Source: Tistrella mobilis KA081020-065
Lineage (GTDB): Bacteria > Pseudomonadota > Alphaproteobacteria > Tistrellales > Tistrellaceae
Length of the DNA stretch: 64,000 nucleotides
NCBI RefSeq assembly: GCF_000264455.2
Contig: NC_017956.1
Location: forward strand, 3,082,001 to 3,146,000
Direction of reading: 5' to 3'
Positions 1 to 64,000 of this stretch are shown piece by piece. The notes under the pieces are model-generated. The model made no database searches and had not been told where the DNA came from. It was given only the letters and a program-made list of their open reading frames with translations. Made by a program: the position numbers and the translations under genes. Each line of letters starts with the position of its first letter. Position 1 is the stretch's first letter.

Positions 1-422
1 GCTTCCTGAAGGTCCACAAGGCCATCGGGGGCATGCTCGACGCCCGTGCAGCCGCGATCCGCGCCGAACTCGATGCCGCGCAGAAGCTGCGTGAGGACGC
101 CCAGGCGCTCCTCGCCCAGTATCAGCGCAAGCAGCGCGAGGCGATGCAGGAAGCCGAGCAGATGGTCGCCCATGCGCGCACCGAAGCGAAGCGCATCGTC
201 GAGATGGGCCAGACCCAGCTGGCCCAGTCGATCGAGCGTCGCGAGCGCATGGCCGCCACCAAGATCGCCCAGGCGGAAGCCGATGCGATCGCCGAGGTCC
301 GTGCGACCGCGGTCGATGTGGCGATGGCGGCGACCGAGCAGGTGCTGCGCACCCAGCTCTCGGCCGACCGTCAGGCCAAACTGGTGGACGACACCATCGC
401 CGGCCTCAAGACCCTGCACTGA
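1..422 (+). CDS. atpF: ATP synthase F0 subunit b (5' end outside the window)
   Basis: This is the C-terminal part of subunit b of the F1F0 ATP synthase, the peripheral stalk that holds F1 against the membrane ring. The reading frame is already open at base 3 (F-L-K-V-H-K), so the N-terminal membrane helix lies upstream of the window; the ATG at 33 is an internal methionine (GGMLDARAAAIRAEL). The visible 139 residues are a long charged Ala/Glu/Gln/Arg helix, as expected for the dimeric coiled coil. The TGA at 420-422 is followed 28 bases later by a strong hairpin, so this gene probably ends the atp operon. The call rests on resemblance to alphaproteobacterial b subunits; it could be the b' paralogue. 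Confidence 0.9.
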   Translation, partial: FLKVHKAIGGMLDARAAAIRAELDAAQKLREDAQALLAQYQRKQREAMQEAEQMVAHARTEAKRIVEMGQTQLAQSIERRERMAATKIAQAEADAIAEVRATAVDVAMAATEQVLRTQLSADRQAKLVDDTIAGLKTLH

Positions 423-450
423 TCCGCGTCTCCCGCGATCCGGGCAGTTC

Positions 451-487
451 CGAAACGCCCCGCCGGTTTTGCCGGCGGGGCGTTTCG
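451..487 (+). terminator. Terminator after atpF
   Basis: A perfect 16-bp inverted repeat (451-466 and 472-487) with a 5-base TTTTG loop starts 28 bases after the atpF stop. The stem is GC-rich in its inner part with AAAC/GTTT at the base. There is no long T tract, which is common for terminators in such GC-rich genomes. Confidence 0.85.
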
Positions 488-514
488 CGTTTCGGGACCG
501 GCCCCCGCAGGTAC

Positions 515-620
515 TCCGACGTCAATATAATGCTGCGTCATTGGTCAGATGTATCGACGTCGATGTAATGTCGCGTCACCGGAATGATCCTCCGGCGTCG
601 ATGTAATGTTCCGTCACCAA
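515..620. repeat. Three 30-bp imperfect direct repeats with an exact 38-bp period
   Basis: Copies lie at 515-544, 553-582 and 591-620, each starting 38 bases after the previous one with 8 unrelated bases between. The shared core is GACGTCGATGTAATG followed by a less conserved stretch and CGTCA. Each copy contains an interrupted dyad GACG-N14-CGTC (GGCG in copy 3). The array lies between the atpF terminator and the sensor phosphatase gene and is AT-richer than its surroundings. It looks like an operator array or tandem regulatory element. No regulator can be named from the sequence. Confidence 0.75.
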
Positions 621-760
621 TGTGGCCCACCGTTGACCCGGTGCGTCTGGAGGCTCGCCATGCGGCCGGTGATCAGGCAGGATGCACCGGCGGGAGAAAT
701 GACGGCCGGCCGGGCGAAGACCTGCCGGACGGCCGGGGCATATGGCGACGGGGACAGGGC

Positions 761-2833
761 GTGCGGCAGTTTCGATCACTGAGAGTGGCGGTGTTTCTGG
801 GCGTGGCCGCCATCCTGGGCGTCACCGCCGCCGTGATCCTGCCATCGACCACCGCCCTGCTGGAGCGGAGCTTCGTCTCGGAACGGGAGCGCGAGGCGAC
901 CAACACCATCGATCTCTTCGCCACCAGCCTGCGCGAGCGTTTCCAGTCGCTGATCCGCCAGAAGGTCGATGCCGTCGAACAGCGCAAGACGGCGCTGCGC
1001 GACCAGGGAGACCAGGTGGTCTCGGTGCTCTCGGCCCTTCGCCGCCTGGCCGCCAATGGCGGGATGAGCGAGACCGCTGCCCGCAACACCGCCCTGCAAT
1101 GGCTGTCGGACCAGCCGCGCAGCGAGGCCCGCTATGTCATCGTCTATGACGGCGAGATGCGGGTGCTGATCCACCCGGATGCATCGCTGCTGGGCCAGAC
1201 GCTGATCGACGGCCGCGACATGAAGGGTCGCCCGGCCTTCAGGGCGGCGCAGGAGGACGTCCTTCAGTATGGCGACACCTTCTCCACCTTCCCCTGGCAG
1301 AGCCTGGACGCCACCGAGACCCGGCTGAAATTTGGCTATTTCCGCAATTTCGAGCCCTGGGGCTGGACGGTGGCGGTGATCGCCGATGCCGAGGACGTGC
1401 AGCGCGCAGCCGATGCCCAGATGGCGCAGATGATCCGGGATCTGACCAACAGCGTCCATGCTCTCCGCCTGGGCGATCGCGGCCGGGCGATGATCTTCGA
1501 CGGCCAGGGGCGGCTGGTGATCCCGCCCCAGGGCGGCGATACCGCCTGTGCGGCGATCAGTACCGCCGTCGACAGCTGCGCCGACGCCTTCGCCATGCTG
1601 CCGCAGGACCTGCCCCGCCAGGACACGGTGGCCGTGCCGCCGCCGGCCGGGGCGGACGACGTCGTGCTCTACGCCCATCTGTTCAAGCCGCTGGACTGGC
1701 GGGTGACGATGCTGCTGTCGCGCGACGACATTCTGGGCCCGGCGCACGAGGTCACCCGCAATCAGGCGCTGCTGCTGGGTTCCGTGCTGGTGCTGTCGTT
1801 CCTGGCGGCCTATCCGCTCTCGGGCTGGCTGGTGCGGCCGCTGCGCCGGCTGGAGGTCCGGGTCCGCGCCCTCGCCTCGCAGGATTTCACCCGGGATGCG
1901 CCACCCGATCCGGGGCTCCGGCGGATGATCGACGATCGTGCCGACGAGATCGGCCGGCTGGCCTCTGCCTTCGCCTTCATGGACGAAACGCTCCGCGCCA
2001 AGATCCGCGAGCTGATCCGGGTGACGGAAGAGCGTATGCGGATCGAAGGCGAACTCGCCGCCGCGCGCGACATTCAGGAAGGCCTGCTGCCCAAGACCTT
2101 CCCGCCCTTCCCCGACCGGCCCGAAATCAATCTCCATGCCCGCCTGGTGCCGGCGAAGGAGGTCGGCGGCGACCTGTTCGACTTCTATTTCGCCGAAGGT
2201 CGCCATTTCTACTTCGTGGTCGGCGACGTCTCGGGCAAGGGCGTGCCGGCGGCGCTGTTCATGGCGATCACCCGCACCCTGCTCAAGACCTCGGCCGAGA
2301 AGGGCCTGACCCCGGCCGAGATGCTGGCCGAGGTGAACGACATGCTGGCGCGCGACAACCCGAACACCATGTTCGTCACCCTGTTCTGCGGCCGGATCGA
2401 TCTGGCGGCCGGACGGCTGGAATACTGCAATGCCGGCCACAACCCGCCGCTGCTGCTGCGCCGCGGCGCCACGGCGCCCGAGGCCCTGAGCACGGTCTGC
2501 GGCCCGGCGCTGGGGGTGATGGAAGACATGCCATACCGGGCGATGTCGCTGAACCTCTGCGCCGGCGACGAGCTGCTGGTCTATACCGACGGCGTGACCG
2601 AGGCCCACAACCCCGACAAGGCGCTCTACGGCGACGACCGGCTGCTCCGGGTGTCGGCCGGCGGCATGGCGGCCGATCCGAAGCGCTTCGTCGACCGGCT
2701 GTTCGACGACATCGACGATTTCGTTGCCGGTGCCGACCAGTCGGACGATATCACCGTCTTCGCCCTGCACTACGCCGGCCCCGGGGCCGACGCCACCACC
2801 GCAGCCCCCGAGGCACTACGGAGCATCGGATGA
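761..2833 (+). CDS. Membrane sensor protein phosphatase (Cache-like, HAMP, SpoIIE/PP2C)
   Basis: This is a predicted integral-membrane serine/threonine phosphatase of the RsbU/SpoIIE (PP2C) type. With the GTG at 761 it has 690 residues. A transmembrane helix (about 8-29) and a second one (about 336-358) flank a roughly 300-residue periplasmic region that looks like a double Cache sensor, followed by a HAMP linker, a short coiled coil and the C-terminal phosphatase domain. Metal-binding motifs are visible as VGGDLFDFY (about 467) and VVGDVSGKGVPAALFM (about 486), with DQSDDITV near the end. Such enzymes usually dephosphorylate an anti-sigma-antagonist, but no partner STAS or kinase gene is nearby. 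The start is uncertain: GTG 785 and ATG 620 are alternatives. The stop overlaps the next gene's ATG (ATGA), so the two are co-translated. Confidence 0.85.
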   Translation: MRQFRSLRVAVFLGVAAILGVTAAVILPSTTALLERSFVSEREREATNTIDLFATSLRERFQSLIRQKVDAVEQRKTALRDQGDQVVSVLSALRRLAANGGMSETAARNTALQWLSDQPRSEARYVIVYDGEMRVLIHPDASLLGQTLIDGRDMKGRPAFRAAQEDVLQYGDTFSTFPWQSLDATETRLKFGYFRNFEPWGWTVAVIADAEDVQRAADAQMAQMIRDLTNSVHALRLGDRGRAMIFDGQGRLVIPPQGGDTACAAISTAVDSCADAFAMLPQDLPRQDTVAVPPPAGADDVVLYAHLFKPLDWRVTMLLSRDDILGPAHEVTRNQALLLGSVLVLSFLAAYPLSGWLVRPLRRLEVRVRALASQDFTRDAPPDPGLRRMIDDRADEIGRLASAFAFMDETLRAKIRELIRVTEERMRIEGELAAARDIQEGLLPKTFPPFPDRPEINLHARLVPAKEVGGDLFDFYFAEGRHFYFVVGDVSGKGVPAALFMAITRTLLKTSAEKGLTPAEMLAEVNDMLARDNPNTMFVTLFCGRIDLAAGRLEYCNAGHNPPLLLRRGATAPEALSTVCGPALGVMEDMPYRAMSLNLCAGDELLVYTDGVTEAHNPDKALYGDDRLLRVSAGGMAADPKRFVDRLFDDIDDFVAGADQSDDITVFALHYAGPGADATTAAPEALRSIG

Positions 2834-4056
2834 CCCTCTGGAAGCCCTCGACCCTGTTCGGACGTGTCCTGCTGTCGCTGCTGATCGGCCTGGCGCTCGC
2901 CGGACTGCTGATCGGCCTGGTGCCCGCCTCGGCCCATGCCGCCCCGCCCTCGCCCGAAATCCGCGCCGCGGCGGAGGCGATCCCGCCGGTGCCGGGGCCC
3001 GAGACCCCCGAAAAGCGCTTCCGCATCGGCTATTACGAAGGCGGCCAGTACGGCGACTACAAGATCATCCTGGCCGCCATCGTCCGCGGGCTGATGCAGC
3101 TGGGCTGGGTGCCCCAGATCGATCTGCCGCCGATGGACCAGGTGCCGGATTCCGCCACCCTCTGGCGGTTCCTGGTCGCCAATGCCAATGGCGGCCATGT
3201 CGAATTCGTCGGCGACGCCCATTACACCGCCGGCGATTTCGACCCCGAGCGCCGCAAGCAGGTCCGGCCCGAGATCATCGAACGGCTGACCGGCCGGCAG
3301 GATATCGACCTGATGATCGCCATGGGCACCTGGGCGGGCCAGGATCTGGCCAATGACGCCGTCACCACGCCTATCGTCGTCGCCTCCACCTCGGATCCCG
3401 TCGCCTCGAAGATCATCCCGTCGCCGGATGATTCCGGCCGTCCCAACCTGCATGCCAAGGTCGAACCCGGCCGCTATGGCCGCCAGGTGGAGCTGTTCGA
3501 CGATATCGTCCGGGCGAAACGCCTGGGCGTGGTCTACGAGAACACGCTGGAAGGCCGCACCTTCGCCGCGATCGAGGAAGTCGAGGCGGTGTCCGCCGCC
3601 CGCGGCTTCGATCTCGTCACCTGTTTCGCACCCTTCAACGGCGTGCCGGAAGAGGTCGCGAAGGCCGAGGCGGTGCGCTGCTACAAGGAACTGGCGCCCA
3701 AGGTCGACGCGCTTTACATCACCGTCCATCGCGGCGTGACCAGCAGCAGCCTTGCCGCCATCGTCGATGCGGCGCTGGATGCCGGCGTGCCCACCTTTTC
3801 GATGGCCGGATCGGGCGACGTTCGCCGGGGCGTGCTGATGAGCATCGCCCAGGGCGATTTCTCGTATGTCGGGCTGTTCCATGCCGAGGTGATCGGCCGG
3901 ATCTTCAACGGTGCGGAACCCTGGGCGCTGGATCAGCGTTGGGTGGCGCCGGCCAAGATCGCGCTCAATCTGGAGACCATGGAGATCATCGGCTTCAACC
4001 CGCCGGTCGACATTCTGCTGGCCGCCGACGAGATCTACCGCAAGATCGAACGCTGA
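2830..4056 (+). CDS. ABC-type substrate-binding protein (TrpX/ABC_sub_bind-like)
   Basis: This 408-residue protein is a predicted periplasmic binding protein of the ABC_sub_bind (PF04392-like) type. An N-terminal hydrophobic stretch (13-31) followed by SAHA-A suggests a signal peptide cleaved after residue 37. The mature part has the two-lobed pattern FRIGYYEGGQYGDY, then DLMIAMGTWAGQDLAN, VVASTSDPVASKI and KRLGVVYENTLEGRT. No ABC permease or ATPase gene is adjacent. Instead its ATG overlaps the stop of the sensor phosphatase by four bases, so it may present a ligand to that sensor or serve a distant transporter (inference). Its 3' end overlaps the convergent ligase gene by 22 bases. The substrate cannot be read from the sequence. 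Confidence 0.8.
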   Translation: MTLWKPSTLFGRVLLSLLIGLALAGLLIGLVPASAHAAPPSPEIRAAAEAIPPVPGPETPEKRFRIGYYEGGQYGDYKIILAAIVRGLMQLGWVPQIDLPPMDQVPDSATLWRFLVANANGGHVEFVGDAHYTAGDFDPERRKQVRPEIIERLTGRQDIDLMIAMGTWAGQDLANDAVTTPIVVASTSDPVASKIIPSPDDSGRPNLHAKVEPGRYGRQVELFDDIVRAKRLGVVYENTLEGRTFAAIEEVEAVSAARGFDLVTCFAPFNGVPEEVAKAEAVRCYKELAPKVDALYITVHRGVTSSSLAAIVDAALDAGVPTFSMAGSGDVRRGVLMSIAQGDFSYVGLFHAEVIGRIFNGAEPWALDQRWVAPAKIALNLETMEIIGFNPPVDILLAADEIYRKIER

Positions 4057-5609
4057 CCGAGCCCGGCGGCGGCGGACGCCTTGGGCGCCGCCCCGCCCAG
4101 GGCGACATGCCGCCGGGCGAAGACCAGACGCGCCAGCCGCGCGGCCATGTCGTCATGGCCGGCTTCGACCATCGCGATCGCCCGATCGGCGCCGCTCTGC
4201 CCCGTCTTAAGCACGAAGGCCGGATAGGCGAGGAAGCGCGCCTCGCGCGCATCGAGCCCGGCCCCCGCCAGATCGACCAGCTCCGCCGCCAGACGGGCCG
4301 CGGTCAGGCCGTCGACCTCGGCCGCCAGCCCGTCGCGCATCGCGCGTTCGCGCAGCAGCATCAGCCGCGCCCAGCCATGGCGGGCAATGACGGCCAGGCC
4401 CCGGTCCATCACCGCGAGCAGCCCCTTCTGCAGGGCGCCGGCCGCACTCACCACACTGGCCGCCACGGCCTCGCCGCCCAGATCGATCAGCTCCTGATCG
4501 GGCAGATTGGCGCCGGGGGCGCGGCCTTCCAGATAGACCGCGGAGGTCGTCTCGGCCATCAGCCGGGCCAGGGCCGCGTCGCTGTCGACCACCGCGGCGA
4601 GCGTCGCCGGCTCGGGCATGCGGCCGGGGGCGAAGGCGAAACGCAGCCGGGCATCCAGGAAGTTCGACGATTGCAGCGCCGCGAAATGGGTGGCGGAGGG
4701 GCGGATCTGCACCACCATGTCGTCGCCGCGCAGCCGGCCGCTCCAGCTGCGGCCTTGGCCGAGGAACTCCCGCAGGGTCGGCTGGCCCTCGACCTCTACC
4801 AGGCCGCCGATCTTCGAGGTGGGGGCCAGGTCTGCGGGCCCATGCGGCAGGGCCGGCAGTGGTGCATCCACGCCCAGCGCCCAGCGCATATAGGCGGCAA
4901 GCCCGACAAAGGGCTCGGCTGGCGGCACGAAACAGCTGCGGTCGCGGGCGGCATGGGCCCCCCCGCACATCCGCGACCAGAGGGTCAGCCGGTTTTCCCT
5001 GAAGCCGGTCGCGCGGCCGTTCTCGTAGGGGCTGTTGGCAAAGAGGGCGATGAAGGCGGCCGAGAAGCCCAGCACCAGATTGACCGCATCGGCGCCGCGA
5101 TCTACGGGCACATCGGTCGACGGGCTGTTATGGGCCTTGGCGTCGATGCCGGCCGAATGATCCCAACCCCGCACCTCGTTCCAGTAGTCGTAGACCGGCT
5201 TGGGCGCCCGGGTCGCGTGGTAGAAGGCCTGTGACACCGGCTGGAAGGGATGCTCGGCCAGATTGACCAGCATGCCGCCCGAGGCCGCCACGGCGGCCCC
5301 CACCCGATCCAGCGCCTCGCGCGCCTCGTCGTCGAGTTGCTCCAGACCGGTGACCGGCCCGAGCGAGGCTTCGAGATTGTTGAACCCGTTGTCGACCGAG
5401 ATCATGCCCGCGGCATCGCGCAGGCCGACCACCCGGCCGCCGAGGCTGAGCGGCTGCGGCGCCCGGCCTTCGGCATCGCCATCGGCGACCAGGCGGTCGA
5501 ACACATCGGGGACCGCCAGGCTGGTGGCGTCCGCGGCCGAGGCGATCGGCAGTTCGATCTCCACCCCGACCTTGACCGGGCGCGGCACCTGCAGGCGCTC
5601 GACGGTCAT
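4035..5609 (-). CDS. GCS2-type carboxylate-amine ligase (glutamate-cysteine ligase-like)
   Basis: This 524-residue protein resembles the GCS2/YbdK group of ATP-dependent carboxylate-amine ligases, which join an amino acid carboxylate to an amine. Visible marks are GVEIELP (15-21), NNLEASLGP (77-85), KAHNSPST (158-165) and ANSPYENGRATG (191-202) followed by TLWSRM, a pattern typical of the family. No signal peptide or membrane helix is apparent, so it should be cytoplasmic. The start ATG overlaps the stop of the upstream MFS gene (ATGA), giving a tight two-gene operon. A quite different true GshA is encoded at 44892-46133, so this enzyme is unlikely to be the housekeeping glutathione enzyme. 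Its product is unknown and may be what the MFS protein exports (inference). Confidence 0.75.
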   Translation of the reverse strand: MTVERLQVPRPVKVGVEIELPIASAADATSLAVPDVFDRLVADGDAEGRAPQPLSLGGRVVGLRDAAGMISVDNGFNNLEASLGPVTGLEQLDDEAREALDRVGAAVAASGGMLVNLAEHPFQPVSQAFYHATRAPKPVYDYWNEVRGWDHSAGIDAKAHNSPSTDVPVDRGADAVNLVLGFSAAFIALFANSPYENGRATGFRENRLTLWSRMCGGAHAARDRSCFVPPAEPFVGLAAYMRWALGVDAPLPALPHGPADLAPTSKIGGLVEVEGQPTLREFLGQGRSWSGRLRGDDMVVQIRPSATHFAALQSSNFLDARLRFAFAPGRMPEPATLAAVVDSDAALARLMAETTSAVYLEGRAPGANLPDQELIDLGGEAVAASVVSAAGALQKGLLAVMDRGLAVIARHGWARLMLLRERAMRDGLAAEVDGLTAARLAAELVDLAGAGLDAREARFLAYPAFVLKTGQSGADRAIAMVEAGHDDMAARLARLVFARRHVALGGAAPKASAAAGLGQRSILR

Positions 5610-7987
5610 GAGCTGGCCTCCGCCTCCCCCGCCGCAGGCGGGGCGGGGCGACGGTCGAGCACCAGGAAGAGCAGGCCGGCCGCCAGCATCAGCCCGGCCG
5701 TGGCCGCCAGCCCCGCCGTGGTGCCGACCACCGCGAACAGGCCGCCCACGATCAGCGGCCCCAGCATCTGGCCGAACTTGTCGGCCGAGCGCTTCATGCT
5801 GACCGCCCGGCCGATGCCGGCACGCGCGACACCGGCCCCCTGCAGGCCATGGGCGCTCTGCGCGCCACCCGCAATGCTGCCCGAAACGCCGATCAGGAAC
5901 ACGGCGGCGACCAGCGCCATCAGATTGCCGCCGATGCTGGCGACGACCAGGGCGGCGGCGGCCGCCAGCGCACCGGCCACGATGAAGGGCCGCTTGTCGG
6001 TCACCTTGTCGGTCAACCGGCCGAAAAGCGGGCCGAGCAGGATGACGGCCAGACCGTTGACCATCAGCACGCGGCCGATATCGGACTGATTGATGCCCTG
6101 TTCGGCCAGATAGACCGGCACCGCGAAGTTGAGCAGGCCGACCTGGGCGATCGAGAACGGGATCACGCTGCAGACCAGCACCAGCATGAAGGTGCGATCG
6201 GTGAGCAGGCCGCGCCAGCCGCCGCCTTCCTCGGCCGTCACAGGGGCTGCGGCAACAGGCTTGCTGTCGGTCTCGACCGCCAGCTCGCGGCCGACGCTGA
6301 CGGCGACCAGCGCCACCACCAGCGGCATGACCATGAACAGGGCCGCGACCAGGAAGACATTGGCATAGCCCAGCTGCTCGGCCAGCATCGCCCCGATGGC
6401 GGTGCCGCACATCTGGCCGACGAAGATGCCGGCGATCAGCCCGGCCGTGGCACTGGCCCGGCGCTCGGGCAGCGTGGTCGCGTAGAGATGGCTCTGGATG
6501 CCCATCCAGGCAAAGCCATAGCCGAGCCCGCCCAGGGCGCGCGCGGCGATGAAGGCCGCGGGGTGGGTCTGGGTCGCCATCACCACCAGCGAAACCATGT
6601 TGGCCAGCATGCAGAGGCCGAAACCGGTCAGCACCGGCACCTGCCAGCCGCGGCGATCGGCCATGGGCCCGGCGATGAGCGCGGTGACCAGGGCACACAT
6701 CATCTCGGCCGATACCGGGGCGGCCATCATGATGTCGCTGGTTGCAGCGCCATTACCCGCGGCCAGCAGGCGCATGGCCAGCGGCACGAAGGACAGCGGC
6801 AGCGACCAGGCGAGCAGGAACAGGAAGGCCATCGGCCGGGCAAAGCGCGAATCGGCGATGCCGCCCGTCCCGACGCGGCCGCGGACCGCGGCAAAGACGA
6901 AGATCAGCCCCTCGCCCACGATCATGGCCGAAACCAGCGCCAGGGTGACGGCGTCGAGCACGCGGGACTGGACGCTGTCGGCGATGGCGGCGCCGGACAG
7001 CGTGATCTCGATGCGGCCGGCGGGGCGGCCGCCGCTGCCGGCGACCGTGGTCAGATCCCGGATCACCACCGGCCCGGCATCCGGGCCGGTCACGCCGGCG
7101 GCGGCGATGCGCGTGCCGTCGGGGCCGACCAGGGCAGCACCGCCGATCAGCGGCACCTGATCGATCAACCGGGCGAAATTGTCCTCGATCCGCCCCATGA
7201 AGCGGAGGCCGATGCCCTTGTTGATCAGCTGATCGAGATCATTGGCCACCGAGGCGGCCAGGCGCTCGCCCTGACGCGCGGCCGCGGTTTCGACGGCGCT
7301 GCGGAACTCGCCGATCGCATAGGCGGCAAACCCCGCCTGGGCCAGCACCACGACCGCGATGCCGGCCACCCGCATCCGCTTCAGCCGCACCGCATCAGCC
7401 GCCCGGCCGCGGGCCGAGGCGAAGCCCAGCCCCAGCGTGACCAGTACACCCAGAATGGTGGCCGCGGCCGCCGCAGCCACCATCGCCTGAACGGTGCGGC
7501 CGATTTCGGCGGTATGGGCCTCTTCGGGCAGCGCCACGCCCAGATGAGCGACCACCGCGCCACCGGCATCGCGGATCGGGAACAGCACCCAGCGGCGGCC
7601 GGCCGCCACGCGCTCGACCACCTCACCCCCCTTGTCCGCGCCGACCACCGGCACCGCCGCCTCTTCGCCGCGGCTGCCCAGCACATGGCCCTTCAGATCG
7701 ATCACCGCCGCCTGACCGGCCAGCGGGATGTCCTGGCGGACATCGTCGAGCAGGTCGTCGAGGCCCGAGAATTTCTCGATCGGCTTGCCGTAGCGCACGG
7801 CGACCTGCAACCGGTCGGCCCATTTGCCGCCGATCGCGGTCACCTCGCTGACGGTCGCCTCGGCATCGACACGCTTCAGCGCGGTGAGGTTCAGGAAACC
7901 GGCAATGCCCATGCACACCGGCAGCAGCAGCGCCAGGGCAAGGGTGAGACGGAAGATCGGCCCGCGGGCCCGGGTGGCGAGGCTCAT
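5606..7987 (-). CDS. MFS transporter with N-terminal membrane-anchored sensor domains
   Basis: This 793-residue protein combines two modules. Residues 1-370 hold four predicted membrane helices (about 12-34, 166-190, 206-226, 344-368) enclosing two periplasmic segments (about 35-160 and 228-340) that look like small Cache/PAS-type sensor domains. Residues 384-780 are a 12-helix major facilitator transporter, with the charged loop FGRLTDKVTDKRP. Ordinary MFS proteins are about 400 residues, so the N-terminal half is an unusual addition. I chose ATG 7987, which places the first helix near the N terminus; ATG 8017 is an alternative. It overlaps the GCS2-type ligase gene by four bases. The substrate is unknown. 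Confidence 0.8.
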   Translation of the reverse strand: MSLATRARGPIFRLTLALALLLPVCMGIAGFLNLTALKRVDAEATVSEVTAIGGKWADRLQVAVRYGKPIEKFSGLDDLLDDVRQDIPLAGQAAVIDLKGHVLGSRGEEAAVPVVGADKGGEVVERVAAGRRWVLFPIRDAGGAVVAHLGVALPEEAHTAEIGRTVQAMVAAAAAATILGVLVTLGLGFASARGRAADAVRLKRMRVAGIAVVVLAQAGFAAYAIGEFRSAVETAAARQGERLAASVANDLDQLINKGIGLRFMGRIEDNFARLIDQVPLIGGAALVGPDGTRIAAAGVTGPDAGPVVIRDLTTVAGSGGRPAGRIEITLSGAAIADSVQSRVLDAVTLALVSAMIVGEGLIFVFAAVRGRVGTGGIADSRFARPMAFLFLLAWSLPLSFVPLAMRLLAAGNGAATSDIMMAAPVSAEMMCALVTALIAGPMADRRGWQVPVLTGFGLCMLANMVSLVVMATQTHPAAFIAARALGGLGYGFAWMGIQSHLYATTLPERRASATAGLIAGIFVGQMCGTAIGAMLAEQLGYANVFLVAALFMVMPLVVALVAVSVGRELAVETDSKPVAAAPVTAEEGGGWRGLLTDRTFMLVLVCSVIPFSIAQVGLLNFAVPVYLAEQGINQSDIGRVLMVNGLAVILLGPLFGRLTDKVTDKRPFIVAGALAAAAALVVASIGGNLMALVAAVFLIGVSGSIAGGAQSAHGLQGAGVARAGIGRAVSMKRSADKFGQMLGPLIVGGLFAVVGTTAGLAATAGLMLAAGLLFLVLDRRPAPPAAGEAEASS

Positions 7988-8147
7988 GGAAAGTGATTTT
8001 CCGCTATGCAGGACCATCCCCACCAAGGGGGCCGGATTCCCCGCATCCTACCCGGATGTATCGATTTTGGCCCGCGCTTCCTGTGCCCAGGTCAACCCGG
8101 ATTGACGCCCATATGCCGCATCGCGGGATTTGCCGACCGAAACGCGA

Positions 8148-8178
8148 ACCGCCCCGGTAGCGATGCTACCGGGGCGGT
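8148..8178 (-). terminator. Terminator of the glycine cleavage operon
   Basis: A perfect 14-bp inverted repeat (8148-8161 and 8165-8178) with a 3-base loop starts about 20 bases beyond the gcvPB stop on the minus strand. It lies between gcvPB and the 5' end of the MFS gene and can close the gcv transcript. No clear T tract follows. Confidence 0.75.
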
Positions 8179-8198
8179 CGGGACAGGTCTGCGGGCGG

Positions 8199-9764
8199 TC
8201 ACTCGGCCGCGGCGCGGGCCTCTGCCGGCGGGGTCCAGCGCAGCACCGGCTTGCGGGCGGCGAGCGTCTCGTCGAGACGCCGGCGCGGCGCATAGCGCGG
8301 GGCGGCATGGAAGGCTTCCGCCTCGCCCGCCTTGGCGCGGCGGGCGAGCGAGAGCAGCGCGTCGACCAGCTGGTCCAGCGCCTGCTTCGATTCGGTCTCG
8401 GTCGGCTCGATCAGCATCGCGCCATGCACCACCAGCGGGAAGTACATGGTCATCGGGTGGAAGCCCTCGTCGATCATCGCCTTGGCGAAGTCGAGCGTGC
8501 TGACCCCGGTGCCTTCGAGGAAGCCGTCATCGAACAGGCATTCATGCATGGCGGGGCCGGGGAAGGCCGGGGTCATCTCTTCCGAGAGCCGGGCCATCAG
8601 GTAGTTGGCCGCCAGCACCGCATCGCCCGAAGCCGCATGCAGGCCGTCGCGGCCCAGGCTCTTCATATAGGCGAGCGCCCGGGTGAACATGCCCGCCTGG
8701 CCGAAGAAGGCCTTGAGCCGGCCGACCGCCGGGCCGCCCGGCACGGCTTCGACCGTGTAGCTGCCATCGTCCTGCCGGCGGATCCGCGGACCCGGTGCCA
8801 CATGGGCCAGGCTTTCGGCGAAGACCACCGGGCCCGAGCCCGGGCCGCCGCCGCCATGCGGGGTGGAGAAGGTCTTGTGCAGGTTGATGTGCATGCAGTC
8901 GAAGCCGAGTTCGGCCGGCTTCACCCGCCCGACGATGGCGTTGAAATTGGCGCCGTCGCCGTAGAAATAGGCGCCCACCTCGTGCACCGCATCGGCGATC
9001 ACCTTCACGTCCCGTTCGAACAGGCCGCAGGTGTTGGGGTTGGTCAGCATCACCGCCGCGACATCGGGGCCAAGCGCCGCCTTCAGCGCCGCCACATCGA
9101 CCCGGCCGTCATCGGTGCCCGGAATGCTCTGCACGGTATAGCCGCAGAGCACGGCCGAGGCGGGGTTGGTGCCATGGGCACTGTCGGGCACGATCACGCG
9201 CCTGCGGGCATCGCCGCGGGCGACATGGGCGGCACGGATCGCCATCAGCCCGGCCAGCTCGCCATGGGCGCCGGCGGCAGGGGCCAGCGTCACCTCGGTC
9301 ATGCCGGTCAGCTCGGTCAGCCAGGTGCCCAGCTCGTGCATCATGCCGAGCGCGCCCTGGATGGTGGAAACCGGCTGCAGCGGGTGCAGATCGGCGAAGC
9401 CCGGCATCCGCGCCACCTTTTCGTTCAGGCGCGGATTGTACTTCATCGTGCACGAGCCGAGCGGGAAGAGCCCCGAATCGATCGAGTAGTTCTTCTGCGA
9501 CAGGCGCACGAAATGGCGCACCACCTGCGGCTCGGCCAGGTCGGGCAGGCCGACCGGGGCCTTGCGCACCACACCGCCCAGCCGACTCTTCGTCTCGGGC
9601 ACCGGCGCCAGATCGACGCCGATCCGGCCGGGGGTGCCCTGTTCGAAGATCAGCGGCTCTTCAAGCTGCAGGCCGCGATTGCCGGTCGCGGTTTCCGGGA
9701 TCATCGAGATCTCCGGCGTCTCGTCACGCGAGACCCGGCCCTGGGAACGGTCCATCGCGGTCAT
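8199..9764 (-). CDS. gcvPB: Glycine dehydrogenase (decarboxylating) subunit 2
   Basis: This is the second subunit of a split P-protein of the glycine cleavage system, which decarboxylates glycine and transfers the aminomethyl group to the lipoyl arm of GcvH. The 521-residue length fits the two-subunit form. The PLP lysine is in HINLHKTFSTPHGGGGPG (Lys297), and IDSGLFPLGSCTMKYNP (95-111) is a family hallmark. The ATG overlaps the stop of gcvPA by four bases, indicating translational coupling needed for a heteromeric enzyme. It is the last gene of gcvT-gcvH-gcvPA-gcvPB and is followed by a hairpin terminator. Expression should follow the glycine riboswitch upstream of gcvT. Confidence 0.97.
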   Translation of the reverse strand: MTAMDRSQGRVSRDETPEISMIPETATGNRGLQLEEPLIFEQGTPGRIGVDLAPVPETKSRLGGVVRKAPVGLPDLAEPQVVRHFVRLSQKNYSIDSGLFPLGSCTMKYNPRLNEKVARMPGFADLHPLQPVSTIQGALGMMHELGTWLTELTGMTEVTLAPAAGAHGELAGLMAIRAAHVARGDARRRVIVPDSAHGTNPASAVLCGYTVQSIPGTDDGRVDVAALKAALGPDVAAVMLTNPNTCGLFERDVKVIADAVHEVGAYFYGDGANFNAIVGRVKPAELGFDCMHINLHKTFSTPHGGGGPGSGPVVFAESLAHVAPGPRIRRQDDGSYTVEAVPGGPAVGRLKAFFGQAGMFTRALAYMKSLGRDGLHAASGDAVLAANYLMARLSEEMTPAFPGPAMHECLFDDGFLEGTGVSTLDFAKAMIDEGFHPMTMYFPLVVHGAMLIEPTETESKQALDQLVDALLSLARRAKAGEAEAFHAAPRYAPRRRLDETLAARKPVLRWTPPAEARAAAE

Positions 9765-11125
9765 GCCGAAAGCTCCTCGGTCAGCGCCGAGGCCAGCGCC
9801 TCGACATCCTCGTCGGTGACGAGTTCGGTCACCGCCACCACCAGCAGGTTCTGCAGTGCCGCCGCATCGGCCTCGACGCCGTCGAGCACCGCCGGCGCGA
9901 TGCCCGCCAGAATGCCGCGCGCCGCCAGCCGCTCCACCACCGGTGCCGCCGGCCGCCCCAGATCGAGGGTGAATTCGTTGAAGAAGGTGTCGTTGACCAG
10001 GCTGAGACCCGGCACCGCCGCCAGGCGATCGGCGGCACGACCCGCCAGCGCATGGTTCAGCGCCGCCAGATGCGTCAGCCCCCGCTCACCAAGCATCGCC
10101 AGATGAATGGTGAAGGCCGAGGCGCAGAGACCGGCCGAGGTGCAGATGTTGCTGGTCGCCTTGTCGCGGCGGATGTGCTGCTCGCGGGTCGACAGCGTCA
10201 GCACGAAACCGCGGCGGCCATCGGCATCCACGGTCTCGCCGCAGAGCCGGCCCGGCATCTGGCGGAGGAATTTGGACCGGGTGGCGAAGAGCCCGACGGT
10301 CGGCCCGCCGAAGGTGAGCGCATTGCCGAAGCTCTGGCCCTCGCCGACCACGATATCGGCGCCCATGGCGCCGGGGCTTTCGACCGCGCCCAGCGACACC
10401 GCCTCGGTCACCGCCACGATCAGCAGCGCGCCCTTGGCATGCACCGCCTGGGCCAGCGCCGTCAGGTCGCGGACCTGGCCGAAGAAGCCGGGGTTCTGCA
10501 CGATCACCGCCGCGGTGCCGGCATCGACCCGGGCCGCGACATCATCTTCCGCCATGGGGTCGGCCGGGGCGAGGTCGACCTCGATGCCGGCAAAGCCCAG
10601 CTGGTTCTGCACCACGGCGCGGTAATGGGGATGGACGGAGCCCGCCACCACCACCTTGTTCCGCCGGGTGATCCGCACCGCCATCATGCCGGCCTCGGCC
10701 GCCGCGGTAGAGCCGTCATAGAGCGAGGCATTGGCCACGTCCATGCCGGTCAGCAGGGCCACCTGGGTCTGGAACTCGAACAGGGTCTGCAGGGTGCCCT
10801 GGGCGATTTCCGGCTGGTAGGGGGTGTAGGCGGTCAGGAATTCGGACCGCTGGATCAGATGGTCGACGGCGGCCGGCACATGGTGGCGGTAGAGCCCGCC
10901 GCCCACGAAGAACGGTCCGTCACCGGCGGCCCGGCTCGCCCGGGCATAAGCGGCCATCTCGCGCTCGACCTGAAGCTCGCTCTTGCCCGGCGCCACGGCC
11001 TGGAAGGCCTCGGGGCCGTGCAGCAGACCGGCCGGCACGTCGGAATACAGGGCATCGATCGACGGGGCCCCGATCACGCGGAGCATCTCCGCGCGGTCCT
11101 CACCCGTCAGGGGCAGATAACGCAT
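9761..11125 (-). CDS. gcvPA: Glycine dehydrogenase (decarboxylating) subunit 1
   Basis: This 454-residue protein is the first half of the split glycine decarboxylase, a PLP fold-type I protein that pairs with GcvPB. The N terminus MRYLPLTGEDRAEMLRVIG and the segment YTPYQPEIAQGTLQTLFEFQ are typical of the subunit. I placed the start at ATG 11125, which has GGAG 10 bases upstream; a longer open frame to 11161 would overlap gcvH and is not family-like. It sits 7 bases after the gcvH stop and overlaps gcvPB by four bases. It lacks the catalytic PLP lysine, which is in GcvPB, as expected. Confidence 0.97.
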   Translation of the reverse strand: MRYLPLTGEDRAEMLRVIGAPSIDALYSDVPAGLLHGPEAFQAVAPGKSELQVEREMAAYARASRAAGDGPFFVGGGLYRHHVPAAVDHLIQRSEFLTAYTPYQPEIAQGTLQTLFEFQTQVALLTGMDVANASLYDGSTAAAEAGMMAVRITRRNKVVVAGSVHPHYRAVVQNQLGFAGIEVDLAPADPMAEDDVAARVDAGTAAVIVQNPGFFGQVRDLTALAQAVHAKGALLIVAVTEAVSLGAVESPGAMGADIVVGEGQSFGNALTFGGPTVGLFATRSKFLRQMPGRLCGETVDADGRRGFVLTLSTREQHIRRDKATSNICTSAGLCASAFTIHLAMLGERGLTHLAALNHALAGRAADRLAAVPGLSLVNDTFFNEFTLDLGRPAAPVVERLAARGILAGIAPAVLDGVEADAAALQNLLVVAVTELVTDEDVEALASALTEELSA

Positions 11126-11132
11126 GATGAGA

Positions 11133-11510
11133 TCACTCCAGCTCCGCGATGTAGGACGCATAGGCGTCCTCGTCCATCAGCTCGTCGAGCTGACCGGCAT
11201 CGGTGACGCGGACCTTGAAGAACCAGCCCTCGCCCGCAGGGTCGCTGTTGACCAGGCTCGGGTCGTCGACCACCGCCTGATTGGCTTCGACCACCTCGCC
11301 GTCGATCGGCGCATAGACGTCGCTCGCGGCCTTGACCGATTCGACCACCGCGGCATCGTCGCCGGCGGCCAGAGACCGCCCGACCTCGGGCAGTTCGACG
11401 AACACCACATCGCCCAGCTGTCCCTGGGCGTAATCGGTGATGCCGACGGTTGCAACCTCGCCGTCGAGGTCGATCCATTCATGGTCTTTGGTGAAACGCA
11501 GAGTGCTCAT
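11133..11510 (-). CDS. gcvH: Glycine cleavage system H protein
   Basis: This 125-residue protein is the lipoyl carrier that shuttles the aminomethyl intermediate between P, T and L proteins. The lipoylation site is Lys60 in [14 protein letters not shown], and the opening [13 protein letters not shown] is the usual beta-rich start. The length matches the family. It lies 42 bases after gcvT and 7 bases before gcvPA in the same operon. The L protein is not in this window. Confidence 0.97.
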
Positions 11511-11552
11511 GAGGAAGCTCGCTGTTCCCTGATGGGGCGGGAGTGTTGCAGG

Positions 11553-12692
11553 TCAGCGCCGGTAGCGATGCGGCGCGAAAGGCATGGGGGCGACGGTCGC
11601 CGGGCGGGATTTCCCGCGGACGTCGAGGGCAAGGGCGGTGCCGGGGGCGGCCAGATCGGCGCGGACATAAGCCATGGCCACCGGCCCGTCGACGCTGGGG
11701 CCGAAGCCGCCGCTGGTGACACGGCCGACGGTCTCGCCGGTTGCAGGGTCGATCACGTCGGTGCCTTCGCGCGCGATCACCTTGCCCTCGGGGATGAGGC
11801 CGACGCGCTTGCGCGCCGGGCCCTCGGCAAAGGCGGCGGCGATCACCGCCGCCCCGGGATAGCCGGCATCGGCGGTGCGGCGACGCTTCGCGATCGACCA
11901 GCCGAGCCCGGCTTCGACCGGATTGGTCGAGAGGTCGATATCGTGGCCGTAGAGGCAGAGCCCGGCTTCGAGGCGCAGGCTGTCGCGGGCGCCGAGACCG
12001 ATCGGCGCCACCCGCTGGTCGGCCAGCAGCTTGCCGGCCAGGCTTTCCGCCCGATCGGCCGGAACCGAAATCTCGTAGCCGTCCTCGCCGGTATAGCCGG
12101 ACCGGCTGACCAGGCAGGGAATGCCGGCGATGTCGAGCGGCTGCATCGACATGAAGGCCATGTCGGCCGCCGCGGGCGCCAGCGCCGCCAGCACGGCTGC
12201 CGCCTCGGGGCCCTGCAGGGCGAGCAGGGCGCGATCATCCAGGATGTCGAGGCTGTGGCCGGCCGGCAGATGCGCCGCGATATGGGCGAAATCATCGGCC
12301 TTGCAGGCCGCGTTCACCACCAGGAAGACATGGGTGTCGAACCGCGTCGCCATCAGGTCGTCGCGGATGCCGCCGTCATCGGTGGTCAGCTGGGTATAGC
12401 GCATCCGGCCGAGGCCGAGGCCGGTGATGTCGCCCGGCACCAGGTTTTCGAGCGCCGCCGCCGCATCCGGCCCGGTGATCCGTGCCTGGCCCATATGCGA
12501 GACGTCGAACAGCCCCGCATGGGTGCGGGTGTGCAGATGCTCGCCCTTGATGCCCATGGGATACTGGACCGGCATCAGATAGCCCGCAAAGGGCACCATC
12601 TTGCCGCCCTGCGCCAGATGCAGATCGTAAAGCGGGGTCTTGAGAAGATCGGCGGGGGTACCGCCCTGGGTCGGCTGGTCCGGACCGGACAT
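11553..12692 (-). CDS. gcvT: Aminomethyltransferase (glycine cleavage T protein)
   Basis: The T protein takes the aminomethyl group from lipoyl-GcvH, releases ammonia and passes the one-carbon unit to tetrahydrofolate as 5,10-methylene-THF. The predicted protein has 379 residues and typical motifs: KTPLYDLHLAQGGKMVPFAG near the N terminus, FDVSHMGQ, and SGYTGEDGYEI in the middle. I chose ATG 12692 because a GGAG lies nine bases upstream and the protein then starts just before the conserved domain; open frame further upstream runs into the riboswitch. It is the first gene of the gcv operon, about 90 bases after the second glycine aptamer. Confidence 0.96.
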   Translation of the reverse strand: MSGPDQPTQGGTPADLLKTPLYDLHLAQGGKMVPFAGYLMPVQYPMGIKGEHLHTRTHAGLFDVSHMGQARITGPDAAAALENLVPGDITGLGLGRMRYTQLTTDDGGIRDDLMATRFDTHVFLVVNAACKADDFAHIAAHLPAGHSLDILDDRALLALQGPEAAAVLAALAPAAADMAFMSMQPLDIAGIPCLVSRSGYTGEDGYEISVPADRAESLAGKLLADQRVAPIGLGARDSLRLEAGLCLYGHDIDLSTNPVEAGLGWSIAKRRRTADAGYPGAAVIAAAFAEGPARKRVGLIPEGKVIAREGTDVIDPATGETVGRVTSGGFGPSVDGPVAMAYVRADLAAPGTALALDVRGKSRPATVAPMPFAPHRYRR

Positions 12693-12780
12693 CGGGTCGC
12701 TCCGAGAAAACAGGATTGCGGCCGCGCATCTCCCAGGTCCGGCGCCGCCGGTCGATCCGACGTTCCGTCCCCGGAGATGG

Positions 12781-13030
12781 CCCCGCTCTGTCTTCGGACC
12801 TGAAAGATTGTGCGCCGCCATGCCCCCGCGGATGCGGTGGGCCGTCGTCGCACTTACCCCTTCGGTGAGACGCCGCGATCTTCCGCGCCGCCTGCTTTCC
12901 AGAGTGACATTCCCCTGCGGTCCCTGGTGCCTGAGAGTTTACCGGGGCCGGTTGCTCCTTCGGCGGCACTGCCTCGACATTCTCCCGACCATCGACCGGT
13001 CGGGCGTCGCGCAGCGCGCTCTCCCACAGG
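12781..13030 (-). promoter_or_regulatory. Tandem glycine riboswitch upstream of gcvT
   Basis: On the minus strand two consecutive glycine aptamers can be read. The first (about 13026-12897) has GGGAGAG, GCCGAAGGAGCAACC and AAACTCTCAGGCACC followed by AGGGACCG and ACTCTGG. The second (about 12896-12781) has CACCGAAGGGGTAAG and ATCTTTCAGGTCCGAAGACAGAG. These match the conserved cores of the known glycine riboswitch. Placement directly upstream of gcvT is the classical location, where glycine binding turns on glycine cleavage genes. Boundaries are approximate. Confidence 0.93.
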
Positions 13031-13185
13031 GTTCGTCTGTCACGTAGCCTCCGAGCGTGGCCAGGATACACGAGAGGGCCGCAGGGCACAATCCGGCCCG
13101 CAGCCCTCTCGCGTCAACGGATCGCGATCCGGACCGGGATGGTTCCGGCCCGGGCTGCGCGTCCCCCCCGGGTCCTGCTGCCCTC

Positions 13186-13752
13186 TTACCGGCTGTGGCC
13201 GCGCTGGAACTCCAGCTGCTCGCGGTCGAGCTGAAAGCCGATCAGCAGGGCATAGTCGGCACCGGTGCTGGTGCCGGGCAGCGGCACGCGGATGCTGAGC
13301 TCTTCCTTCGACCCGGCCTTCAGCCGGTTGGCCGGGAAGGGCAGATCCGACCGGAAGACCTGCTTGTTCAGGATGGTCTGTTCCCGGTCGGCCACCGCCA
13401 CGTAATAATCGAAGGCGGTTGCGGTGGCATCGGGGGCGGCCGGGCCGCGTTCGGCATCGATCACCACGGTCAGCGCCACATCCAGATAGCGCTTGCCGTC
13501 GTCGGTGTCGGCATCGCAGGTCCATTGGGCATCGGCGATCCGGCCCAGGAAACGCACGCCGGTCACGTCCTTGGCACCCGGTTCGATCTGCACCGCCTGG
13601 GCGGTGTCGCGCAGCACCACCACGCGGGGACAGACCGGCGGCTCGGCGCGCGAGAAGGCGCCGCAGCCGGAGACGACCAGCGCCACACCCGACGCGGCCA
13701 GGGCCAGGGCCGCCCGACGGCGCAGGGCCGCCCGCGTCGTCGTCCTGTTCAT
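13186..13752 (-). CDS. Putative lipoprotein of unknown function
   Basis: I do not recognise a named family. The 188-residue product starts with an Arg-rich segment and a hydrophobic stretch ending in VVSGC, a lipobox with the acylated cysteine at position 30, so it should be an outer- or inner-membrane lipoprotein facing the periplasm. The rest reads as a beta-rich domain (VRFLGRIADAQWTCDADTD, then SIRVPLPG) with two further cysteines. The start is ATG 13752; a GTG at 13791 would place an atypical segment before the signal peptide. It stands alone upstream of the glycine riboswitch, on the same strand but more than 150 bases away. Confidence 0.75.
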   Translation of the reverse strand: MNRTTTRAALRRRAALALAASGVALVVSGCGAFSRAEPPVCPRVVVLRDTAQAVQIEPGAKDVTGVRFLGRIADAQWTCDADTDDGKRYLDVALTVVIDAERGPAAPDATATAFDYYVAVADREQTILNKQVFRSDLPFPANRLKAGSKEELSIRVPLPGTSTGADYALLIGFQLDREQLEFQRGHSR

Positions 13753-13939
13753 TGCCGTTTCGGGACCGGACGCGGAATGGGACTGTGCCACGACGAAGCG
13801 CTCCGTGATCGTTTATCGCCGGATCGCCCGGGGACCGGGCGGCCGGCTGAGACAAGCGCCACTTTATAGCGATGGCGCGCGGGCGCGCAATGCCGCCGCC
13901 CGCGCGTGTCCGCGTCACCTCATAGCCGCGTCATCAAGG

Positions 13940-14209
13940 TCACAATCTTTCGTGACTGCCATCACACATGGGTCCGTCGGCGGTCTGCTTGCAGCCGCAG
14001 AACCAGACCGTGCCGTCCTCTTCGGCCTTCCAGGCCTTGGGGCCGAGCCCGGTGCCCTTGTGGGTGCCGTCGCAGAAAGGCTGTTTCGTGCTCAGCCCGC
14101 AGGAACACCACCAATAGGTCCGCCCCGCCTTCACCGCCACCTCAAAGGGCTCCGCCTGCGCCACCACCGGTGCCGCGGCCGGCGGCGTGGCGTCGTTCTC
14201 CATGGTCAT
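13940..14209 (-). CDS. Double CDGSH iron-sulfur domain protein
   Basis: This 89-residue protein carries two CDGSH-type iron-sulfur motifs: C35-S-C37 with C46-D-G-T-H50, and C71-G-C73 with C82-D-G-S-H86. Each C-X-C-X8-C-X3-H set can ligate a 2Fe-2S cluster by three cysteines and one histidine. No membrane anchor is visible, so it is likely a soluble cytoplasmic redox or iron-sulfur transfer protein. GGGAAGGG lies about 10 bases upstream of the ATG. It is divergent from ispH, itself an iron-sulfur enzyme; a functional link is only speculative. Confidence 0.88.
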
Positions 14210-14502
14210 GTCTCACCCTTCCCGTCTCTTGCCGGCCGGATCGGCCGATGGGTCGTCATCTCGTGCCTCGGTGCCGCCCCGTCGGCGTGATGCGCGCTTT
14301 GATTGCTTTATTTCCGGGACAAGCATCTATGAGTGTAGTGGCGGAGAATCGCCGCGGGCAAGGGCCGGGATTGGTCTTTCCAGGCAACGGGATGCGTGCG
14401 CATGGTGTTGAACTCGGGCGCCGCCCGTGCCATACCGCACCCTATGCGAGCCCCCCTCCCCGGATCCGCCCGTCGGATCCTTCAGCCCGGAGAGCCGACG
14501 CG

Positions 14503-15483
14503 ATGACCCAGGCGGCCCCGACCTCCCCAGAAGCAGCCACTCCTGCCACGGTGACCATCGTGCTGGCCGAACCCCGCGGTTTCTGCGCCGGGGTCGACCG
14601 GGCGATCCAGATCGTCGAGAGGGCGATCGAACGCTTCGGCGCGCCGGTTTATGTCCGCCACGAGATCGTCCACAACAAGACCGTGGTGCAGGATCTGGCA
14701 GCCAAGGGCGCGGTGTTCGTGGAGGAGCTGGACGAGGTGCCGGACGGGGTGCCGGTGATCTTTTCGGCCCATGGCGTGCCCAAATCGGTGCCGGCCGAGG
14801 CCGCACGGCGGGAGCTGCACGCGATCGACGCCACCTGCCCGCTGGTCTCCAAGGTTCATCGCGAAGCCGAGCGCCATCACGGCGAGGGGCGCCATGTGCT
14901 GCTGATCGGCCATGCCGGCCACCCCGAGGTGATTGGCACCATGGGCCAGCTGCCCGAGGGCGCCGTCGACCTGATCGAGAGCATCGCCGATGCCGAGGCC
15001 TATCAGCCGCCGCGGCTCGGGCTGGAGCTTGCCTTCGCGACCCAGACCACCCTGTCGGTGGCCGACACCTCGGGCATCATCGAAGTGCTGCGCCGCCGCT
15101 TTCCCGAGATTGCCGGCCCCCGGCGCGAGGATATCTGCTATGCCACCACCAACCGCCAGGAGGCCGTCGCCCGCATCGCGGCCGAGGTTCAGGCGGTGCT
15201 GGTGATCGGGGCGCCGAATTCCTCGAACTCCCGCCGGCTGGTCGAAACGGCGGCGGTGTCGGGCTGCGCCAATGCCCGGCTGATCCAGACCGCGGCCGAG
15301 ATCGACTGGTCGCTTCTGGACGGGATCACCCGGATCGGCATCACCGCCGGCGCCTCTGCCCCCGAAGTGCTGGTGGACGAGGTCATCGCGGCCTTCCGCG
15401 CCCGCGGCCCGGTCTCGATCGAACGGGTGACCACGGCCGAGGAACGGGTGGTGTTCAAGCTGCCGCCCGAACTCAATCACTGA
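14503..15483 (+). CDS. ispH: 4-hydroxy-3-methylbut-2-enyl diphosphate reductase
   Basis: IspH (LytB) catalyses the last step of the MEP isoprenoid pathway, reducing HMBPP to IPP and DMAPP with a 4Fe-4S cluster. The 326-residue protein shows the three cluster cysteines: Cys28 in [13 protein letters not shown], Cys112 in [11 protein letters not shown] and Cys212 in [11 protein letters not shown], plus the active-site Thr/Asn region. The start is ATG 14503 with GGAG 11 bases upstream. It leads an ispH-thrB-rnhA cluster that is common in alphaproteobacteria. Confidence 0.97.
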
Positions 15484-15566
15484 GCGGTTCCCCCCGGACC
15501 ACCCCCCGCAACCAGAGGAGACGCGCCACGGGATCCGCCCGGGCGCAACAGGAGGCATCGACCGGA

Positions 15567-16532
15567 ATGGCGGTCTATACGGCGGTCGACGACGACGACA
15601 TGCGCGCACTGCTCAGCGGCTATGATATCGGCCCTTTCGAGCGGTTGCAGGGCATCCAGCAGGGGGTGGAGAACTCCAACTGGTTTCTCGACGCCGGCGG
15701 CCGGCGCTACGTGCTGACGGTCTATGAGAAGCGGGTCGACCCCGCGGATCTGCCCTATTTCCTGAACCTGATGGAGCACCTCACCCGGCGCGGCATCCGC
15801 TGCCCGGAACCGGTGCACGACCGGTCGGGCCGGGCGCTGGTGGAACTGGCCGGCAAGCCGGCGGCGATCTTCACCTTCCTGCCCGGCCGCGGCCCCGGCC
15901 GGATCCTGCCCGCCCATTGCCGGGCGCTGGGCACGGCGCTGGCCGAACTGCATCTCGCGACCGCGGATTTCACCGGCCGGCGCCCCAATGCGCTGGCCCT
16001 GCCCGGCTGGCAGGGGCTCGCCGCCCGCATCGGCGGTCGCGCCGACGAGATCGTGCCGGGCCTGGCCGCCGAGATCGCCGACACGCTTGACCGGCTGGCC
16101 ACGGCCTGGCCGGCCGATCTGCCCGCGGGCACGATCCATGCCGACCTCTTCCCCGACAATGTGTTCTACGAGCGGTCGGACCGGGTGTCGGGGCTGATCG
16201 ATTTCTACTTCGCCTGCTCCGACGCCTTCGCCTACGAAATCGCGATCTGCATCAATGCCTGGTGCTTCGAGCCGGACGGGCAGTTCAACGTGACCAAGGC
16301 CCGGCTGATGCTGGGCGCCTATCGCAAGGTCCGGCCGTTCTCGGACGCCGAGCTGGCGGCCCTGCCGCTGCTCTGCGAAGGGGCGGCGCTGCGCTTCCTC
16401 CTCACCCGCGCCTATGACTGGCTGAATCAGGTCGAGGGGGCGCTGGTGAAGCCCAAGGATCCGCTCGAATACCTCCACAAGCTGCGCTTCCACCGCAGCG
16501 TTACGGGACCGGGCGCCTATGGCCTCGACTGA
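15567..16532 (+). CDS. thrB: Homoserine kinase (aminoglycoside-phosphotransferase fold)
   Basis: This 321-residue enzyme phosphorylates homoserine for threonine biosynthesis. It is the ThrB form with a choline/APH kinase fold found in many proteobacteria, not the GHMP form. Landmarks are [13 protein letters not shown] (29-41), the catalytic loop H191-A-D193 in [12 protein letters not shown], and [13 protein letters not shown] 15567 is preceded by AGGAGG about 12 bases upstream. It follows ispH by 83 bases and overlaps rnhA by 14 bases. The next pathway enzyme, ThrC, is encoded on the minus strand at 25065. Confidence 0.93.
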
Positions 16533-16974
16533 CGCACCGAAGAAGATCGTCGAAGCCTTCACCGACGGCGCCTGTTCGGGCAATCCCGGCCCCGGCGGCT
16601 GGGGCGTGCTGCTGCGCTGGGGAGAGCTGGAACGCGAGATGAGCGGCGGCGAGCCGCTCACCACCAACAACCGCATGGAGCTGACCGCGGCGATCGAGGC
16701 GCTGCGCGCGCTGAAACGCCCGACCACGATCCGGATCTGCACCGACAGCACCTATGTGCGCGACGGCATCACCAAATGGATCCATGGCTGGAAGCGCAAC
16801 GGCTGGAAGACCGCATCCAAGGATCCGGTCAAGAACGCCGATCTCTGGCAGGAACTGGACGGGCTGGTCCGCGGCCATACGGTGGAATGGGAATGGGTCC
16901 GCGGCCATGCCGGCCACCCCGAAAACGAACGCGCCGACGCGCTGGCGCGCGCCGGGATTCCGAAGCGGGGTTGA
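16519..16974 (+). CDS. rnhA: Ribonuclease HI
   Basis: RNase HI cleaves the RNA strand of RNA-DNA hybrids. The 151-residue protein has the acidic active site Asp16 ([14 protein letters not shown]), Glu54 ([13 protein letters not shown]), Asp76 (CTDSTYV) and Asp140 (NERADALA), with the basic protrusion [20 protein letters not shown]. Length and motifs fit the E. coli type. The ATG lies inside the 3' end of thrB with a 14-base overlap, so translation is likely coupled. Confidence 0.97.
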
Positions 16975-16998
16975 CCTCGCCCGAGGGATCTGACGGGT

Positions 16999-17673
16999 TT
17001 ATCGCGTCCCGAACAGCCGGTCGCCGGCATCGCCCAGGCCCGGGCGGATATAGGCGTTTTCGTCCAGGCAGCGGTCGACGGCGGCGACATAGACCTTCAC
17101 CTGCGGATGGGCGCGGGTGAAGACCTCCAGGCCTTCGGGGGCCGCAATCAGGGCCATGAAGCGGATCTGGTCGTCGGCGACGCCATAACGGTTCAGCACC
17201 TCGACCGCATGCACCGCCGAATTGCCGGTGGCGAGCATCGGGTCGACCAGGATGAAAGTCCGACCCTCGGCCTTGGGCAGCTTCACCAGATATTCGACCG
17301 GTTCTTTGGTCTCTTCGTCGCGGTAGAGGCCGACATGGCCGATGCGGGCCGAGGGCATCAGCTCGGTCAGGCCGTCGGCCATGCCGAGGCCGGCGCGCAG
17401 GATCGGCACCACCGCGACCTTCTTGCCCTCGATCACCGGCACGGCCACGCGTTCGAGCGGCGTCTCCAGCTCTTCATGAGTGATCGGCAGGCTGCGGGTG
17501 ATCTCGTAGCCCATCAGCAGGGCGATCTCGCGCAGCAACTGGCGGAAGGTCTTGGTCGAGGTCGCCTGGTTCCGCATATGGCTGAGTTTGTGCAGGATCA
17601 GCGGATGGTCGAGCACATGCAGGTTGGGGAAACGCGCGGCCAGGTCGCGGTGGTCGGTGGTGGTCTTGGTCAT
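16999..17673 (-). CDS. upp: Uracil phosphoribosyltransferase
   Basis: Upp salvages uracil by condensing it with PRPP to UMP. The 224-residue protein contains [13 protein letters not shown] (89-101) and the PRPP-binding loop [12 protein letters not shown] (142-153); the C-terminal [14 protein letters not shown] is also typical. The ATG has GGAG seven bases upstream. It converges on rnhA with 24 bases between stops. Confidence 0.97.
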
Positions 17674-17772
17674 ATGGGCTCCGCGATGGCTGGGCGGGCG
17701 TTGAAAAGATGCCGGTACGGCGATACGGCCGGCACCCGGGACGGGATGCCGGCCGCGCCGCCGATGCGGCAG

Positions 17773-17792
17773 GCGGAGCCCGAAGGCTCCGC
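17773..17792 (-). terminator. Hairpin after the peroxiredoxin gene
   Basis: An 8-bp perfect GC-rich stem (17773-17780 and 17785-17792) with a tetraloop (TTCG on the transcript) starts about eight bases after the peroxiredoxin stop on the minus strand. UUCG tetraloop stems are unusually stable. No T tract follows, so termination strength is uncertain. Confidence 0.6.
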
Positions 17793-17799
17793 GGCAGGA

Positions 17800-18282
17800 T
17801 CAGAGCTGGCCGAGCAGGGTGCCGGCGTCGCTCACCTCGAAAGCGCCGGGCTTTTCGACGTTCAGCTGCGTGACGACGCCGTCCTTGACCAGCATCGAAT
17901 AACGCTGCGAGCGCAGGCCCATGCCGAAGCCCGTGCCGTCGAGCGTCAGGCCCAGCGCCTTGGTCAGGTCGCCATTGCCGTCGGCCAGCAGGCGGACCTT
18001 GCCGTCGACGCCCTGGGCCTTGCCCCAGGCGCCCATCACGAAGGCGTCGTTGACCGAGATGCAGACGATCTCGTCGACGCCCTTGGCGACGATCTGATCG
18101 GCCTGCTCCACGAAGCCCGGCAGATGACGCGCCGAGCAGGTGGGGGTGAAGGCGCCGGGCACGGCGAAGACCGCCACGGTGCGGCCGGCGAACAGCTCGT
18201 CGGTGGACACCTTGTTCGGGCCGTCCGCGGTCATCTCGACCAGGGTGGCTGCCGGAATCTTGTCGCCGATGGAAATGGTCAT
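17800..18282 (-). CDS. Peroxiredoxin of the Prx5 type
   Basis: This 160-residue thiol peroxidase reduces hydrogen peroxide and organic peroxides. The peroxidatic cysteine is Cys49 in VPGAFTPTCSARHLPGF, and SVNDAFVMGAWGKAQ is a Prx5 hallmark. No glutaredoxin domain is fused, so glutathione/glutaredoxin or thioredoxin must act from outside. ATG 18282 has AGGAG nine bases upstream; an upstream open extension lacks family similarity. It is followed by a UUCG hairpin and appears monocistronic. Confidence 0.95.
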   Translation of the reverse strand: MTISIGDKIPAATLVEMTADGPNKVSTDELFAGRTVAVFAVPGAFTPTCSARHLPGFVEQADQIVAKGVDEIVCISVNDAFVMGAWGKAQGVDGKVRLLADGNGDLTKALGLTLDGTGFGMGLRSQRYSMLVKDGVVTQLNVEKPGAFEVSDAGTLLGQL

Positions 18283-18417
18283 GATCTCGCTCTCCTGGCT
18301 CGGAACTCGCGTCTCGTCTGCGGGGGCGGCCCTGTCGGTGTGGCCGGCCCTCCGGATCGCCGCCATTTAAGGCCGGTTCCGGTGACGGGCGCAAGTCCGC
18401 GGGCGCGGGTTTCGCGC

Positions 18418-20643
18418 TCAACCGGCCCCTGCGCCGCGCGCCTGATCCAGCGCCCGGGTCACGGCATCGGCGGTCAGCAGTTCGGGCAGCACCAGCCCCT
18501 GCGGCGCCGCAGGCCCGTAGACCACGTTGAAGGGAATGCCATAGCGGCCGAAGCCCGCCAGATAGTCGGCAATCACCGGATCGGGCCGGGTCCAGTCGGC
18601 CTTCATCGCCACCACATCGGGCGTGGCCAGGCGGCCGGCCACCGGATCCACCGCCAGCACCCGTTCCTCGTTGACGATGCAGGTGACGCACCAGCTGGCG
18701 GTGACGTCGACGAACACCACCCGGCCCTTCGCCACCTCGGCGGTGATCGCCCCGGCCTCGAACGCCGTCCAGGGCCCCTCGGCCGCAATCGACTGCAGGC
18801 CGCGGCCGGACGGGGGCGAGGCCAGAACCGCGGTTGCGACCGCCGCCACCGCCAGACCGCCGACACCGGCCCAGCGCAGCAGCCGGGCCTTGGTGATGAC
18901 CAGCGGCAGCAGGGCGGCGAGCGCCGCCAGCACCGCCACCGCCGCAGCAGCACCCGGCTGAACCAGGCGGCTGAGCACCAGAGTGAGCCAGAGGGCGGTC
19001 CCCGCCAGCGCCACGCCCATCGCAACCTTCACCCAGACCATCCAGCGCCCCGGCCGGGGCAGCAGGCGGATGGCCGAGGGCACCGCCGCGATCGCCAGAT
19101 AGGGCAGCGCCATGCCCAGCCCCATGGCGGCAAAGACCGCCAGGATGTCGGCCGTACCGCCGGCGAGCGCGAAGCCCAGCGCCGTGCCGACGAAGGGCGC
19201 AGAACAGGGGGTGGCGAGCAGGGTCGCCACCACGCCGCTCATCATCGCCCGGCCGAGCTTCGGCCGCCCCCCGGCCTCGGGCACCACATCGCGGGCGAGC
19301 CCGCCCGACAGCACGGGGGCCCGGATGGTGAAGACCCCCAGCTGCGAGGCCGCGAACAGCGCCATGATCACGATCATCACGCCGATGAAGGCCGGCTGCT
19401 GGAACTGAATGCCCCAGCCGACCGCGACCCCGGCCAGCTTCAGCCCGGCCGCCGCCAGCGCCAGCGCGAGGAAGGACAACAGGATGCCGGCAGCCGTCGC
19501 CAGCAGGCTGGCCCTGACATCGCCGCGGCCGAGGCCGCGGGTCGCGACCAGCCCCATCAGCTTGATCGACAGCACCGGCAGCACGCAGGGCATGACGTTC
19601 AGGATAAGCCCGCCGAGCAGGCCGATCAGCAGGGCGGCGGCCAGCCCGCCTTCGGGGCCGAGCAGGGTGGCGGGCGCCGGCACCACCTGGGCGGTGGTCT
19701 CGACCGCCCGGCGGTCGTCTCCGGTGCCGTCGACCAAAGTGAGCCGGACCGTCTCGCCCAGAAGCCGGGCATCGGCGGCAGGCGGGGCGACGTCGCTCAC
19801 GAAGCGGATCCGCCGGCCGTCATCCAGCCGTCGCGCCTCGGGCGGCAGGAAAGCGAAGCCGTCCGGCCCCTCGATGAAGACATCCGCCGTGGGGCCGAAG
19901 GGCGTATCGCTCTTCGCCTCCACCACCAGCCGCGCGGGTGCATCGCCCTCGCCCGCGATCCAGCCGGCCGAGACCGCTGCGAAGGGAGCGGCAGCCGGGT
20001 CGGAGGCGACGGCCGGCACCGCTGCCCGGGCCGCAGCGATCGCGGCTTCGGCCTCGGCCGCGGTGCGGTCGAGCGGATCGGCCGGCCCCGCCGGCACGTC
20101 GAGCACAAGGTCGGCGGTCACCGGAATGCACAGCGCCTCGCAGACCTGATAGTCGACCCGCAACCGCAGTGGCGCTGCCGGTGCGGCCGCCGCCAGTCCG
20201 GCTGTCACCGGCAGCAGGACGCGTTTCTCATAGGCATAGGTGTGGATGGTCTCGAAGGCGGTGAAACGCTCGGGCAGCGGCCAGTGGATCTGCGTGGCGG
20301 CGATCTGTCCGTCGGCGATCGAGGGGCTGGCCCCATCGATTGCGGGCGGCAGGCCCGCATCGCCGGGCGAGCGCCAGTAGAGCTTCCACCCCGGCTCCAT
20401 CCGGAAATCCAGACCGAGCGACAGCTCCCCCCGCGCCGCCTCATCCGGGGTCTGCGGCGCCGCCACCAGCCGCACCGCCGAGCGCTGCCCCTCCGCCCAG
20501 GGGCCGATCCAGCCGTGCGGCGCCTCTGCCGCCAGGGCGGGCGCCATTATCGTCAGACAGGCGAAGGCCAGCATGATGCCCGAACCGAAGGCGGTTATGG
20601 CCTTCTGCCGGAGGGGCTGGCGGTCTGTGCGGCGGATATGCAT
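18418..20643 (-). CDS. DsbD/ScsB-like protein-disulfide reductase
   Basis: This about 741-residue membrane protein moves reducing power from cytoplasmic thioredoxin to periplasmic thiols. After a signal peptide (cleavage near 38, ALAAEA) comes a periplasmic DsbD-alpha-like domain with the VCEALCIPV cysteine pair, then an eight-helix membrane domain with the paired-cysteine motifs MPCVLPVLSIK and TPCSAPFVGTA, and a C-terminal thioredoxin-like domain with SWCVTC. The large N-terminal region is closer to ScsB than to classical DsbD. ATG 20643 gives a normal signal peptide; ATG 20721 is possible but its GGAG is only one base from the start. Confidence 0.88.
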   Translation of the reverse strand: MHIRRTDRQPLRQKAITAFGSGIMLAFACLTIMAPALAAEAPHGWIGPWAEGQRSAVRLVAAPQTPDEAARGELSLGLDFRMEPGWKLYWRSPGDAGLPPAIDGASPSIADGQIAATQIHWPLPERFTAFETIHTYAYEKRVLLPVTAGLAAAAPAAPLRLRVDYQVCEALCIPVTADLVLDVPAGPADPLDRTAAEAEAAIAAARAAVPAVASDPAAAPFAAVSAGWIAGEGDAPARLVVEAKSDTPFGPTADVFIEGPDGFAFLPPEARRLDDGRRIRFVSDVAPPAADARLLGETVRLTLVDGTGDDRRAVETTAQVVPAPATLLGPEGGLAAALLIGLLGGLILNVMPCVLPVLSIKLMGLVATRGLGRGDVRASLLATAAGILLSFLALALAAAGLKLAGVAVGWGIQFQQPAFIGVMIVIMALFAASQLGVFTIRAPVLSGGLARDVVPEAGGRPKLGRAMMSGVVATLLATPCSAPFVGTALGFALAGGTADILAVFAAMGLGMALPYLAIAAVPSAIRLLPRPGRWMVWVKVAMGVALAGTALWLTLVLSRLVQPGAAAAVAVLAALAALLPLVITKARLLRWAGVGGLAVAAVATAVLASPPSGRGLQSIAAEGPWTAFEAGAITAEVAKGRVVFVDVTASWCVTCIVNEERVLAVDPVAGRLATPDVVAMKADWTRPDPVIADYLAGFGRYGIPFNVVYGPAAPQGLVLPELLTADAVTRALDQARGAGAG

Positions 20644-20887
20644 GCGGCGGTCCCATGGGTTCCTGAGCCGGGCCGGCAGCAGCCGGCCATTCGCGGGGCG
20701 AACAGATGTGCCCTTGCGCATGCTCCGGCGCCAGCCTACCTAATCCAGACGTAACTATAGGCGGCATGGCGCCGGAAGGACATGCGACAGGGCGTCATGT
20801 GGCGGCGACCACGTGATTGTGATGATCCTTCGTGCGCTTCCCCACAGCGGGCGACCGCAACAACACGGGCGAGAAGGTAGTCGGGCA

Positions 20888-21508
20888 ATGGCAGGGATGC
20901 GGGCAGACCGCCCCATGGCGGCAGCAACCACCACGCCTTTCGAGATGTCGGGCCCCGAGGGCCTGACCGGCAAGGTGCTGATCGCGATGCCGCGGCTGGA
21001 GGACCCGTGGTTCACCAAGACGGTGATCTATCTCTGTGCCCATTCCGACGACGGCGCCATGGGGCTGGTGGTCAACCGGGTGCTCGACACGGTCGACTTC
21101 CCCGAGCTTCTTTCACAGCTGGGCCTGGATTGCAGCCCGGAAGCCGCAACGGTGAAGGTGCATTTCGGCGGACCGGTGGAGACCGGCCGCGGTTTCGTGC
21201 TCCATTCTACCGACTATGTGCTGGCGACCAGCCTGCGGATCGATGACGAGGTGGCGCTGACCGCGACCCTCGACGTGCTGAAGGCGATGACCGAGGGCCA
21301 CGGCCCCGATCGCACGCTCGTCGCCCTCGGATATGCCGGCTGGGGCCCCGGTCAGCTGGAGACCGAAATTCAGAGCAACAGCTGGCTGGTGGTCGATGCC
21401 GATGCCGAGCTGCTGTTCGAAGGCGATGTCGAGGGGAAGTGGCGCGAGGCGATCGGCCGGCTGGGCGTCGACCTCGGCCATCTCTCCGGCGAAGGCGGCC
21501 ATGCCTGA
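20888..21508 (+). CDS. YqgE/AlgH family protein (UPF0301)
   Basis: This 206-residue cytoplasmic protein belongs to the widely conserved UPF0301 family, whose molecular role is still unclear. Hallmarks are LTGKVLIAMPRLEDPWFTKT, GAMGLVVNRVL, HFGGPVETGRGFVLH and GYAGWGPGQLETEIQ. The best start is ATG 20888 with GAGAAGG upstream; ATG 20897 and 20915 are alternatives. It is divergent from the ScsB-like gene and is followed by a small-RNA locus rather than by an immediate terminator. Confidence 0.93.
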   Translation: MAGMRADRPMAAATTTPFEMSGPEGLTGKVLIAMPRLEDPWFTKTVIYLCAHSDDGAMGLVVNRVLDTVDFPELLSQLGLDCSPEAATVKVHFGGPVETGRGFVLHSTDYVLATSLRIDDEVALTATLDVLKAMTEGHGPDRTLVALGYAGWGPGQLETEIQSNSWLVVDADAELLFEGDVEGKWREAIGRLGVDLGHLSGEGGHA

Positions 21509-21641
21509 CTGCGACGCGTGGGCATGCAGCATCCCACGGCCCCCCGGTCCCGGCCCCGCGGGTGCTGCGCCACAACCCCTTGATTTCGTGTGAGATGAGA
21601 CCACGCCTGGAAAAAACTTCGCAGCGTCTGTCGATTCACTA

Positions 21642-21669
21642 TTGCGAATCATTCTCAGTCTCATATTAT
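21642..21669 (+). promoter_or_regulatory. Sigma70-type promoter overlapped by a Fur box
   Basis: TTGCGA (21642-21647) and TATTAT (21664-21669) are separated by 16 bases, a good -35/-10 pair. Overlapping the -35, the complementary strand reads TGAGAATGATTCGCA (21642-21656), which matches 11 of the 14 defined positions of the Fur 7-1-7 motif TGATAATNATTATCA. Binding of Fur-Fe2+ here would block the promoter, so transcription should rise under iron limitation (inference). Confidence 0.7.
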
Positions 21670-21676
21670 CAACGGC

Positions 21677-21763
21677 GTGCAAACGTTTCATTCCCGTTTC
21701 GCACGACTCGTCCTCACACACGCGACTTTGCCGGCCAGGTACTCCCTGGCCGGCCTTTTTTTT
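21677..21763 (+). ncRNA. Candidate iron-regulated small RNA
   Basis: About eight bases after a TATTAT -10 element a short transcript of roughly 87 nt can be drawn that ends in a strong intrinsic terminator (21730-21763). It folds into a 5' hairpin (21677-21685 with 21695-21704, one bulged base, loop TTTCATTCC). A single-stranded CU/CA-rich middle (21705-21729) includes TCCTCAC, able to pair with GTGAGGA-like ribosome-binding regions. No open reading frame of note is present. Fur box, free-standing promoter and terminator are the design of RyhB/PrrF-type small RNAs; sequence homology to a named RNA is not claimed. Confidence 0.6.
21730..21763 (+). terminator. Strong intrinsic terminator of the small RNA
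   Basis: A perfect 10-bp stem (21730-21739 and 21745-21754) with loop TACTC is followed by C and eight T residues (21756-21763). This is the only classical hairpin plus long T tract I found in the window. The algH-family stop is 220 bases upstream, so the terminator more likely serves the small RNA that starts near 21677. Confidence 0.92.
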
Positions 21764-21774
21764 GCGCGCCCGAC

Positions 21775-22605
21775 TCAGAGCCCGTCATAACCGTTCGGCG
21801 CCGGCCAGGGCCAGGCGGCGAGTGGGGCGGGATCGGGCCGGAAGATCTCGACCTTGAGCGGGTAGCAGCGCGCCGCATCGCTTGAATGACTGGCGCTGCA
21901 ATCGCCGCCGGGACAGGCGGAGAGCGCCGCCAGCAGGTCGATCTCGGCGAAGAGTTCCAGATAGTCTCCCGGACGGACCGGGCTCGCCTTCATGAAGTAC
22001 TGGTGCGTGTCGCGGGTGAAGCCGGTGCACATGAAGACGTTGAGCACGTCGTGGACATGGGGCTCCGCCGCCCGCGGGCTGAGCCCGGTCGCCTCCGCCA
22101 GTGCCCGGCAGAGATTGGAATGGCAGCAGTGATGATAATCGGTGCCGGTCAGCAGCCGGTTGGTATAGGGGTCGCAGCGCGTGCCGATCACGTCGTGCAC
22201 CCCGCCGCCATCGGCATCCCAGCCATACCAGCCGAGGGTGTCGTGGCTGATCGTCGCCATCGGCCGCAGGGCAGGCAGCGTGCTCCACAGCCGGTGGCCG
22301 GTGGTGACATGGGTTGCATGCAGCGCCCGCGTCTTGCCGCTGAAGAACCGCTCCGACAGATCATGCGCATTCCAGAGATTGAGATCGCCGACCTGCGGCC
22401 CCTCGATCGAGAGGATGCGGAAGAAATGCCCCCGGGGCACGCGGAAGGCCCGCCCGTCGCGGGGCGGCACCACAAGCTCGTCGATCTTCTCCATCCCTGC
22501 CCGCGCCGCCTCCAGCGCCGCCATGTCGGGGGCGGGCAGGCTGCCGTTCGGATAGACCACCACCGGTCGCGGACCGGCCGTTTCCTGCGTCTCGATCGTC
22601 ATCAT
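21775..22605 (-). CDS. DUF1989 (urea carboxylase-associated) family protein
   Basis: This 276-residue protein belongs to the DUF1989 family often called urea amidolyase/carboxylase-associated proteins, whose exact reaction is not settled. Visible marks are VPRGHFFRILSIEGPQVGDL, NAHDLSERF, DYHHCCHSNLCRAL with clustered His/Cys that may bind metal, and NVFMCTGFT. Here it is a single gene with no urea carboxylase or allophanate hydrolase genes nearby. AAGGGGAGGG lies just upstream of the ATG at 22605. It converges on the small-RNA terminator. Confidence 0.85.
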   Translation of the reverse strand: MMTIETQETAGPRPVVVYPNGSLPAPDMAALEAARAGMEKIDELVVPPRDGRAFRVPRGHFFRILSIEGPQVGDLNLWNAHDLSERFFSGKTRALHATHVTTGHRLWSTLPALRPMATISHDTLGWYGWDADGGGVHDVIGTRCDPYTNRLLTGTDYHHCCHSNLCRALAEATGLSPRAAEPHVHDVLNVFMCTGFTRDTHQYFMKASPVRPGDYLELFAEIDLLAALSACPGGDCSASHSSDAARCYPLKVEIFRPDPAPLAAWPWPAPNGYDGL

Positions 22606-22663
22606 GCCCTCCCCTTCTGCGAAGCGCGGTTCGCCCAAGGGTAACAGAAGGTGGGCAATGGGT

Positions 22664-23314
22664 TCAGCCGGCGTCGATCACCGCCGGCGGCAGCGGCCGG
22701 CGGCGGCGCCAGTCGGTCGCGATCAGGCCGAACAGGCGATGATCGGTCCAGCGGCCGTCGATCAGCAGATATTCCCGCGCATAGCCTTCGGATTCGAAGC
22801 CGAGCTTTTCCAGCAGGCCGATGCTGCGATGGTTCTCGGGCAGGCAGGCCGCTTCCAGCCGGTGCAGCCCCAGCGTGTCGAAGACGAAATCGGCCGCACC
22901 CGCCAGGGCCTCGGTCATATAGCCCTTGCGGGCAACATGCGCGCCGATCCAGTAGCCGACATTGCACGACTGGACCACGCCATAGCGGATGTTGTTCAGG
23001 GTGAGCCCGCCAGCCAGGCTCAACGCCTCGCGCCCTTCGCTGCAGCCGTCGCCCGCGTCACGGACGAAGACGTGGAAGGCGAGCCCCATGCCCCGGCGGG
23101 CGATCATGCGATAGTGGCCGACCCGGCGGCGATAGGCCCCGCGGCTCAAGGGATCATTGCCCCAGGACGGCTCCCAGCGCTCCAGAAACTCCCGCGAGGC
23201 CTCGCGCACCTCTGCCCATTCGCGATAGTCGACCAGACGCGCCGGACGCATCACCACCCGCGGCGTGATGATCCGCGGCCGGTCGCCGCCATCCATCGAG
23301 GCAAAGGGCCACAT
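22664..23314 (-). CDS. GNAT family N-acetyltransferase (RimJ-like)
   Basis: This 216-residue protein resembles the RimJ/RimL group of GNAT acetyltransferases, which acetylate protein N-terminal amines using acetyl-CoA. The acetyl-CoA loop is seen as ARKGYMTEAL (128-137), followed by GLHRLEAACLPENHRSIGLLEKLGF, the standard motif-B pattern. The ATG at 23314 has GGAGG about nine bases upstream. It follows the TusA-like gene by 28 bases on the same strand and closes the long minus-strand gene run that begins at ctaC. The substrate is unknown. Confidence 0.88.
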   Translation of the reverse strand: MWPFASMDGGDRPRIITPRVVMRPARLVDYREWAEVREASREFLERWEPSWGNDPLSRGAYRRRVGHYRMIARRGMGLAFHVFVRDAGDGCSEGREALSLAGGLTLNNIRYGVVQSCNVGYWIGAHVARKGYMTEALAGAADFVFDTLGLHRLEAACLPENHRSIGLLEKLGFESEGYAREYLLIDGRWTDHRLFGLIATDWRRRRPLPPAVIDAG

Positions 23315-23342
23315 TCCGGGTGCCTCCCCGTCCGCCGGCCGG

Positions 23343-23687
23343 TCAGTCGCCCGCGCCCTTGCGGACGCGGTAGACGAAACGGGGACCGTCGCGGCGCTGG
23401 TCGAGCAGGACATGGCCGCCGGTGTCGCAGAAGGCCGGAATGTCGATATAGGAGGCGGGATCGGTGGCGATCACCTCGATCACCGCACCGGCGGCCAGGG
23501 TGTTCAGCGCCTTGCGGGCCTTCAGCACCGGCCAGGGGCAGACCAGCCCCTCGGCATCGACCACCAGGGCGACCGGCTCGTCGGGATTGCCTGGGGCCTG
23601 GGAATTGTCTGGGGCCTGGGGATTGCCTGGGGCCTGCGGCTCTCCCGCCCCGGTGGTGCCCGCCTGCATGCTTCGTCCTGCCGTCAT
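23343..23687 (-). CDS. TusA-like sulfurtransferase with repeat-bearing N terminus
   Basis: The C-terminal 75 residues of this 114-residue protein form a TusA/SirA-like domain. The sulfur-carrying cysteine is Cys50 in GLVCPWPVLKARKAL (the CPxP motif). The first 37 residues are a disordered extension containing three 6-residue repeats (QAPGNP, QAPDNS, QAPGNP) encoded by an 18-bp DNA repeat. ATG 23687 has AGGAG seven bases upstream. It lies 38 bases after the M16 peptidase gene. A role in sulfur trafficking is inferred from the fold only. Confidence 0.88.
   Translation of the reverse strand: MTAGRSMQAGTTGAGEPQAPGNPQAPDNSQAPGNPDEPVALVVDAEGLVCPWPVLKARKALNTLAAGAVIEVIATDPASYIDIPAFCDTGGHVLLDQRRDGPRFVYRVRKGAGD
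23584..23637 (-). repeat. Three tandem 18-bp repeats inside the TusA-like gene
   Basis: Units at 23584-23601, 23602-23619 and 23620-23637 differ at only a few positions and keep the reading frame, coding for QAPGNP-like hexapeptides. They probably arose by slippage and add a flexible linker ahead of the TusA domain. Confidence 0.85.
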
Positions 23688-23725
23688 GCCGTCTCCTGCC
23701 TGCGGTCGGATCCTGAGCCCTGCCG

Positions 23726-25003
23726 TCAACCGAAGCGACGGCGGAGATCGTCGTAGGATTGCACCCGGGCGATCGGCCCCAGCGCCGCCAGGGTCGGCGC
23801 GCCGCCGCCGAGCAGCCGGCCCGCCAGTCGCGACACCTGATCGGGCGTCACCGCCTGCAGCTCCGCCACGGTCTCGGCCACGGACTGTACCCGGCCATGG
23901 ATGATCAGCGACTGGGCAAGGCGTTCGGCGCGCGCGGTGGTGCTTTCCAGCCCCATCAGCAGCCCGGCCTTGAGCTGCGCGAACGAGCGGCGAAGCTCTT
24001 CCTCGCCCACCCGGTCGGCAACGCCCAGGGTCTCGTCGATGATCACCGGCATCGCCTCGGCGATCTCGTCCTCGGCGGCCGCGACATAGATGCCGAACAG
24101 GCCATGATCCTCGAACGGGCTCGCGAAGGAATAGACGTTGTAGCAGAGGCCGCGCTTCTCGCGCACCTCCTGGAAAAGGCGCGAGGACATGCCGCCGCCC
24201 AGCAGCGTGGCGAGCAGCTGCGAGGCGTGATAGTCCTCGTGGGCATAGCCGATGCCGGGGAAGCCCAGCGTCAGATGCACCTGGCCCAGATGATCCTTGC
24301 GCCGGCGCAGATCGCCGCCGACATAGGCGGCAGGGTCGATGTCGCGCGGCTCGGTCGCGGGCAGGGCGTCGAAGAAGCGGGTCGCCAGATCGACCAGCCG
24401 GTCGTGATCCACCTTGCCCGCCGCCGCCAGCACCATGCGGCTGGCGGTATACTGGCGGCGCATATAGCCGGCAATGGCCTGGCGCGGCATGCCGCGCACG
24501 ATCTCCACCGGCCCCAGGATCGGCCGGCCCAGACCCTGATCGGGATAGGCTGCGATCTGGAAATGGTCGAAGACCACATCTTCCGGCATGTCGTCGGCCG
24601 ACAGGATCTCCTGCACCACCACCGAGCGCTCGCGCTCCAGCTCGTCCGGGTCGAAGACCGAATGCTGCAGGATGTCGGCGAGCACGTCGACGCCCAGCTC
24701 CAGATCCTCGGCCATCAGCTTCAGGTAATAGACGGTCTGCTCGCGCGAGGTATAGGCGTTCATGTAGCCGCCCACTGCCTCGACCTCTTCGGCCAGACCC
24801 TGGGCGGTGCGCCGCTCGGTGCCCTTGAAGGCCATATGCTCGAGCAGATGCGAGACGCCGTTGATCTCCGCCGGCTCGTGGCGTGTGCCCGCATGCACCC
24901 AGACCCCGACGGTGACGGTCTCGACATGGGCCATGCTGTCGGTGGCCACACGCATGCCGTTGGGCAGGGTGGTGATGCGGATGCTGGAACCGTCGAGACT
25001 CAT
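23726..25003 (-). CDS. M16 family zinc peptidase (mitochondrial-processing-peptidase-like)
   Basis: This 425-residue protein belongs to the insulinase family M16B. It has the inverted zinc motif HLLEH (H52, E55, H56) in GVSHLLEHMAFKGTERRT and a downstream glutamate in the AEDLELGVDVLADI region that completes the zinc site. The length fits single-chain bacterial relatives of mitochondrial processing peptidase. No signal peptide is obvious, so it is likely cytoplasmic. It follows thrC by about 60 bases, a neighbourhood common in alphaproteobacteria. The natural substrate is unknown. Confidence 0.93.
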   Translation of the reverse strand: MSLDGSSIRITTLPNGMRVATDSMAHVETVTVGVWVHAGTRHEPAEINGVSHLLEHMAFKGTERRTAQGLAEEVEAVGGYMNAYTSREQTVYYLKLMAEDLELGVDVLADILQHSVFDPDELERERSVVVQEILSADDMPEDVVFDHFQIAAYPDQGLGRPILGPVEIVRGMPRQAIAGYMRRQYTASRMVLAAAGKVDHDRLVDLATRFFDALPATEPRDIDPAAYVGGDLRRRKDHLGQVHLTLGFPGIGYAHEDYHASQLLATLLGGGMSSRLFQEVREKRGLCYNVYSFASPFEDHGLFGIYVAAAEDEIAEAMPVIIDETLGVADRVGEEELRRSFAQLKAGLLMGLESTTARAERLAQSLIIHGRVQSVAETVAELQAVTPDQVSRLAGRLLGGGAPTLAALGPIARVQSYDDLRRRFG

Positions 25004-25064
25004 GATGGCGTCTTCTGCCCTTCTGTCGGAGATGTAACCGGCGGATCGTACCCGACCGGAGCGG

Positions 25065-26468
25065 TCAGGCGTTGCGGCGGTGCGACAGGATATGGGAGGT
25101 CAGGATCGAAACGTCAGCCTCCAGCGTGTCATATCGCTCCGGCCGCTCCATCAGGTCTGCCATGCGTGCAGGCAGGGCCGGACGACGGCCGATCGCCTTT
25201 TCCACCGCATCCGGGAACTTGGCCGGATGGGCGGTCGCCAGCACCACCACCGGCGTGCCGGCCGGCACGCCCTCGCGGCGGTCGCGGGCCACCGCCACGC
25301 CCACGGCGGTGTGCGGATCCAGGATCTCGCCGGTCTCGGCGAAGACACGGGCGATGGTGTCGATGGTGCGGGCGTCGTCGGCCGCACCGGCATCGAAGAG
25401 CAGTCGGGCCTTGGCGATCTCGGCATCGCTGACCGGCAGATGGCCGGTTTCGCGGAAGGTGCGGATCGCAGCCGCGGTCGCCTCGCCGTCGCGGCCCTTC
25501 AGATCGAAGAGCAGCCGCTCGAAATTGCTGGCGACCTGAATGTCCATCGACGGGCTCCAGGTCGGCCGCACGCCGGCCGAGGAATAGTCGCCATTGCGGA
25601 AGAACCGCGCCAGGATGTCGTTCTCGTTGGTGGCCACGATCAGCTTCGCCACCGGCAGGCCCATCGAGGCCGCGATATAGCCGGCATAGACGTCGCCGAA
25701 ATTGCCGGTCGGCACGGCGAAGGCGACCTCGCGATCGGGCGCCCCCAGGGCCAGAGCGGCGTGGAAGTAATAGACCACCTGGGCGGCGATGCGGGCCCAG
25801 TTGATCGAGTTGATCGCGGTCAGCCCGACCTGGTCGCGGAAGGCCTCGTCACCGAAAGCCGCCTTCACCATGTCCTGGGCATCGTCGAAGGTGCCGCGGA
25901 TGGCGATGTTGTGGACATTGGGCGAGAGCACGGTGGTCATCTGCCGGCGCTGCACCTCGGAGGTGCGGCCCAAGGGATGCAGGATGAACACGTCCAGCCG
26001 CGCGCGGTCGCGGCAGGCCTCGATCGCCGCCGAGCCGGTATCGCCCGAGGTGGCGCCCAGGATCACGCCGCGCCGGTCGGACCGATCCAGCGCATGATCG
26101 AACAGCCGGCCCAGCAGCTGCAGGGCGAAATCCTTGAAGGCGAGGGTCGGGCCGTGGAACAGCTCCATCACCCATTCATTGGCGCCCAGCTGCTTCAGCG
26201 GCGCCACCGCCTTGTGGCCGAAGCCGGCATAGGTGTCGTCGATCATCCGGTCGAGATCGGCCGGCGCAATGGTCGTGCCGACGAAGAGCCGCATCACCTG
26301 CTTCGCAAGGCCCGCATAATCCAGCCCCCGCCAGGCCCGCATGGTGGCCGGCTCGACCCGGGGCCAGCTCTCGGGCAGATAGAGGCCGCCGTCGCGGGCG
26401 AGACCGTCGAGGAGAACCTGACCGAAATCGAGCCGCGGCGCGCGGCCGCGGGTGCTGATGTACTGCAC
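25065..26468 (-). CDS. thrC: Threonine synthase
   Basis: ThrC converts O-phosphohomoserine to threonine with PLP. The 467-residue length and the opening QYISTRG fit the long (E. coli/yeast) type. The PLP lysine is Lys112 in HGPTLAFKDFALQ, and GATSGDTGSAAIEA binds the phosphate. The start is a GTG at 26468 with GAAGG nine bases upstream; no ATG fits the conserved N terminus. It pairs metabolically with thrB at 15567. Confidence 0.96.
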   Translation of the reverse strand: MQYISTRGRAPRLDFGQVLLDGLARDGGLYLPESWPRVEPATMRAWRGLDYAGLAKQVMRLFVGTTIAPADLDRMIDDTYAGFGHKAVAPLKQLGANEWVMELFHGPTLAFKDFALQLLGRLFDHALDRSDRRGVILGATSGDTGSAAIEACRDRARLDVFILHPLGRTSEVQRRQMTTVLSPNVHNIAIRGTFDDAQDMVKAAFGDEAFRDQVGLTAINSINWARIAAQVVYYFHAALALGAPDREVAFAVPTGNFGDVYAGYIAASMGLPVAKLIVATNENDILARFFRNGDYSSAGVRPTWSPSMDIQVASNFERLLFDLKGRDGEATAAAIRTFRETGHLPVSDAEIAKARLLFDAGAADDARTIDTIARVFAETGEILDPHTAVGVAVARDRREGVPAGTPVVVLATAHPAKFPDAVEKAIGRRPALPARMADLMERPERYDTLEADVSILTSHILSHRRNA

Positions 26469-26488
26469 GGAGGTCAACCTTCGTCGTA

Positions 26489-26520
26489 GGAGGCAGAAGA
26501 GGGGGGAGGCAGAAGAGGGG
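26489..26520. repeat. 16-bp tandem direct repeat upstream of thrC
   Basis: GGAGGCAGAAGAGGGG occurs twice back to back (26489-26504 and 26505-26520) in the 172-base gap between the M32 peptidase gene and thrC. It is purine-rich on the plus strand. No function is evident; slippage is the simplest explanation. Confidence 0.8.
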
Positions 26521-26640
26521 CGCGCGACCGGCCGGAAAAGCCTGGACGCGCCGAGACTACCGGGACCGGCGCGCCCGATCAATCGACCAGCGGCGCCGGT
26601 CAGCCATGTGGACCTGTCCGCCCCGGCGCCGGGACCCTGG

Positions 26641-28179
26641 TCAGGCCGGGCCTTCGCCCAGATAGCGGCGGCGCAGATGGCTGAGGAAGGCATCGGCCGA
26701 GAGTGGCGCGCCGGTCGCCCGTTCGATCAGCTCGTCGGCCGACCAGCGGCAGCCCTGGCCGTGGACGTGGGCGCGCAGCCAGCCGAGCAGGCCCGAGAAG
26801 TCGCCGCGGGCCAGATCGTCGTCGAGCGCCGGCAGGGCCCGGCGGGCGGCCTGGAACAGCTGTGCCGCCGCCATCGCCCCCAGCGAATAGGTCGGAAAAT
26901 AGCCGAAGGCGCCGCTCGGCCAGTGGATGTCCTGCAGGCAGCCGTCGCGATCGGTGTCGGGCACCACGCCGACCAGCCGGGCCATGCCCTCGCGCCAGGC
27001 GCCGGGCAGGTCGTCCACGGCGAGGTCTCCGGCGATCATCGCCCGCTCCAGCCCGTAGCGCAGCATGACATGGCCGGGATAGGTCACCTCGTCGGCATTG
27101 ACCCGGATGAAGCCCGGCCGCACCCGCACCATCAGCGCATGGAGATTGTCGGCATCATAGGCCGGATCGTCGGCATCCGCACCGAAGGCCTCGCGCGCCG
27201 CGGCGGCGAAGGCGGTCATGAAGGGCCGGCTCCGGCTGGCCTGCATCTCGGTCAGCAGCGACTGGCTTTCGTGGATGGTCATGCCGCGGGCAAGCCCCAC
27301 CGGCTGGTCGCGCCAGTCGCGCGGCAGGCCGTGCTCATAGAGCGCATGGCCGGTTTCGTGCAGAACCGCCATGGCGCTTTCGGCGAAATCGGCCTCGTCA
27401 TAGCGGGTGGTGATGCGCAGATCGTCGGGCACGCCGCCCGAAAACGGGTGGTGGCTGACATCCAGCCGGCCATGATCGAAGGGAAAGCCCGCCATGGTCA
27501 TCAGCCGGATGCCGAGCGCGCGCTGCGCCGCCACCGGGAACGGCCCCTGCGGCCGGACCGGCTGGCGACGCGCGGCCTGGGCGGCAAGTGCCGCGTCGCG
27601 GATCACCGGCAGCTCCGTCTCCAGCCGCGCGAAGATCCGGTCGATATCGGCCGTGCGCCGGCCCGGATCATAGGCGTCGAGCAGGGCCTCGTAAGGCGGC
27701 AGGCCGAGGGCGGCGCCCTTGGCGGCGGCGGCCTCGCGCTCCAGCTTCAGCACCTCGGCGAGCGCCGGCGCGAAGCGGGCGAAATCATCCGCCGCCCGGG
27801 CCTCGCGCCAGATCATCTCGGAGGTCGAGGCCGCTTCCGCCCGTCGCCGGACCAGATCGGCCGGCAAGGCAGTCGCATGGGCGTGGCGCCGGCGCATTTC
27901 GGCCAGATTGGCCTGCTGCCAGCCCAACCGGTCGGCTGCCGCCTGGTCCGCCGGGGCGGTCGCCGCCAGCTCCGCTGCCGCATCGTCGAACAGCGCCGGT
28001 AGGTCGGCCGCGGTCAGGATGTCATGGCCGATCTCGGCCAGCGTCGCCATCTGGGCCGAACGGACCGTGGCGCCGCCCTTGGGCATGTTCACCGCCCAGT
28101 CCCAGCTGAGCACGCCCTCGGCGCCCTCGATATGCGACAGGCGGCGGAAGCGCGCCTCGAGTTCGGTCATGGCCGGCAT
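26641..28179 (-). CDS. Carboxypeptidase of the M32 (Taq) family
   Basis: This 512-residue zinc metallocarboxypeptidase removes C-terminal amino acids from peptides. The metal site HEXXH is H274-E275-T-G-H278 in AVLHETGHALYEHGLP, and the entire length matches the M32 family. Other hallmarks are SWDWAVNMPKGG near the N terminus and DVSHHPFSGG. No signal peptide is seen, so it is cytoplasmic. The start is ATG 28179; ATG 28170 is three codons downstream. It follows ctaA by 35 bases. Confidence 0.95.
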   Translation of the reverse strand: MPAMTELEARFRRLSHIEGAEGVLSWDWAVNMPKGGATVRSAQMATLAEIGHDILTAADLPALFDDAAAELAATAPADQAAADRLGWQQANLAEMRRRHAHATALPADLVRRRAEAASTSEMIWREARAADDFARFAPALAEVLKLEREAAAAKGAALGLPPYEALLDAYDPGRRTADIDRIFARLETELPVIRDAALAAQAARRQPVRPQGPFPVAAQRALGIRLMTMAGFPFDHGRLDVSHHPFSGGVPDDLRITTRYDEADFAESAMAVLHETGHALYEHGLPRDWRDQPVGLARGMTIHESQSLLTEMQASRSRPFMTAFAAAAREAFGADADDPAYDADNLHALMVRVRPGFIRVNADEVTYPGHVMLRYGLERAMIAGDLAVDDLPGAWREGMARLVGVVPDTDRDGCLQDIHWPSGAFGYFPTYSLGAMAAAQLFQAARRALPALDDDLARGDFSGLLGWLRAHVHGQGCRWSADELIERATGAPLSADAFLSHLRRRYLGEGPA

Positions 28180-28214
28180 GGGCGGAAGCGTCCTTGTGAG
28201 CGGATCAGAAATAG

Positions 28215-29219
28215 TCAGGCGCCGCGCGCGGGCATCGCCTGGCCGGCGGCAGGCTCCGGCCGGCCGCGGGGTACCGCGGTGCCGGGGCCGAAGGCCAGAT
28301 GCAGCAGGGTCACGACCAGCGAGGCCAGCACCAGCACGCCCATGCCCTGATGGGTGGCGGCCGTCCAGACCGGCACCTGCAGGAAGATGACCGCCGCGCC
28401 GACACCGACCTGAAGCGCGACCAGGCCGATGGTGCGGTGCATGTCGCGCGCAAAGCCCGGCGCCCGGCGCCGGGTGCGGCGCGCCCAGAGGAACAACCCC
28501 AGAATGGCGAGCGCCGTGACGCCGGCCAGCACCCGGTGGGTGAAGTGCAGCGCGATCAGCGGATCGTCGAGCGGCGGCACCACCGCGCCATCGCAGAGCG
28601 GCCAGGTCGAGCAGGCGAGCGAGGCGCCGTTCTTGGCCATCATCGCCCCGGCGGCGATGGTCGAGAGCGCAAGCAGGGCCACCGCGAAGACGGCGAGCCG
28701 GGCACCGCGGGCGACAGGCTCGGTCCAGACCAGCGCGCTCTGTGCCGGGCGGCCGGCCGAGACATACATGCCGATCAGCATCGCCAGCACCAGCTGGGCG
28801 TTGGAGAGGTGAACCGCGACGCTCCAGGGAGAGTTCCGGTCCAGCACCGTCAATCCGCCGAGCAGGCCCTGCACCAGCAGCAGCGCCAGGGCCGCGATGC
28901 CGAACAGGGCCGGGCGCAGGTTTTCACGCCGCATCACCAGCGCCCAGATCGCCAGAATCAGGGTCAGTGGCCCGACGATGATGCCGGCGATGAAGCGGTG
29001 CACCCATTCATACATCACCTGGGTGAAGGTGTAGTCGATCCCGGGCACGGTCGCGAGTTTCGCCGGGGTCGGCACCCAGAAGCCGTAGCAATGCGGCCAG
29101 TCGGGGCAGGACAGCCCGGAATTGGTCGCGCGGATGACGGCACCCAGAACGATCAGCACGAAGGTGGCGACGATGGCGATGCCGGTGACGGCACGGAAGC
29201 GACGGATAGAGGGTTTCAT
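28215..29219 (-). CDS. ctaA: Heme A synthase (COX15/CtaA)
   Basis: This 334-residue membrane protein converts heme O to heme A for cytochrome aa3 oxidase. About eight membrane helices are predictable, and the conserved histidines sit in YEWVHRFIAG, AVHLSNAQLV, LHFTHRVLAG and ATHQGMGV. The ATNSGLSCPDWPHCYGF segment is a type-2 (mitochondria-like) hallmark. It is near the end of the oxidase gene run, 78 bases after surf1. Heme O is supplied by CtaB at 32410. Confidence 0.96.
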   Translation of the reverse strand: MKPSIRRFRAVTGIAIVATFVLIVLGAVIRATNSGLSCPDWPHCYGFWVPTPAKLATVPGIDYTFTQVMYEWVHRFIAGIIVGPLTLILAIWALVMRRENLRPALFGIAALALLLVQGLLGGLTVLDRNSPWSVAVHLSNAQLVLAMLIGMYVSAGRPAQSALVWTEPVARGARLAVFAVALLALSTIAAGAMMAKNGASLACSTWPLCDGAVVPPLDDPLIALHFTHRVLAGVTALAILGLFLWARRTRRRAPGFARDMHRTIGLVALQVGVGAAVIFLQVPVWTAATHQGMGVLVLASLVVTLLHLAFGPGTAVPRGRPEPAAGQAMPARGA

Positions 29220-29297
29220 CGGACGGCCGTAACGGTTCGGGTCAGAGAGCGATCAGGCGGCAGGCAGGCGGTCGGCGATCGGCCGCAGGCGGGCGGA

Positions 29298-30083
29298 TCA
29301 ATGCCGCCGCCTGTAGACGACATAGATCACGATCAGCGAGATCGCCAGCGCATACCAGGTGATCGCGTACTGAAGATGGTCGTTGGGCAGCTCCGACCGG
29401 GTCTGGCCGCCCTTGGGCAGGTCGCCCGGGATCGGGGTCGCATCGGCCTCGACATAGACCGGTGCCAGGGTCTCGCCGACGAAATCCCCCATCACCTTCG
29501 GGTCGATGGTGAACCAGAAATTCTCGGACGGCCGGTTGTCGGGCACCACCCAGGCTGTGGTTCTGGGCACACGGGCGACGCCGGTGACGGTCACCTCGCC
29601 CGGGATCTGGCCGGCGGCACGGGTGGCCGGATCCTTGTGGTCGAGCGGCACCCAGCCGCGGCTGACCAGCACGGTCTGCGCCGCGCCCTCGGGCAGGTCG
29701 GTGCGCTCGAACGGCGTCAGGATGTGGTAGCCGGAATTGCCGTTGAGCGATTTGGCCGCCTGATAGAGTTCCTTGTCGTGGCGGAAATGGCCGGTCATCC
29801 GCACCCGGCGGAAGGACCATTCGGCCAGCTCTTCGGGTGTGGTGGCCGGGCCGAAGACCGGGAGCGCGACCGGATCGGCGGCGAGGCTTGCCGCACGCTG
29901 CTCGATCAGATCGGTCTTCCAGGCCAGGCGCTGAACCTGCCAGGTGCCGAGGCCGAGCATGGCCGCCACGGCCAGCACCACGAGGACGAGCAGAAGTCCC
30001 GCCCGTTCAGGCTTTCTGGCAGCGGGGCGGCCGGCGCGACCGGCATGGGGGGGACCGGACGGCGACGGATCAGCGGCGGGCAT
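29298..30083 (-). CDS. SURF1 family cytochrome oxidase assembly protein
   Basis: SURF1/Shy1 proteins help heme A insertion into subunit I of aa3 oxidase. The 261-residue protein has the expected topology: one helix near the N terminus (about 28-47, LLLVLVVLAVAAMLGLGTWQ) and one near the C terminus (YAITWYALAISLIVIYVVY), with a periplasmic domain between them. Hallmarks GTWQVQRLAWK and LVSRGWVPLD are present. It follows the DUF983 gene by nine bases. Confidence 0.95.
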   Translation of the reverse strand: MPAADPSPSGPPHAGRAGRPAARKPERAGLLLVLVVLAVAAMLGLGTWQVQRLAWKTDLIEQRAASLAADPVALPVFGPATTPEELAEWSFRRVRMTGHFRHDKELYQAAKSLNGNSGYHILTPFERTDLPEGAAQTVLVSRGWVPLDHKDPATRAAGQIPGEVTVTGVARVPRTTAWVVPDNRPSENFWFTIDPKVMGDFVGETLAPVYVEADATPIPGDLPKGGQTRSELPNDHLQYAITWYALAISLIVIYVVYRRRH

Positions 30084-30092
30084 GATGGGGGG

Positions 30093-30500
30093 TCAGTCTC
30101 CGGTGGTGCCGTCCGCATCCCGGCCGAGGCCGAGGACGCGGTGGCGGTATTGCTGGGCGACCATCCATGCCTTCATCGGCCGGAGCAGGCCGATCGACAG
30201 GACCACCGCCAGCGGCAGCCAGATCACGAGATGCAACCAGATCGGCGGCGCCCAGGTGAGTTCCACCCAGAGCACCAGCGCCATCAGGATGAAGCCGGCG
30301 ATCAGGATCACGAAAGCGGCCGGACCGTCCTCGCTCGCCACGTCCCGCAGGTCCAGGCCGCAGCGGTCGCAGGAATCACGAACGGCGAGAAGCCCCCGGA
30401 ACAGGCGCCCCTCGCCGCAGCGTGGACAGCGGCAGCGAAGGCCGGCGACCAGCGGGTTAACCGCCGGCCAGTCCCCGCCTCCGCCCTGCCGATCGGTCAT
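30093..30500 (-). CDS. DUF983 family membrane protein
   Basis: This 135-residue protein has two CXXC pairs, CPRCGEG and CDRCGLDL, forming a likely zinc ribbon, followed by two membrane helices (about 64-105). It belongs to the DUF983 family, which sits between cox3 and surf1 in many alphaproteobacteria, so a role in oxidase assembly is inferred from position. Its ATG shares one base with the stop of ctaE (TGATG), showing translational coupling. Confidence 0.93.
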   Translation of the reverse strand: MTDRQGGGGDWPAVNPLVAGLRCRCPRCGEGRLFRGLLAVRDSCDRCGLDLRDVASEDGPAAFVILIAGFILMALVLWVELTWAPPIWLHLVIWLPLAVVLSIGLLRPMKAWMVAQQYRHRVLGLGRDADGTTGD

Positions 30501-31309
30501 CAGCGGCCCCAGACGTAGATTGCGACGAACAGGAACAGCCAGACCACGTCGACGAAATGCCAGTACCAGGCCGCCGCCTCGAAGCCGATGTGCTTCTGGG
30601 GGCTGAACTGGCGGGCGATCGCCCGGCGCAGGCAGACGGCCAGGAAGATGGTGCCGACCAGCACATGGAAGCCGTGGAACCCGGTCGCCATGTAGAAGGT
30701 GGAGGCATAGACGCCATCGGTGAAGGCGAAGGTGGCGTGGCTGTATTCATAGGCCTGGACGCAGGAGAAAAACACGCCGAGGCCGACGGTGATCGCCAGC
30801 ATCTGCACGGTGGTGCGGTTGTCGCCCTCGCGCAGCGCATGATGCGCCCAGGTCACCGTGGTGCCCGAGAGCAGCAGGATGGTGGTGTTCATCAGCGGCA
30901 GGTGCCAGGGATCGAAGGTCTCGATGCCCTCGGGCGGCCAGACCCCGCCGACCGCTTCGGTCGGGAACAGCGAGGCGTTGAAATAGGCCCAGAAGAAGGC
31001 GACGAAGAACATCACCTCCGAAGCGATGAACAGCACCATGCCCATGCGCAGGCCGATCTGGACAACGCCGGTATGGGCCTTGTGCTGCACCGATTCCTTG
31101 ATGACGTCCCGCCACCAGCCGGCCATCACGCCGAGCACGCAGAGGAAGCCCACCAGCAGGACCAGCCAGCCCACCGGGTTGTCGTGCATGAACATGACCC
31201 CGCCGACCGCCATGAGCAGGCCGGACATGGCACCCAGGAAGGGCCACGGGCTCGGATCGACGAGATGATAATCGTGCACTTTGGTGTGCGCGGCGTGTGC
31301 TTCGCTCAT
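30500..31309 (-). CDS. ctaE: Cytochrome c oxidase subunit III
   Basis: This 269-residue integral membrane subunit has seven predicted helices and stabilises proton-pumping subunit I in aa3-type oxidase. Hallmarks are [16 protein letters not shown] at the N terminus, [21 protein letters not shown], and [10 protein letters not shown] with [13 protein letters not shown] near the C terminus. GAGGAGG lies about nine bases upstream of the ATG. It follows ctaG with a 172-base gap that contains no recognisable gene. Confidence 0.97.
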
Positions 31310-31481
31310 TCTACACTCCTCCTCAAGGCCGATGCCGCATGACCCCTGGCAGTCGCCCTCGTCCGGCGTCGGCCGTCGGCCCGGGGAACGGGGCGCACCC
31401 CCGCCCCCGGCAGCTCCCTGCACCGGACCGCAGGGTTGGTCCGGGCGTTTCCTTCCCGTTGTCGTTCTTCGACCGGCCGCC

Positions 31482-32180
31482 CTATCCGCCCGCGGGACGG
31501 GGCAGGCTGCCGGTCCGGGCGCCGTCGGCCAGGCTGGTGCCCGGTGCCGCCGTCGCGAAATCCTCAAGCTTCCGGCCGGTCCGCTCCAGATAGCTCTGCA
31601 GCCCTTCCTCCCCCAGATCGAAGAAGGTGTAGGACAGCGTCACGGTGCGGACCTCGTCGACATTCTCGTCTTCCGCCATCTTCGGGTCGATGTAGAAGCT
31701 GACCGGCATGTCCATCGACTGGCCGGGCATCAGCAGCTGCTCGGTGAAGCAGAAGCAGTCGATCTTGTCGAAATAGAGCCCCATCTTCTGGGGCGTCACA
31801 TTGTAGGCAGCCTGGCCCAGAACCGGTCGGTTGCTGTTGTTGACCGCCTTGTAGAAGGCGAGATGGCGCTCGCCCACCTTCACCACCATTTCGCGCTGCT
31901 CGGGGAAGAAGCCCCAGGGCATGCCGCGGGCGGTATCGGCGTTGAAGCGGACCTTCATCTCGCGGTCGAGCACCGGCACCTCGGCCGCATCCGCCACCTG
32001 GGTGGTGCCGCCATAACCGGTGACCTGGCAGAACAGGTTGTAGATCGTGGTCGAATACGAGGTCAGCACGGTCATGCCGCCCAGCAGCACGCCGACGCCG
32101 ATCAGCGTGCCGAGCTTGCCGCGCCGCTGCCGCCGCGCCCGCTCGGTCGCCATCTCATCTCGTCCGTCCGCCTCGCTCAC
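31482..32180 (-). CDS. ctaG: Cytochrome c oxidase assembly protein CtaG (Cox11)
   Basis: Cox11/CtaG delivers copper to the CuB site of subunit I. The 232-residue protein has one N-terminal helix (about 23-42), then a periplasmic domain with the copper-binding CFCF motif (Cys142, Cys144) in [12 protein letters not shown] and an upstream Cys51 in [10 protein letters not shown]. The start is a GTG at 32180 with AGAGG about 10 bases before it. It follows the small membrane gene by 17 bases. Confidence 0.97.
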
Positions 32181-32197
32181 AACCCGTTACCTCTCCG

Positions 32198-32413
32198 TCA
32201 GCTCATCTTCGCGATGGTGATGGCGAAGAACAGAGCCACCATCGCCCAGAGCAGGGCAAAGAGCGCCCAGTTGCGCTGCCGCATGCGCCGCATCCGGTCC
32301 TTCGCCTCGGCCGAGGCGGGGTCGATCCGCTCTTCCACCTCGGCACGCTGCGGATCGTATTCCGCCGCGTCATGGTGATCGACGGGACCGTTGCGGGTGT
32401 CGGCAGGCGTCAT
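32198..32413 (-). CDS. Small single-helix protein in the oxidase operon (CoxF-like position)
   Basis: This 71-residue protein has a charged N-terminal half and one C-terminal membrane helix ([23 protein letters not shown]). Its ATG overlaps the ctaB stop by four bases (ATGA) and it ends 17 bases before ctaG. Many alphaproteobacteria encode a small, poorly conserved protein, sometimes called CoxF, at this place; I assign it by position and topology only. It may be a minor subunit or assembly helper. Confidence 0.8.
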
Positions 32414-33342
32414 GACCAGCCCCCCAGCCCTGCCGCCTTGTCCACCACCAGCAGGGCAAACAGGGCGAAGAGATAGAGGATGGAAAACCCGAACATCGCC
32501 TTGGGGGCCCGATCGCCCTCGCTCTTGGCCACGCGGATCGCATGGCCGAGGAAGATCAGGCTGAGCCCGCCGGCCGCCAGGCCGTACCAGATGCTGGCCA
32601 GACCCATCGCCCAGGGCGCCACCGACAGCGGGATGAGCGCCACGGTGTAGATCAGGATCTGCTTCTTGGTCTCGCGCCGGCCGGCCACCACCGGCAGCAT
32701 CGGCACACCCGCACGCGCATAATCGCCGGCGCGGTAGAGCGCCAGTGCCCAGAAATGCGGCGGGGTCCACATGAAGATCAGCGCGAACAGCACCAGACCG
32801 CCCAGCGACACGTCGCCACTGACCGCCGCCCAGCCGACCATGGGCGGGAAGGCGCCGGCGGCACCGCCGATGACGATGTTCTGCGGCGTGCTGCGCTTCA
32901 GCCACATGGTGTAGATGAAGACGTAGAAGCCGATGGTCAGCGCCAGCAGCGCCGCCGCCACCGGATTGACCGCAAGGCCCATCACCACCACGGACGCCAC
33001 AGCCAGCGCCACGCCGAAGGCGAGCGCGGTTTCAGGCTCCATGCGCCCGGCCGGAATCGGCCGGTCGACGGTGCGGGCCATGACCGCGTCGATGTCGCGG
33101 TCGTACCACATGTTGATCGCCCCCGACGCCCCGGCACCGACCGCGATGCAGAGCAGCGCCACGAAGGCGAGCACCGGATGCAGATGACCGGGCGCCAGAT
33201 AGATGCCGACGGCGCCCGTGAACACCACCAGCGACATGACGCGCGGCTTGAGAAGGGCGATGAAATCCCGCACCGACGGATCGGCCGCGGGGGACGCGGC
33301 ATCTGCGGCAACGGCGGTGGAGGTGTAGACGGAGTCGGTCAC
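32410..33342 (-). CDS. ctaB: Protoheme IX farnesyltransferase (heme O synthase)
   Basis: CtaB attaches a farnesyl group to heme B to make heme O, the substrate of CtaA. The 310-residue protein has about nine helices and the UbiA-superfamily Asp-rich motif [19 protein letters not shown] (77-95). A second motif lies around [17 protein letters not shown]. The start is a GTG at 33342, with AAGG 10 bases upstream; the further-upstream open frame is unlike the family. A 20-bp hairpin separates it from ctaD. Confidence 0.94.
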
Positions 33343-33500
33343 GGGCGTGGGCCTTGGTCTTCTGGACGCGGTGCGGGGGAAGGCACCGACCTGGATGAGC
33401 TGCGTATCGGACGGATGTTCCGTCGCATCCCGATCCACCCGTTCCGGCACCTGCCCGGCCGACCGGCCCGACCGGGCGGGTCGGAACGGGGTCGGGCGGT

Positions 33501-33548
33501 TTCGGGGCCGTGGCCGGCGGTGTGGATGCCGCCGGCCACGGCCCCGAA
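33501..33548 (-). terminator. Perfect 20-bp hairpin between ctaD and ctaB
   Basis: Arms 33501-33520 and 33529-33548 are perfectly complementary with an 8-base loop, the longest perfect stem I found in the window. It begins 25 bases after the ctaD stop on the minus strand. There is no T tract. It may terminate part of the transcripts or protect the 3' end of the ctaC-ctaD message, lowering assembly factors relative to subunits (inference). Confidence 0.7.
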
Positions 33549-33572
33549 GGACCGGTCTCGGTCAGGCTGCCG

Positions 33573-36046
<2,474 letters not shown>

Positions 36047-36280
36047 TCTTGGGCCTTCCCCCTGCGGATGGCTCCGCCCGTCTTCTGCCGGACGGCGTTA
36101 GACCACGTCCTCAGTTCGCCTTCGTGTGGCAATTGGCCGCATTGGCTGCGACCAAGGCTACACGACGCCCGTAAGTCTAACAAGCCGCACGGATATGGTA
36201 TCCATGCAGCTCAACCACGGTTGGAGTCTCCGCGGTTTTTCTGTGCTTCTTAGGCTGAAGCGGAGTCCGCTCGGGAAAAA

Positions 36281-36297
36281 TGCGACAACTTGTCGCA
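36281..36297. promoter_or_regulatory. Palindrome resembling a RegA/RegR/ActR-type site
   Basis: TGCGACAACTTGTCGCA is a perfect 8-1-8 palindrome about 235 bases upstream of ctaC. Its core GCGAC-N5-GTCGC resembles the redox response-regulator sites described for RegA/RegR/ActR in alphaproteobacteria, which control respiratory oxidases. The regulator assignment is inference from pattern and location. Confidence 0.5.
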
Positions 36298-36320
36298 CAG
36301 AACCTGGAGGTGAATCCGCC

Positions 36321-36581
36321 ATGCGGTCCGGTCCATTCGGCGGGTCCTTCCGTCCGGCATGCTCCCATGGCGGTCCGGAGGGAAAGACGATGCCGGTGAG
36401 GGCTGAAACGGGCGGAAGCAGAGCGTCGCGCGCACGATCCCTTATATCCCCCGGCCGACCGCTCCATATACCATGCATGAACGGCAGGCCGACGTCCAAC
36501 CCTCTGGCTGGCACCGGCCGCCTGCCGCACATCGGGGCAACCTTCCGCCCCGTCACGAGTTCCGCCCGTCCGACCAGGTAA
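36321..36581 (+). CDS. Doubtful small open frame with a strong ribosome-binding site
   Basis: An 86-codon frame begins at ATG 36321 with GGAGG about nine bases upstream. The product is rich in Arg, Pro, Gly and Ser with no membrane segment or motif I recognise. It ends 12 bases before tldD. The composition is typical of chance frames in high-GC DNA, but the ribosome-binding site is unusually good. It might be a leader peptide for tldD. Confidence 0.25.
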   Translation: MRSGPFGGSFRPACSHGGPEGKTMPVRAETGGSRASRARSLISPGRPLHIPCMNGRPTSNPLAGTGRLPHIGATFRPVTSSARPTR

Positions 36582-36593
36582 GGCCCGAGATCA

Positions 36594-38039
36594 ATGCCCG
36601 ATACCGCCAAGCTCACCGCCACCGATCCCTTCTTCGCCTCGGGGGCACTCGATCGCTCGCGCCTGGAACGCCAGGTCGCCGAGGCGCTCGCGGGGGCGGA
36701 TGACGGCGAACTCTTCCTCGAATACCGTCAGTCCGAAGTGCTGGGCTTCGACGACGGCCATCTGCGCTCCGCCACCTTCGACACCGTCCAGGGTTTCGGC
36801 ATGCGGGCCGTGGCCGGCGACACAGTCGCCTACGCCCATGCCAGCCAGATCGACGACGACGCGCTGGCGCGTGCCGCCGACACGGTCGGCGCCGTGCTGC
36901 GCGGCCATGGCGGCACGCTGGATCTGGCGCCCGCAAAGCCCGGCCCTGCGCTCTACCAGCCCGGCAACCCGCTGGATGCGATGCCCTTTGCCGACAAGGT
37001 GAAGCTGCTGGCCGAGATCGATGCCTGGGCGCGGGCCCGCGACAACCGGGTCCGCCAGGTCAGCGCCACGCTGTCGGCCAACTGGCAGGTGGTCGAGATC
37101 CTGCGCCCCGACGGCAGCTCCGCCCGCGACGTGCGGCCGCTGGTCCGCATCGGTGTTTCGCTGCTGGTTGGCGAAGGCGACCGCCAGGAAAGCGGCTATG
37201 CCGGTGCCGGCGGCCGCGCCGGCTATACCGCCTGGGTGGCGCCGGAACGCTGGCAGGCGCTGGTCGAAGAGGCGCTGTCTCAGGCGCTGATCAATCTGGA
37301 AGCCGCCCCCGCCCCCGCCGGCGAAATGACCGTGGTGCTGGGCTCCGGCTGGCCCGGCATCCTGCTGCATGAAGCCGTGGGCCACGGGCTGGAGGGCGAT
37401 TTCAACCGCCGTAAGCTCTCGGCCTTCTCAGGGCTTATCGGCGAGCGTGTGGCCGCCCCGGGCGTCACCGTGGTCGATGACGGCACCCTCCCCGACCGGC
37501 GCGGCTCGCTCACCATCGACGACGAGGGCACGCCATCCTCGCGCACCGTGCTGATCGAGGACGGCATCCTGAAGGGCTATATGCAGGACCGGATGAATGC
37601 CCGGTTGATGGGCGTGCCGGTCACCGGCAACGGCCGCCGCGAAAGCTATGCCCACCAGCCGCTGCCGCGGATGACCAACACCTACATGCTGGGTGGCGAC
37701 AAGGACCCGGCCGAGATCATCGCCTCGGTCAAACGCGGCCTGTATGCCAAGGAATTCGGCGGCGGCCAGGTCGACATCACCTCGGGCAAGTTCACTTTCT
37801 CGGCCTCGCTCGCCTATCTGATCGAGGACGGGAAGATCACCCGGCCGGTGAAGGGCGCCACGCTGATCGGCAACGGCCCCGACGTTCTGAAGCGGGTGTC
37901 GATGATCGGCAACGACATGGCGCTCGACGGCGGCATCGGCTCCTGCGGCAAGGACGGCCAGTGGGTGCCGGTGGGCGTGGGCCAGCCGACCCTGCGCATC
38001 GACGGTCTGACGGTCGGCGGCACCGAGATCGCCGCCTGA
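36594..38039 (+). CDS. tldD: Metalloprotease TldD
   Basis: TldD forms a heterodimer with PmbA (TldE) that degrades unfolded peptides and processes some RiPP precursors. The 481-residue protein holds the zinc site HEXXXH as H259-E260-A-V-G-H264 in LLHEAVGHGLEGDF, plus a downstream cysteine near the C terminus (GGIGSCGKDGQ). Its partner pmbA is encoded in this window at 53224, not next to it. A 14-bp hairpin follows. Confidence 0.96.
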   Translation: MPDTAKLTATDPFFASGALDRSRLERQVAEALAGADDGELFLEYRQSEVLGFDDGHLRSATFDTVQGFGMRAVAGDTVAYAHASQIDDDALARAADTVGAVLRGHGGTLDLAPAKPGPALYQPGNPLDAMPFADKVKLLAEIDAWARARDNRVRQVSATLSANWQVVEILRPDGSSARDVRPLVRIGVSLLVGEGDRQESGYAGAGGRAGYTAWVAPERWQALVEEALSQALINLEAAPAPAGEMTVVLGSGWPGILLHEAVGHGLEGDFNRRKLSAFSGLIGERVAAPGVTVVDDGTLPDRRGSLTIDDEGTPSSRTVLIEDGILKGYMQDRMNARLMGVPVTGNGRRESYAHQPLPRMTNTYMLGGDKDPAEIIASVKRGLYAKEFGGGQVDITSGKFTFSASLAYLIEDGKITRPVKGATLIGNGPDVLKRVSMIGNDMALDGGIGSCGKDGQWVPVGVGQPTLRIDGLTVGGTEIAA

Positions 38040-38060
38040 TCGTCTCACCACCCGACATGA

Positions 38061-38097
38061 AAAACCCCCGCCGGGCAAACCGTCCGGCGGGGGTTTT
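38061..38097. terminator. Bidirectional terminator between tldD and the TRAP permease gene
   Basis: A perfect 14-bp stem (38061-38074 and 38084-38097) is bounded by AAAA on one side and TTTT on the other, so it can end transcripts from both directions. It lies 21 bases after the tldD stop and 20 bases beyond the convergent TRAP gene stop. Confidence 0.88.
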
Positions 38098-38117
38098 CTC
38101 ATGCGCGGTCTTTCGGC

Positions 38118-40292
38118 TCAGCCGGCCGTGGCGGGCCGCCGGCCCGGCCCCGCGGTGCGCCGCTGCCAGAGATAGATCGCAGCCAGCAGCGCCAGCGCCA
38201 GCGCCTGCACCTCTATCCGGCCCATCAGCGGGATGTAGGGCGCCAGGAAGCCGGGCCTGAACATCGCGAAGGCCACGGCGAACAGCGCCAGCCGCTCCCA
38301 GCCCTTGCAGGCCCGGGCGAACCAGCCCTGCAGGCCGGCGGCGAAGGCGAACATCGCCGCCACCGCACAGATCGAGATCCAGGCCAGATGGATCGGATCG
38401 TCGATCCACACCGCCCGCCCGGCATCGTCCACCCCCGAAATCATCAGAAGATCGGTGTTGAACAGGAAGATGAAGGGCAGGATCGCCGTCCGCATGTCGT
38501 AGGTGAAGCCCTGGACGCCGGTTTTGATCGGGTCGGCGCGGGCGATGGCAGCGGCGGCATAGGCGGCGAGCCCGACCGGCGGCGTGTCGTCGGCCAGGAT
38601 GCCGAAATAGAACACGAAGAGATGCGCCGCGATCAGCGGGAAGATCAGCCCGGCATCGCCGCCCAGCTGCACGATCACCGGCGCGGTCAGCGTCGCCATG
38701 ATGATGTAGTTGGCTGTGGTCGGCAGGCCCATGCCGAGGATGATCGAGGTGATCGCGGTCAGCACCAGCATCAGATAGATGTTGCCGAAGCTGATCACGT
38801 CGATGAGGGTGACGAACCGCCCGACCAGGCCGGTGATGGTGACGGCCCCCACGATGATGCCGGCAGCCGCGGTGGCGATGCCCACCGCCACCATGTTGCG
38901 GGCGCCGTTGATCAGCCCTTCGAAGATGTCCTGCAGCCCCTGGGCGACGCCGTCGCGCAGGACCTGCCCGACAGGGGTGCCCGGCTCGCGGGTCAGCCAG
39001 GCCAGGATCGGCCGCTGCACGATCATGATCACGGCCATGGCCTCGATCGCCAGCAGCACCGACAGCGTGGCCGAGCGCTGCAACACCACCAGGTACCAGA
39101 CCAGCACCACAACCGGGATCAGGAAGTGCAGCCCGGCGAAGAAGGTCTGGCGGAAGCGCGGCAGTTCCGACCGCGGCACCGGTTTCAGGTCCAGCTTGCA
39201 GGCTTCCAGATGGACGACATAGAGCAGCGCCAGATACGAGATCACCGCCGGGATCAGGGCGGCGCGCACCACGTCCAGATAGGGGATGCCCAGGATTTCC
39301 GCCATGATGAAGGCGGCAGCCCCCATCACCGGCGGCATCAGCTGGCCGTTGGTAGAGGCCGCAACCTCGACCGCGCCGGCCTTGTGGGCGGGCAGGCCGA
39401 CCTTCTTCATCAGCGGGATGGTGAAGGTGCCGGTGGTGACGGTGTTCGCGATCGACGAGCCTGACACCAGCCCGGTCAGACCCGAGGCGACCACGGCCGC
39501 CTTGGCCGGTCCGCCCCGCAGATGACCGAGCAGCGAGAAGGCCACATCGATGAAGTAGCGCCCGGCCCCCGCCCGATCGAGCAGCGCGCCGAACAGCACG
39601 AACAGGAAGACGAAGCTGACCGACACACCGATCGGCACACCGAAAATGCCGGTGTCGCTGAGGTACATGTCGCTCATCAGGAAGTCGAGCGGCACACCCT
39701 GATGACGGATGATCCCGGGCAGCCACGGCCCCACGATGCAATAGCCGAGGAACACGATCGCCAGGATCGCGAGTGCCGGCCCGAGCGTGCGCCGGGCGGC
39801 TTCGAGCAACAGAATGATGGTGGCGAGGCCGAACCAGATGTCACGCTCCAGCGGCAGACCCGCGCGCATGACGATCTCTTCGTAATCCCACCAGAGATAG
39901 AGCACCGCGACGGCGCCGACGACCGCCAGCATGAGATCGTAAACCGGTACCTTTGCCAGCGCCGAACGCGGCCCGCCGGACAGGCGGTCGAGCAGCTTCG
40001 CCAGGCGGCCATCGGGCTCGCGATAGGCGGGATAGCACAGGAAGGCGAGCAGCATGGCGAAGGTCAGATGGAAGACCCGCGCCAGGAACTGGTCGAAAGG
40101 CACGTAGGCGATATAGAGCTGAAAGGCCGACCAGCCGAGGCAGAGGGCGACGATCAGCCAACGCATCACCGAGCTTGTCGGCGCGCGTGCACCCGCTTCG
40201 ACCTGTGCGACCAGGGCCTCTGCCGCCGCGATGTCGCCCTCGCCCTCACCCGTCGGCGGCGCGCCGCGGCCCCCCGTTTGCGATGCAGCCAT
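38118..40292 (-). CDS. TRAP transporter fused large/small permease (TAXI type)
   Basis: This 724-residue integral membrane protein fuses the four-helix and twelve-helix permease parts of a TRAP transporter, the arrangement that goes with TAXI-type binding proteins. Signature stretches are GLTGLVSGSSIANTVTTGTF, KAGAVEVAASTNGQLMPPVM and ITSIILGMGLPTTANYIIMA. GGAGGAGG lies just upstream of ATG 40292. The gene follows the TAXI binding protein by 126 bases and ends the operon. It imports an organic acid by Na+ or H+ symport (family knowledge); the substrate is not known. Confidence 0.93.
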   Translation of the reverse strand: MAASQTGGRGAPPTGEGEGDIAAAEALVAQVEAGARAPTSSVMRWLIVALCLGWSAFQLYIAYVPFDQFLARVFHLTFAMLLAFLCYPAYREPDGRLAKLLDRLSGGPRSALAKVPVYDLMLAVVGAVAVLYLWWDYEEIVMRAGLPLERDIWFGLATIILLLEAARRTLGPALAILAIVFLGYCIVGPWLPGIIRHQGVPLDFLMSDMYLSDTGIFGVPIGVSVSFVFLFVLFGALLDRAGAGRYFIDVAFSLLGHLRGGPAKAAVVASGLTGLVSGSSIANTVTTGTFTIPLMKKVGLPAHKAGAVEVAASTNGQLMPPVMGAAAFIMAEILGIPYLDVVRAALIPAVISYLALLYVVHLEACKLDLKPVPRSELPRFRQTFFAGLHFLIPVVVLVWYLVVLQRSATLSVLLAIEAMAVIMIVQRPILAWLTREPGTPVGQVLRDGVAQGLQDIFEGLINGARNMVAVGIATAAAGIIVGAVTITGLVGRFVTLIDVISFGNIYLMLVLTAITSIILGMGLPTTANYIIMATLTAPVIVQLGGDAGLIFPLIAAHLFVFYFGILADDTPPVGLAAYAAAAIARADPIKTGVQGFTYDMRTAILPFIFLFNTDLLMISGVDDAGRAVWIDDPIHLAWISICAVAAMFAFAAGLQGWFARACKGWERLALFAVAFAMFRPGFLAPYIPLMGRIEVQALALALLAAIYLWQRRTAGPGRRPATAG

Positions 40293-40418
40293 CAGGCCCC
40301 TCCTCCCCGGCATTCGCCGCAGGCGCGGCTCGGAATGCGCATGAAACCTCGTGAACCAGATTTGAAAAGACGATGCCGCCGCCCGGTTCCCCAACCGGGC
40401 GGCGGCATCACGGCCGGA

Positions 40419-41381
40419 TTACATCCAGCCCTTTTCCTTGTAGTACTTCTCGGCGCCCGGATGCAGCGGGGCGGTCAGGCCCTCCAGCATCTGCTTGGGC
40501 TCCAGGTCGCGGAAGGCGGCGTTCGACGCCTTGAAGGCATCGAAGTTCTCGAAGAAGGTCTTCACGAAGGTGTAGACCGTGTCTTCCGAGACGTCGGAGC
40601 TGGTGATCATCGTCGCCTTGACCGCATAGGTCTCGGTCGGATGATCGACGCCGCGATAGGTGTTGGCCGGGATGCTGGTCATCACGTAATACGGCCGCTC
40701 GCCGACGAACTTCTTGATCGCGTCGGAGTTGACGTTGATCAGGTCGATCTCGGTCGAGTTCGCCGGATCCTCGATCGCCGCCGACGGGTTGCCGACGGTG
40801 TAGAAGAAGGCGTCGATCTTGCTGTCGACCAGGGCGCGCGAGGCCTCACCCTGCTGCAGGCCCTGGGCGTTCAGATCCGAATCCGGATTGATGCCGTAAA
40901 GGTCCAGCACGTCCATGGCATTGCCGCGCTGGCCCGAGCCCGGATTGCCGATATTGACGGTCTTGCCCTTCAGATCCTCGACCGACTTGATGCCGGTCTC
41001 CTTGCGGGTGACCAGCAGCACGGTCTCAGGGTGGACCGAGAACACGCTGCGCAGGTTCTCGACCTTCTTGCCGTCCCAGTCGGCCGCACCGCTCCAGGCA
41101 TTGTAGTTGGCGTCGGACTGCGCGACGCCGAAGTCGAGCAGACCACGGCTGACGGCATTGACGTTGAACACCGAACCCAGCGCCGGACGGCCGACGCAGT
41201 TCAGCTTGTCGGCCGCCTGCTTGTTGATGATGGCACAGGCCTGCAGCGCCACCTGATAATAGACGCCGGTGACCGCACCGCCGCCGATCAGAATGTCGGT
41301 GGCTGCCGCGGCCGGAACCGTGGCGCCCGCCATACCGGCGGCAAGGACGGTGGCCGCAAGGGCCGTTTTGCGAACGAACAT
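40419..41381 (-). CDS. TAXI family TRAP transporter substrate-binding protein
   Basis: This 320-residue protein captures the substrate for the TRAP permease encoded next to it. The signal peptide ends near residue 26 (VPAAAATD). Family marks are ILIGGGAVTGVYYQVALQA (the TAXI opening), RPALGSVFNVNAVSRGLLDFG and VNIGNPGSGQRGNAMDVL. GGGAG lies five bases before the ATG. The close spacing to BKACE and permease genes points to uptake of the compound degraded by those enzymes. Confidence 0.94.
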   Translation of the reverse strand: MFVRKTALAATVLAAGMAGATVPAAAATDILIGGGAVTGVYYQVALQACAIINKQAADKLNCVGRPALGSVFNVNAVSRGLLDFGVAQSDANYNAWSGAADWDGKKVENLRSVFSVHPETVLLVTRKETGIKSVEDLKGKTVNIGNPGSGQRGNAMDVLDLYGINPDSDLNAQGLQQGEASRALVDSKIDAFFYTVGNPSAAIEDPANSTEIDLINVNSDAIKKFVGERPYYVMTSIPANTYRGVDHPTETYAVKATMITSSDVSEDTVYTFVKTFFENFDAFKASNAAFRDLEPKQMLEGLTAPLHPGAEKYYKEKGWM

Positions 41382-41433
41382 CGCTCTCCCTTTCCCCTCG
41401 TTACTCGATCGTTGGAAGTCTTCGGGCTCCGGC

Positions 41434-42297
41434 TTACCCAAGCCCGAACAGGGCACGCGCCGTCGCCGCATCGGCGACGGGCCGCCCCAGCGCCGCCGCC
41501 ACCCCGGCCGCCTGGCCGATCAGTGCGGCGTTGTCCGGGGCGGGGGCCCCGTCGCGCAAGGTCATGTTGTTCTCGAAGCCGAGCCGCGCATGGCCGCCCA
41601 GCGAAATCGCCGCCCCGGTCGCGGCCAGTTCCGCGGGCCCGAAGGCGCAGACCATCCAGGGATCCTCGAACCCCGTCTCGGCACGGGCGGCCAGGAAGCC
41701 GACCAGATCCCCCGGCCGGCCACCGCCCGGCGCATAGCGCCCCAGCACATAGAGCACCGGTGCCGCACTGCCCTCCAGCCCGTCGGCCACCGGCAGGATG
41801 CCCCGGTCGCGCAGGCGGGCAAGCCGCTCCACCTCCTGCGCATCATAGAGGATCCACTGCCAGCGGCCACCCGCCGCGGCCAGATCATTCAACAAACGGG
41901 CAAGATCGGCCTCTGCCGCACGCCCGACTCCTTCCGGCAGGAATTCCCTGAGCCCCAGCGAGCAGAAGCGGGGCTTCAGCGTCCGCATCGCCGCGATCTG
42001 GGCCGGCGCGTCATAGATGCCGGCCGCCTCGCTGGTCACCTGGATGACCAGCCGGTCGCCCAGCGCATCTTCCACCGCCGCCACGGCCGCACGGTAAAGC
42101 TCGGGATCCAGGCTGTGCCGGCCATCGGTGTCGCGAACATGCAGATGGATCATTGACGCCCCTGCCGCCACGGCATCGGCGGCGGCCTGCGCCAGCTCGG
42201 CCGGCGTCAGCGGCAAGGCGGCATGATCGGCCTTGCCGCGGCGCGCACCATTGGGTGCCACCGCCAGAACCACTGGCGTGTCATAAGCCGTCGTCAT
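41434..42297 (-). CDS. BKACE family enzyme (3-keto-5-aminohexanoate cleavage-like, DUF849)
   Basis: BKACE enzymes condense a beta-keto acid with acetyl-CoA to give acetoacetate and a new CoA ester, using a zinc ion. This 287-residue member shows APNGARRGKADHAALPLTP (14-32), the zinc motif HLHVRD (51-56) and GGHARLGFENN near the C terminus. The family has many substrates (keto-aminohexanoate, dehydrocarnitine and others), so the substrate is undetermined. It lies between the RpiR-type regulator and the TAXI binding protein in one operon. Confidence 0.9.
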   Translation of the reverse strand: MTTAYDTPVVLAVAPNGARRGKADHAALPLTPAELAQAAADAVAAGASMIHLHVRDTDGRHSLDPELYRAAVAAVEDALGDRLVIQVTSEAAGIYDAPAQIAAMRTLKPRFCSLGLREFLPEGVGRAAEADLARLLNDLAAAGGRWQWILYDAQEVERLARLRDRGILPVADGLEGSAAPVLYVLGRYAPGGGRPGDLVGFLAARAETGFEDPWMVCAFGPAELAATGAAISLGGHARLGFENNMTLRDGAPAPDNAALIGQAAGVAAALGRPVADAATARALFGLG

Positions 42298-42339
42298 CAA
42301 CGCTGCCTCTTGCTGGGGGCGGACAAGATGCTCCACCGA

Positions 42340-43326
42340 TCATCCATCATCGATCCCGCCTTGTCTGCCCGTGATCGCACCGGGCTTCGAAGTTGAGCGA
42401 TCTTTTCGCGATCCGCGGGGTGCGATGGAACGTCGTTGCGCCGGACCGTCGAGCAATGTGCGAAATCCGTCGAGATGGGCTTCGGCCCGGGCCACACGGT
42501 CGTCGGCAGGGGCGCCGATGCCCACCGCCACCAGGCCGACCAGGGCCTGGGCGAGCGCCAGCCCACTGGTCAGGGAGCGGAAGATCCCGGGCCCGTCATG
42601 GGCCATCACCAGGACATGATCGGCATAGGCTGCGATCGCACCATCGCGGTCGTCCGTCAGCACCACCACCGTTGCCCCGGCCCCGGCCGCAAAGACCACC
42701 GCATCACGGGTCGCGCGGGCATAACGGGTGATGGTGACGGCAATCAGCACGTCACCCGCCCCCAGATCCCGGAGCCGGTCGGGCAGAAGCCCTGCCGCGT
42801 CCCCCGCAAGCTCCACCGCGGGCCGGACCAGATCGAGCGCATAGGCCAGAAAGAAGCCGAGGGTATGGCATTTGCGCTGGCCGACCACCACCACCCGGCG
42901 GGCGGCCACGATCGCCCCGGCGGCTGCCGCCAGCGCCGGGGCTGCGTCGCCCCCCAGGCTGCGATCCAGATTGGCCCGGTCGGCCGCCAGAAAGTCGGCG
43001 ACCAGCCCGGCAGGGCCGTCACCGGCCCCCAGACGCTGCAGCCGGCGTGACCGCGCGGCATAGCGGCCGTCGCCGCCACCGGCCAGCCGGTCGCGGAACA
43101 GCGCCCCCAATTCGGTGAAGCCGGCATAGCCCAGCTTTTCGGCCAGACGCACGAAGGTGGCGGGCGTCACCCCCGCTTCGTCGGCAAGACGGCGCATCGA
43201 CACCAGGGGCACGCGGTCGGGATGGTCGAGCAGATGGCGCGCCGCCCGGCGCAGCTGCGGGCTGAGACCGTCCATGCCGGCCTCGATCCGCTGCAGCACC
43301 TCGTCCGCGCCCGCCGCTCCGCTCAT
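42340..43326 (-). CDS. MurR/RpiR family transcriptional regulator
   Basis: This 328-residue regulator has an N-terminal helix-turn-helix (about 20-75; SMRRLADEAGVTPATFVRLAEKLG) and a C-terminal SIS sugar-isomerase-like sensing domain (about 130-270). It lies 13 bases after the aminotransferase gene and 42 bases before the BKACE gene. Such regulators often control their own operon; a matching inverted repeat is at 44796-44822. The SIS domain may bind a phosphorylated or acidic intermediate of the pathway. Confidence 0.9.
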   Translation of the reverse strand: MSGAAGADEVLQRIEAGMDGLSPQLRRAARHLLDHPDRVPLVSMRRLADEAGVTPATFVRLAEKLGYAGFTELGALFRDRLAGGGDGRYAARSRRLQRLGAGDGPAGLVADFLAADRANLDRSLGGDAAPALAAAAGAIVAARRVVVVGQRKCHTLGFFLAYALDLVRPAVELAGDAAGLLPDRLRDLGAGDVLIAVTITRYARATRDAVVFAAGAGATVVVLTDDRDGAIAAYADHVLVMAHDGPGIFRSLTSGLALAQALVGLVAVGIGAPADDRVARAEAHLDGFRTLLDGPAQRRSIAPRGSRKDRSTSKPGAITGRQGGIDDG

Positions 43327-43339
43327 CTGCCCCTCTGGT

Positions 43340-44719
43340 TCAGGCGGCCGCAAGGCCCGTGGCGGCCAGGGCGGCATCGATCGCCGCCCCCAGCCGGTCG
43401 ATGGCGAGCGCCAGCTCCTCTTCCGTCGCGATGAAGGGCGGCGCCAGCAGCACATGATCGCCCGAGAGCCCGTCGACGGTGCCACCGCCCGGATAGCAGA
43501 TCAGCCCGCGGGCGAAGGCCTCTTCCTTGATCTTTTTCCACAGCCCCGCGCCGGCCGGGAACGGCGCCTTGCTCTCGCGATCGGCGACCAGTTCGATGCC
43601 GCGGAAGAAGCCGCGGCCGCGGATGTCGCCGACATAGGGGCGGTCGCCCAGCCCCTCGCGCAGCAGCCGCTCGAAAACCGGGCCCATCTCGCGCACCCGT
43701 GCCACCAGCCCGTCATCGCGGATCGCCTCCTGCACCGCCAGCGCCGCGGCGCAGGCGACCGGATGGCCCATATAGGTATGGCCGGTGGTCAGACCCAGCC
43801 GGCCGGTTTCGATCACCCGGGCGATCTCGTCCGACACCAGCACCGCGCCGATCGGTTGGTAGCCGGCTCCCAGCCCCTTGGCCATGACGATGATGTCGGG
43901 GGCGATGCCGTCGGCCTCGCAGGCGAAGGTATGGCCGGTACGCCCCATGCCGCACATCACCTCGTCGAGGATCAGCAGCACGCCATGGCGGGTGCAGATC
44001 TCGCGGATCGCCTTGAAATAACCCTCGACGGCCGGGACGGCACCAAGCGTCGCACCGACCACCGGCTCGGCCAGGAAGGCGAGCACGGTCTCGGGCCCCT
44101 GGATCAGCAGCTCGCGCTCGAACTCCGCCGCCAGCCGGGCGCCGTATCCGGTGTCGCTCTCTCCGGGCAGGCGATAGCGATAGGCATGGCAAGGGGCGAC
44201 ATGGACCACATCGCCCATCACCCAGGGCAGAAAGGGCCGGCGCCGGCCGACATTGCCAGTGGCGGAGAGGGCTCCCAGCGTATTGCCGTGATAGCTCTGC
44301 CGGCGGGCGATCACCCGGGTGCGGGCCAGATCGCCGCGCTCCACCGCATGCTGCCGGGCGATCTTGAGCGCGCTCTCGATCGCCTCGGACCCGCCCGAGA
44401 CGAAACAGACCTTGCCGAAGCCTTCGGGTGCCGCCTCGGACAGCAGATCGGCCAGGCGCTCCATGGGCTCGTTGGTGAAGAAGCCGGTATGGGCGAAGGC
44501 GACCCGATCCAACTGGGCCAGGATCGCGGCCCGGACCCGCGGGTCGCCATGGCCCAGGCACGAGACGGCGGCCCCGCCCGAGGCATCCAGATAGCGGCGG
44601 CCGTCCTGGTCGATCAGCCAGCAGCCCTCGCCGCCCACGGCGACGGCAGGCTCGGCGGCGGAAGCCCGGTGAAGCACGCGGGACTGGGCGCGGTTGCGGC
44701 GCAGCGGGATCTCGGACAT
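43340..44719 (-). CDS. Class III (omega) aminotransferase
   Basis: This 459-residue PLP enzyme transfers an amino group, in this family often a terminal omega-amine. The PLP lysine is Lys281 in VMAKGLGAGYQPIGAV, with Asp252 in LILDEVMCGMGRTG pairing with the cofactor nitrogen. Family landmarks SYHGNTLGALSATG and LTTGHTYMGHPVACAAAL are present. It is the first gene of the operon, followed closely by the RpiR regulator. With BKACE downstream it could supply the beta-keto acid from a beta- or omega-amino acid (inference). Confidence 0.92.
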   Translation of the reverse strand: MSEIPLRRNRAQSRVLHRASAAEPAVAVGGEGCWLIDQDGRRYLDASGGAAVSCLGHGDPRVRAAILAQLDRVAFAHTGFFTNEPMERLADLLSEAAPEGFGKVCFVSGGSEAIESALKIARQHAVERGDLARTRVIARRQSYHGNTLGALSATGNVGRRRPFLPWVMGDVVHVAPCHAYRYRLPGESDTGYGARLAAEFERELLIQGPETVLAFLAEPVVGATLGAVPAVEGYFKAIREICTRHGVLLILDEVMCGMGRTGHTFACEADGIAPDIIVMAKGLGAGYQPIGAVLVSDEIARVIETGRLGLTTGHTYMGHPVACAAALAVQEAIRDDGLVARVREMGPVFERLLREGLGDRPYVGDIRGRGFFRGIELVADRESKAPFPAGAGLWKKIKEEAFARGLICYPGGGTVDGLSGDHVLLAPPFIATEEELALAIDRLGAAIDAALAATGLAAA

Positions 44720-44795
44720 GGCGTCTCATCCGGATGATGCGGGGGGTCCGGATGATGCTAGGCCGCTGAAATCGCGGATGCAACGTCCGTTTTAC

Positions 44796-44822
44796 TGAAA
44801 CATGAATGTTGCATATGTTTCA
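44796..44822. promoter_or_regulatory. Inverted repeat upstream of the aminotransferase operon
   Basis: TGAAACAT (44796-44803) and ATGTTTCA (44815-44822) form a perfect 8-bp inverted repeat spaced by 11 bases, 77 bases upstream of the aminotransferase start. A further ATGTT half-site lies inside. The stretch is conspicuously AT-rich. RpiR-family regulators often bind TGAA/TTCA-type dyads, so this may be the operator for the regulator encoded two genes on. Confidence 0.55.
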
Positions 44823-44891
44823 TCGGCGGCCGAAACGAATCACGGAGGCCCGACGGCCCCCGTGTTCCTCCGACCGCCATGTCAGGACGGG

Positions 44892-46133
44892 TCAGATGAC
44901 CTGCTCGCGCGCCGCGGCCAGGGCCGCCAGGCTGCCCAGCACCCCGAAGACCCGGAAGGGACAGGGGGCGTCGCCGCCATTGCCCGCGGGCTCGATCCGC
45001 GGTTCGACCTCGTCGCACATCTGGGTGAAATAGGCGCCCATGGCGTTCAGGCTGTCATACTCGCCCCGGCCCTTGTTGACCCGGTAGAACCCGCCGACCG
45101 CCCGGCCGTCGACCAGATAGATCACCGGCTCGGCGCTTTCGCCCTCGATCAGGTCGACCGTCGGCACGCCCTCCTGGACGATGACCTCGGTGTTGAGGGC
45201 ACCTTCCTTGATGACGTTCATCTTGTGCCGGGTCTTCTTGTTCATCTCCAGGATGTCCTCGCCCGACCGCGCGGTCATGACACCCATGCCATAGGTGCCG
45301 CTGTCGGCCTTCACGAAGACATACGGGTCGCTTTCGATGCCGTATTGCCGGTACTTTTCGCGGGTCAGGTGCAGCACCTTGTCGACGCCGCGGGCGACGC
45401 AGCCGAGCCCGGCCTTTTCGCGGAAATTGATCTGGCCGCACTGGTGCCAGAGTGCCTGAATCAGCCAGGGATCGACGTCGAACTCTTCGGCGAAGGCATC
45501 GGCGACCTGGGCATAGGCCGAGAAATGGCCGCTCTTGCGCCGGCGATACCAGCCGAGCGACAGCGGCGGGATCACCGGCTGTTCCAGATCGACCAGGATC
45601 GAGGGCGCGCCCGCGGTCATGTCGTTGTTCATCAGCACCACATCGGGCACGAAACCGTCGGCGGTGCCGATCCGGCCGTCCTCACGGCGCAGCGGCTCGA
45701 CCCGGATATCGGCACCGGCCGCCGTCTCCAGCACCATCGCCTCGTCCAGGTCGTACATCAGGCTGCCGAGACGGACCTCCCAGCCGGCCTCTTCGATGAT
45801 CCCGGCCAGCACCCGCACGTTTTCAAGGTAGTGCAGATTGCGGGTGTGGTTCTCGGGCACGATCAGCAGCCGCCGGCCATCGGGCGCCACCCGCGCCAGA
45901 TGGGTCTTGAACCGTTCGGCGGCCCGGCCGCGGGCGGCGCGGGAAATATTGTTGAACCCGGCCGAGAACAGGTTGGTGTCGACCGGGGCGATCTTGACGC
46001 CCGAATGGCGCAGATCGACCGAAGCATAGGGAAGTGCCGGGGTCTCGGCGAAACGGGCGTCGAACCAGGCGGTGACCTTGTCGGCCTGGGACGCGAGGAT
46101 GTCGTCGAGAAGCGGCAGAATGAGCGTCTGCAT
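44892..46133 (-). CDS. gshA: Glutamate-cysteine ligase (proteobacterial GshA, T. ferrooxidans type)
   Basis: This 413-residue enzyme catalyses the first step of glutathione synthesis, joining glutamate and cysteine. It matches the gshA_ferroox type, distinct from GCS1 and GCS2. Characteristic stretches are SVDLRHSGVKIAPVDTNLF, PENHTRNLHYLENV, LMNNDMTAG and KADSGTYGMGVMTARSG, the last resembling an ATP-grasp glycine-rich loop. The ATG at 46133 has GGAGG 11-12 bases upstream. It stands upstream of the aminotransferase operon on the same strand. Confidence 0.93.
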   Translation of the reverse strand: MQTLILPLLDDILASQADKVTAWFDARFAETPALPYASVDLRHSGVKIAPVDTNLFSAGFNNISRAARGRAAERFKTHLARVAPDGRRLLIVPENHTRNLHYLENVRVLAGIIEEAGWEVRLGSLMYDLDEAMVLETAAGADIRVEPLRREDGRIGTADGFVPDVVLMNNDMTAGAPSILVDLEQPVIPPLSLGWYRRRKSGHFSAYAQVADAFAEEFDVDPWLIQALWHQCGQINFREKAGLGCVARGVDKVLHLTREKYRQYGIESDPYVFVKADSGTYGMGVMTARSGEDILEMNKKTRHKMNVIKEGALNTEVIVQEGVPTVDLIEGESAEPVIYLVDGRAVGGFYRVNKGRGEYDSLNAMGAYFTQMCDEVEPRIEPAGNGGDAPCPFRVFGVLGSLAALAAAREQVI

Positions 46134-46332
46134 GGGACGGGCGGCCTCCGGGTGTCGGATCCGGCAGACGGACGTCTGTCGGCGGGAAGAGCGCCCGCCA
46201 CCCTGATCGTGATGACCGGCCGGCGGGGCATGCGGCCCGGCAGGGCCGGACCGGGCGGCGCGCCCCCTTCTGGCGGCAACGCCGGGGGCACCGCATGCAG
46301 GGCGCCCCTGAAACGGATCTCCCGTCCGGGCC

Positions 46333-47106
46333 TCAGCCCGTGGCGGTAGGTCGATGGCGGGCACCGCCGCCATCTGGCGCCAGGGCCTGCAGGATGGCAA
46401 GCCCCGCGATGACCGCGGTTTCCGCCCTGAGCACGCGCGGGCCCAGGCCGATCGCGGTCAGATGGGGCCGGGCACGAAGCCGGTCAAGCTCGGCCGGATC
46501 GAAGCCGCCTTCGGGGCCTGTCAACAGGCCGGCCGGGCCATCCCCCAGCATGGCCGCGACGGCCGCAGCCGGACGCCCGGCCCCGGTCTCGTCGCCGAAG
46601 ACGACCGGCAGGTCATCCAGGCGGTCCAGCACGGTATCCAGCGGTTCGGGCGCATGAATGGCGGGCACCGTCAGCCGTTCGCACTGCTCGGCCGCCTCCC
46701 GCGCGATGGCGGCAAGCCGGTCCATGCGCAGCCGGTCGACCACGGTGCGGCGGGTGACCGCAAAGCGGATCGCCGTGACGCCGAGTTCCGTCGCCTTTTC
46801 GACCGCAAACTCCACCGGACCGCGCTTGACCGGGGCCATCACCAGTTCCAGCCGCCGTTCGGATCCCGGCAGGCGGTGCTGCGCCACCAGACGCGCGGCC
46901 GCACCGCGCTTGCCCACCGCCACCAGTTCGGCAGCCCATTCGCCGTCCCGGCCGTTGAACAGGGCGAGCGCCGCCCCGGTCTCGCGCCGCATCACCGCCC
47001 GAAGATAATGGGCCTGATCCTCGTCGAGCAGCAGTTCGGCCCCCGGGGTCATGGGCCCGGTCAGACGGTCGGGATCGAGGTAGAGGCGGGGCGCATCGGC
47101 AGCCAT
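46333..47106 (-). CDS. rsmE: 16S rRNA m3U1498 methyltransferase
   Basis: RsmE methylates N3 of U1498 in 16S rRNA using SAM. The 257-residue protein shows an N-terminal PUA-like domain and a SPOUT knot with LLTGPEGGFDPAELDRL and GLGPRVLRAETAV, the family's SAM-binding hallmarks; KATELGV is also typical. GGAG lies seven bases upstream of ATG 47106. It is divergent from ubiA with 147 bases between. Confidence 0.95.
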   Translation of the reverse strand: MAADAPRLYLDPDRLTGPMTPGAELLLDEDQAHYLRAVMRRETGAALALFNGRDGEWAAELVAVGKRGAAARLVAQHRLPGSERRLELVMAPVKRGPVEFAVEKATELGVTAIRFAVTRRTVVDRLRMDRLAAIAREAAEQCERLTVPAIHAPEPLDTVLDRLDDLPVVFGDETGAGRPAAAVAAMLGDGPAGLLTGPEGGFDPAELDRLRARPHLTAIGLGPRVLRAETAVIAGLAILQALAPDGGGARHRPTATG

Positions 47107-47253
47107 GGGATCTCCGTATCGGCTCTTCTCCCCAAGAGCTATAGCGCCCCTGACCACGGGTTTGAAGCCCAAGCCGGTGCATTGCCGCGCTTGGCAACCC
47201 TGCGCCCAGCGGATAAACCGGCATGAGGAGCCAGAGCCCGAGGAGCCAGCGCC

Positions 47254-48210
47254 ATGGCCGAACCGGCCGCGAAGTCCAGGACCGGTCATACCGACATCCA
47301 CACCGACAAGGGGCTGATGCGCCTGCTGCCCGAGGGGCTGAAGCCCTATGCGCTGCTGGCGCGCTGGGACCGGCCGATCGGCTGGTGGCTGCTGTTGCTG
47401 CCCGGCTGGTGGGCGATCGCGCTGGCGGCGCCTCAGGGCGGCCTGCCCGACCTGCTGCTGATGGCGGCCTTTCTGGTCGGTGCCGTGGCCATGCGCGGCT
47501 TCGGCTGCACGATCAACGATCTGGCCGACCGGCACTATGACGCGAAGGTGGAACGCACCCGCAGCCGCCCCATCCCGAGCGGCCGGGTGACGCCGTTCCA
47601 GGCGCTGCTCTTCCTGGTACCGCAGGGGCTGGTGGGCCTGGCGGTGCTGGTGATGCTGCCGGTGCCGGCGATCGTCATCGGCCTCGCCTCGCTGGCGCTG
47701 ATCGTGCCCTACCCGTTCATGAAACGGATCACCTACTGGCCGCAGGCGTGGCTGGGCCTCACCTTCAACTGGGCGGCCCTGGTCGGCTGGGCGGCGGCCA
47801 GCGGGGCCGGGGATCTGGCAGCCATGACGCCGGGGCTGCTGCTCTATGCGGGCGGCATCTTCTGGACGCTCGGCTACGACACGATCTATGCCCATCAGGA
47901 CCGCGAGGACGACCTGCTGGTGGGCGTGAAATCCACCGCCCTCGCCCTGGGCCGGCGCACGAAGCCGGCGGTGGCGGTGTTCTATCTGATCTTCTGGGGC
48001 TTCACGGTCGCGGCGGGACTGGAGGCCGGTTTCGGCGCCGGCTGGGTGCTGGCCATGGCCTTCACCGGCTCTCACCTCTTCTGGCAGATCCGCAGGCTCG
48101 ACATCGACGATCCGGCGCTGTGCCTGAAACTGTTCAAGTCCAACCGCGACATGGGGCTGATCCTGCTCGCCACCATCATCCTGGCCCGCCAGGTCCCCCT
48201 CGGCGGATGA
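47254..48210 (+). CDS. ubiA: 4-hydroxybenzoate polyprenyltransferase
   Basis: UbiA prenylates 4-hydroxybenzoate in ubiquinone synthesis. The 318-residue membrane protein carries the two Mg-prenyl-diphosphate motifs, NDLADRHYDAKVERT (88-102) and YDTIYAHQDREDD (about 210). GAGGAG precedes the ATG. ubiD lies about 330 bases downstream on the same strand, with a small opposite-strand gene between. Confidence 0.95.
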   Translation: MAEPAAKSRTGHTDIHTDKGLMRLLPEGLKPYALLARWDRPIGWWLLLLPGWWAIALAAPQGGLPDLLLMAAFLVGAVAMRGFGCTINDLADRHYDAKVERTRSRPIPSGRVTPFQALLFLVPQGLVGLAVLVMLPVPAIVIGLASLALIVPYPFMKRITYWPQAWLGLTFNWAALVGWAAASGAGDLAAMTPGLLLYAGGIFWTLGYDTIYAHQDREDDLLVGVKSTALALGRRTKPAVAVFYLIFWGFTVAAGLEAGFGAGWVLAMAFTGSHLFWQIRRLDIDDPALCLKLFKSNRDMGLILLATIILARQVPLGG

Positions 48211-48457
48211 GCCGGGCGAGCGGCCGGGCCAGAAGCAGGGCGAGGGCCAGGATCCAGGCACCGGCCGGCATGTCGACCGCGGGTGGCAGGAACGGGCGCA
48301 GGATCAGGATGACCAGAACGGCGCCCGCCACCTTGACCAGCTGGCGGTCGACCAGATCGAACCGCGCCCAGATGCCCCGCAGCCGTCCTTTGACGCCGGC
48401 CGGGGCGACGGGACTTGTCTCGGGATCCTTCGCCGCCATCATCTGCTCCATGACCAT
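48176..48457 (-). CDS. Small two-helix membrane protein, function unknown
   Basis: I do not recognise a named family. The 93-residue product has a charged N-terminal half and two hydrophobic segments (VAGAVLVILILRPFLP and WILALALLLARPLARLI), then a Gly/Pro-rich tail. GAGG lies 11 bases upstream of its ATG. Its 3' end overlaps the end of ubiA on the opposite strand by 35 bases. The clear helix pattern argues for a real gene, but it could be a chance frame. Confidence 0.55.
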   Translation of the reverse strand: MVMEQMMAAKDPETSPVAPAGVKGRLRGIWARFDLVDRQLVKVAGAVLVILILRPFLPPAVDMPAGAWILALALLLARPLARLIRRGGPGGPG

Positions 48458-48543
48458 CTGAACATCGCCTCTGCACTTGACCGCGGCCCCCGGGACGGGT
48501 CAAGTCCGCACACCCCCCGAAAGCCGAAGCGAGGCCGCCACCG

Positions 48544-50064
48544 ATGCCCTATGACAGCCTGCGCGACTTCATGGCCCGCCTCGAGGCCACCGGCCGTCTG
48601 GTCCGGGTCCGCGAGCCGGTCTCCACCGTGCTCGAGATGACCGAGATCCAGACCCGGCTGCTGGCCGAAGGCGGCCCGGCGGTGCTGTTCGAAAAGCCGG
48701 TGATGCCGGATGGCAGCCTGTCGACCATGCCGGTGCTGGTCAATCTGTTTGGCACGGTGGAACGGGTCGCCTGGGGCATGGACCGGGAACCGCCGCAGCT
48801 CCGCGGCGTGGGCGAGACGCTGGCCTTCCTGCGCCAGCCCGAACCGCCGGGCGGCTGGCGCGAGGCGCTGGACATGCTGCCGCTGATGAAGACGGTGATG
48901 GCGATGCGGCCGAAGACGGTCTCGCGCGCGCCGGTGCAGGAGGTGGTCCTGCGCGGCGACGAGATCGACCTCACCCGCCTGCCGGTCCAGACCTGCTGGC
49001 CGGGAGAGCCGGCGCCGCTGATCACCTGGCCGCTGGTGGTCACCCGCGGCCCTGGCGGCGACAAGACCGACGGCTACAATCTCGGCATCTATCGCATGCA
49101 GGTGCTGGGCCGCGACCGCACGCTGATGCGCTGGCTGCGCCATCGCGGCGGCGCCCAGCATCATCGCCGCTGGGGGCTGAACAAGCGCGAGCCGCTGCCG
49201 GCCGCAGCGGTGATCGGCGCCGATCCGGGCACGATCCTGGCCGCCGTGACGCCCGTGCCCGACACGCTGTCGGAATACCAGTTCGCCGGCCTGCTGCGCG
49301 GCCGCAAGGTGGAGCTGGTCGATGCGGTCAGCCAGCCGCTGAAGGTGCCGGCCACGGCCGAAATCGTGCTGGAAGGCGAGGTCAGCCTCGACGATTACGG
49401 CGACGAGGGGCCCTATGGCGACCACACCGGCTATTACAACAATGTCGAGCCCTTCCCGGTCTTCCGGGTGACGGCGGTGACCATGCGCCGCCAGCCGATC
49501 TATCTCTCCACCTTCACCGGCCGGCCGCCGGACGAGCCCTCGGTGCTGGGCGAGGCGTTGAACGAGGTGTTCATCCCGCTGATCCGCCAGCAATTCCCCG
49601 AAATCGTCGACTTCTGGCTGCCGCCCGAGGGCTGTTCCTACCGCATCGCCGTGGTGTCGATGCGCAAGGCCTATCCGGGCCATGCCAAGCGGGTGATGAT
49701 GGGGGTGTGGTCCTATCTCCGCCAGTTCATGTACACCAAATGGGTGATCGTGGTGGATGACGACATCAATGCGCGCGACTGGAAGGACGTGATGTGGGCG
49801 ATGTCGACCCGCATGGACCCGGCGCGCGACATCACCGTCATCGAGAACACCCCCATCGACTATCTGGACTTCGCAAGCCCCGAATCCGGCCTCGGCTCCA
49901 AGATCGGCCTGGATGCCACCAACAAATGGCCGCCCGAGACCAAGCGCGAATGGGGCAGGGAACTGCGCATGGACCAGGCGGTCATCGACCGGATCGACCA
50001 GATCTGGCCGAAGCTGGGACTGCCGGGATCGGGGCAGGCGATCTGGAAGCCGGTGAAGGACTGA
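48544..50064 (+). CDS. ubiD: UbiD family decarboxylase
   Basis: UbiD decarboxylates 3-polyprenyl-4-hydroxybenzoate using prenylated FMN made by UbiX. The 506-residue protein has the prFMN/metal-binding region ([19 protein letters not shown]) and the [19 protein letters not shown] stretch. Length and motifs fit the ubiquinone-pathway enzyme rather than aromatic-acid decarboxylases, and ubiA lies just upstream. UbiX is not in this window. Confidence 0.94.
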
Positions 50065-50142
50065 AACGCAAACGCTCCGGTTGATGATCCCCCGGCCCCG
50101 TGTCATCGTACCCTCCTGGAAACCGGGGTCCAGGGAGCCTGC

Positions 50143-51906
50143 ATGACGACGATCGGGGCCGTGATCAGAAACATGATGCCCTCGGGAACCAATCCGGGCG
50201 GCGACGATCCGGATTGGTCGACCTGCCCGGAATGGCCTCCGGATCTGTTTGGCGTCACTGCGACACTGATCGAGCGTACGGGCCTCTACTCACATGCCTG
50301 GCTTTACGCTCATCAATCGACGCATGCCTCGATGGCCTCGTCTGAAAAAAGTTCCATCCGAGCCGCCGGACGCGGCTGGCGCGACAAAGGCGTGCCGGAC
50401 TCGTACACCAAGCGATTGTGGCACGAGGTCACAGGCGGCGCAGATCACGTCGATCTCCAGGCTCTGGCCCACACGGCACCTTCCCACCCCCTCGCCCGCA
50501 AGCTGATCACCTTGATGTGCATCGCAGATGAAGCGGCAGAGGGTATGGGATTCGTTCCGAAGACCCACGTGCCTGCCAACGGGCCGTCCCCGGACAGAAT
50601 ATCCCCGTTCACGCGGGCAGTGCTCGGTGCAACCATTGCGGCGGAACCCGCCTACACGACGCGAGACGCGACGGCTACATCGGCGGTTATGCCGAAATTG
50701 CCGCATTTCCCGCGGAGCCTGACGCTTGCCGTCACGCCGCTGGAGGCCGTCGTCTTCCCGAAAAGCCGGCTTCCCGATGTCGGCTGCACGTTGCGGTCTA
50801 TGTCGCACAATCTGGCGTTGCTGCCGCCCCGGAGCATGGTGGAAGCCAACTGGCTTATCTCAGGCCTCGCGACTGATCCGGAACATCACCGGCCGCTCGG
50901 CATCCTGTTGATACCGTGGCCCACACGCGTGAATGGCAGCCTGTTCAAGGCCGAGCGTAGAGACGCGGAAGAACCCGGATACTTCACCGTCGATGTCGCA
51001 GGCTATGATGATGCCCTCTCCGGGCCAACCAACGTCTCAAGACTGGCCGGTATGATCGCCGGCCTGATCCAGGCAGGCGAGAAGGAACTGGGCGAGATTC
51101 ATGCCGTCTTTCTTCCGGAATGCGCCCTGCCGACCGAGATCGCGGAGGACTTGGCGAAAGAGGTCGCACGACGCCATCCGCGGCTGCAGCTCTTCATCTC
51201 CGGCGCCATCGGCAAGCCGGCCCACTCCGAGGCAATGCCCCGCAATCTCGCCTTCACCGCGTCGACGGCAGACGGCACCGTCCAACGCAGCTGGACGCAG
51301 AGCAAGCACCATCGCTGGAAGCTCAACGGTGATCAGATCCGGCGCTACCATATGGGGCACGTTCTCGACCCCACGCGCGAATGGTGGGAATATATCGACG
51401 TGAGCGGCCGGACCTGCCATTTCAGCGTCATTGACAATGATCTGTCCCTGGCGGTTCTGATCTGTGAAGATCTCGCCCGCTTCGACCCGGTCCTGCCGGT
51501 GATCAACGCCATCGGCCCCAGTCTCGTGGTGGCGCTGCTGATGGATGGACCGCAACTCGAGAAACGTTGGCCGGGCCGATATGCCACCGTCCTTGCCGAG
51601 GATCCGGGCTCATCGGTCCTGACCTTCACGTCCACGGCCCTGATCGACCGACAGCATCAGGCCGGCGCGCCGAACATCCGCACGATCGCACTCTGGAAAC
51701 AGCCCCGTGGCCTGGCACAGGAACTGTCGATCGGCCCGGATGATCAGGCTCTCGCCTTGTGCCTTGTCCGCGAGCATCGGCAACAGATATCCATCGATGG
51801 TCGCTCCAGGAACAGCTTCTTTCTGTCGCTGGCAGGCGTCCGGGCCGTGAAGCCTCCCGATCCGGCGGTGTTGCCACGCAGGAAGTCATTGAACAAACCG
51901 ACGTAG
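50143..51906 (+). CDS. Large nitrilase-superfamily-like protein of unknown function
   Basis: This 587-residue protein is not a standard family member. Its C-terminal half (about 245-560) reads as a carbon-nitrogen hydrolase (nitrilase) domain: Glu326 in HAVFLPECALP, Lys393 in SKHHRWKLNGD and Cys441 in LAVLICEDLARF have the order and spacing (67 and 48) of the catalytic Glu-Lys-Cys triad. The first 240 residues match nothing I know. No signal peptide is seen. GGGAG lies six bases before the ATG. Codon and base use are noticeably less GC-rich than ubiD or the genes after 52243, and the gene sits alone with a 61-residue frame, suggesting horizontal acquisition. A defence or nucleotide-processing role is only a guess. 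Confidence 0.7.
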   Translation: MTTIGAVIRNMMPSGTNPGGDDPDWSTCPEWPPDLFGVTATLIERTGLYSHAWLYAHQSTHASMASSEKSSIRAAGRGWRDKGVPDSYTKRLWHEVTGGADHVDLQALAHTAPSHPLARKLITLMCIADEAAEGMGFVPKTHVPANGPSPDRISPFTRAVLGATIAAEPAYTTRDATATSAVMPKLPHFPRSLTLAVTPLEAVVFPKSRLPDVGCTLRSMSHNLALLPPRSMVEANWLISGLATDPEHHRPLGILLIPWPTRVNGSLFKAERRDAEEPGYFTVDVAGYDDALSGPTNVSRLAGMIAGLIQAGEKELGEIHAVFLPECALPTEIAEDLAKEVARRHPRLQLFISGAIGKPAHSEAMPRNLAFTASTADGTVQRSWTQSKHHRWKLNGDQIRRYHMGHVLDPTREWWEYIDVSGRTCHFSVIDNDLSLAVLICEDLARFDPVLPVINAIGPSLVVALLMDGPQLEKRWPGRYATVLAEDPGSSVLTFTSTALIDRQHQAGAPNIRTIALWKQPRGLAQELSIGPDDQALALCLVREHRQQISIDGRSRNSFFLSLAGVRAVKPPDPAVLPRRKSLNKPT

Positions 51907-51962
51907 CATCCTAACTTGACGTCTACTCCCGGTGATCACCCGCCAAAATCAGGCGCTGACAA

Positions 51963-52148
51963 ATGAACAAGCGAATTTATCAGATCAACGATACCCGGGC
52001 AGAACCCTCCCTTGTCGCTGATCTGCGCAGGATCTTTGAAGCCCTGCCGCCAAGTGAGACGGATGAAGCGGTCTCACGGCGGTTGCGCGCCATGACGCAA
52101 CGTGTCCTGGCCGACGAAGAAGCGCGGCGCCAGAGGCTGGCCGGCTGA
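51963..52148 (+). CDS. Small hypothetical protein downstream of the nitrilase-like gene
   Basis: The 61-residue product is hydrophilic and helical (SLVADLRRIFEALPPS, then RRLRAMTQRVLADEEARRQRL), with no motif I recognise. There is no good ribosome-binding site. It follows the nitrilase-like gene by 56 bases and shares its lower GC, so it may belong to the same accessory island. Confidence 0.5.
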   Translation: MNKRIYQINDTRAEPSLVADLRRIFEALPPSETDEAVSRRLRAMTQRVLADEEARRQRLAG

Positions 52149-52242
52149 GCCGATCGGAAGCGCACACCCGCCCTTCGTTCACGATACTGCCCGACCGTCG
52201 CGAAGCTGCCACGCATCCATGCTACCGTCGTCCGTCCCGCCC

Positions 52243-53094
52243 ATGGCCACGGATGACACCCGCATGCTGCGCATCCTCCAGATCACCGACACCCATATCA
52301 GCCCCACCAAGCCGCATTTCGCATCGAACTGGGCGCCGGTCGCGGCGCTGGCGCGGGCGATTGCGCCGGATCTGGTGGTCCACACCGGTGACGTGACCGT
52401 CGACGGCGCCGATATGGTGGAGGATCTGGCCCATTGCCGCTGGCTGATGGACGGGCTGGAGCTGCCCTGGGCGGCCGTGCCCGGCAATCACGATGTCGGC
52501 AGCGAGAACCCCGAACATTTCCAGGCGGTGAACGATCTCCGCATCTCGCGCTGGGAAGCCCATTTCGGCCCGGACCGCTGGCTGCGCGACGCCGGGCCGT
52601 GGCGGCTGATCGGGCTGAACGCCATGCTGATGGGATCGGGCCATCCGCGTGAGGCGGAGCAGGCGGACTGGGCCGGCGAGGTGCTGGCCGAGGCGGACGC
52701 CACCGGCCGTCCCGTGGCGCTTTTCCTGCACAAGCCGCTGTTCCTGAACGACCCCGACGAAGACGACCGCGGCTATTGGAGCGTGCCTGGCCGCGCACGC
52801 GGGCGCTATGTGGAGGCGATCCGCCGGGGCACGGTGAAACTGGTCGCCTCGGGCCATCTCCACACCGCCCGGATCTTCCGCCGCGACGGCACGGTCTTCG
52901 CCTTCGGCGCCTCCTCGGGCTTCATCGTCGACAAGCTCGCCCCGGCCGATATTCCAGGTGAAAAGCGGCTGGGGGCGACGCTGCACCTGCTGGACGAGAA
53001 GGGCACGGTCGAATCGCGCCTGCTGAGCCCCGAAGGGCTCGACACCTATGTGATCGACGACGTCGCGCACGAGGTCTATCCGCCGCGCAGCTGA
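52243..53094 (+). CDS. Calcineurin-like metallophosphoesterase
   Basis: This about 283-residue protein has all blocks of the binuclear metallophosphoesterase family: D16-T-H18 in QITDTHIS, Asp50 in VHTGDVTVDG, G81-N-H-D84 in VPGNHDVGS, and later LFLHKPLF and ASGHLHTAR. The fold resembles cyclic-nucleotide or phosphodiester phosphodiesterases (CpdA-like). The start is uncertain: ATG 52219, 52243 and 52264 are all in frame and none has a strong ribosome-binding site. Substrate unknown. Confidence 0.88.
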   Translation: MATDDTRMLRILQITDTHISPTKPHFASNWAPVAALARAIAPDLVVHTGDVTVDGADMVEDLAHCRWLMDGLELPWAAVPGNHDVGSENPEHFQAVNDLRISRWEAHFGPDRWLRDAGPWRLIGLNAMLMGSGHPREAEQADWAGEVLAEADATGRPVALFLHKPLFLNDPDEDDRGYWSVPGRARGRYVEAIRRGTVKLVASGHLHTARIFRRDGTVFAFGASSGFIVDKLAPADIPGEKRLGATLHLLDEKGTVESRLLSPEGLDTYVIDDVAHEVYPPRS

Positions 53095-53223
53095 CCGGCC
53101 GACCATTCCATATGCCGTGGCGCTGGTGTTCCGCGCCGCTTCGTCCCATATCTAGGCCTCGGGCCTGCGCACCCCGTCGGGCGATGCACCCCGAGGCCCG
53201 GGACGATGCCGCACGAGGACCAG

Positions 53224-54573
53224 ATGACCGATACCGGACTTGGAAACGCTCTCGACCTGCTCGAAGACCTGATCGCGCGCGCGAAGCGTGCCGGTGCCGA
53301 CCAGGCGGATGCGCTGATGGTCGAAAGCCGTGCGCTGTCGGTGCAGCGCCGGCTGGGCAAGATCGAGGAACTGACCCGGTCGGATGGCGGCGATCTGGGG
53401 CTCCGGGTCCTGGTCGGGCGCCGTCAGGCGATCGTCTCGACCGCCGATCTCAGGCCCGGCAGCCTGGACGCGCTGGCCGAGCGCGCGGTCGCCATGGCCA
53501 ATGTCGTGCCCGAGGACCGCTTTGCGGGCCTGGCCGAGCCGGGCGAGATCGCGCGCGAGATTCCGGCGCTGGAGATCTACGACCCGACCGAATTCAGCGC
53601 CGAGGATCTGCTCGCCTGGGCCGAGACCTGCGAAGAGGCGGCCCGCGGGGTCGAGGGCGTGACCAATTCCGAGGGCGCCGGTGCCTCTCAATCCCACAGC
53701 ATGATCGCGCTCGCCGCCTCCAACGGCTTCCGCGGCGCCTATCGCACCAGCCGCTTCACGGTCGGTGCCAGCGTGATCGCGGGCGAGGGGCTGAACATGG
53801 TCCGCGGCCATGAATACACCTCGAAGCGTTTCGTGGCCGACATGGACGATCTGGCCACGATCGGCCGGATCGCGGGCGAGCGGACCGTCGCGCGGCTGAA
53901 CCCGCGCCGGCCGAAGACCGCGCGGGTGCCGGTGGTGTTCGACCGGCGGGTGTCGCGCATGCTGGTCGCGGCCATCGCGTCGGCCGTCAACGGGGCGGCG
54001 GTCACCCGCGGCACCAGCTTCCTGAAGGACCGGATGGGCGAGCGCATCGCCTGCGACGCCTTCACCATCATCGACGACCCGTTCCGCGAGCGGGCACCCG
54101 CCTCACATCCCTTCGACGGCGAGGGCATTGCCGGTGCGCCGCTGACCGTGGTCGAAGGCGGGGTGCTGAAATCCTGGCTGCTGGACTGCCGCTCCGCCCG
54201 TCAGCTGGGGCTGAAGAGCACCGGCCATGCCGCCCGCGGCGCCGGATCGGCCCCCAGCCCGGCCTCGAGCAATCTTTATCTGGCGCCGGGCACGCTCAGC
54301 CGCGACGAGCTGATTGCGAAGATCGGCACCGGCCTGCTGGTCGATGAAACAATGGGCTCGGGTGTGAACGTCGTCACCGGCGATTTCAGCCAGGGTGTGG
54401 CAGGCTTCTGGATCGAGAACGGCGAAATTGCCTATCCGGTGAACGAGATCACGGTTGCAGGGCGCATCCAGGACATGCTGATGTCGGTGGAACCCGCCTC
54501 CGATCTCGAATTCCGCAGCGGCACCGATGCGCCGACGCTTGCCGTCGGCGGCCTGACCGTCGCCGGCGCCTGA
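53224..54573 (+). CDS. pmbA: Metalloprotease PmbA (TldE)
   Basis: PmbA is the non-zinc partner of TldD in the TldD-TldE peptidase. The 449-residue protein has the family pattern (RAKRAGADQADALMVES, DLGLRVLVGRRQA, GEGLNMVRGHEYTSK, GINVVTGDFSQG-like SGVNVVTGDFSQG and GFWIENGEIAYPVNEIT) and lacks HEXXXH, as expected. ATG 53224 is preceded by GAGG six bases upstream; ATG 53206 is possible. Its partner tldD is 15 kb away at 36594. Confidence 0.95.
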   Translation: MTDTGLGNALDLLEDLIARAKRAGADQADALMVESRALSVQRRLGKIEELTRSDGGDLGLRVLVGRRQAIVSTADLRPGSLDALAERAVAMANVVPEDRFAGLAEPGEIAREIPALEIYDPTEFSAEDLLAWAETCEEAARGVEGVTNSEGAGASQSHSMIALAASNGFRGAYRTSRFTVGASVIAGEGLNMVRGHEYTSKRFVADMDDLATIGRIAGERTVARLNPRRPKTARVPVVFDRRVSRMLVAAIASAVNGAAVTRGTSFLKDRMGERIACDAFTIIDDPFRERAPASHPFDGEGIAGAPLTVVEGGVLKSWLLDCRSARQLGLKSTGHAARGAGSAPSPASSNLYLAPGTLSRDELIAKIGTGLLVDETMGSGVNVVTGDFSQGVAGFWIENGEIAYPVNEITVAGRIQDMLMSVEPASDLEFRSGTDAPTLAVGGLTVAGA

Positions 54574-54626
54574 TCTGCGAGACGACCAGACGACCCCATA
54601 TCCACGACCGGGAGTGCCCGCCACCG

Positions 54627-55493
54627 ATGACCCCACCCCTGTTCGCCCTGCCCGACGGCGCCCTGCCGGCCGACCTCGTCGACGACCGCCTGCTGCTGGA
54701 GCGGGCGTTGCGGACGGGCGGGCGGATCGCCATGAACGCCTTCGGCAAGGCACCGGTGACCTGGGACAAGGGCGGCGACAATCCGGTGACCGAGGTCGAC
54801 ATCGCCATCGACACGGTGCTGCGCGACCATCTGCTCCATGCCCGGCCCGGCTATGGCTGGCTGTCGGAGGAAAGCGTCGCCCATCTCTCGGAACGCGCCC
54901 GGCCGCGGATCTGGGTGGTGGATCCGATCGACGGCACCCGGGCCTTCGTGGACGGGCGGCCGGAATTCACCATTTCGGTCGCCCTGGTCGAGGCCGGACG
55001 CCCGGTGATCGCCCAGGTCTTCAACCCGGCGACGGGCGAGTTTTTCGAGGCGGTGGCCGGCCATGGCTGCCGGCTGAACGGCATCCCCTGCCGGGTGGGC
55101 GAGGGGGCCGATCCGCTGGCCGCCCGGCTGCTGGTCTCGCGCCGGGAACTTCATGAACGTCGCTGGGGTTCAGGCCTGGACGGCAGCGCGGTCATCGCGC
55201 TCGGCTCCATCGCCTACAAGCTGGCGCTGGTCGCCGCCGGCCGCTTCGATGCCGCGGTGTCGCTGCGCCCCAAGGCCGATTGGGATCTCGCCGCCGCCGA
55301 TCTGATCGTCGCTGAGGCGGGCGGGCGGATGACCGATGCCGAGGGCCGCGACCTGCTCTATGCCAGGCCCGACACCACCGAACATCCCTCGCTGATCGCC
55401 GCAAATCCGGCGCTGCATGCCGCCCTGATCGGCCGGCTTGCGGTCGATGCGGCTGGAAGCCCGGCGCCGGCTGGCGTACAACCGCAGCCATGA
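54627..55493 (+). CDS. Inositol monophosphatase family protein (CysQ/SuhB-like)
   Basis: This 288-residue lithium-sensitive-type phosphatase has Glu81-Glu82 (WLSEES), D99-P-I-D-G-T104 in VVDPIDGTRAFVDG and the C-terminal WDLAAADLIVAEAGG. These residues bind two or three Mg ions. The family includes 3'(2'),5'-bisphosphate nucleotidase (CysQ) and inositol monophosphatase (SuhB); I cannot choose with certainty, though the FVDGRPEF segment favours CysQ-like enzymes. It lies between pmbA and the lipid A export gene. Confidence 0.88.
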   Translation: MTPPLFALPDGALPADLVDDRLLLERALRTGGRIAMNAFGKAPVTWDKGGDNPVTEVDIAIDTVLRDHLLHARPGYGWLSEESVAHLSERARPRIWVVDPIDGTRAFVDGRPEFTISVALVEAGRPVIAQVFNPATGEFFEAVAGHGCRLNGIPCRVGEGADPLAARLLVSRRELHERRWGSGLDGSAVIALGSIAYKLALVAAGRFDAAVSLRPKADWDLAAADLIVAEAGGRMTDAEGRDLLYARPDTTEHPSLIAANPALHAALIGRLAVDAAGSPAPAGVQPQP

Positions 55494-55560
55494 CCCGCGC
55501 CGGCCGGATGCCGACCGCATCCGCCGGCCGCCGCCTCTTCACGGGATCCATCCCCGCCCC

Positions 55561-57429
55561 ATGTCGCGCCGCAAGCCGAAGTCTCCCCGCCCCGCAGGTG
55601 CCGCCGGCACCCGGGCCCTGATCACCCGCCTCGCCCGCGAGCATCTGCGCCCCTATTGGCGGCGGATCGCGCTTGCGATCGGGGCGATGATCGTGACCGC
55701 GGCTGCAACCGCCGCCAATGCCTGGCTGATGCAGCCGGTGCTGGATGACGTGTTCCTGAAGCGCGACGAGACCATGCTGCTGCTGGTGCCCGCCGCCGTG
55801 CTCGCCATTGCCGCCGCCAATGGTTTTGCGACCTATGCCGAACGGGTGCTGATGGAACGGCTGGGCACCCGCGTGGTGGCCGATCTGCAGCACCGGATGT
55901 ATCAGCGGCTGATGGCCGCCGATCTCGCCTTCTTCCACCGCACCGGATCGGGGCGGCTGATCGCGCGCTTCACCTATGACGTGCAGCTGGTCCGCAAATC
56001 CGCCGCCGCCGCGATCACCAGCCTGGCCAAGGAAAGCCTGACCGTCATCTTCCTGGTCGGGTTGATGTTCTGGCAGGACTGGCTGCTGGCGATCATCGCC
56101 TTCGTGGTCTTCCCGGTCGCGATCCTGCCGATCGCGAAGCTGGGCCGGCGGATGCGCAAGGTGTCGGACCGTGCCCAGGACCAGATCGGCCGGCTGACCG
56201 GCATTCTGGAAGAGACCTTCCTGGGCGCCCGCCACGTCAAGGCCTATGGCATGGAGGGCTATGAAACCCGGCGGATGGGGGTGACGGTCGAGGAAATCTA
56301 CCGCCTGACCGGCAAGGCCGAACGCATCCGTGCCGCCTCTTCGCCGATCATGGAGGCGCTGGGCGGCGTGGCGGTCGGCCTCGTCATCTTCTATGGCGGA
56401 TCACAGGTGGTCGCGGGCGAGACCACGCCCGGGGCCTTCTTCTCGTTCGTGACCGCCCTGCTGATGGCCTATCGCCCGGCCAAGACCCTCGCCAATCTGA
56501 ACGCCAATCTCCAGGAAGGCCTGGCCGCCGCCCATCGGGTGTTCGAACTGGTCGACCTGCCGGCGACGATCACCGACCGGCCGGACGCAAAGCCCCTGCC
56601 GCAGGTGATCGGCGGACCGGTGAAGGGCGAGATCCGGTTCGAGGATGCGCGCTTCGGCTATGGTGCCGACGGGGCGCCGGCGCTCGACGGGCTGGATCTG
56701 GTGGTGCCGGCGGGCAAGCGGGTGGCGCTGGTCGGCGCCTCGGGCGCCGGCAAGTCGACCGTGATCAACCTGATCCCGCGCTTCTACGACCTCGACGGCG
56801 GAAGGCTGACAATCGACGGGGCCGATGTCCGCGCGGTGACCCTGGCATCGCTGCGGGCTTCGATCGCGCTGGTCTCGCAGGAGGTGACGCTGTTCAACGA
56901 TAGCGTCGCAGCCAACATCGCCTATGGCCGGCCCGATGCCACGCGCGAAGACATCGAGGCCGCCGCGCGCGATGCAGCGGCACATGATTTCATCATGGCC
57001 CTGCCCAAGGGCTATGACACGCCGGTGGGCGAGCACGGCTCCAGCCTGTCGGGGGGCCAGCGCCAGCGGATCTCCATCGCCCGCGCCATGCTCAAGAACG
57101 CGCCGATCCTGCTGCTCGACGAGGCGACATCGGCACTCGACACCGAAAGCGAGCGGGCGGTGCAGGATGCGCTCACCCGGCTGATGGCCGGGCGCACGGT
57201 GGTGGTGGTGGCCCACCGGCTGTCGACCGTGGTCGATGCCGACCTGATCTGCGTGATGGATCGCGGTCGGGTGATCGAACAGGGCAGCCATGCCGAGCTG
57301 ATCGCCCAGGGCGGGGCCTATGCCCGGCTGCATGCGCTGCAATTCGCCGACCAGTCCGAGGCGCCTGTCGGCCATATCGATGTCGAGGATGCGGCGGACG
57401 TGGCCGCACCGGCCGTGCGGAAGGGCTGA
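55561..57429 (+). CDS. MsbA-like lipid A/lipid ABC exporter
   Basis: This 622-residue half-transporter has a six-helix type-I exporter membrane domain (about 35-330) and a nucleotide-binding domain with Walker A GASGAGKST (392-400), signature LSGGQRQR (496-503), Walker B ILLLDEATSALD and the H-loop VVAHRLST. Dimers flip lipid A-core or other lipids from the inner to the outer leaflet of the inner membrane. Genes for a DUF374 acyltransferase, KdtA, LpxK and an LpxL-like enzyme follow immediately, which supports an MsbA role. The start is ATG 55561; an upstream open frame overlaps the phosphatase gene. Confidence 0.9.
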   Translation: MSRRKPKSPRPAGAAGTRALITRLAREHLRPYWRRIALAIGAMIVTAAATAANAWLMQPVLDDVFLKRDETMLLLVPAAVLAIAAANGFATYAERVLMERLGTRVVADLQHRMYQRLMAADLAFFHRTGSGRLIARFTYDVQLVRKSAAAAITSLAKESLTVIFLVGLMFWQDWLLAIIAFVVFPVAILPIAKLGRRMRKVSDRAQDQIGRLTGILEETFLGARHVKAYGMEGYETRRMGVTVEEIYRLTGKAERIRAASSPIMEALGGVAVGLVIFYGGSQVVAGETTPGAFFSFVTALLMAYRPAKTLANLNANLQEGLAAAHRVFELVDLPATITDRPDAKPLPQVIGGPVKGEIRFEDARFGYGADGAPALDGLDLVVPAGKRVALVGASGAGKSTVINLIPRFYDLDGGRLTIDGADVRAVTLASLRASIALVSQEVTLFNDSVAANIAYGRPDATREDIEAAARDAAAHDFIMALPKGYDTPVGEHGSSLSGGQRQRISIARAMLKNAPILLLDEATSALDTESERAVQDALTRLMAGRTVVVVAHRLSTVVDADLICVMDRGRVIEQGSHAELIAQGGAYARLHALQFADQSEAPVGHIDVEDAADVAAPAVRKG

Positions 57430-57434
57430 GGCCG

Positions 57435-58166
57435 ATGGCGGGGCTGGTCAAGCGCTGGCTGAAGAGCGATCGGGCGCGCCGCCTCGCCTGCCGGATCGCC
57501 GCCGCCTACATCCGCCTGGTCCATGCCACCGGCCGCTGGCAGGTGAGCGGCGACGCCGCTCCCCGCGCCCATTGGGACGAGGGCCGGCCCTTCATCCTGG
57601 CCTTCTGGCACGGGCGGCTGCTGATGATGCCCCATGTCTGGCGGACGGGCATGCCGATGAACATGCTGATCAGCCAGCACCGCGACGGCCGGCTGATCGC
57701 CGATACCATCGCCCATTTCGGCCTGGGCTCGGTCGCCGGTTCGTCGTCGAAAGGCGGGGCGGCGGCGGTGCGCCAGATCGTGAAGGCGATCCGCGCCGGC
57801 GAATATGCCGGCGTCACCCCGGACGGACCCCGCGGGCCGCGCCAGCGGGCGAGCGGCGGCATCGCGGCGATTGCCCGGCTTTCAGGGGTGCCGGTCATCC
57901 CGGCCACCTTCGGCATGCGCCGGCGGCGGCTGCTGGGCAGCTGGGACCGGTTCCTGGTGCCGATGCCGTTCAGCCGCGGGGTGTTCATCTGGGGCGAGCC
58001 GATCCATGTCCCCCGCGATGCCGATGCCGCGACGCTGGACCGCTACCGGATCCGGATCGAGGACGAGTTGAACCGCATCACCGCAGAGGCGGACCGCGCC
58101 ACCGGCCATGCGCCGCTGGAGCTGCCGCCGCCGCTGGATGCCGAACAGGCGGCGGCGGATCGATGA
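57435..58166 (+). CDS. DUF374 family lysophospholipid/lipid A acyltransferase-like protein
   Basis: This 243-residue protein belongs to the DUF374 branch of the LPLAT acyltransferases. Visible are FILAFWHGRLLMMPHVW (catalytic-region histidine), SQHRDGRLIADT and GVTPDGPRGPRQRA. It starts five bases after the exporter stop and its TGA overlaps the kdtA ATG. The position inside a lipid A cluster suggests it adds or remodels an acyl chain of lipid A or a related lipid. No strong membrane helix is seen; peripheral inner-membrane attachment is likely. Confidence 0.9.
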   Translation: MAGLVKRWLKSDRARRLACRIAAAYIRLVHATGRWQVSGDAAPRAHWDEGRPFILAFWHGRLLMMPHVWRTGMPMNMLISQHRDGRLIADTIAHFGLGSVAGSSSKGGAAAVRQIVKAIRAGEYAGVTPDGPRGPRQRASGGIAAIARLSGVPVIPATFGMRRRRLLGSWDRFLVPMPFSRGVFIWGEPIHVPRDADAATLDRYRIRIEDELNRITAEADRATGHAPLELPPPLDAEQAAADR

Positions 58167-59497
58167 GCGGGGCGGGATCGATCAGTACGGCAGGTCTGGC
58201 TCTCGGCCTCTATCGCGGCCTCGCCCGGCTGGGCACGCCGCTGGTGAAGCGCCATCTGGAGCGCCGCCGGGTGGCGGGGCGCGAGCACGATACCCGGTGG
58301 CCGGAACGGCTGGGGCGCCCCGGCCTGCCGCGTCCGGCCGGGCGGCTGGTCTGGCTGCACGGCGCGAGTGTCGGTGAAAGCCTGTCGCTGCTGCCGCTGA
58401 TCGCGCGGCTGAAGGCGATGGCGCCCGCGACCACGGTGCTGGTCACCACCGGCACCGTCACCTCGGCCCGGTTGATGGAAAGCCGGCTGACGGAAACCGG
58501 GGGGGGCGTCGGTGCCCTGCATCAGTTCGCCCCGGTCGACCTGCCCGTGGCGGTCGACGGCTTCCTGGATCACTGGCGGCCGGATGCCGCGGTCTTCGTC
58601 GAAAGCGAGATCTGGCCCAATCTGATCGACGGGCTGGACCGGCGGCGCATTCCGCGCGCCCTGGTCAATGCCCGGATGTCGGCGACCTCTGCCCGGCGCT
58701 GGGCGAAGCTGCCCGGCCTCGCCGCCCGGCTGATCGGCGGCTTCCGGCCGCTGCTCGCCCAGGATGCCGACAGCGCCGCCCGGTTTTCGGCCGTGCTCGG
58801 CCGGCCGGTGCCGGCCCCGGGCAACCTTAAGGATGCGGCCGAGCCGCTGCCGGCGGATCCGGCGGCGGTCGCAGCGTTCAAGGCCGCGATCGGCGCGCGG
58901 CCGGTCTGGCTCGCCGCCAGCACCCATCCCGGCGAAGAGACGCAGATCCTGGCCGCCGACCGGGCGATGCGCGCGACCCGCCCCGATCTGCTGACCGTGA
59001 TCGTCCCCCGCCACCCCGAACGCGGCCCGGCCATCGCCGACGAGATCCGTGCGGCGGGGCTTCGGGTGGCGCGGCGGGCCGTCGGCGAACCGCTGACCAG
59101 GCAGACGCAGGTCTACCTTGCCGACACGCTCGGCGAACTGGGTCTTTTTTTTCGCGCAATCCCCCTCACCTTTATCGGAGGCTCGCTTGTCCCGGTCGGC
59201 GGGCATAATCTGCTCGAACCCGCGCGCCTCGGCGCCGCCGTGACGACCGGGCCGCATCTCGGCAATTTCGAGAGCCTGGCCGCCCGCTTCCGGGCAGCCG
59301 GGGCCGCGGAGATCGTCGAGGATGCCGCCGCACTCGCCCGGACGGCCGGGCAGCTGCTCGACGATCCGGCGGCGTGCGAGAGACTGGCCCGGGCCGGCGC
59401 CCGGGTGGCCGAAGAGGGACGTGCCGCGGTGGAGGCCATCGCGGCTGCACTGGAACCGCTTCTCGAACCGGCCGAGGCATCGGGAGATCCGTCGTGA
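58163..59497 (+). CDS. kdtA: 3-deoxy-D-manno-octulosonic acid transferase
   Basis: KdtA (WaaA) transfers Kdo from CMP-Kdo to lipid IVA. The 444-residue protein has an N-terminal membrane-anchoring stretch and a GT-B fold with WLHGASVGESLSLLPLI, FVESEIWPNL, WLAASTHPGEE and FIGGSLVPVGGHNLLEPA. The ATG overlaps the previous stop by four bases (ATGA) and its own TGA overlaps the GTG of lpxK. Confidence 0.95.
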   Translation: MSGAGSISTAGLALGLYRGLARLGTPLVKRHLERRRVAGREHDTRWPERLGRPGLPRPAGRLVWLHGASVGESLSLLPLIARLKAMAPATTVLVTTGTVTSARLMESRLTETGGGVGALHQFAPVDLPVAVDGFLDHWRPDAAVFVESEIWPNLIDGLDRRRIPRALVNARMSATSARRWAKLPGLAARLIGGFRPLLAQDADSAARFSAVLGRPVPAPGNLKDAAEPLPADPAAVAAFKAAIGARPVWLAASTHPGEETQILAADRAMRATRPDLLTVIVPRHPERGPAIADEIRAAGLRVARRAVGEPLTRQTQVYLADTLGELGLFFRAIPLTFIGGSLVPVGGHNLLEPARLGAAVTTGPHLGNFESLAARFRAAGAAEIVEDAAALARTAGQLLDDPAACERLARAGARVAEEGRAAVEAIAAALEPLLEPAEASGDPS

Positions 59498-60582
59498 AGG
59501 CACCGGAATTCTGGGGACGTCAGGCGAAACCGGTGGAGCGCCCGCTGCTCTGGGCGCTGGCGCCGCTGTCGCTCGTCTTCCGGGCGGCGGGCGCACTGCG
59601 CCGACTGCTGGCCCGGCCGGCCCGTGCCGGCGTGCCGGTGCTCTGTGTCGGTAATCTGACCGCCGGCGGCGCCGGCAAGACCCCGACCGCACTTGCCATC
59701 GCCGCCCGGCTGCGTGAACGCGGCCGCAGACCCCATGTGGTGCTGCGCGGCTATGGCGGCAGTGTGAAGGGCCCCGTGCTGGTCGACCCCATCGCCCATC
59801 GTGCCGAGCAGGTGGGCGACGAGGCCTTGCTGATCGCCCGCCGCCTGCCGACCTGGGTCGCCCGCGACCGGGTGGCGGGTGCACGTGCTGCTGCGGCGGC
59901 GGGGGCCGATGTCGTGATCCTGGATGACGGCTTCCAGAACCCGTCGATCGAAAAGGACCTGTCGCTGATCGTGGTCGATGGCGGCTATGGCTTCGGCAAT
60001 GGCCGGGTGATCCCGGCCGGCCCGATGCGCGAACCGCTGGCCCGGGGCCTGGCCCGCGCCGATGGCGTGGTGGTGGTGGGCGAGGACACGATCGACGTCG
60101 CCGCAGCCCTGCCCTTCGAACGCCCGGTGCTGCGCGCCGTGACCGTGCCCGGCCCCGAGACCCGGCGGCTGCGCAACCGCAAGGTCGTGGCCTTCGCCGG
60201 CATCGGCCGGCCCGAGAAATTCTTCGACACGCTGCGCACGATCGGCTGCCGCATCGCCGGCAGCTGGTCCTTCCCCGACCATCACCCCTATGATCCGGAC
60301 GAGATCGCCCGGCTGGTGGAGGTCGCCCATCGCATGGATGCCGTGTTGGTGACGACCGAGAAGGATCTGGTCCGCCTGCCGCCCGAGGCGCGCGACCTGG
60401 TCGACCACCTGACCATCAGCCTGGAATGGCTGGATGCCGACCCGCTGGACCGGCTGCTGGACCGCATCGACCCGCGCCGGCCGGAACCCGCCACGCCGGC
60501 CGGGCTGTCGCGGCTGATCGACGGCCGGGCCGGGCATGAGGACGGCACCGGACACGAGGACGGTACCGGACGCCGCAGATGA
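59494..60582 (+). CDS. lpxK: Tetraacyldisaccharide 4'-kinase
   Basis: LpxK phosphorylates the 4' position of the lipid A disaccharide precursor. The 362-residue protein has an N-terminal membrane-association region, the P-loop VGNLTAGGAGKTP (52-64), RGYGGS and ILDDGFQNPS. The start is a GTG overlapping the kdtA stop (GTGA), with GGGAG seven bases upstream. The C terminus ends in a duplicated HEDGTG hexapeptide that looks like a recent DNA duplication and lies outside the conserved domain. Confidence 0.96.
   Translation: MKAPEFWGRQAKPVERPLLWALAPLSLVFRAAGALRRLLARPARAGVPVLCVGNLTAGGAGKTPTALAIAARLRERGRRPHVVLRGYGGSVKGPVLVDPIAHRAEQVGDEALLIARRLPTWVARDRVAGARAAAAAGADVVILDDGFQNPSIEKDLSLIVVDGGYGFGNGRVIPAGPMREPLARGLARADGVVVVGEDTIDVAAALPFERPVLRAVTVPGPETRRLRNRKVVAFAGIGRPEKFFDTLRTIGCRIAGSWSFPDHHPYDPDEIARLVEVAHRMDAVLVTTEKDLVRLPPEARDLVDHLTISLEWLDADPLDRLLDRIDPRRPEPATPAGLSRLIDGRAGHEDGTGHEDGTGRRR
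60535..60570 (+). repeat. 18-bp tandem duplication at the lpxK 3' end
   Basis: Units 60535-60552 and 60553-60570 differ at two bases and encode HEDGTG twice at the C terminus of LpxK. The frame is preserved. Probably replication slippage without functional effect. Confidence 0.85.
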
Positions 60583-61499
60583 CTTCCAACACCCCCACCC
60601 CCGACACCCCGCCGATGACCTTCCGCCGGCGGCTGGAGAGCCTGTCCGGCCGCCTGGCCTTCGGCTTCGCCCGCCTGCTCGGCCTGGAACGCGCCTCGGC
60701 CTTCGGTGGCTGGCTGGCGCGCAATATCGGCCCGCGGATCAAGGTCAGCCGGATCGCCCGCCGCAACCTGGCCCGTGCCTTTCCCGAGCTCGGCCCCGAC
60801 GAGATCGAGCGCATCCTCCGCGCCATGTGGGACAATCTCGGCCGCACCGCCTTCGAGATCGCCCATCTCGACCGCTTCGACTGCACGGGCCGCGACCCCG
60901 CCCGGGTGGAGGTGATCGGCCACGAACACGCGCTGGCCGCCCGCGACGACGGCCGGCCGGGCATCTTCGTCTCGGGCCATTACGGCAATTGGGAACTGGC
61001 CTCGCTTGTCGCCACCCAGTCGGGCATCACCCTCACCCAGGTCTATCGCCAGGCCAACGACACCGAAATCGAGAAGCTGATCCAGCAGTCCCGCCGCCGC
61101 GCCGGCGGTGCGACCGATTTCCTGCCCAAGGGCGCAAAAGCCGCCCGCGAGATCATGAAACGCCTGAAGGCCGGCGGTCATCTGGCGATGATGATCGACC
61201 AGAAACTCAACACCGGCACCGCCCTGCCCTTCTTCGGCCGCGACGCCATGACCACCACGGCCCACGGCGAATTCGCGGTGCGCTTCAACGCCCCCCTGGT
61301 CACCGCCCATGTCGAACGCCTGGGCGGCCCCCGCTTCCGCATCACCATCGACCCGCCGATCGACCCGACCCCGGAGCCCGGCGAAACCCTGGAACAGGCC
61401 GCGGAACGCCTGACACGGCTGGTCAATGCCCGCCTGGAAGGCTGGATCCGCGAACGGCCGGATCTGTGGTTCTGGGTGCATAAGCGGTGGCCGGATTGA
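60579..61499 (+). CDS. Lipid A biosynthesis acyltransferase (LpxL/HtrB-like)
   Basis: This 306-residue protein adds a secondary acyl chain to Kdo-lipid A precursor. The catalytic H-X4-E motif is H134 to E139 in VSGHYGNWELA, with FLPKGAKAAREIMK and AMMIDQKLNTGTALPFFG downstream. The ATG overlaps the lpxK stop (ATGA). It is the last gene of the exporter-DUF374-kdtA-lpxK-lpxL run. Whether it uses lauroyl, myristoyl or another chain cannot be told. Confidence 0.93.
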   Translation: MTSNTPTPDTPPMTFRRRLESLSGRLAFGFARLLGLERASAFGGWLARNIGPRIKVSRIARRNLARAFPELGPDEIERILRAMWDNLGRTAFEIAHLDRFDCTGRDPARVEVIGHEHALAARDDGRPGIFVSGHYGNWELASLVATQSGITLTQVYRQANDTEIEKLIQQSRRRAGGATDFLPKGAKAAREIMKRLKAGGHLAMMIDQKLNTGTALPFFGRDAMTTTAHGEFAVRFNAPLVTAHVERLGGPRFRITIDPPIDPTPEPGETLEQAAERLTRLVNARLEGWIRERPDLWFWVHKRWPD

Positions 61500-61512
61500 G
61501 GGGGGGGCAGTC

Positions 61513-61543
61513 CTCAGATCCGCCGGAACTCAGATCCGCCGGA
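61513..61543. repeat. 15-bp direct repeat at the end of the HEPN frame
   Basis: CTCAGATCCGCCGGA occurs at 61513-61527 and again at 61529-61543. The second copy contains the stop codon and last codons of the HEPN-like frame. It may be a scar of the rearrangement that shortened that gene. Confidence 0.7.
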
Positions 61544-61814
61544 TGCTGACATGCATGCCCCCGTCACAGGCGTTGCGTGCCGCACCATGATCGAGCCCCC
61601 GATATACTTCAACCCAGGCGCGGTTCGGACGGCGGCTTCTGCTTGAGCCCACCAGGGAGTCCGCGCGACTGCGTGCCAGTTCGTGAAACGCCGCGTAACA
61701 GGCAGCGCTGACGGCCCGTCGCAGATCTGCCTGCCTGGGCCTTCGTCTGACACCGTCGGGACAAAGAGCTTTCGCCGACGCAATCAACCCGCGCGCCAGC
61801 GTCGCGTCAGGCAT
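61530..61814 (-). CDS. HEPN-like protein, probably truncated
   Basis: The 94-residue frame looks like the front of a HEPN-domain protein: LARGLIASAKAL, then the helix RPRQADLRRAVSAACYAAFHELAR (26-49) and WVEVYRGLDHGAARNAC (67-83). Family members I know of are longer (about 150 residues), and here the frame stops just after the second conserved block, at a short direct repeat next to the lpxL-like gene. Its ATG at 61814 overlaps the stop of the upstream partner by eight bases, so they form one unit. It may be inactive. Confidence 0.55.
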   Translation of the reverse strand: MPDATLARGLIASAKALCPDGVRRRPRQADLRRAVSAACYAAFHELARSRADSLVGSSRSRRPNRAWVEVYRGLDHGAARNACDGGMHVSIRRI

Positions 61815-62076
61815 GCGCACCCACCGGCCGGATGATCGGGAACACGTCGCGCATCTCGTCTCCCAAGACATCGCGCACCCGCCCGGTCAGCCCGAAGAAC
61901 CGGCCGGCAAAGTCCCGTGACGTGGTGTCGGGCGACATGACGACACGGATGAACAACACCTCGTCCCCCACTTCGTCCTCGGCCGTATCGATCTCGACGG
62001 CTTCCACCTTGTCGGCAAATCGCTCACGGATAACGCGATCGATCGCCTGCTATATTTCGTCCGTAAGCTGCAACAT
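61807..62076 (-). pseudogene. HEPN-partner gene interrupted by an in-frame TAG
   Basis: From ATG 62076, which has GAGGG 10 bases upstream, the frame reads MLQLTDEI, then a TAG stop at 62050-62052, and continues without break as QAIDRVIRERFADKVEAVEI to the TGA at 61807. The downstream part reads as an ordered small protein (VLFIRVVMSPDTTSRDFAG, DVFPIIRPVG), so the TAG looks like a nonsense mutation. A GTG at 62007 might allow reinitiation of a 66-residue piece. With the overlapping HEPN frame it resembles a toxin-antitoxin-like pair that has decayed. Confidence 0.55.
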
Positions 62077-62271
62077 CAAACTAATTCCCTCGTATTTATC
62101 TATTTATTTCAGGGACTTATCAGGATCACACCATGTCTTCCCGCTCATGCAACGCATCCGACGCGGCACCTTTACCCGCCTCGCCTTCTACATGAGGCCT
62201 ATAGTCCGTGGTTAAACGGGACGGACTGCCCCAGGCTCCGGAGGAACCTTCAGACAACGCCGGAGCCACCG

Positions 62272-62619
62272 ATGACCGACCAGCCTCCCACCGCGCCCTG
62301 CCCCGTCGCCACCCTCGCCACCGATTGGGCAATCCTGGACGACCAGATCGCCGGCGGCTGGGTCGATGTGACCGCGGAGCCAGGGTTGGCGCTGGCGCTG
62401 GATGCGCTGCGCAATGCCGTGATGGCGCGGGCAGTGGGGGTGACGGCGGGGTCGGTGTCAGGGGCCGCGTTTCAGGCCTGGCTGGTGGGGCTGCATGTCT
62501 CGATCGCCGACGATCCGGAGCTGGATGAAGACGCCCGGACCCGGCATCTGCGGCTCGCGGCCGAGGGCGCGCGGCATCTGCTGCGGTATCTGACCACGCT
62601 TCGGCTCCGGGAAGCGTAG
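62272..62619 (+). CDS. Hypothetical protein
   Basis: I do not recognise this 115-residue protein. It is acidic to neutral and mostly helical (LALALDALRNAVMARAVG, FQAWLVGLHVSIADDPELDEDARTRHLRLAAEGARHLL cut into helices), with no signal peptide or membrane segment. GGAG lies seven bases upstream of its ATG and codon use matches the genome, so it is likely a real gene. It stands alone between the HEPN remnant and the amidase. Confidence 0.6.
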   Translation: MTDQPPTAPCPVATLATDWAILDDQIAGGWVDVTAEPGLALALDALRNAVMARAVGVTAGSVSGAAFQAWLVGLHVSIADDPELDEDARTRHLRLAAEGARHLLRYLTTLRLREA

Positions 62620-62659
62620 CGCCAGCCCTGCCATAGCCCCCTGAAACCCCGAGGTCCGG

Positions 62660-62709
62660 AGGCCCCCGCCTCCGGGCGGGTCCAGGGCGGCAGCCCTGGC
62701 CCTGCGGAG
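62660..62709. repeat. GC-rich intergenic hairpins before the amidase end
   Basis: A 7-bp stem with tetraloop (62692-62698 and 62703-62709) follows GC-rich short dyads from about 62660 (GGCCCCCGCCTCCGGGCGGG). The arrangement looks like an intergenic palindromic element or terminator shared by the convergent hypothetical gene and amidase. No second copy is visible in the window. Confidence 0.4.
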
Positions 62710-62730
62710 CAGGAGGCACCGGCCTGTCCG

Positions 62731-64000
62731 TCAGCCGAGCGCCGTCTCCACCAGCCCGGCGACGTCCAGGATGTAGCGGTCGTCGTGCCAGCGGCCGATG
62801 ATCTGGAGCGCGAGGGGCAGGCCGTCATCGGAGGTGGTGCCGCAGGGCATGGAGAGGGCCGGGTGGCCGGTGAGGTTGAGGGGGAAGGTATAGGGGTACC
62901 AGGCGCCGCGGATGGTGCCGGCGGGCTCGCCGGCGATGGTGACGATGCCGTTGGGGTCCTGGTCGACCGGCAGCGGCGGCGCGGTCAGGGTGGGAGAGAC
63001 GATGACGTCGGCGCGGGCGAGTTCGGCCTGGAGGCGGCCGAAGAGCGCGGTGCGGGCGGCGGCGGCGGCGGAGAGGTCGACGGCCGAGTGGGTGAGGCCC
63101 TTCTCGATGGTCGTCACCAGCGAGGGGTCGAGCTGGTCGCGGAAGCGGGCGAGCTGGGGGCCGACGCGGGCGGCGAGGCCGGATTGCAGGATGACCAGGA
63201 AGTGGCGCTCTTCCGACGCGAAATCGATCTCGATCTCGTGGACGCGGGCGCCGGCCTCGATCATGCGGGCGACGGCGGCGTCGGTGGCGGTGAGCACGCG
63301 CGGGTCGACCCGGGTACCGCAGCTGCGCAGATAGGCGACCCGCAGGCCATCGAGCGTGGTGGCGCGGCGTTCGGCCGGCAGGGTGCCCTGGCCCCAGGGG
63401 TCGCGGGCGTCGAAGCCCTGGATGGCGTCGAACAGCAAAGCGGTGTCGGCCACGTCGCGGGCCATGGGGCCAACGAAGGAATTGGCGGCGATCAGATCGG
63501 GCAGTTGCAGATGCGGGATGCGACCGAGGGTGGCCTTCAGGCCGACGATGCCGCAGCAGGCGGCCGGGATGCGGATCGAGCCGCCGCCATCGGTGCCGAG
63601 CGCGATCGGCCCCATGCCGGCCGCGACCGCGACCGCAGCACCCGCGCTGGAGGCGCCGCAGGTGACCTTCGGGTCGATCGGGTTCAGGGTGCGGCCGAAG
63701 ATCGGCGCGTCGGCGGCCTGTTTGTGGCCGAATTCGGGGGTGGTGGTCTTGCCGACCAGCACCGCGCCGGCGGCGCGGGCGCGGGCGACGGCGACGGCAT
63801 CTTCGGCGGGCACGAAGTCGCGGAAGATGGCCGAGCCCATGGTGGTGCGCACCCCCCGGGTCAGCGTCAGATCCTTGACCGAATAGGGCACGCCGAGCAG
63901 CGGCGGCAGGGCGTCGGGATCCTCGGCCGCCCGCACGCGATCATCGGCGGCGCGGGCCTCGGCGCGGGCCTCGTCGGCACAGACGGTGATGAAGGCGTTG
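62731..64000 (-). CDS. Amidase signature family protein (5' end outside the window)
   Basis: The frame is open to the window edge, so the N terminus is missing. The visible 422 residues carry the amidase-signature core: the catalytic lysine in GVPYSVKDL, the cis-serine region GASSAGAAVAVAAG, and the nucleophile region GTDGGGSIRIPAACCGIVGLK. Such enzymes hydrolyse amides (for example to a carboxylate and ammonia) through a Ser-cisSer-Lys triad. It is not flanked by gatC or gatB here, and no feature marks it as GatA, so the substrate is unknown. Confidence 0.93.
   Translation of the reverse strand, partial: NAFITVCADEARAEARAADDRVRAAEDPDALPPLLGVPYSVKDLTLTRGVRTTMGSAIFRDFVPAEDAVAVARARAAGAVLVGKTTTPEFGHKQAADAPIFGRTLNPIDPKVTCGASSAGAAVAVAAGMGPIALGTDGGGSIRIPAACCGIVGLKATLGRIPHLQLPDLIAANSFVGPMARDVADTALLFDAIQGFDARDPWGQGTLPAERRATTLDGLRVAYLRSCGTRVDPRVLTATDAAVARMIEAGARVHEIEIDFASEERHFLVILQSGLAARVGPQLARFRDQLDPSLVTTIEKGLTHSAVDLSAAAAARTALFGRLQAELARADVIVSPTLTAPPLPVDQDPNGIVTIAGEPAGTIRGAWYPYTFPLNLTGHPALSMPCGTTSDDGLPLALQIIGRWHDDRYILDVAGLVETALG

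Follow-up and report, generated by a model that had tools for sequence, protein, structure and literature searches.

What is the role of a large protein with a nitrilase-like active site that is encoded among housekeeping genes in Tistrella mobilis KA081020-065? The gene in question, encoding the protein P0001, lies in a window of 64,000 nucleotides (contig NC_017956.1, positions 3,082,001 to 3,146,000), which is the whole stretch of DNA analysed and to which all coordinates refer. A short gene encoding the protein P0002 follows, and both open reading frames are present as the preliminary description of this DNA had stated. The gene pair and its borders are as follows:

48544..50064, forward strand: ubiD, the left border gene, given as context only (Pfam UbiD domains).
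50143..51906, forward strand: P0001 gene, encoding a 587-residue nitrilase-fold protein (open reading frame; member of a 20-member family).
51963..52148, forward strand: P0002 gene, encoding a 61-residue protein with no assigned function, 56 bases downstream of the P0001 gene.
53206..54573, forward strand: pmbA/tldD, the right framework gene, given as context only (Pfam).

The P0001 and P0002 genes are probably co-transcribed. No Rfam match was obtained around the P0001 gene, and no promoter consensus was found near it. P0001 matches no Pfam or NCBIfam family, even at an E-value of 5, and is below the gathering cut-off of PF00795 (CN_hydrolase). Its sole PADLOC match, to the RT_UG5-nitrilase model, is non-significant (E 0.093, residues 317-445). 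P0002 matches nothing above cut-off in Pfam, PADLOC or NCBIfam, and nothing at an E-value of 1 among plasmid records.

Pfam assigns the left flank to an aminotransferase, GshA, an RNA methyltransferase, UbiA and UbiD, and the right flank to a calcineurin-type phosphoesterase, PmbA/TldD, an inositol-monophosphatase family protein, an ABC protein and a DUF374 protein. All ten flanking genes scanned around the window copy are housekeeping genes by Pfam, one of them with a function that is not known. The locus had been called an accessory island. The signs of accessory origin hold up, but "island" is generous for only two genes amid housekeeping genes. The drop in GC content and codon use on which the term relied is real, as GC3 is 0.745 in P0001 and 0.661 in P0002, versus 0.848-0.918 in six flanking genes.

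In the tree of the 20 family members, the window protein groups with the members from Cupriavidus, Massilia and a viral contig, L041 (support 88/89, not full). The other 11 alphaproteobacterial members form a branch (100/96) that does not include the window protein; long branches leave other parts of the tree unsure. All three genomes of the genus, the window's included, hold the P0001 gene at the same place, and the copies in the two other genomes are at 97% identity. When the surroundings of ubiD were compared in four genomes of the class, two were found to keep ubiD and pmbA with other genes between them and no nitrilase, and the remaining two feature a stretch at ubiD with neither a nitrilase nor pmbA. 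The tree, the GC3 values and the variable ubiD-pmbA interval are signs that P0001 was laterally acquired. For P0001, P0002 and the phosphoesterase gene, dS to the other species (0.09-0.11) is similar to dS within the same species (0.10-0.12), whereas for five other flanking genes the other species is about twice as far as the same species, or more. The low dS over positions 50143-53094, phosphoesterase gene included, suggests exchange or recombination at this spot. The dN/dS of P0001 (0.11-0.13) denotes purifying selection, which indicates that the gene is in use. P0002 shows zero amino-acid change in the two other genomes of the genus, at a dS of 0.09-0.11.

The modular organization of P0001 was derived from an AlphaFold2 model and from the family alignment, which consists of 20 rows, the window protein counted in. 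All features are on the forward strand:

50143..50877, forward strand: N-terminal domain (residues 1-245), modelled as predominantly helical, with residues conserved in the alignment.
50878..51807, forward strand: nitrilase-fold domain, residues ~246-555 (Foldseek, VIA-align).
51118..51120, forward strand: Glu326, proposed general base of the triad (20/20 rows).
51304..51306, forward strand: Lys388 in the SKHHRW motif, proposed triad lysine (20/20 rows; aligned with GKxH of DRT1).
51388..51390, forward strand: Glu416 of the WWE motif, possibly the second glutamate of the nitrilase tetrad (20/20 rows).
51463..51465, forward strand: Cys441 in the ICEDLAR motif, proposed nucleophile (20/20 rows).

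In nitrilase-fold enzymes, a cysteine, together with a glutamate and a lysine, attacks amides and nitriles, and oligomerisation is usually needed. The preliminary description had proposed Glu326, Lys393 and Cys441 as the triad. Glu326 and Cys441 are borne out by their invariance. Lys393 is ruled out, as this position is Lys in just 6 of the 20 rows, versus all 20 for Lys388. The latter is proposed as the catalytic lysine because it is invariant and lies opposite the GKxH motif of DRT1, a reverse transcriptase (RT)-nitrilase fusion protein, in the profile comparison. Glu416, which may be the second glutamate, is one of several further invariant residues, the others being D443, D468, Q471, R475, W476 and Y480.

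The AlphaFold2 model, obtained from a five-row alignment, is of moderate quality (mean pLDDT 57, pTM 0.58) and is best near residues 301-350. The fold predicted is the nitrilase alpha-beta-beta-alpha sandwich, according to both Foldseek and VIA-align; its absence would have counted against the preliminary description. The best 50 matches listed by Foldseek against the PDB all belong to the nitrilase superfamily (top E-value 1.9e-6), and the best VIA-align match is 9wpn_B (Z 13.8, rmsd 3.9, 227 aligned, model residues 251-554). Rows of VIA-align at most one Z unit apart count as tied; the top rows are tied, and hence no branch of the superfamily can be chosen. The viral structure library gave no match at an E-value of 0.001. 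Among five relatives scanned with PF00795, only the Deinococcus member L014 touches the profile (E 0.21, below cut-off). By its predicted fold and the order of its Glu, Lys and Cys residues, P0001 belongs to the nitrilase superfamily.

The N-terminal domain was found only in association with the nitrilase domain. Its conserved residues include F36, W79, D129, V204, K207 and G214. The motifs WPPDLFAxxAxLLxxSGxY, IADEA and PKSRTPxVGCTLRSLSHNLALLPP are common to many members, and the Vibrio-type members have them least. When the N-terminal part of the Azorhizobium member was used as the query, 10 of 10 plasmid matches fell inside family genes that were already known, and an N-terminal profile of 14 rows matched one of 299 genomes, in which it hit the Massilia member. 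The N-terminal ~240 residues, described earlier as unfamiliar, have thus been seen only joined to this nitrilase domain, and the N-terminal domain appears, from these searches, to be dedicated to the nitrilase-fold enzyme. This is what a regulatory or sensor part would be expected to show. Residues 1-250 alone gave no usable AlphaFold2 model (pLDDT 33.6). The whole-family profile matched just two designed helical proteins among PDB sequences, with E-values of 0.27 and 0.5.

Family members are rare, and many are carried by mobile elements. A tblastn search of 72,556 plasmid records matched 20, comprising 12 strong and 8 weak matches, all of the latter from Azospirillum. The strong matches are from Massilia, Cupriavidus, Agrobacterium (two), Rhizobium (three records, two of them from a single strain), Bradyrhizobium, Deinococcus, Sinorhizobium, Methylorubrum and Vibrio. 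The Azorhizobium member was found in one scan of genome contigs. Among 385 genomes of the class, 5 gave matches, three of them strong (the window genome and two others of its genus) and two weak. Among 398 genomes sampled from the phylum, only the window genome and that of Massilia did so. In the order of the Azorhizobium genome, 6 of 397 genomes matched, that genome counted and one member being split over two contigs; in the order of Massilia, the count was 3 of 349, Massilia counted and one being a degraded fragment. No viral contig was retrieved with P0001 as the query, and five were retrieved with the family alignment; two more viral-contig scans yielded no contigs beyond the same five. 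Neither the window protein nor a viral-contig member has a match among 50,697 phage records. The family is thus patchily distributed over plasmids, phage-like contigs and few genomes. P0001 is 27-39% identical to eleven relatives compared, and all 20 members share the architecture of an N-terminal part followed by the nitrilase domain.

In L065 (G1385) and in L062/L063 (G1099), the family gene carries internal stops or is split over contigs, which suggests gain and decay. The member on the Deinococcus plasmid (L014, 7953-13425) has 808 residues, with a C-terminal extension of ~200 residues, and is followed by an AAA_16-TPR protein.

The sources of the plasmid hosts, where named, are largely soil and plants, which fits the main rival to a defence role. 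According to this rival, P0001 is an accessory metabolic amidase or nitrilase that serves nitrogen scavenging or detoxification and has been disseminated by plasmids among bacteria of soil and plants. Most enzymes with the nitrilase fold are metabolic, a relative from the wider set in Azospirillum is annotated as a nitrilase-related hydrolase, and several plasmid relatives sit amid metabolic, transport or catabolic genes. However, the family is of very low occurrence, and its conserved ~240-residue N-terminal part is not seen elsewhere. Moreover, relatives confined to metabolic operons would have spoken against the proposal made in the preliminary description, and across 21 loci, ABC-type ATPases apart, no metabolic gene is found repeatedly next to the family gene. 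Nor do these loci have a constant partner gene. When the family gene and the frames that overlap it are set aside, the only genes that recur in at least two other loci are those of ABC-type ATPases and of transposase type.

Phage genes surround three of the five viral-contig members, which also argues against a metabolic role; these three are the ones whose neighbours were scanned, and the other two (L044 and L045) hold fragments. L043 is preceded by repressor and integrase genes, and a tail gene is close by. L042 sits between a repressor and a group of integrase and terminase/portal genes. The neighbours of L041 include a DNA methyltransferase of phage type and a tail gene. In the Methylorubrum plasmid pCMU01 (L017), the family gene is located 6 kb downstream of a Pycsar cyclase (E 2e-220). 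The order of genes in this plasmid is Pycsar cyclase, E2, PycTIR effector, peptidase, a hypothetical gene, the family gene, and then genes annotated as VPA1262-type and SIR2. Within this cluster (L017:454-17545), the peptidase is of the S8 type, and the family member is shorter at the 3' end than other members and lies beside an IS21 element.

P-loop proteins adjoin other members. A P-loop gene, whose GTPase-like match is below the Pfam cut-off, ends 12 bases upstream of the family gene in Agrobacterium sp. S7/73, where DGQHR/DpdB-like genes are found downstream. In G1038 (L067:6295-8751, reverse strand), an 819-residue P-loop protein is encoded 9 bases downstream of the member (AAA_16, E 0.0014, below cut-off). 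The P-loop genes of L011/L012 and L067 likely form operons with the nitrilase gene, and no mutual kinship of their products is detectable.

A small matched comparison gave no support for an enrichment of defence genes near the family genes. Open reading frames of at least 100 residues within ~5.5 kb around 15 members were scanned with PADLOC (E 1e-15) and compared with those of 15 control stretches located elsewhere on the same records. PADLOC families numbered 17 for 147 neighbour proteins versus 20 for 150 control proteins (150 of 153 were used), in a test of low power, with a small set and, in both lists, several rows that represent one protein or general-ATPase-like matches. The neighbour set does not include the window, the viral loci, L070, L072 and the duplicates L012 and L066. 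Also outside it are L017's Pycsar cyclase and the larger of the DGQHR genes in L011, both removed by the limit on range, and L014's TPR-ATPase. This null result is the strongest one against the defence reading, and it also favours the metabolic rival. Further points that weigh against defence are the housekeeping flanks of the window copy, the metabolic and transport genes around several plasmid relatives, the lack of matches among phage records and a similarity to DRT1 that is confined to the catalytic core. The defence role suggested in the preliminary description remains a proposal: one relative is near a Pycsar system and three are among phage genes, but the neighbourhoods of 15 relatives show no PADLOC excess. 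Weighing both sides, we consider a metabolic role rather unlikely, though no other rival comes as close.

Small open reading frames adjoin many family members, as P0002 does P0001. Those of the Vibrio-type members L042, L043 and L018 are related to each other (z 8 to 14 versus 200 shuffles), as are those of L010 and L011 (z 9), which score z 4 to 5 with that of L002. Between subclades, small frames are mostly unrelated, with the exception of L042 and L016 (z 6). The 15 small frames compared were picked by eye, and the kinship is for this reason suggestive only. Such pairs bring to mind a toxin-antitoxin or plasmid-maintenance system in which P0001 would be the toxin and the small adjacent gene the antitoxin or regulator. 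The kinship of small frames within subclades, the unchanged sequence of P0002 across three genomes and the location of many members on plasmids are all consistent with it. On the other hand, the small frames differ between subclades in sequence, side and strand, the Deinococcus member has no annotated small neighbour, and P0002 itself resembles no Pfam or NCBIfam family above cut-off. This explanation seems improbable, clearly more so than a metabolic role.

We favour, at roughly even chances, the view that P0001 is a mobile nitrilase-fold amidase free of any RT, which would serve a small conflict system as its effector; this system is probably directed against phages. What computation shows for P0001 is a nitrilase fold, a Glu-Lys-Cys site that is conserved, an N-terminal part dedicated to the enzyme, signs of lateral origin and purifying selection, and, for the family, a location on plasmids and phage-like contigs. 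The anti-phage reading draws on the precedent of DRT1, on the three members located among phage genes and on the one near a Pycsar system. The family's mobile carriage and patchy occurrence are likewise usual, although not strictly defining, for anti-phage systems.

For the mechanism, we infer an amidase activity, a substrate and a trigger. The helical N-terminal domain may keep the enzyme inactive, and may sense or receive the trigger, perhaps through control of oligomerisation as in other nitrilases. Once triggered, the enzyme would use Cys441 to attack an amide or nitrile group in some abundant small molecule, for which NAD or another nucleotide cofactor is only a guess. The attack would stop growth before phage release. 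The small neighbour protein, different in each subclade, may tune or inhibit the enzyme. In its action, P0001 would thus resemble the nitrilase half of DRT1, except that the trigger would be something other than DNA synthesis. More tentatively, and with considerable doubt, such proteins may form a family of immune effectors that each consist of a single protein, a nitrilase-fold amidase. Control of this amidase would fall to a dedicated sensor domain and a small, fast-evolving partner in place of an RT, and the amidase would stop phage growth by destroying an essential small molecule, for instance by deamidating a nucleotide cofactor.

The known systems closest to this proposal contain RTs. 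A 2026 article (PMC13275509) attributes to DRT1 a nitrilase effector domain, the substrate of which is not known, and describes nitrilases as not common in anti-phage defence. According to two other articles, nitrilase motifs occur in fusion with RTs of the unknown groups 1 and 5 (PMC8934634), and a UG5 RT with a C-terminal nitrilase, accompanied by a membrane protein, is one of the P4-like satellite systems tested for anti-phage defence (PMC9122126). A defence protein featuring a nitrilase without an RT is not described among the matches listed in our literature search, which lay outside most subscription journals and bioRxiv.

No RT is present near P0001, in agreement with the preliminary description; the sole RVT_1 match in the window genome is on another contig. 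RVT_1 matches occur in 2 of 12 member-holding records (W05 and W11), all of them more than 20 kb from the family gene; the records scanned are 11 plasmid records, free of their host chromosomes, and one genome, to the exclusion of draft-genome and viral loci. The RVT_1 frame of the window genome (L077:1309-3300, G000 contig 2) encodes 663 residues, the C-terminal half of which looks like Cas1. Upstream of it lies a frame in which DRSDWSWLQT units are repeated, which may reflect a CRISPR array accompanying an RT-Cas1 fusion.

The nitrilase-like domains of RT defence proteins had been put forward as a link to defence. This link is the only one to any family that PADLOC provides, and it is weak. 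Of five relatives, L002 (E 3.3e-4), L017 (0.0017) and L011 (0.012) match RT_UG5-nitrilase, in the catalytic segment only, and L014 and L018 do not. When the family profile was compared with that of five DRT1 proteins, the alignment was limited to the Glu-Lys-Cys core (probability 11%) and took in none of the 240 N-terminal residues, so that no N-terminal kinship to DRT1 is detectable. In contrast, hhalign aligns the family with the RT-free Azospirillum proteins L019 and L020 over 225 columns (98%, E 5.8e-14).

These comparisons also bear on whether P0001 is a worn-down DRT1-type protein that has lost its RT. Its triad aligns with that of DRT1, and another genome of the species holds a full DRT1. 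Nonetheless, all 20 members show conservation in the N-terminal 240 residues that fail to align with DRT1, the nitrilase domain resembles the Azospirillum proteins more than it does DRT1, and selection is purifying. This explanation, already disfavoured, is very improbable. The full-length DRT1 in question (1307 residues, E 6.3e-159 to PDB 9yfd) is encoded at a different place in G033 (contig 2, L036:7408-11331, reverse strand).

Compared with DRT1 (UG1 RT-nitrilase, PDB 9yfd), P0001 has a nitrilase domain with the same order of Glu, Lys and Cys motifs, and a small gene also follows closely in 3 of 4 DRT1 plasmid loci. P0001 differs in having no RT, half the length and no detectable N-terminal kinship, and the similarity is confined to the catalytic core, which other nitrilases share. 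9yfd is not among the best 50 fold matches listed, from a library that may not contain it. With respect to DRT1 and the class 3 defence RTs, P0001 features the nitrilase domain with Glu, Lys and Cys, in a motif alignment that is weak overall, and no RT domain in the same protein, as judged by Pfam. The UG5 RT-nitrilase, which has a transmembrane partner, corresponds to the only PADLOC model touched by P0001, through the non-significant match given above, and likewise differs in its RT.

The Azospirillum proteins of ~500 residues (L019 and L020), annotated as "nitrilase-related carbon-nitrogen hydrolase", share with P0001 the KxHxWxLDxxQ and ICEDLxR motifs and an N-terminal extension. They differ in that L019 reaches Pfam CN_hydrolase (E 2e-9), and the profile alignment covers the nitrilase domain only. 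L019 also weakly matches the PADLOC model RTasNitrilase. The glutaminase domain of glutamine-dependent NAD+ synthetase has an ICED-type nucleophile motif. It shares the nitrilase fold with P0001 and is among the tied structural matches (4f4h_A, Z 12.8), but P0001 has no synthetase domain (Pfam, E 5), and direct sequence comparison is weak.

If the favoured reading is true, a stand-alone family with the catalytic core of DRT1 would mean that killing by nitrilase can be coupled, as a module, to more than one trigger, and would offer a smaller, RT-free protein in which to seek the substrate of the nitrilase effector. Set against these systems, P0001 is a known fold as chemistry and is new as an architecture.
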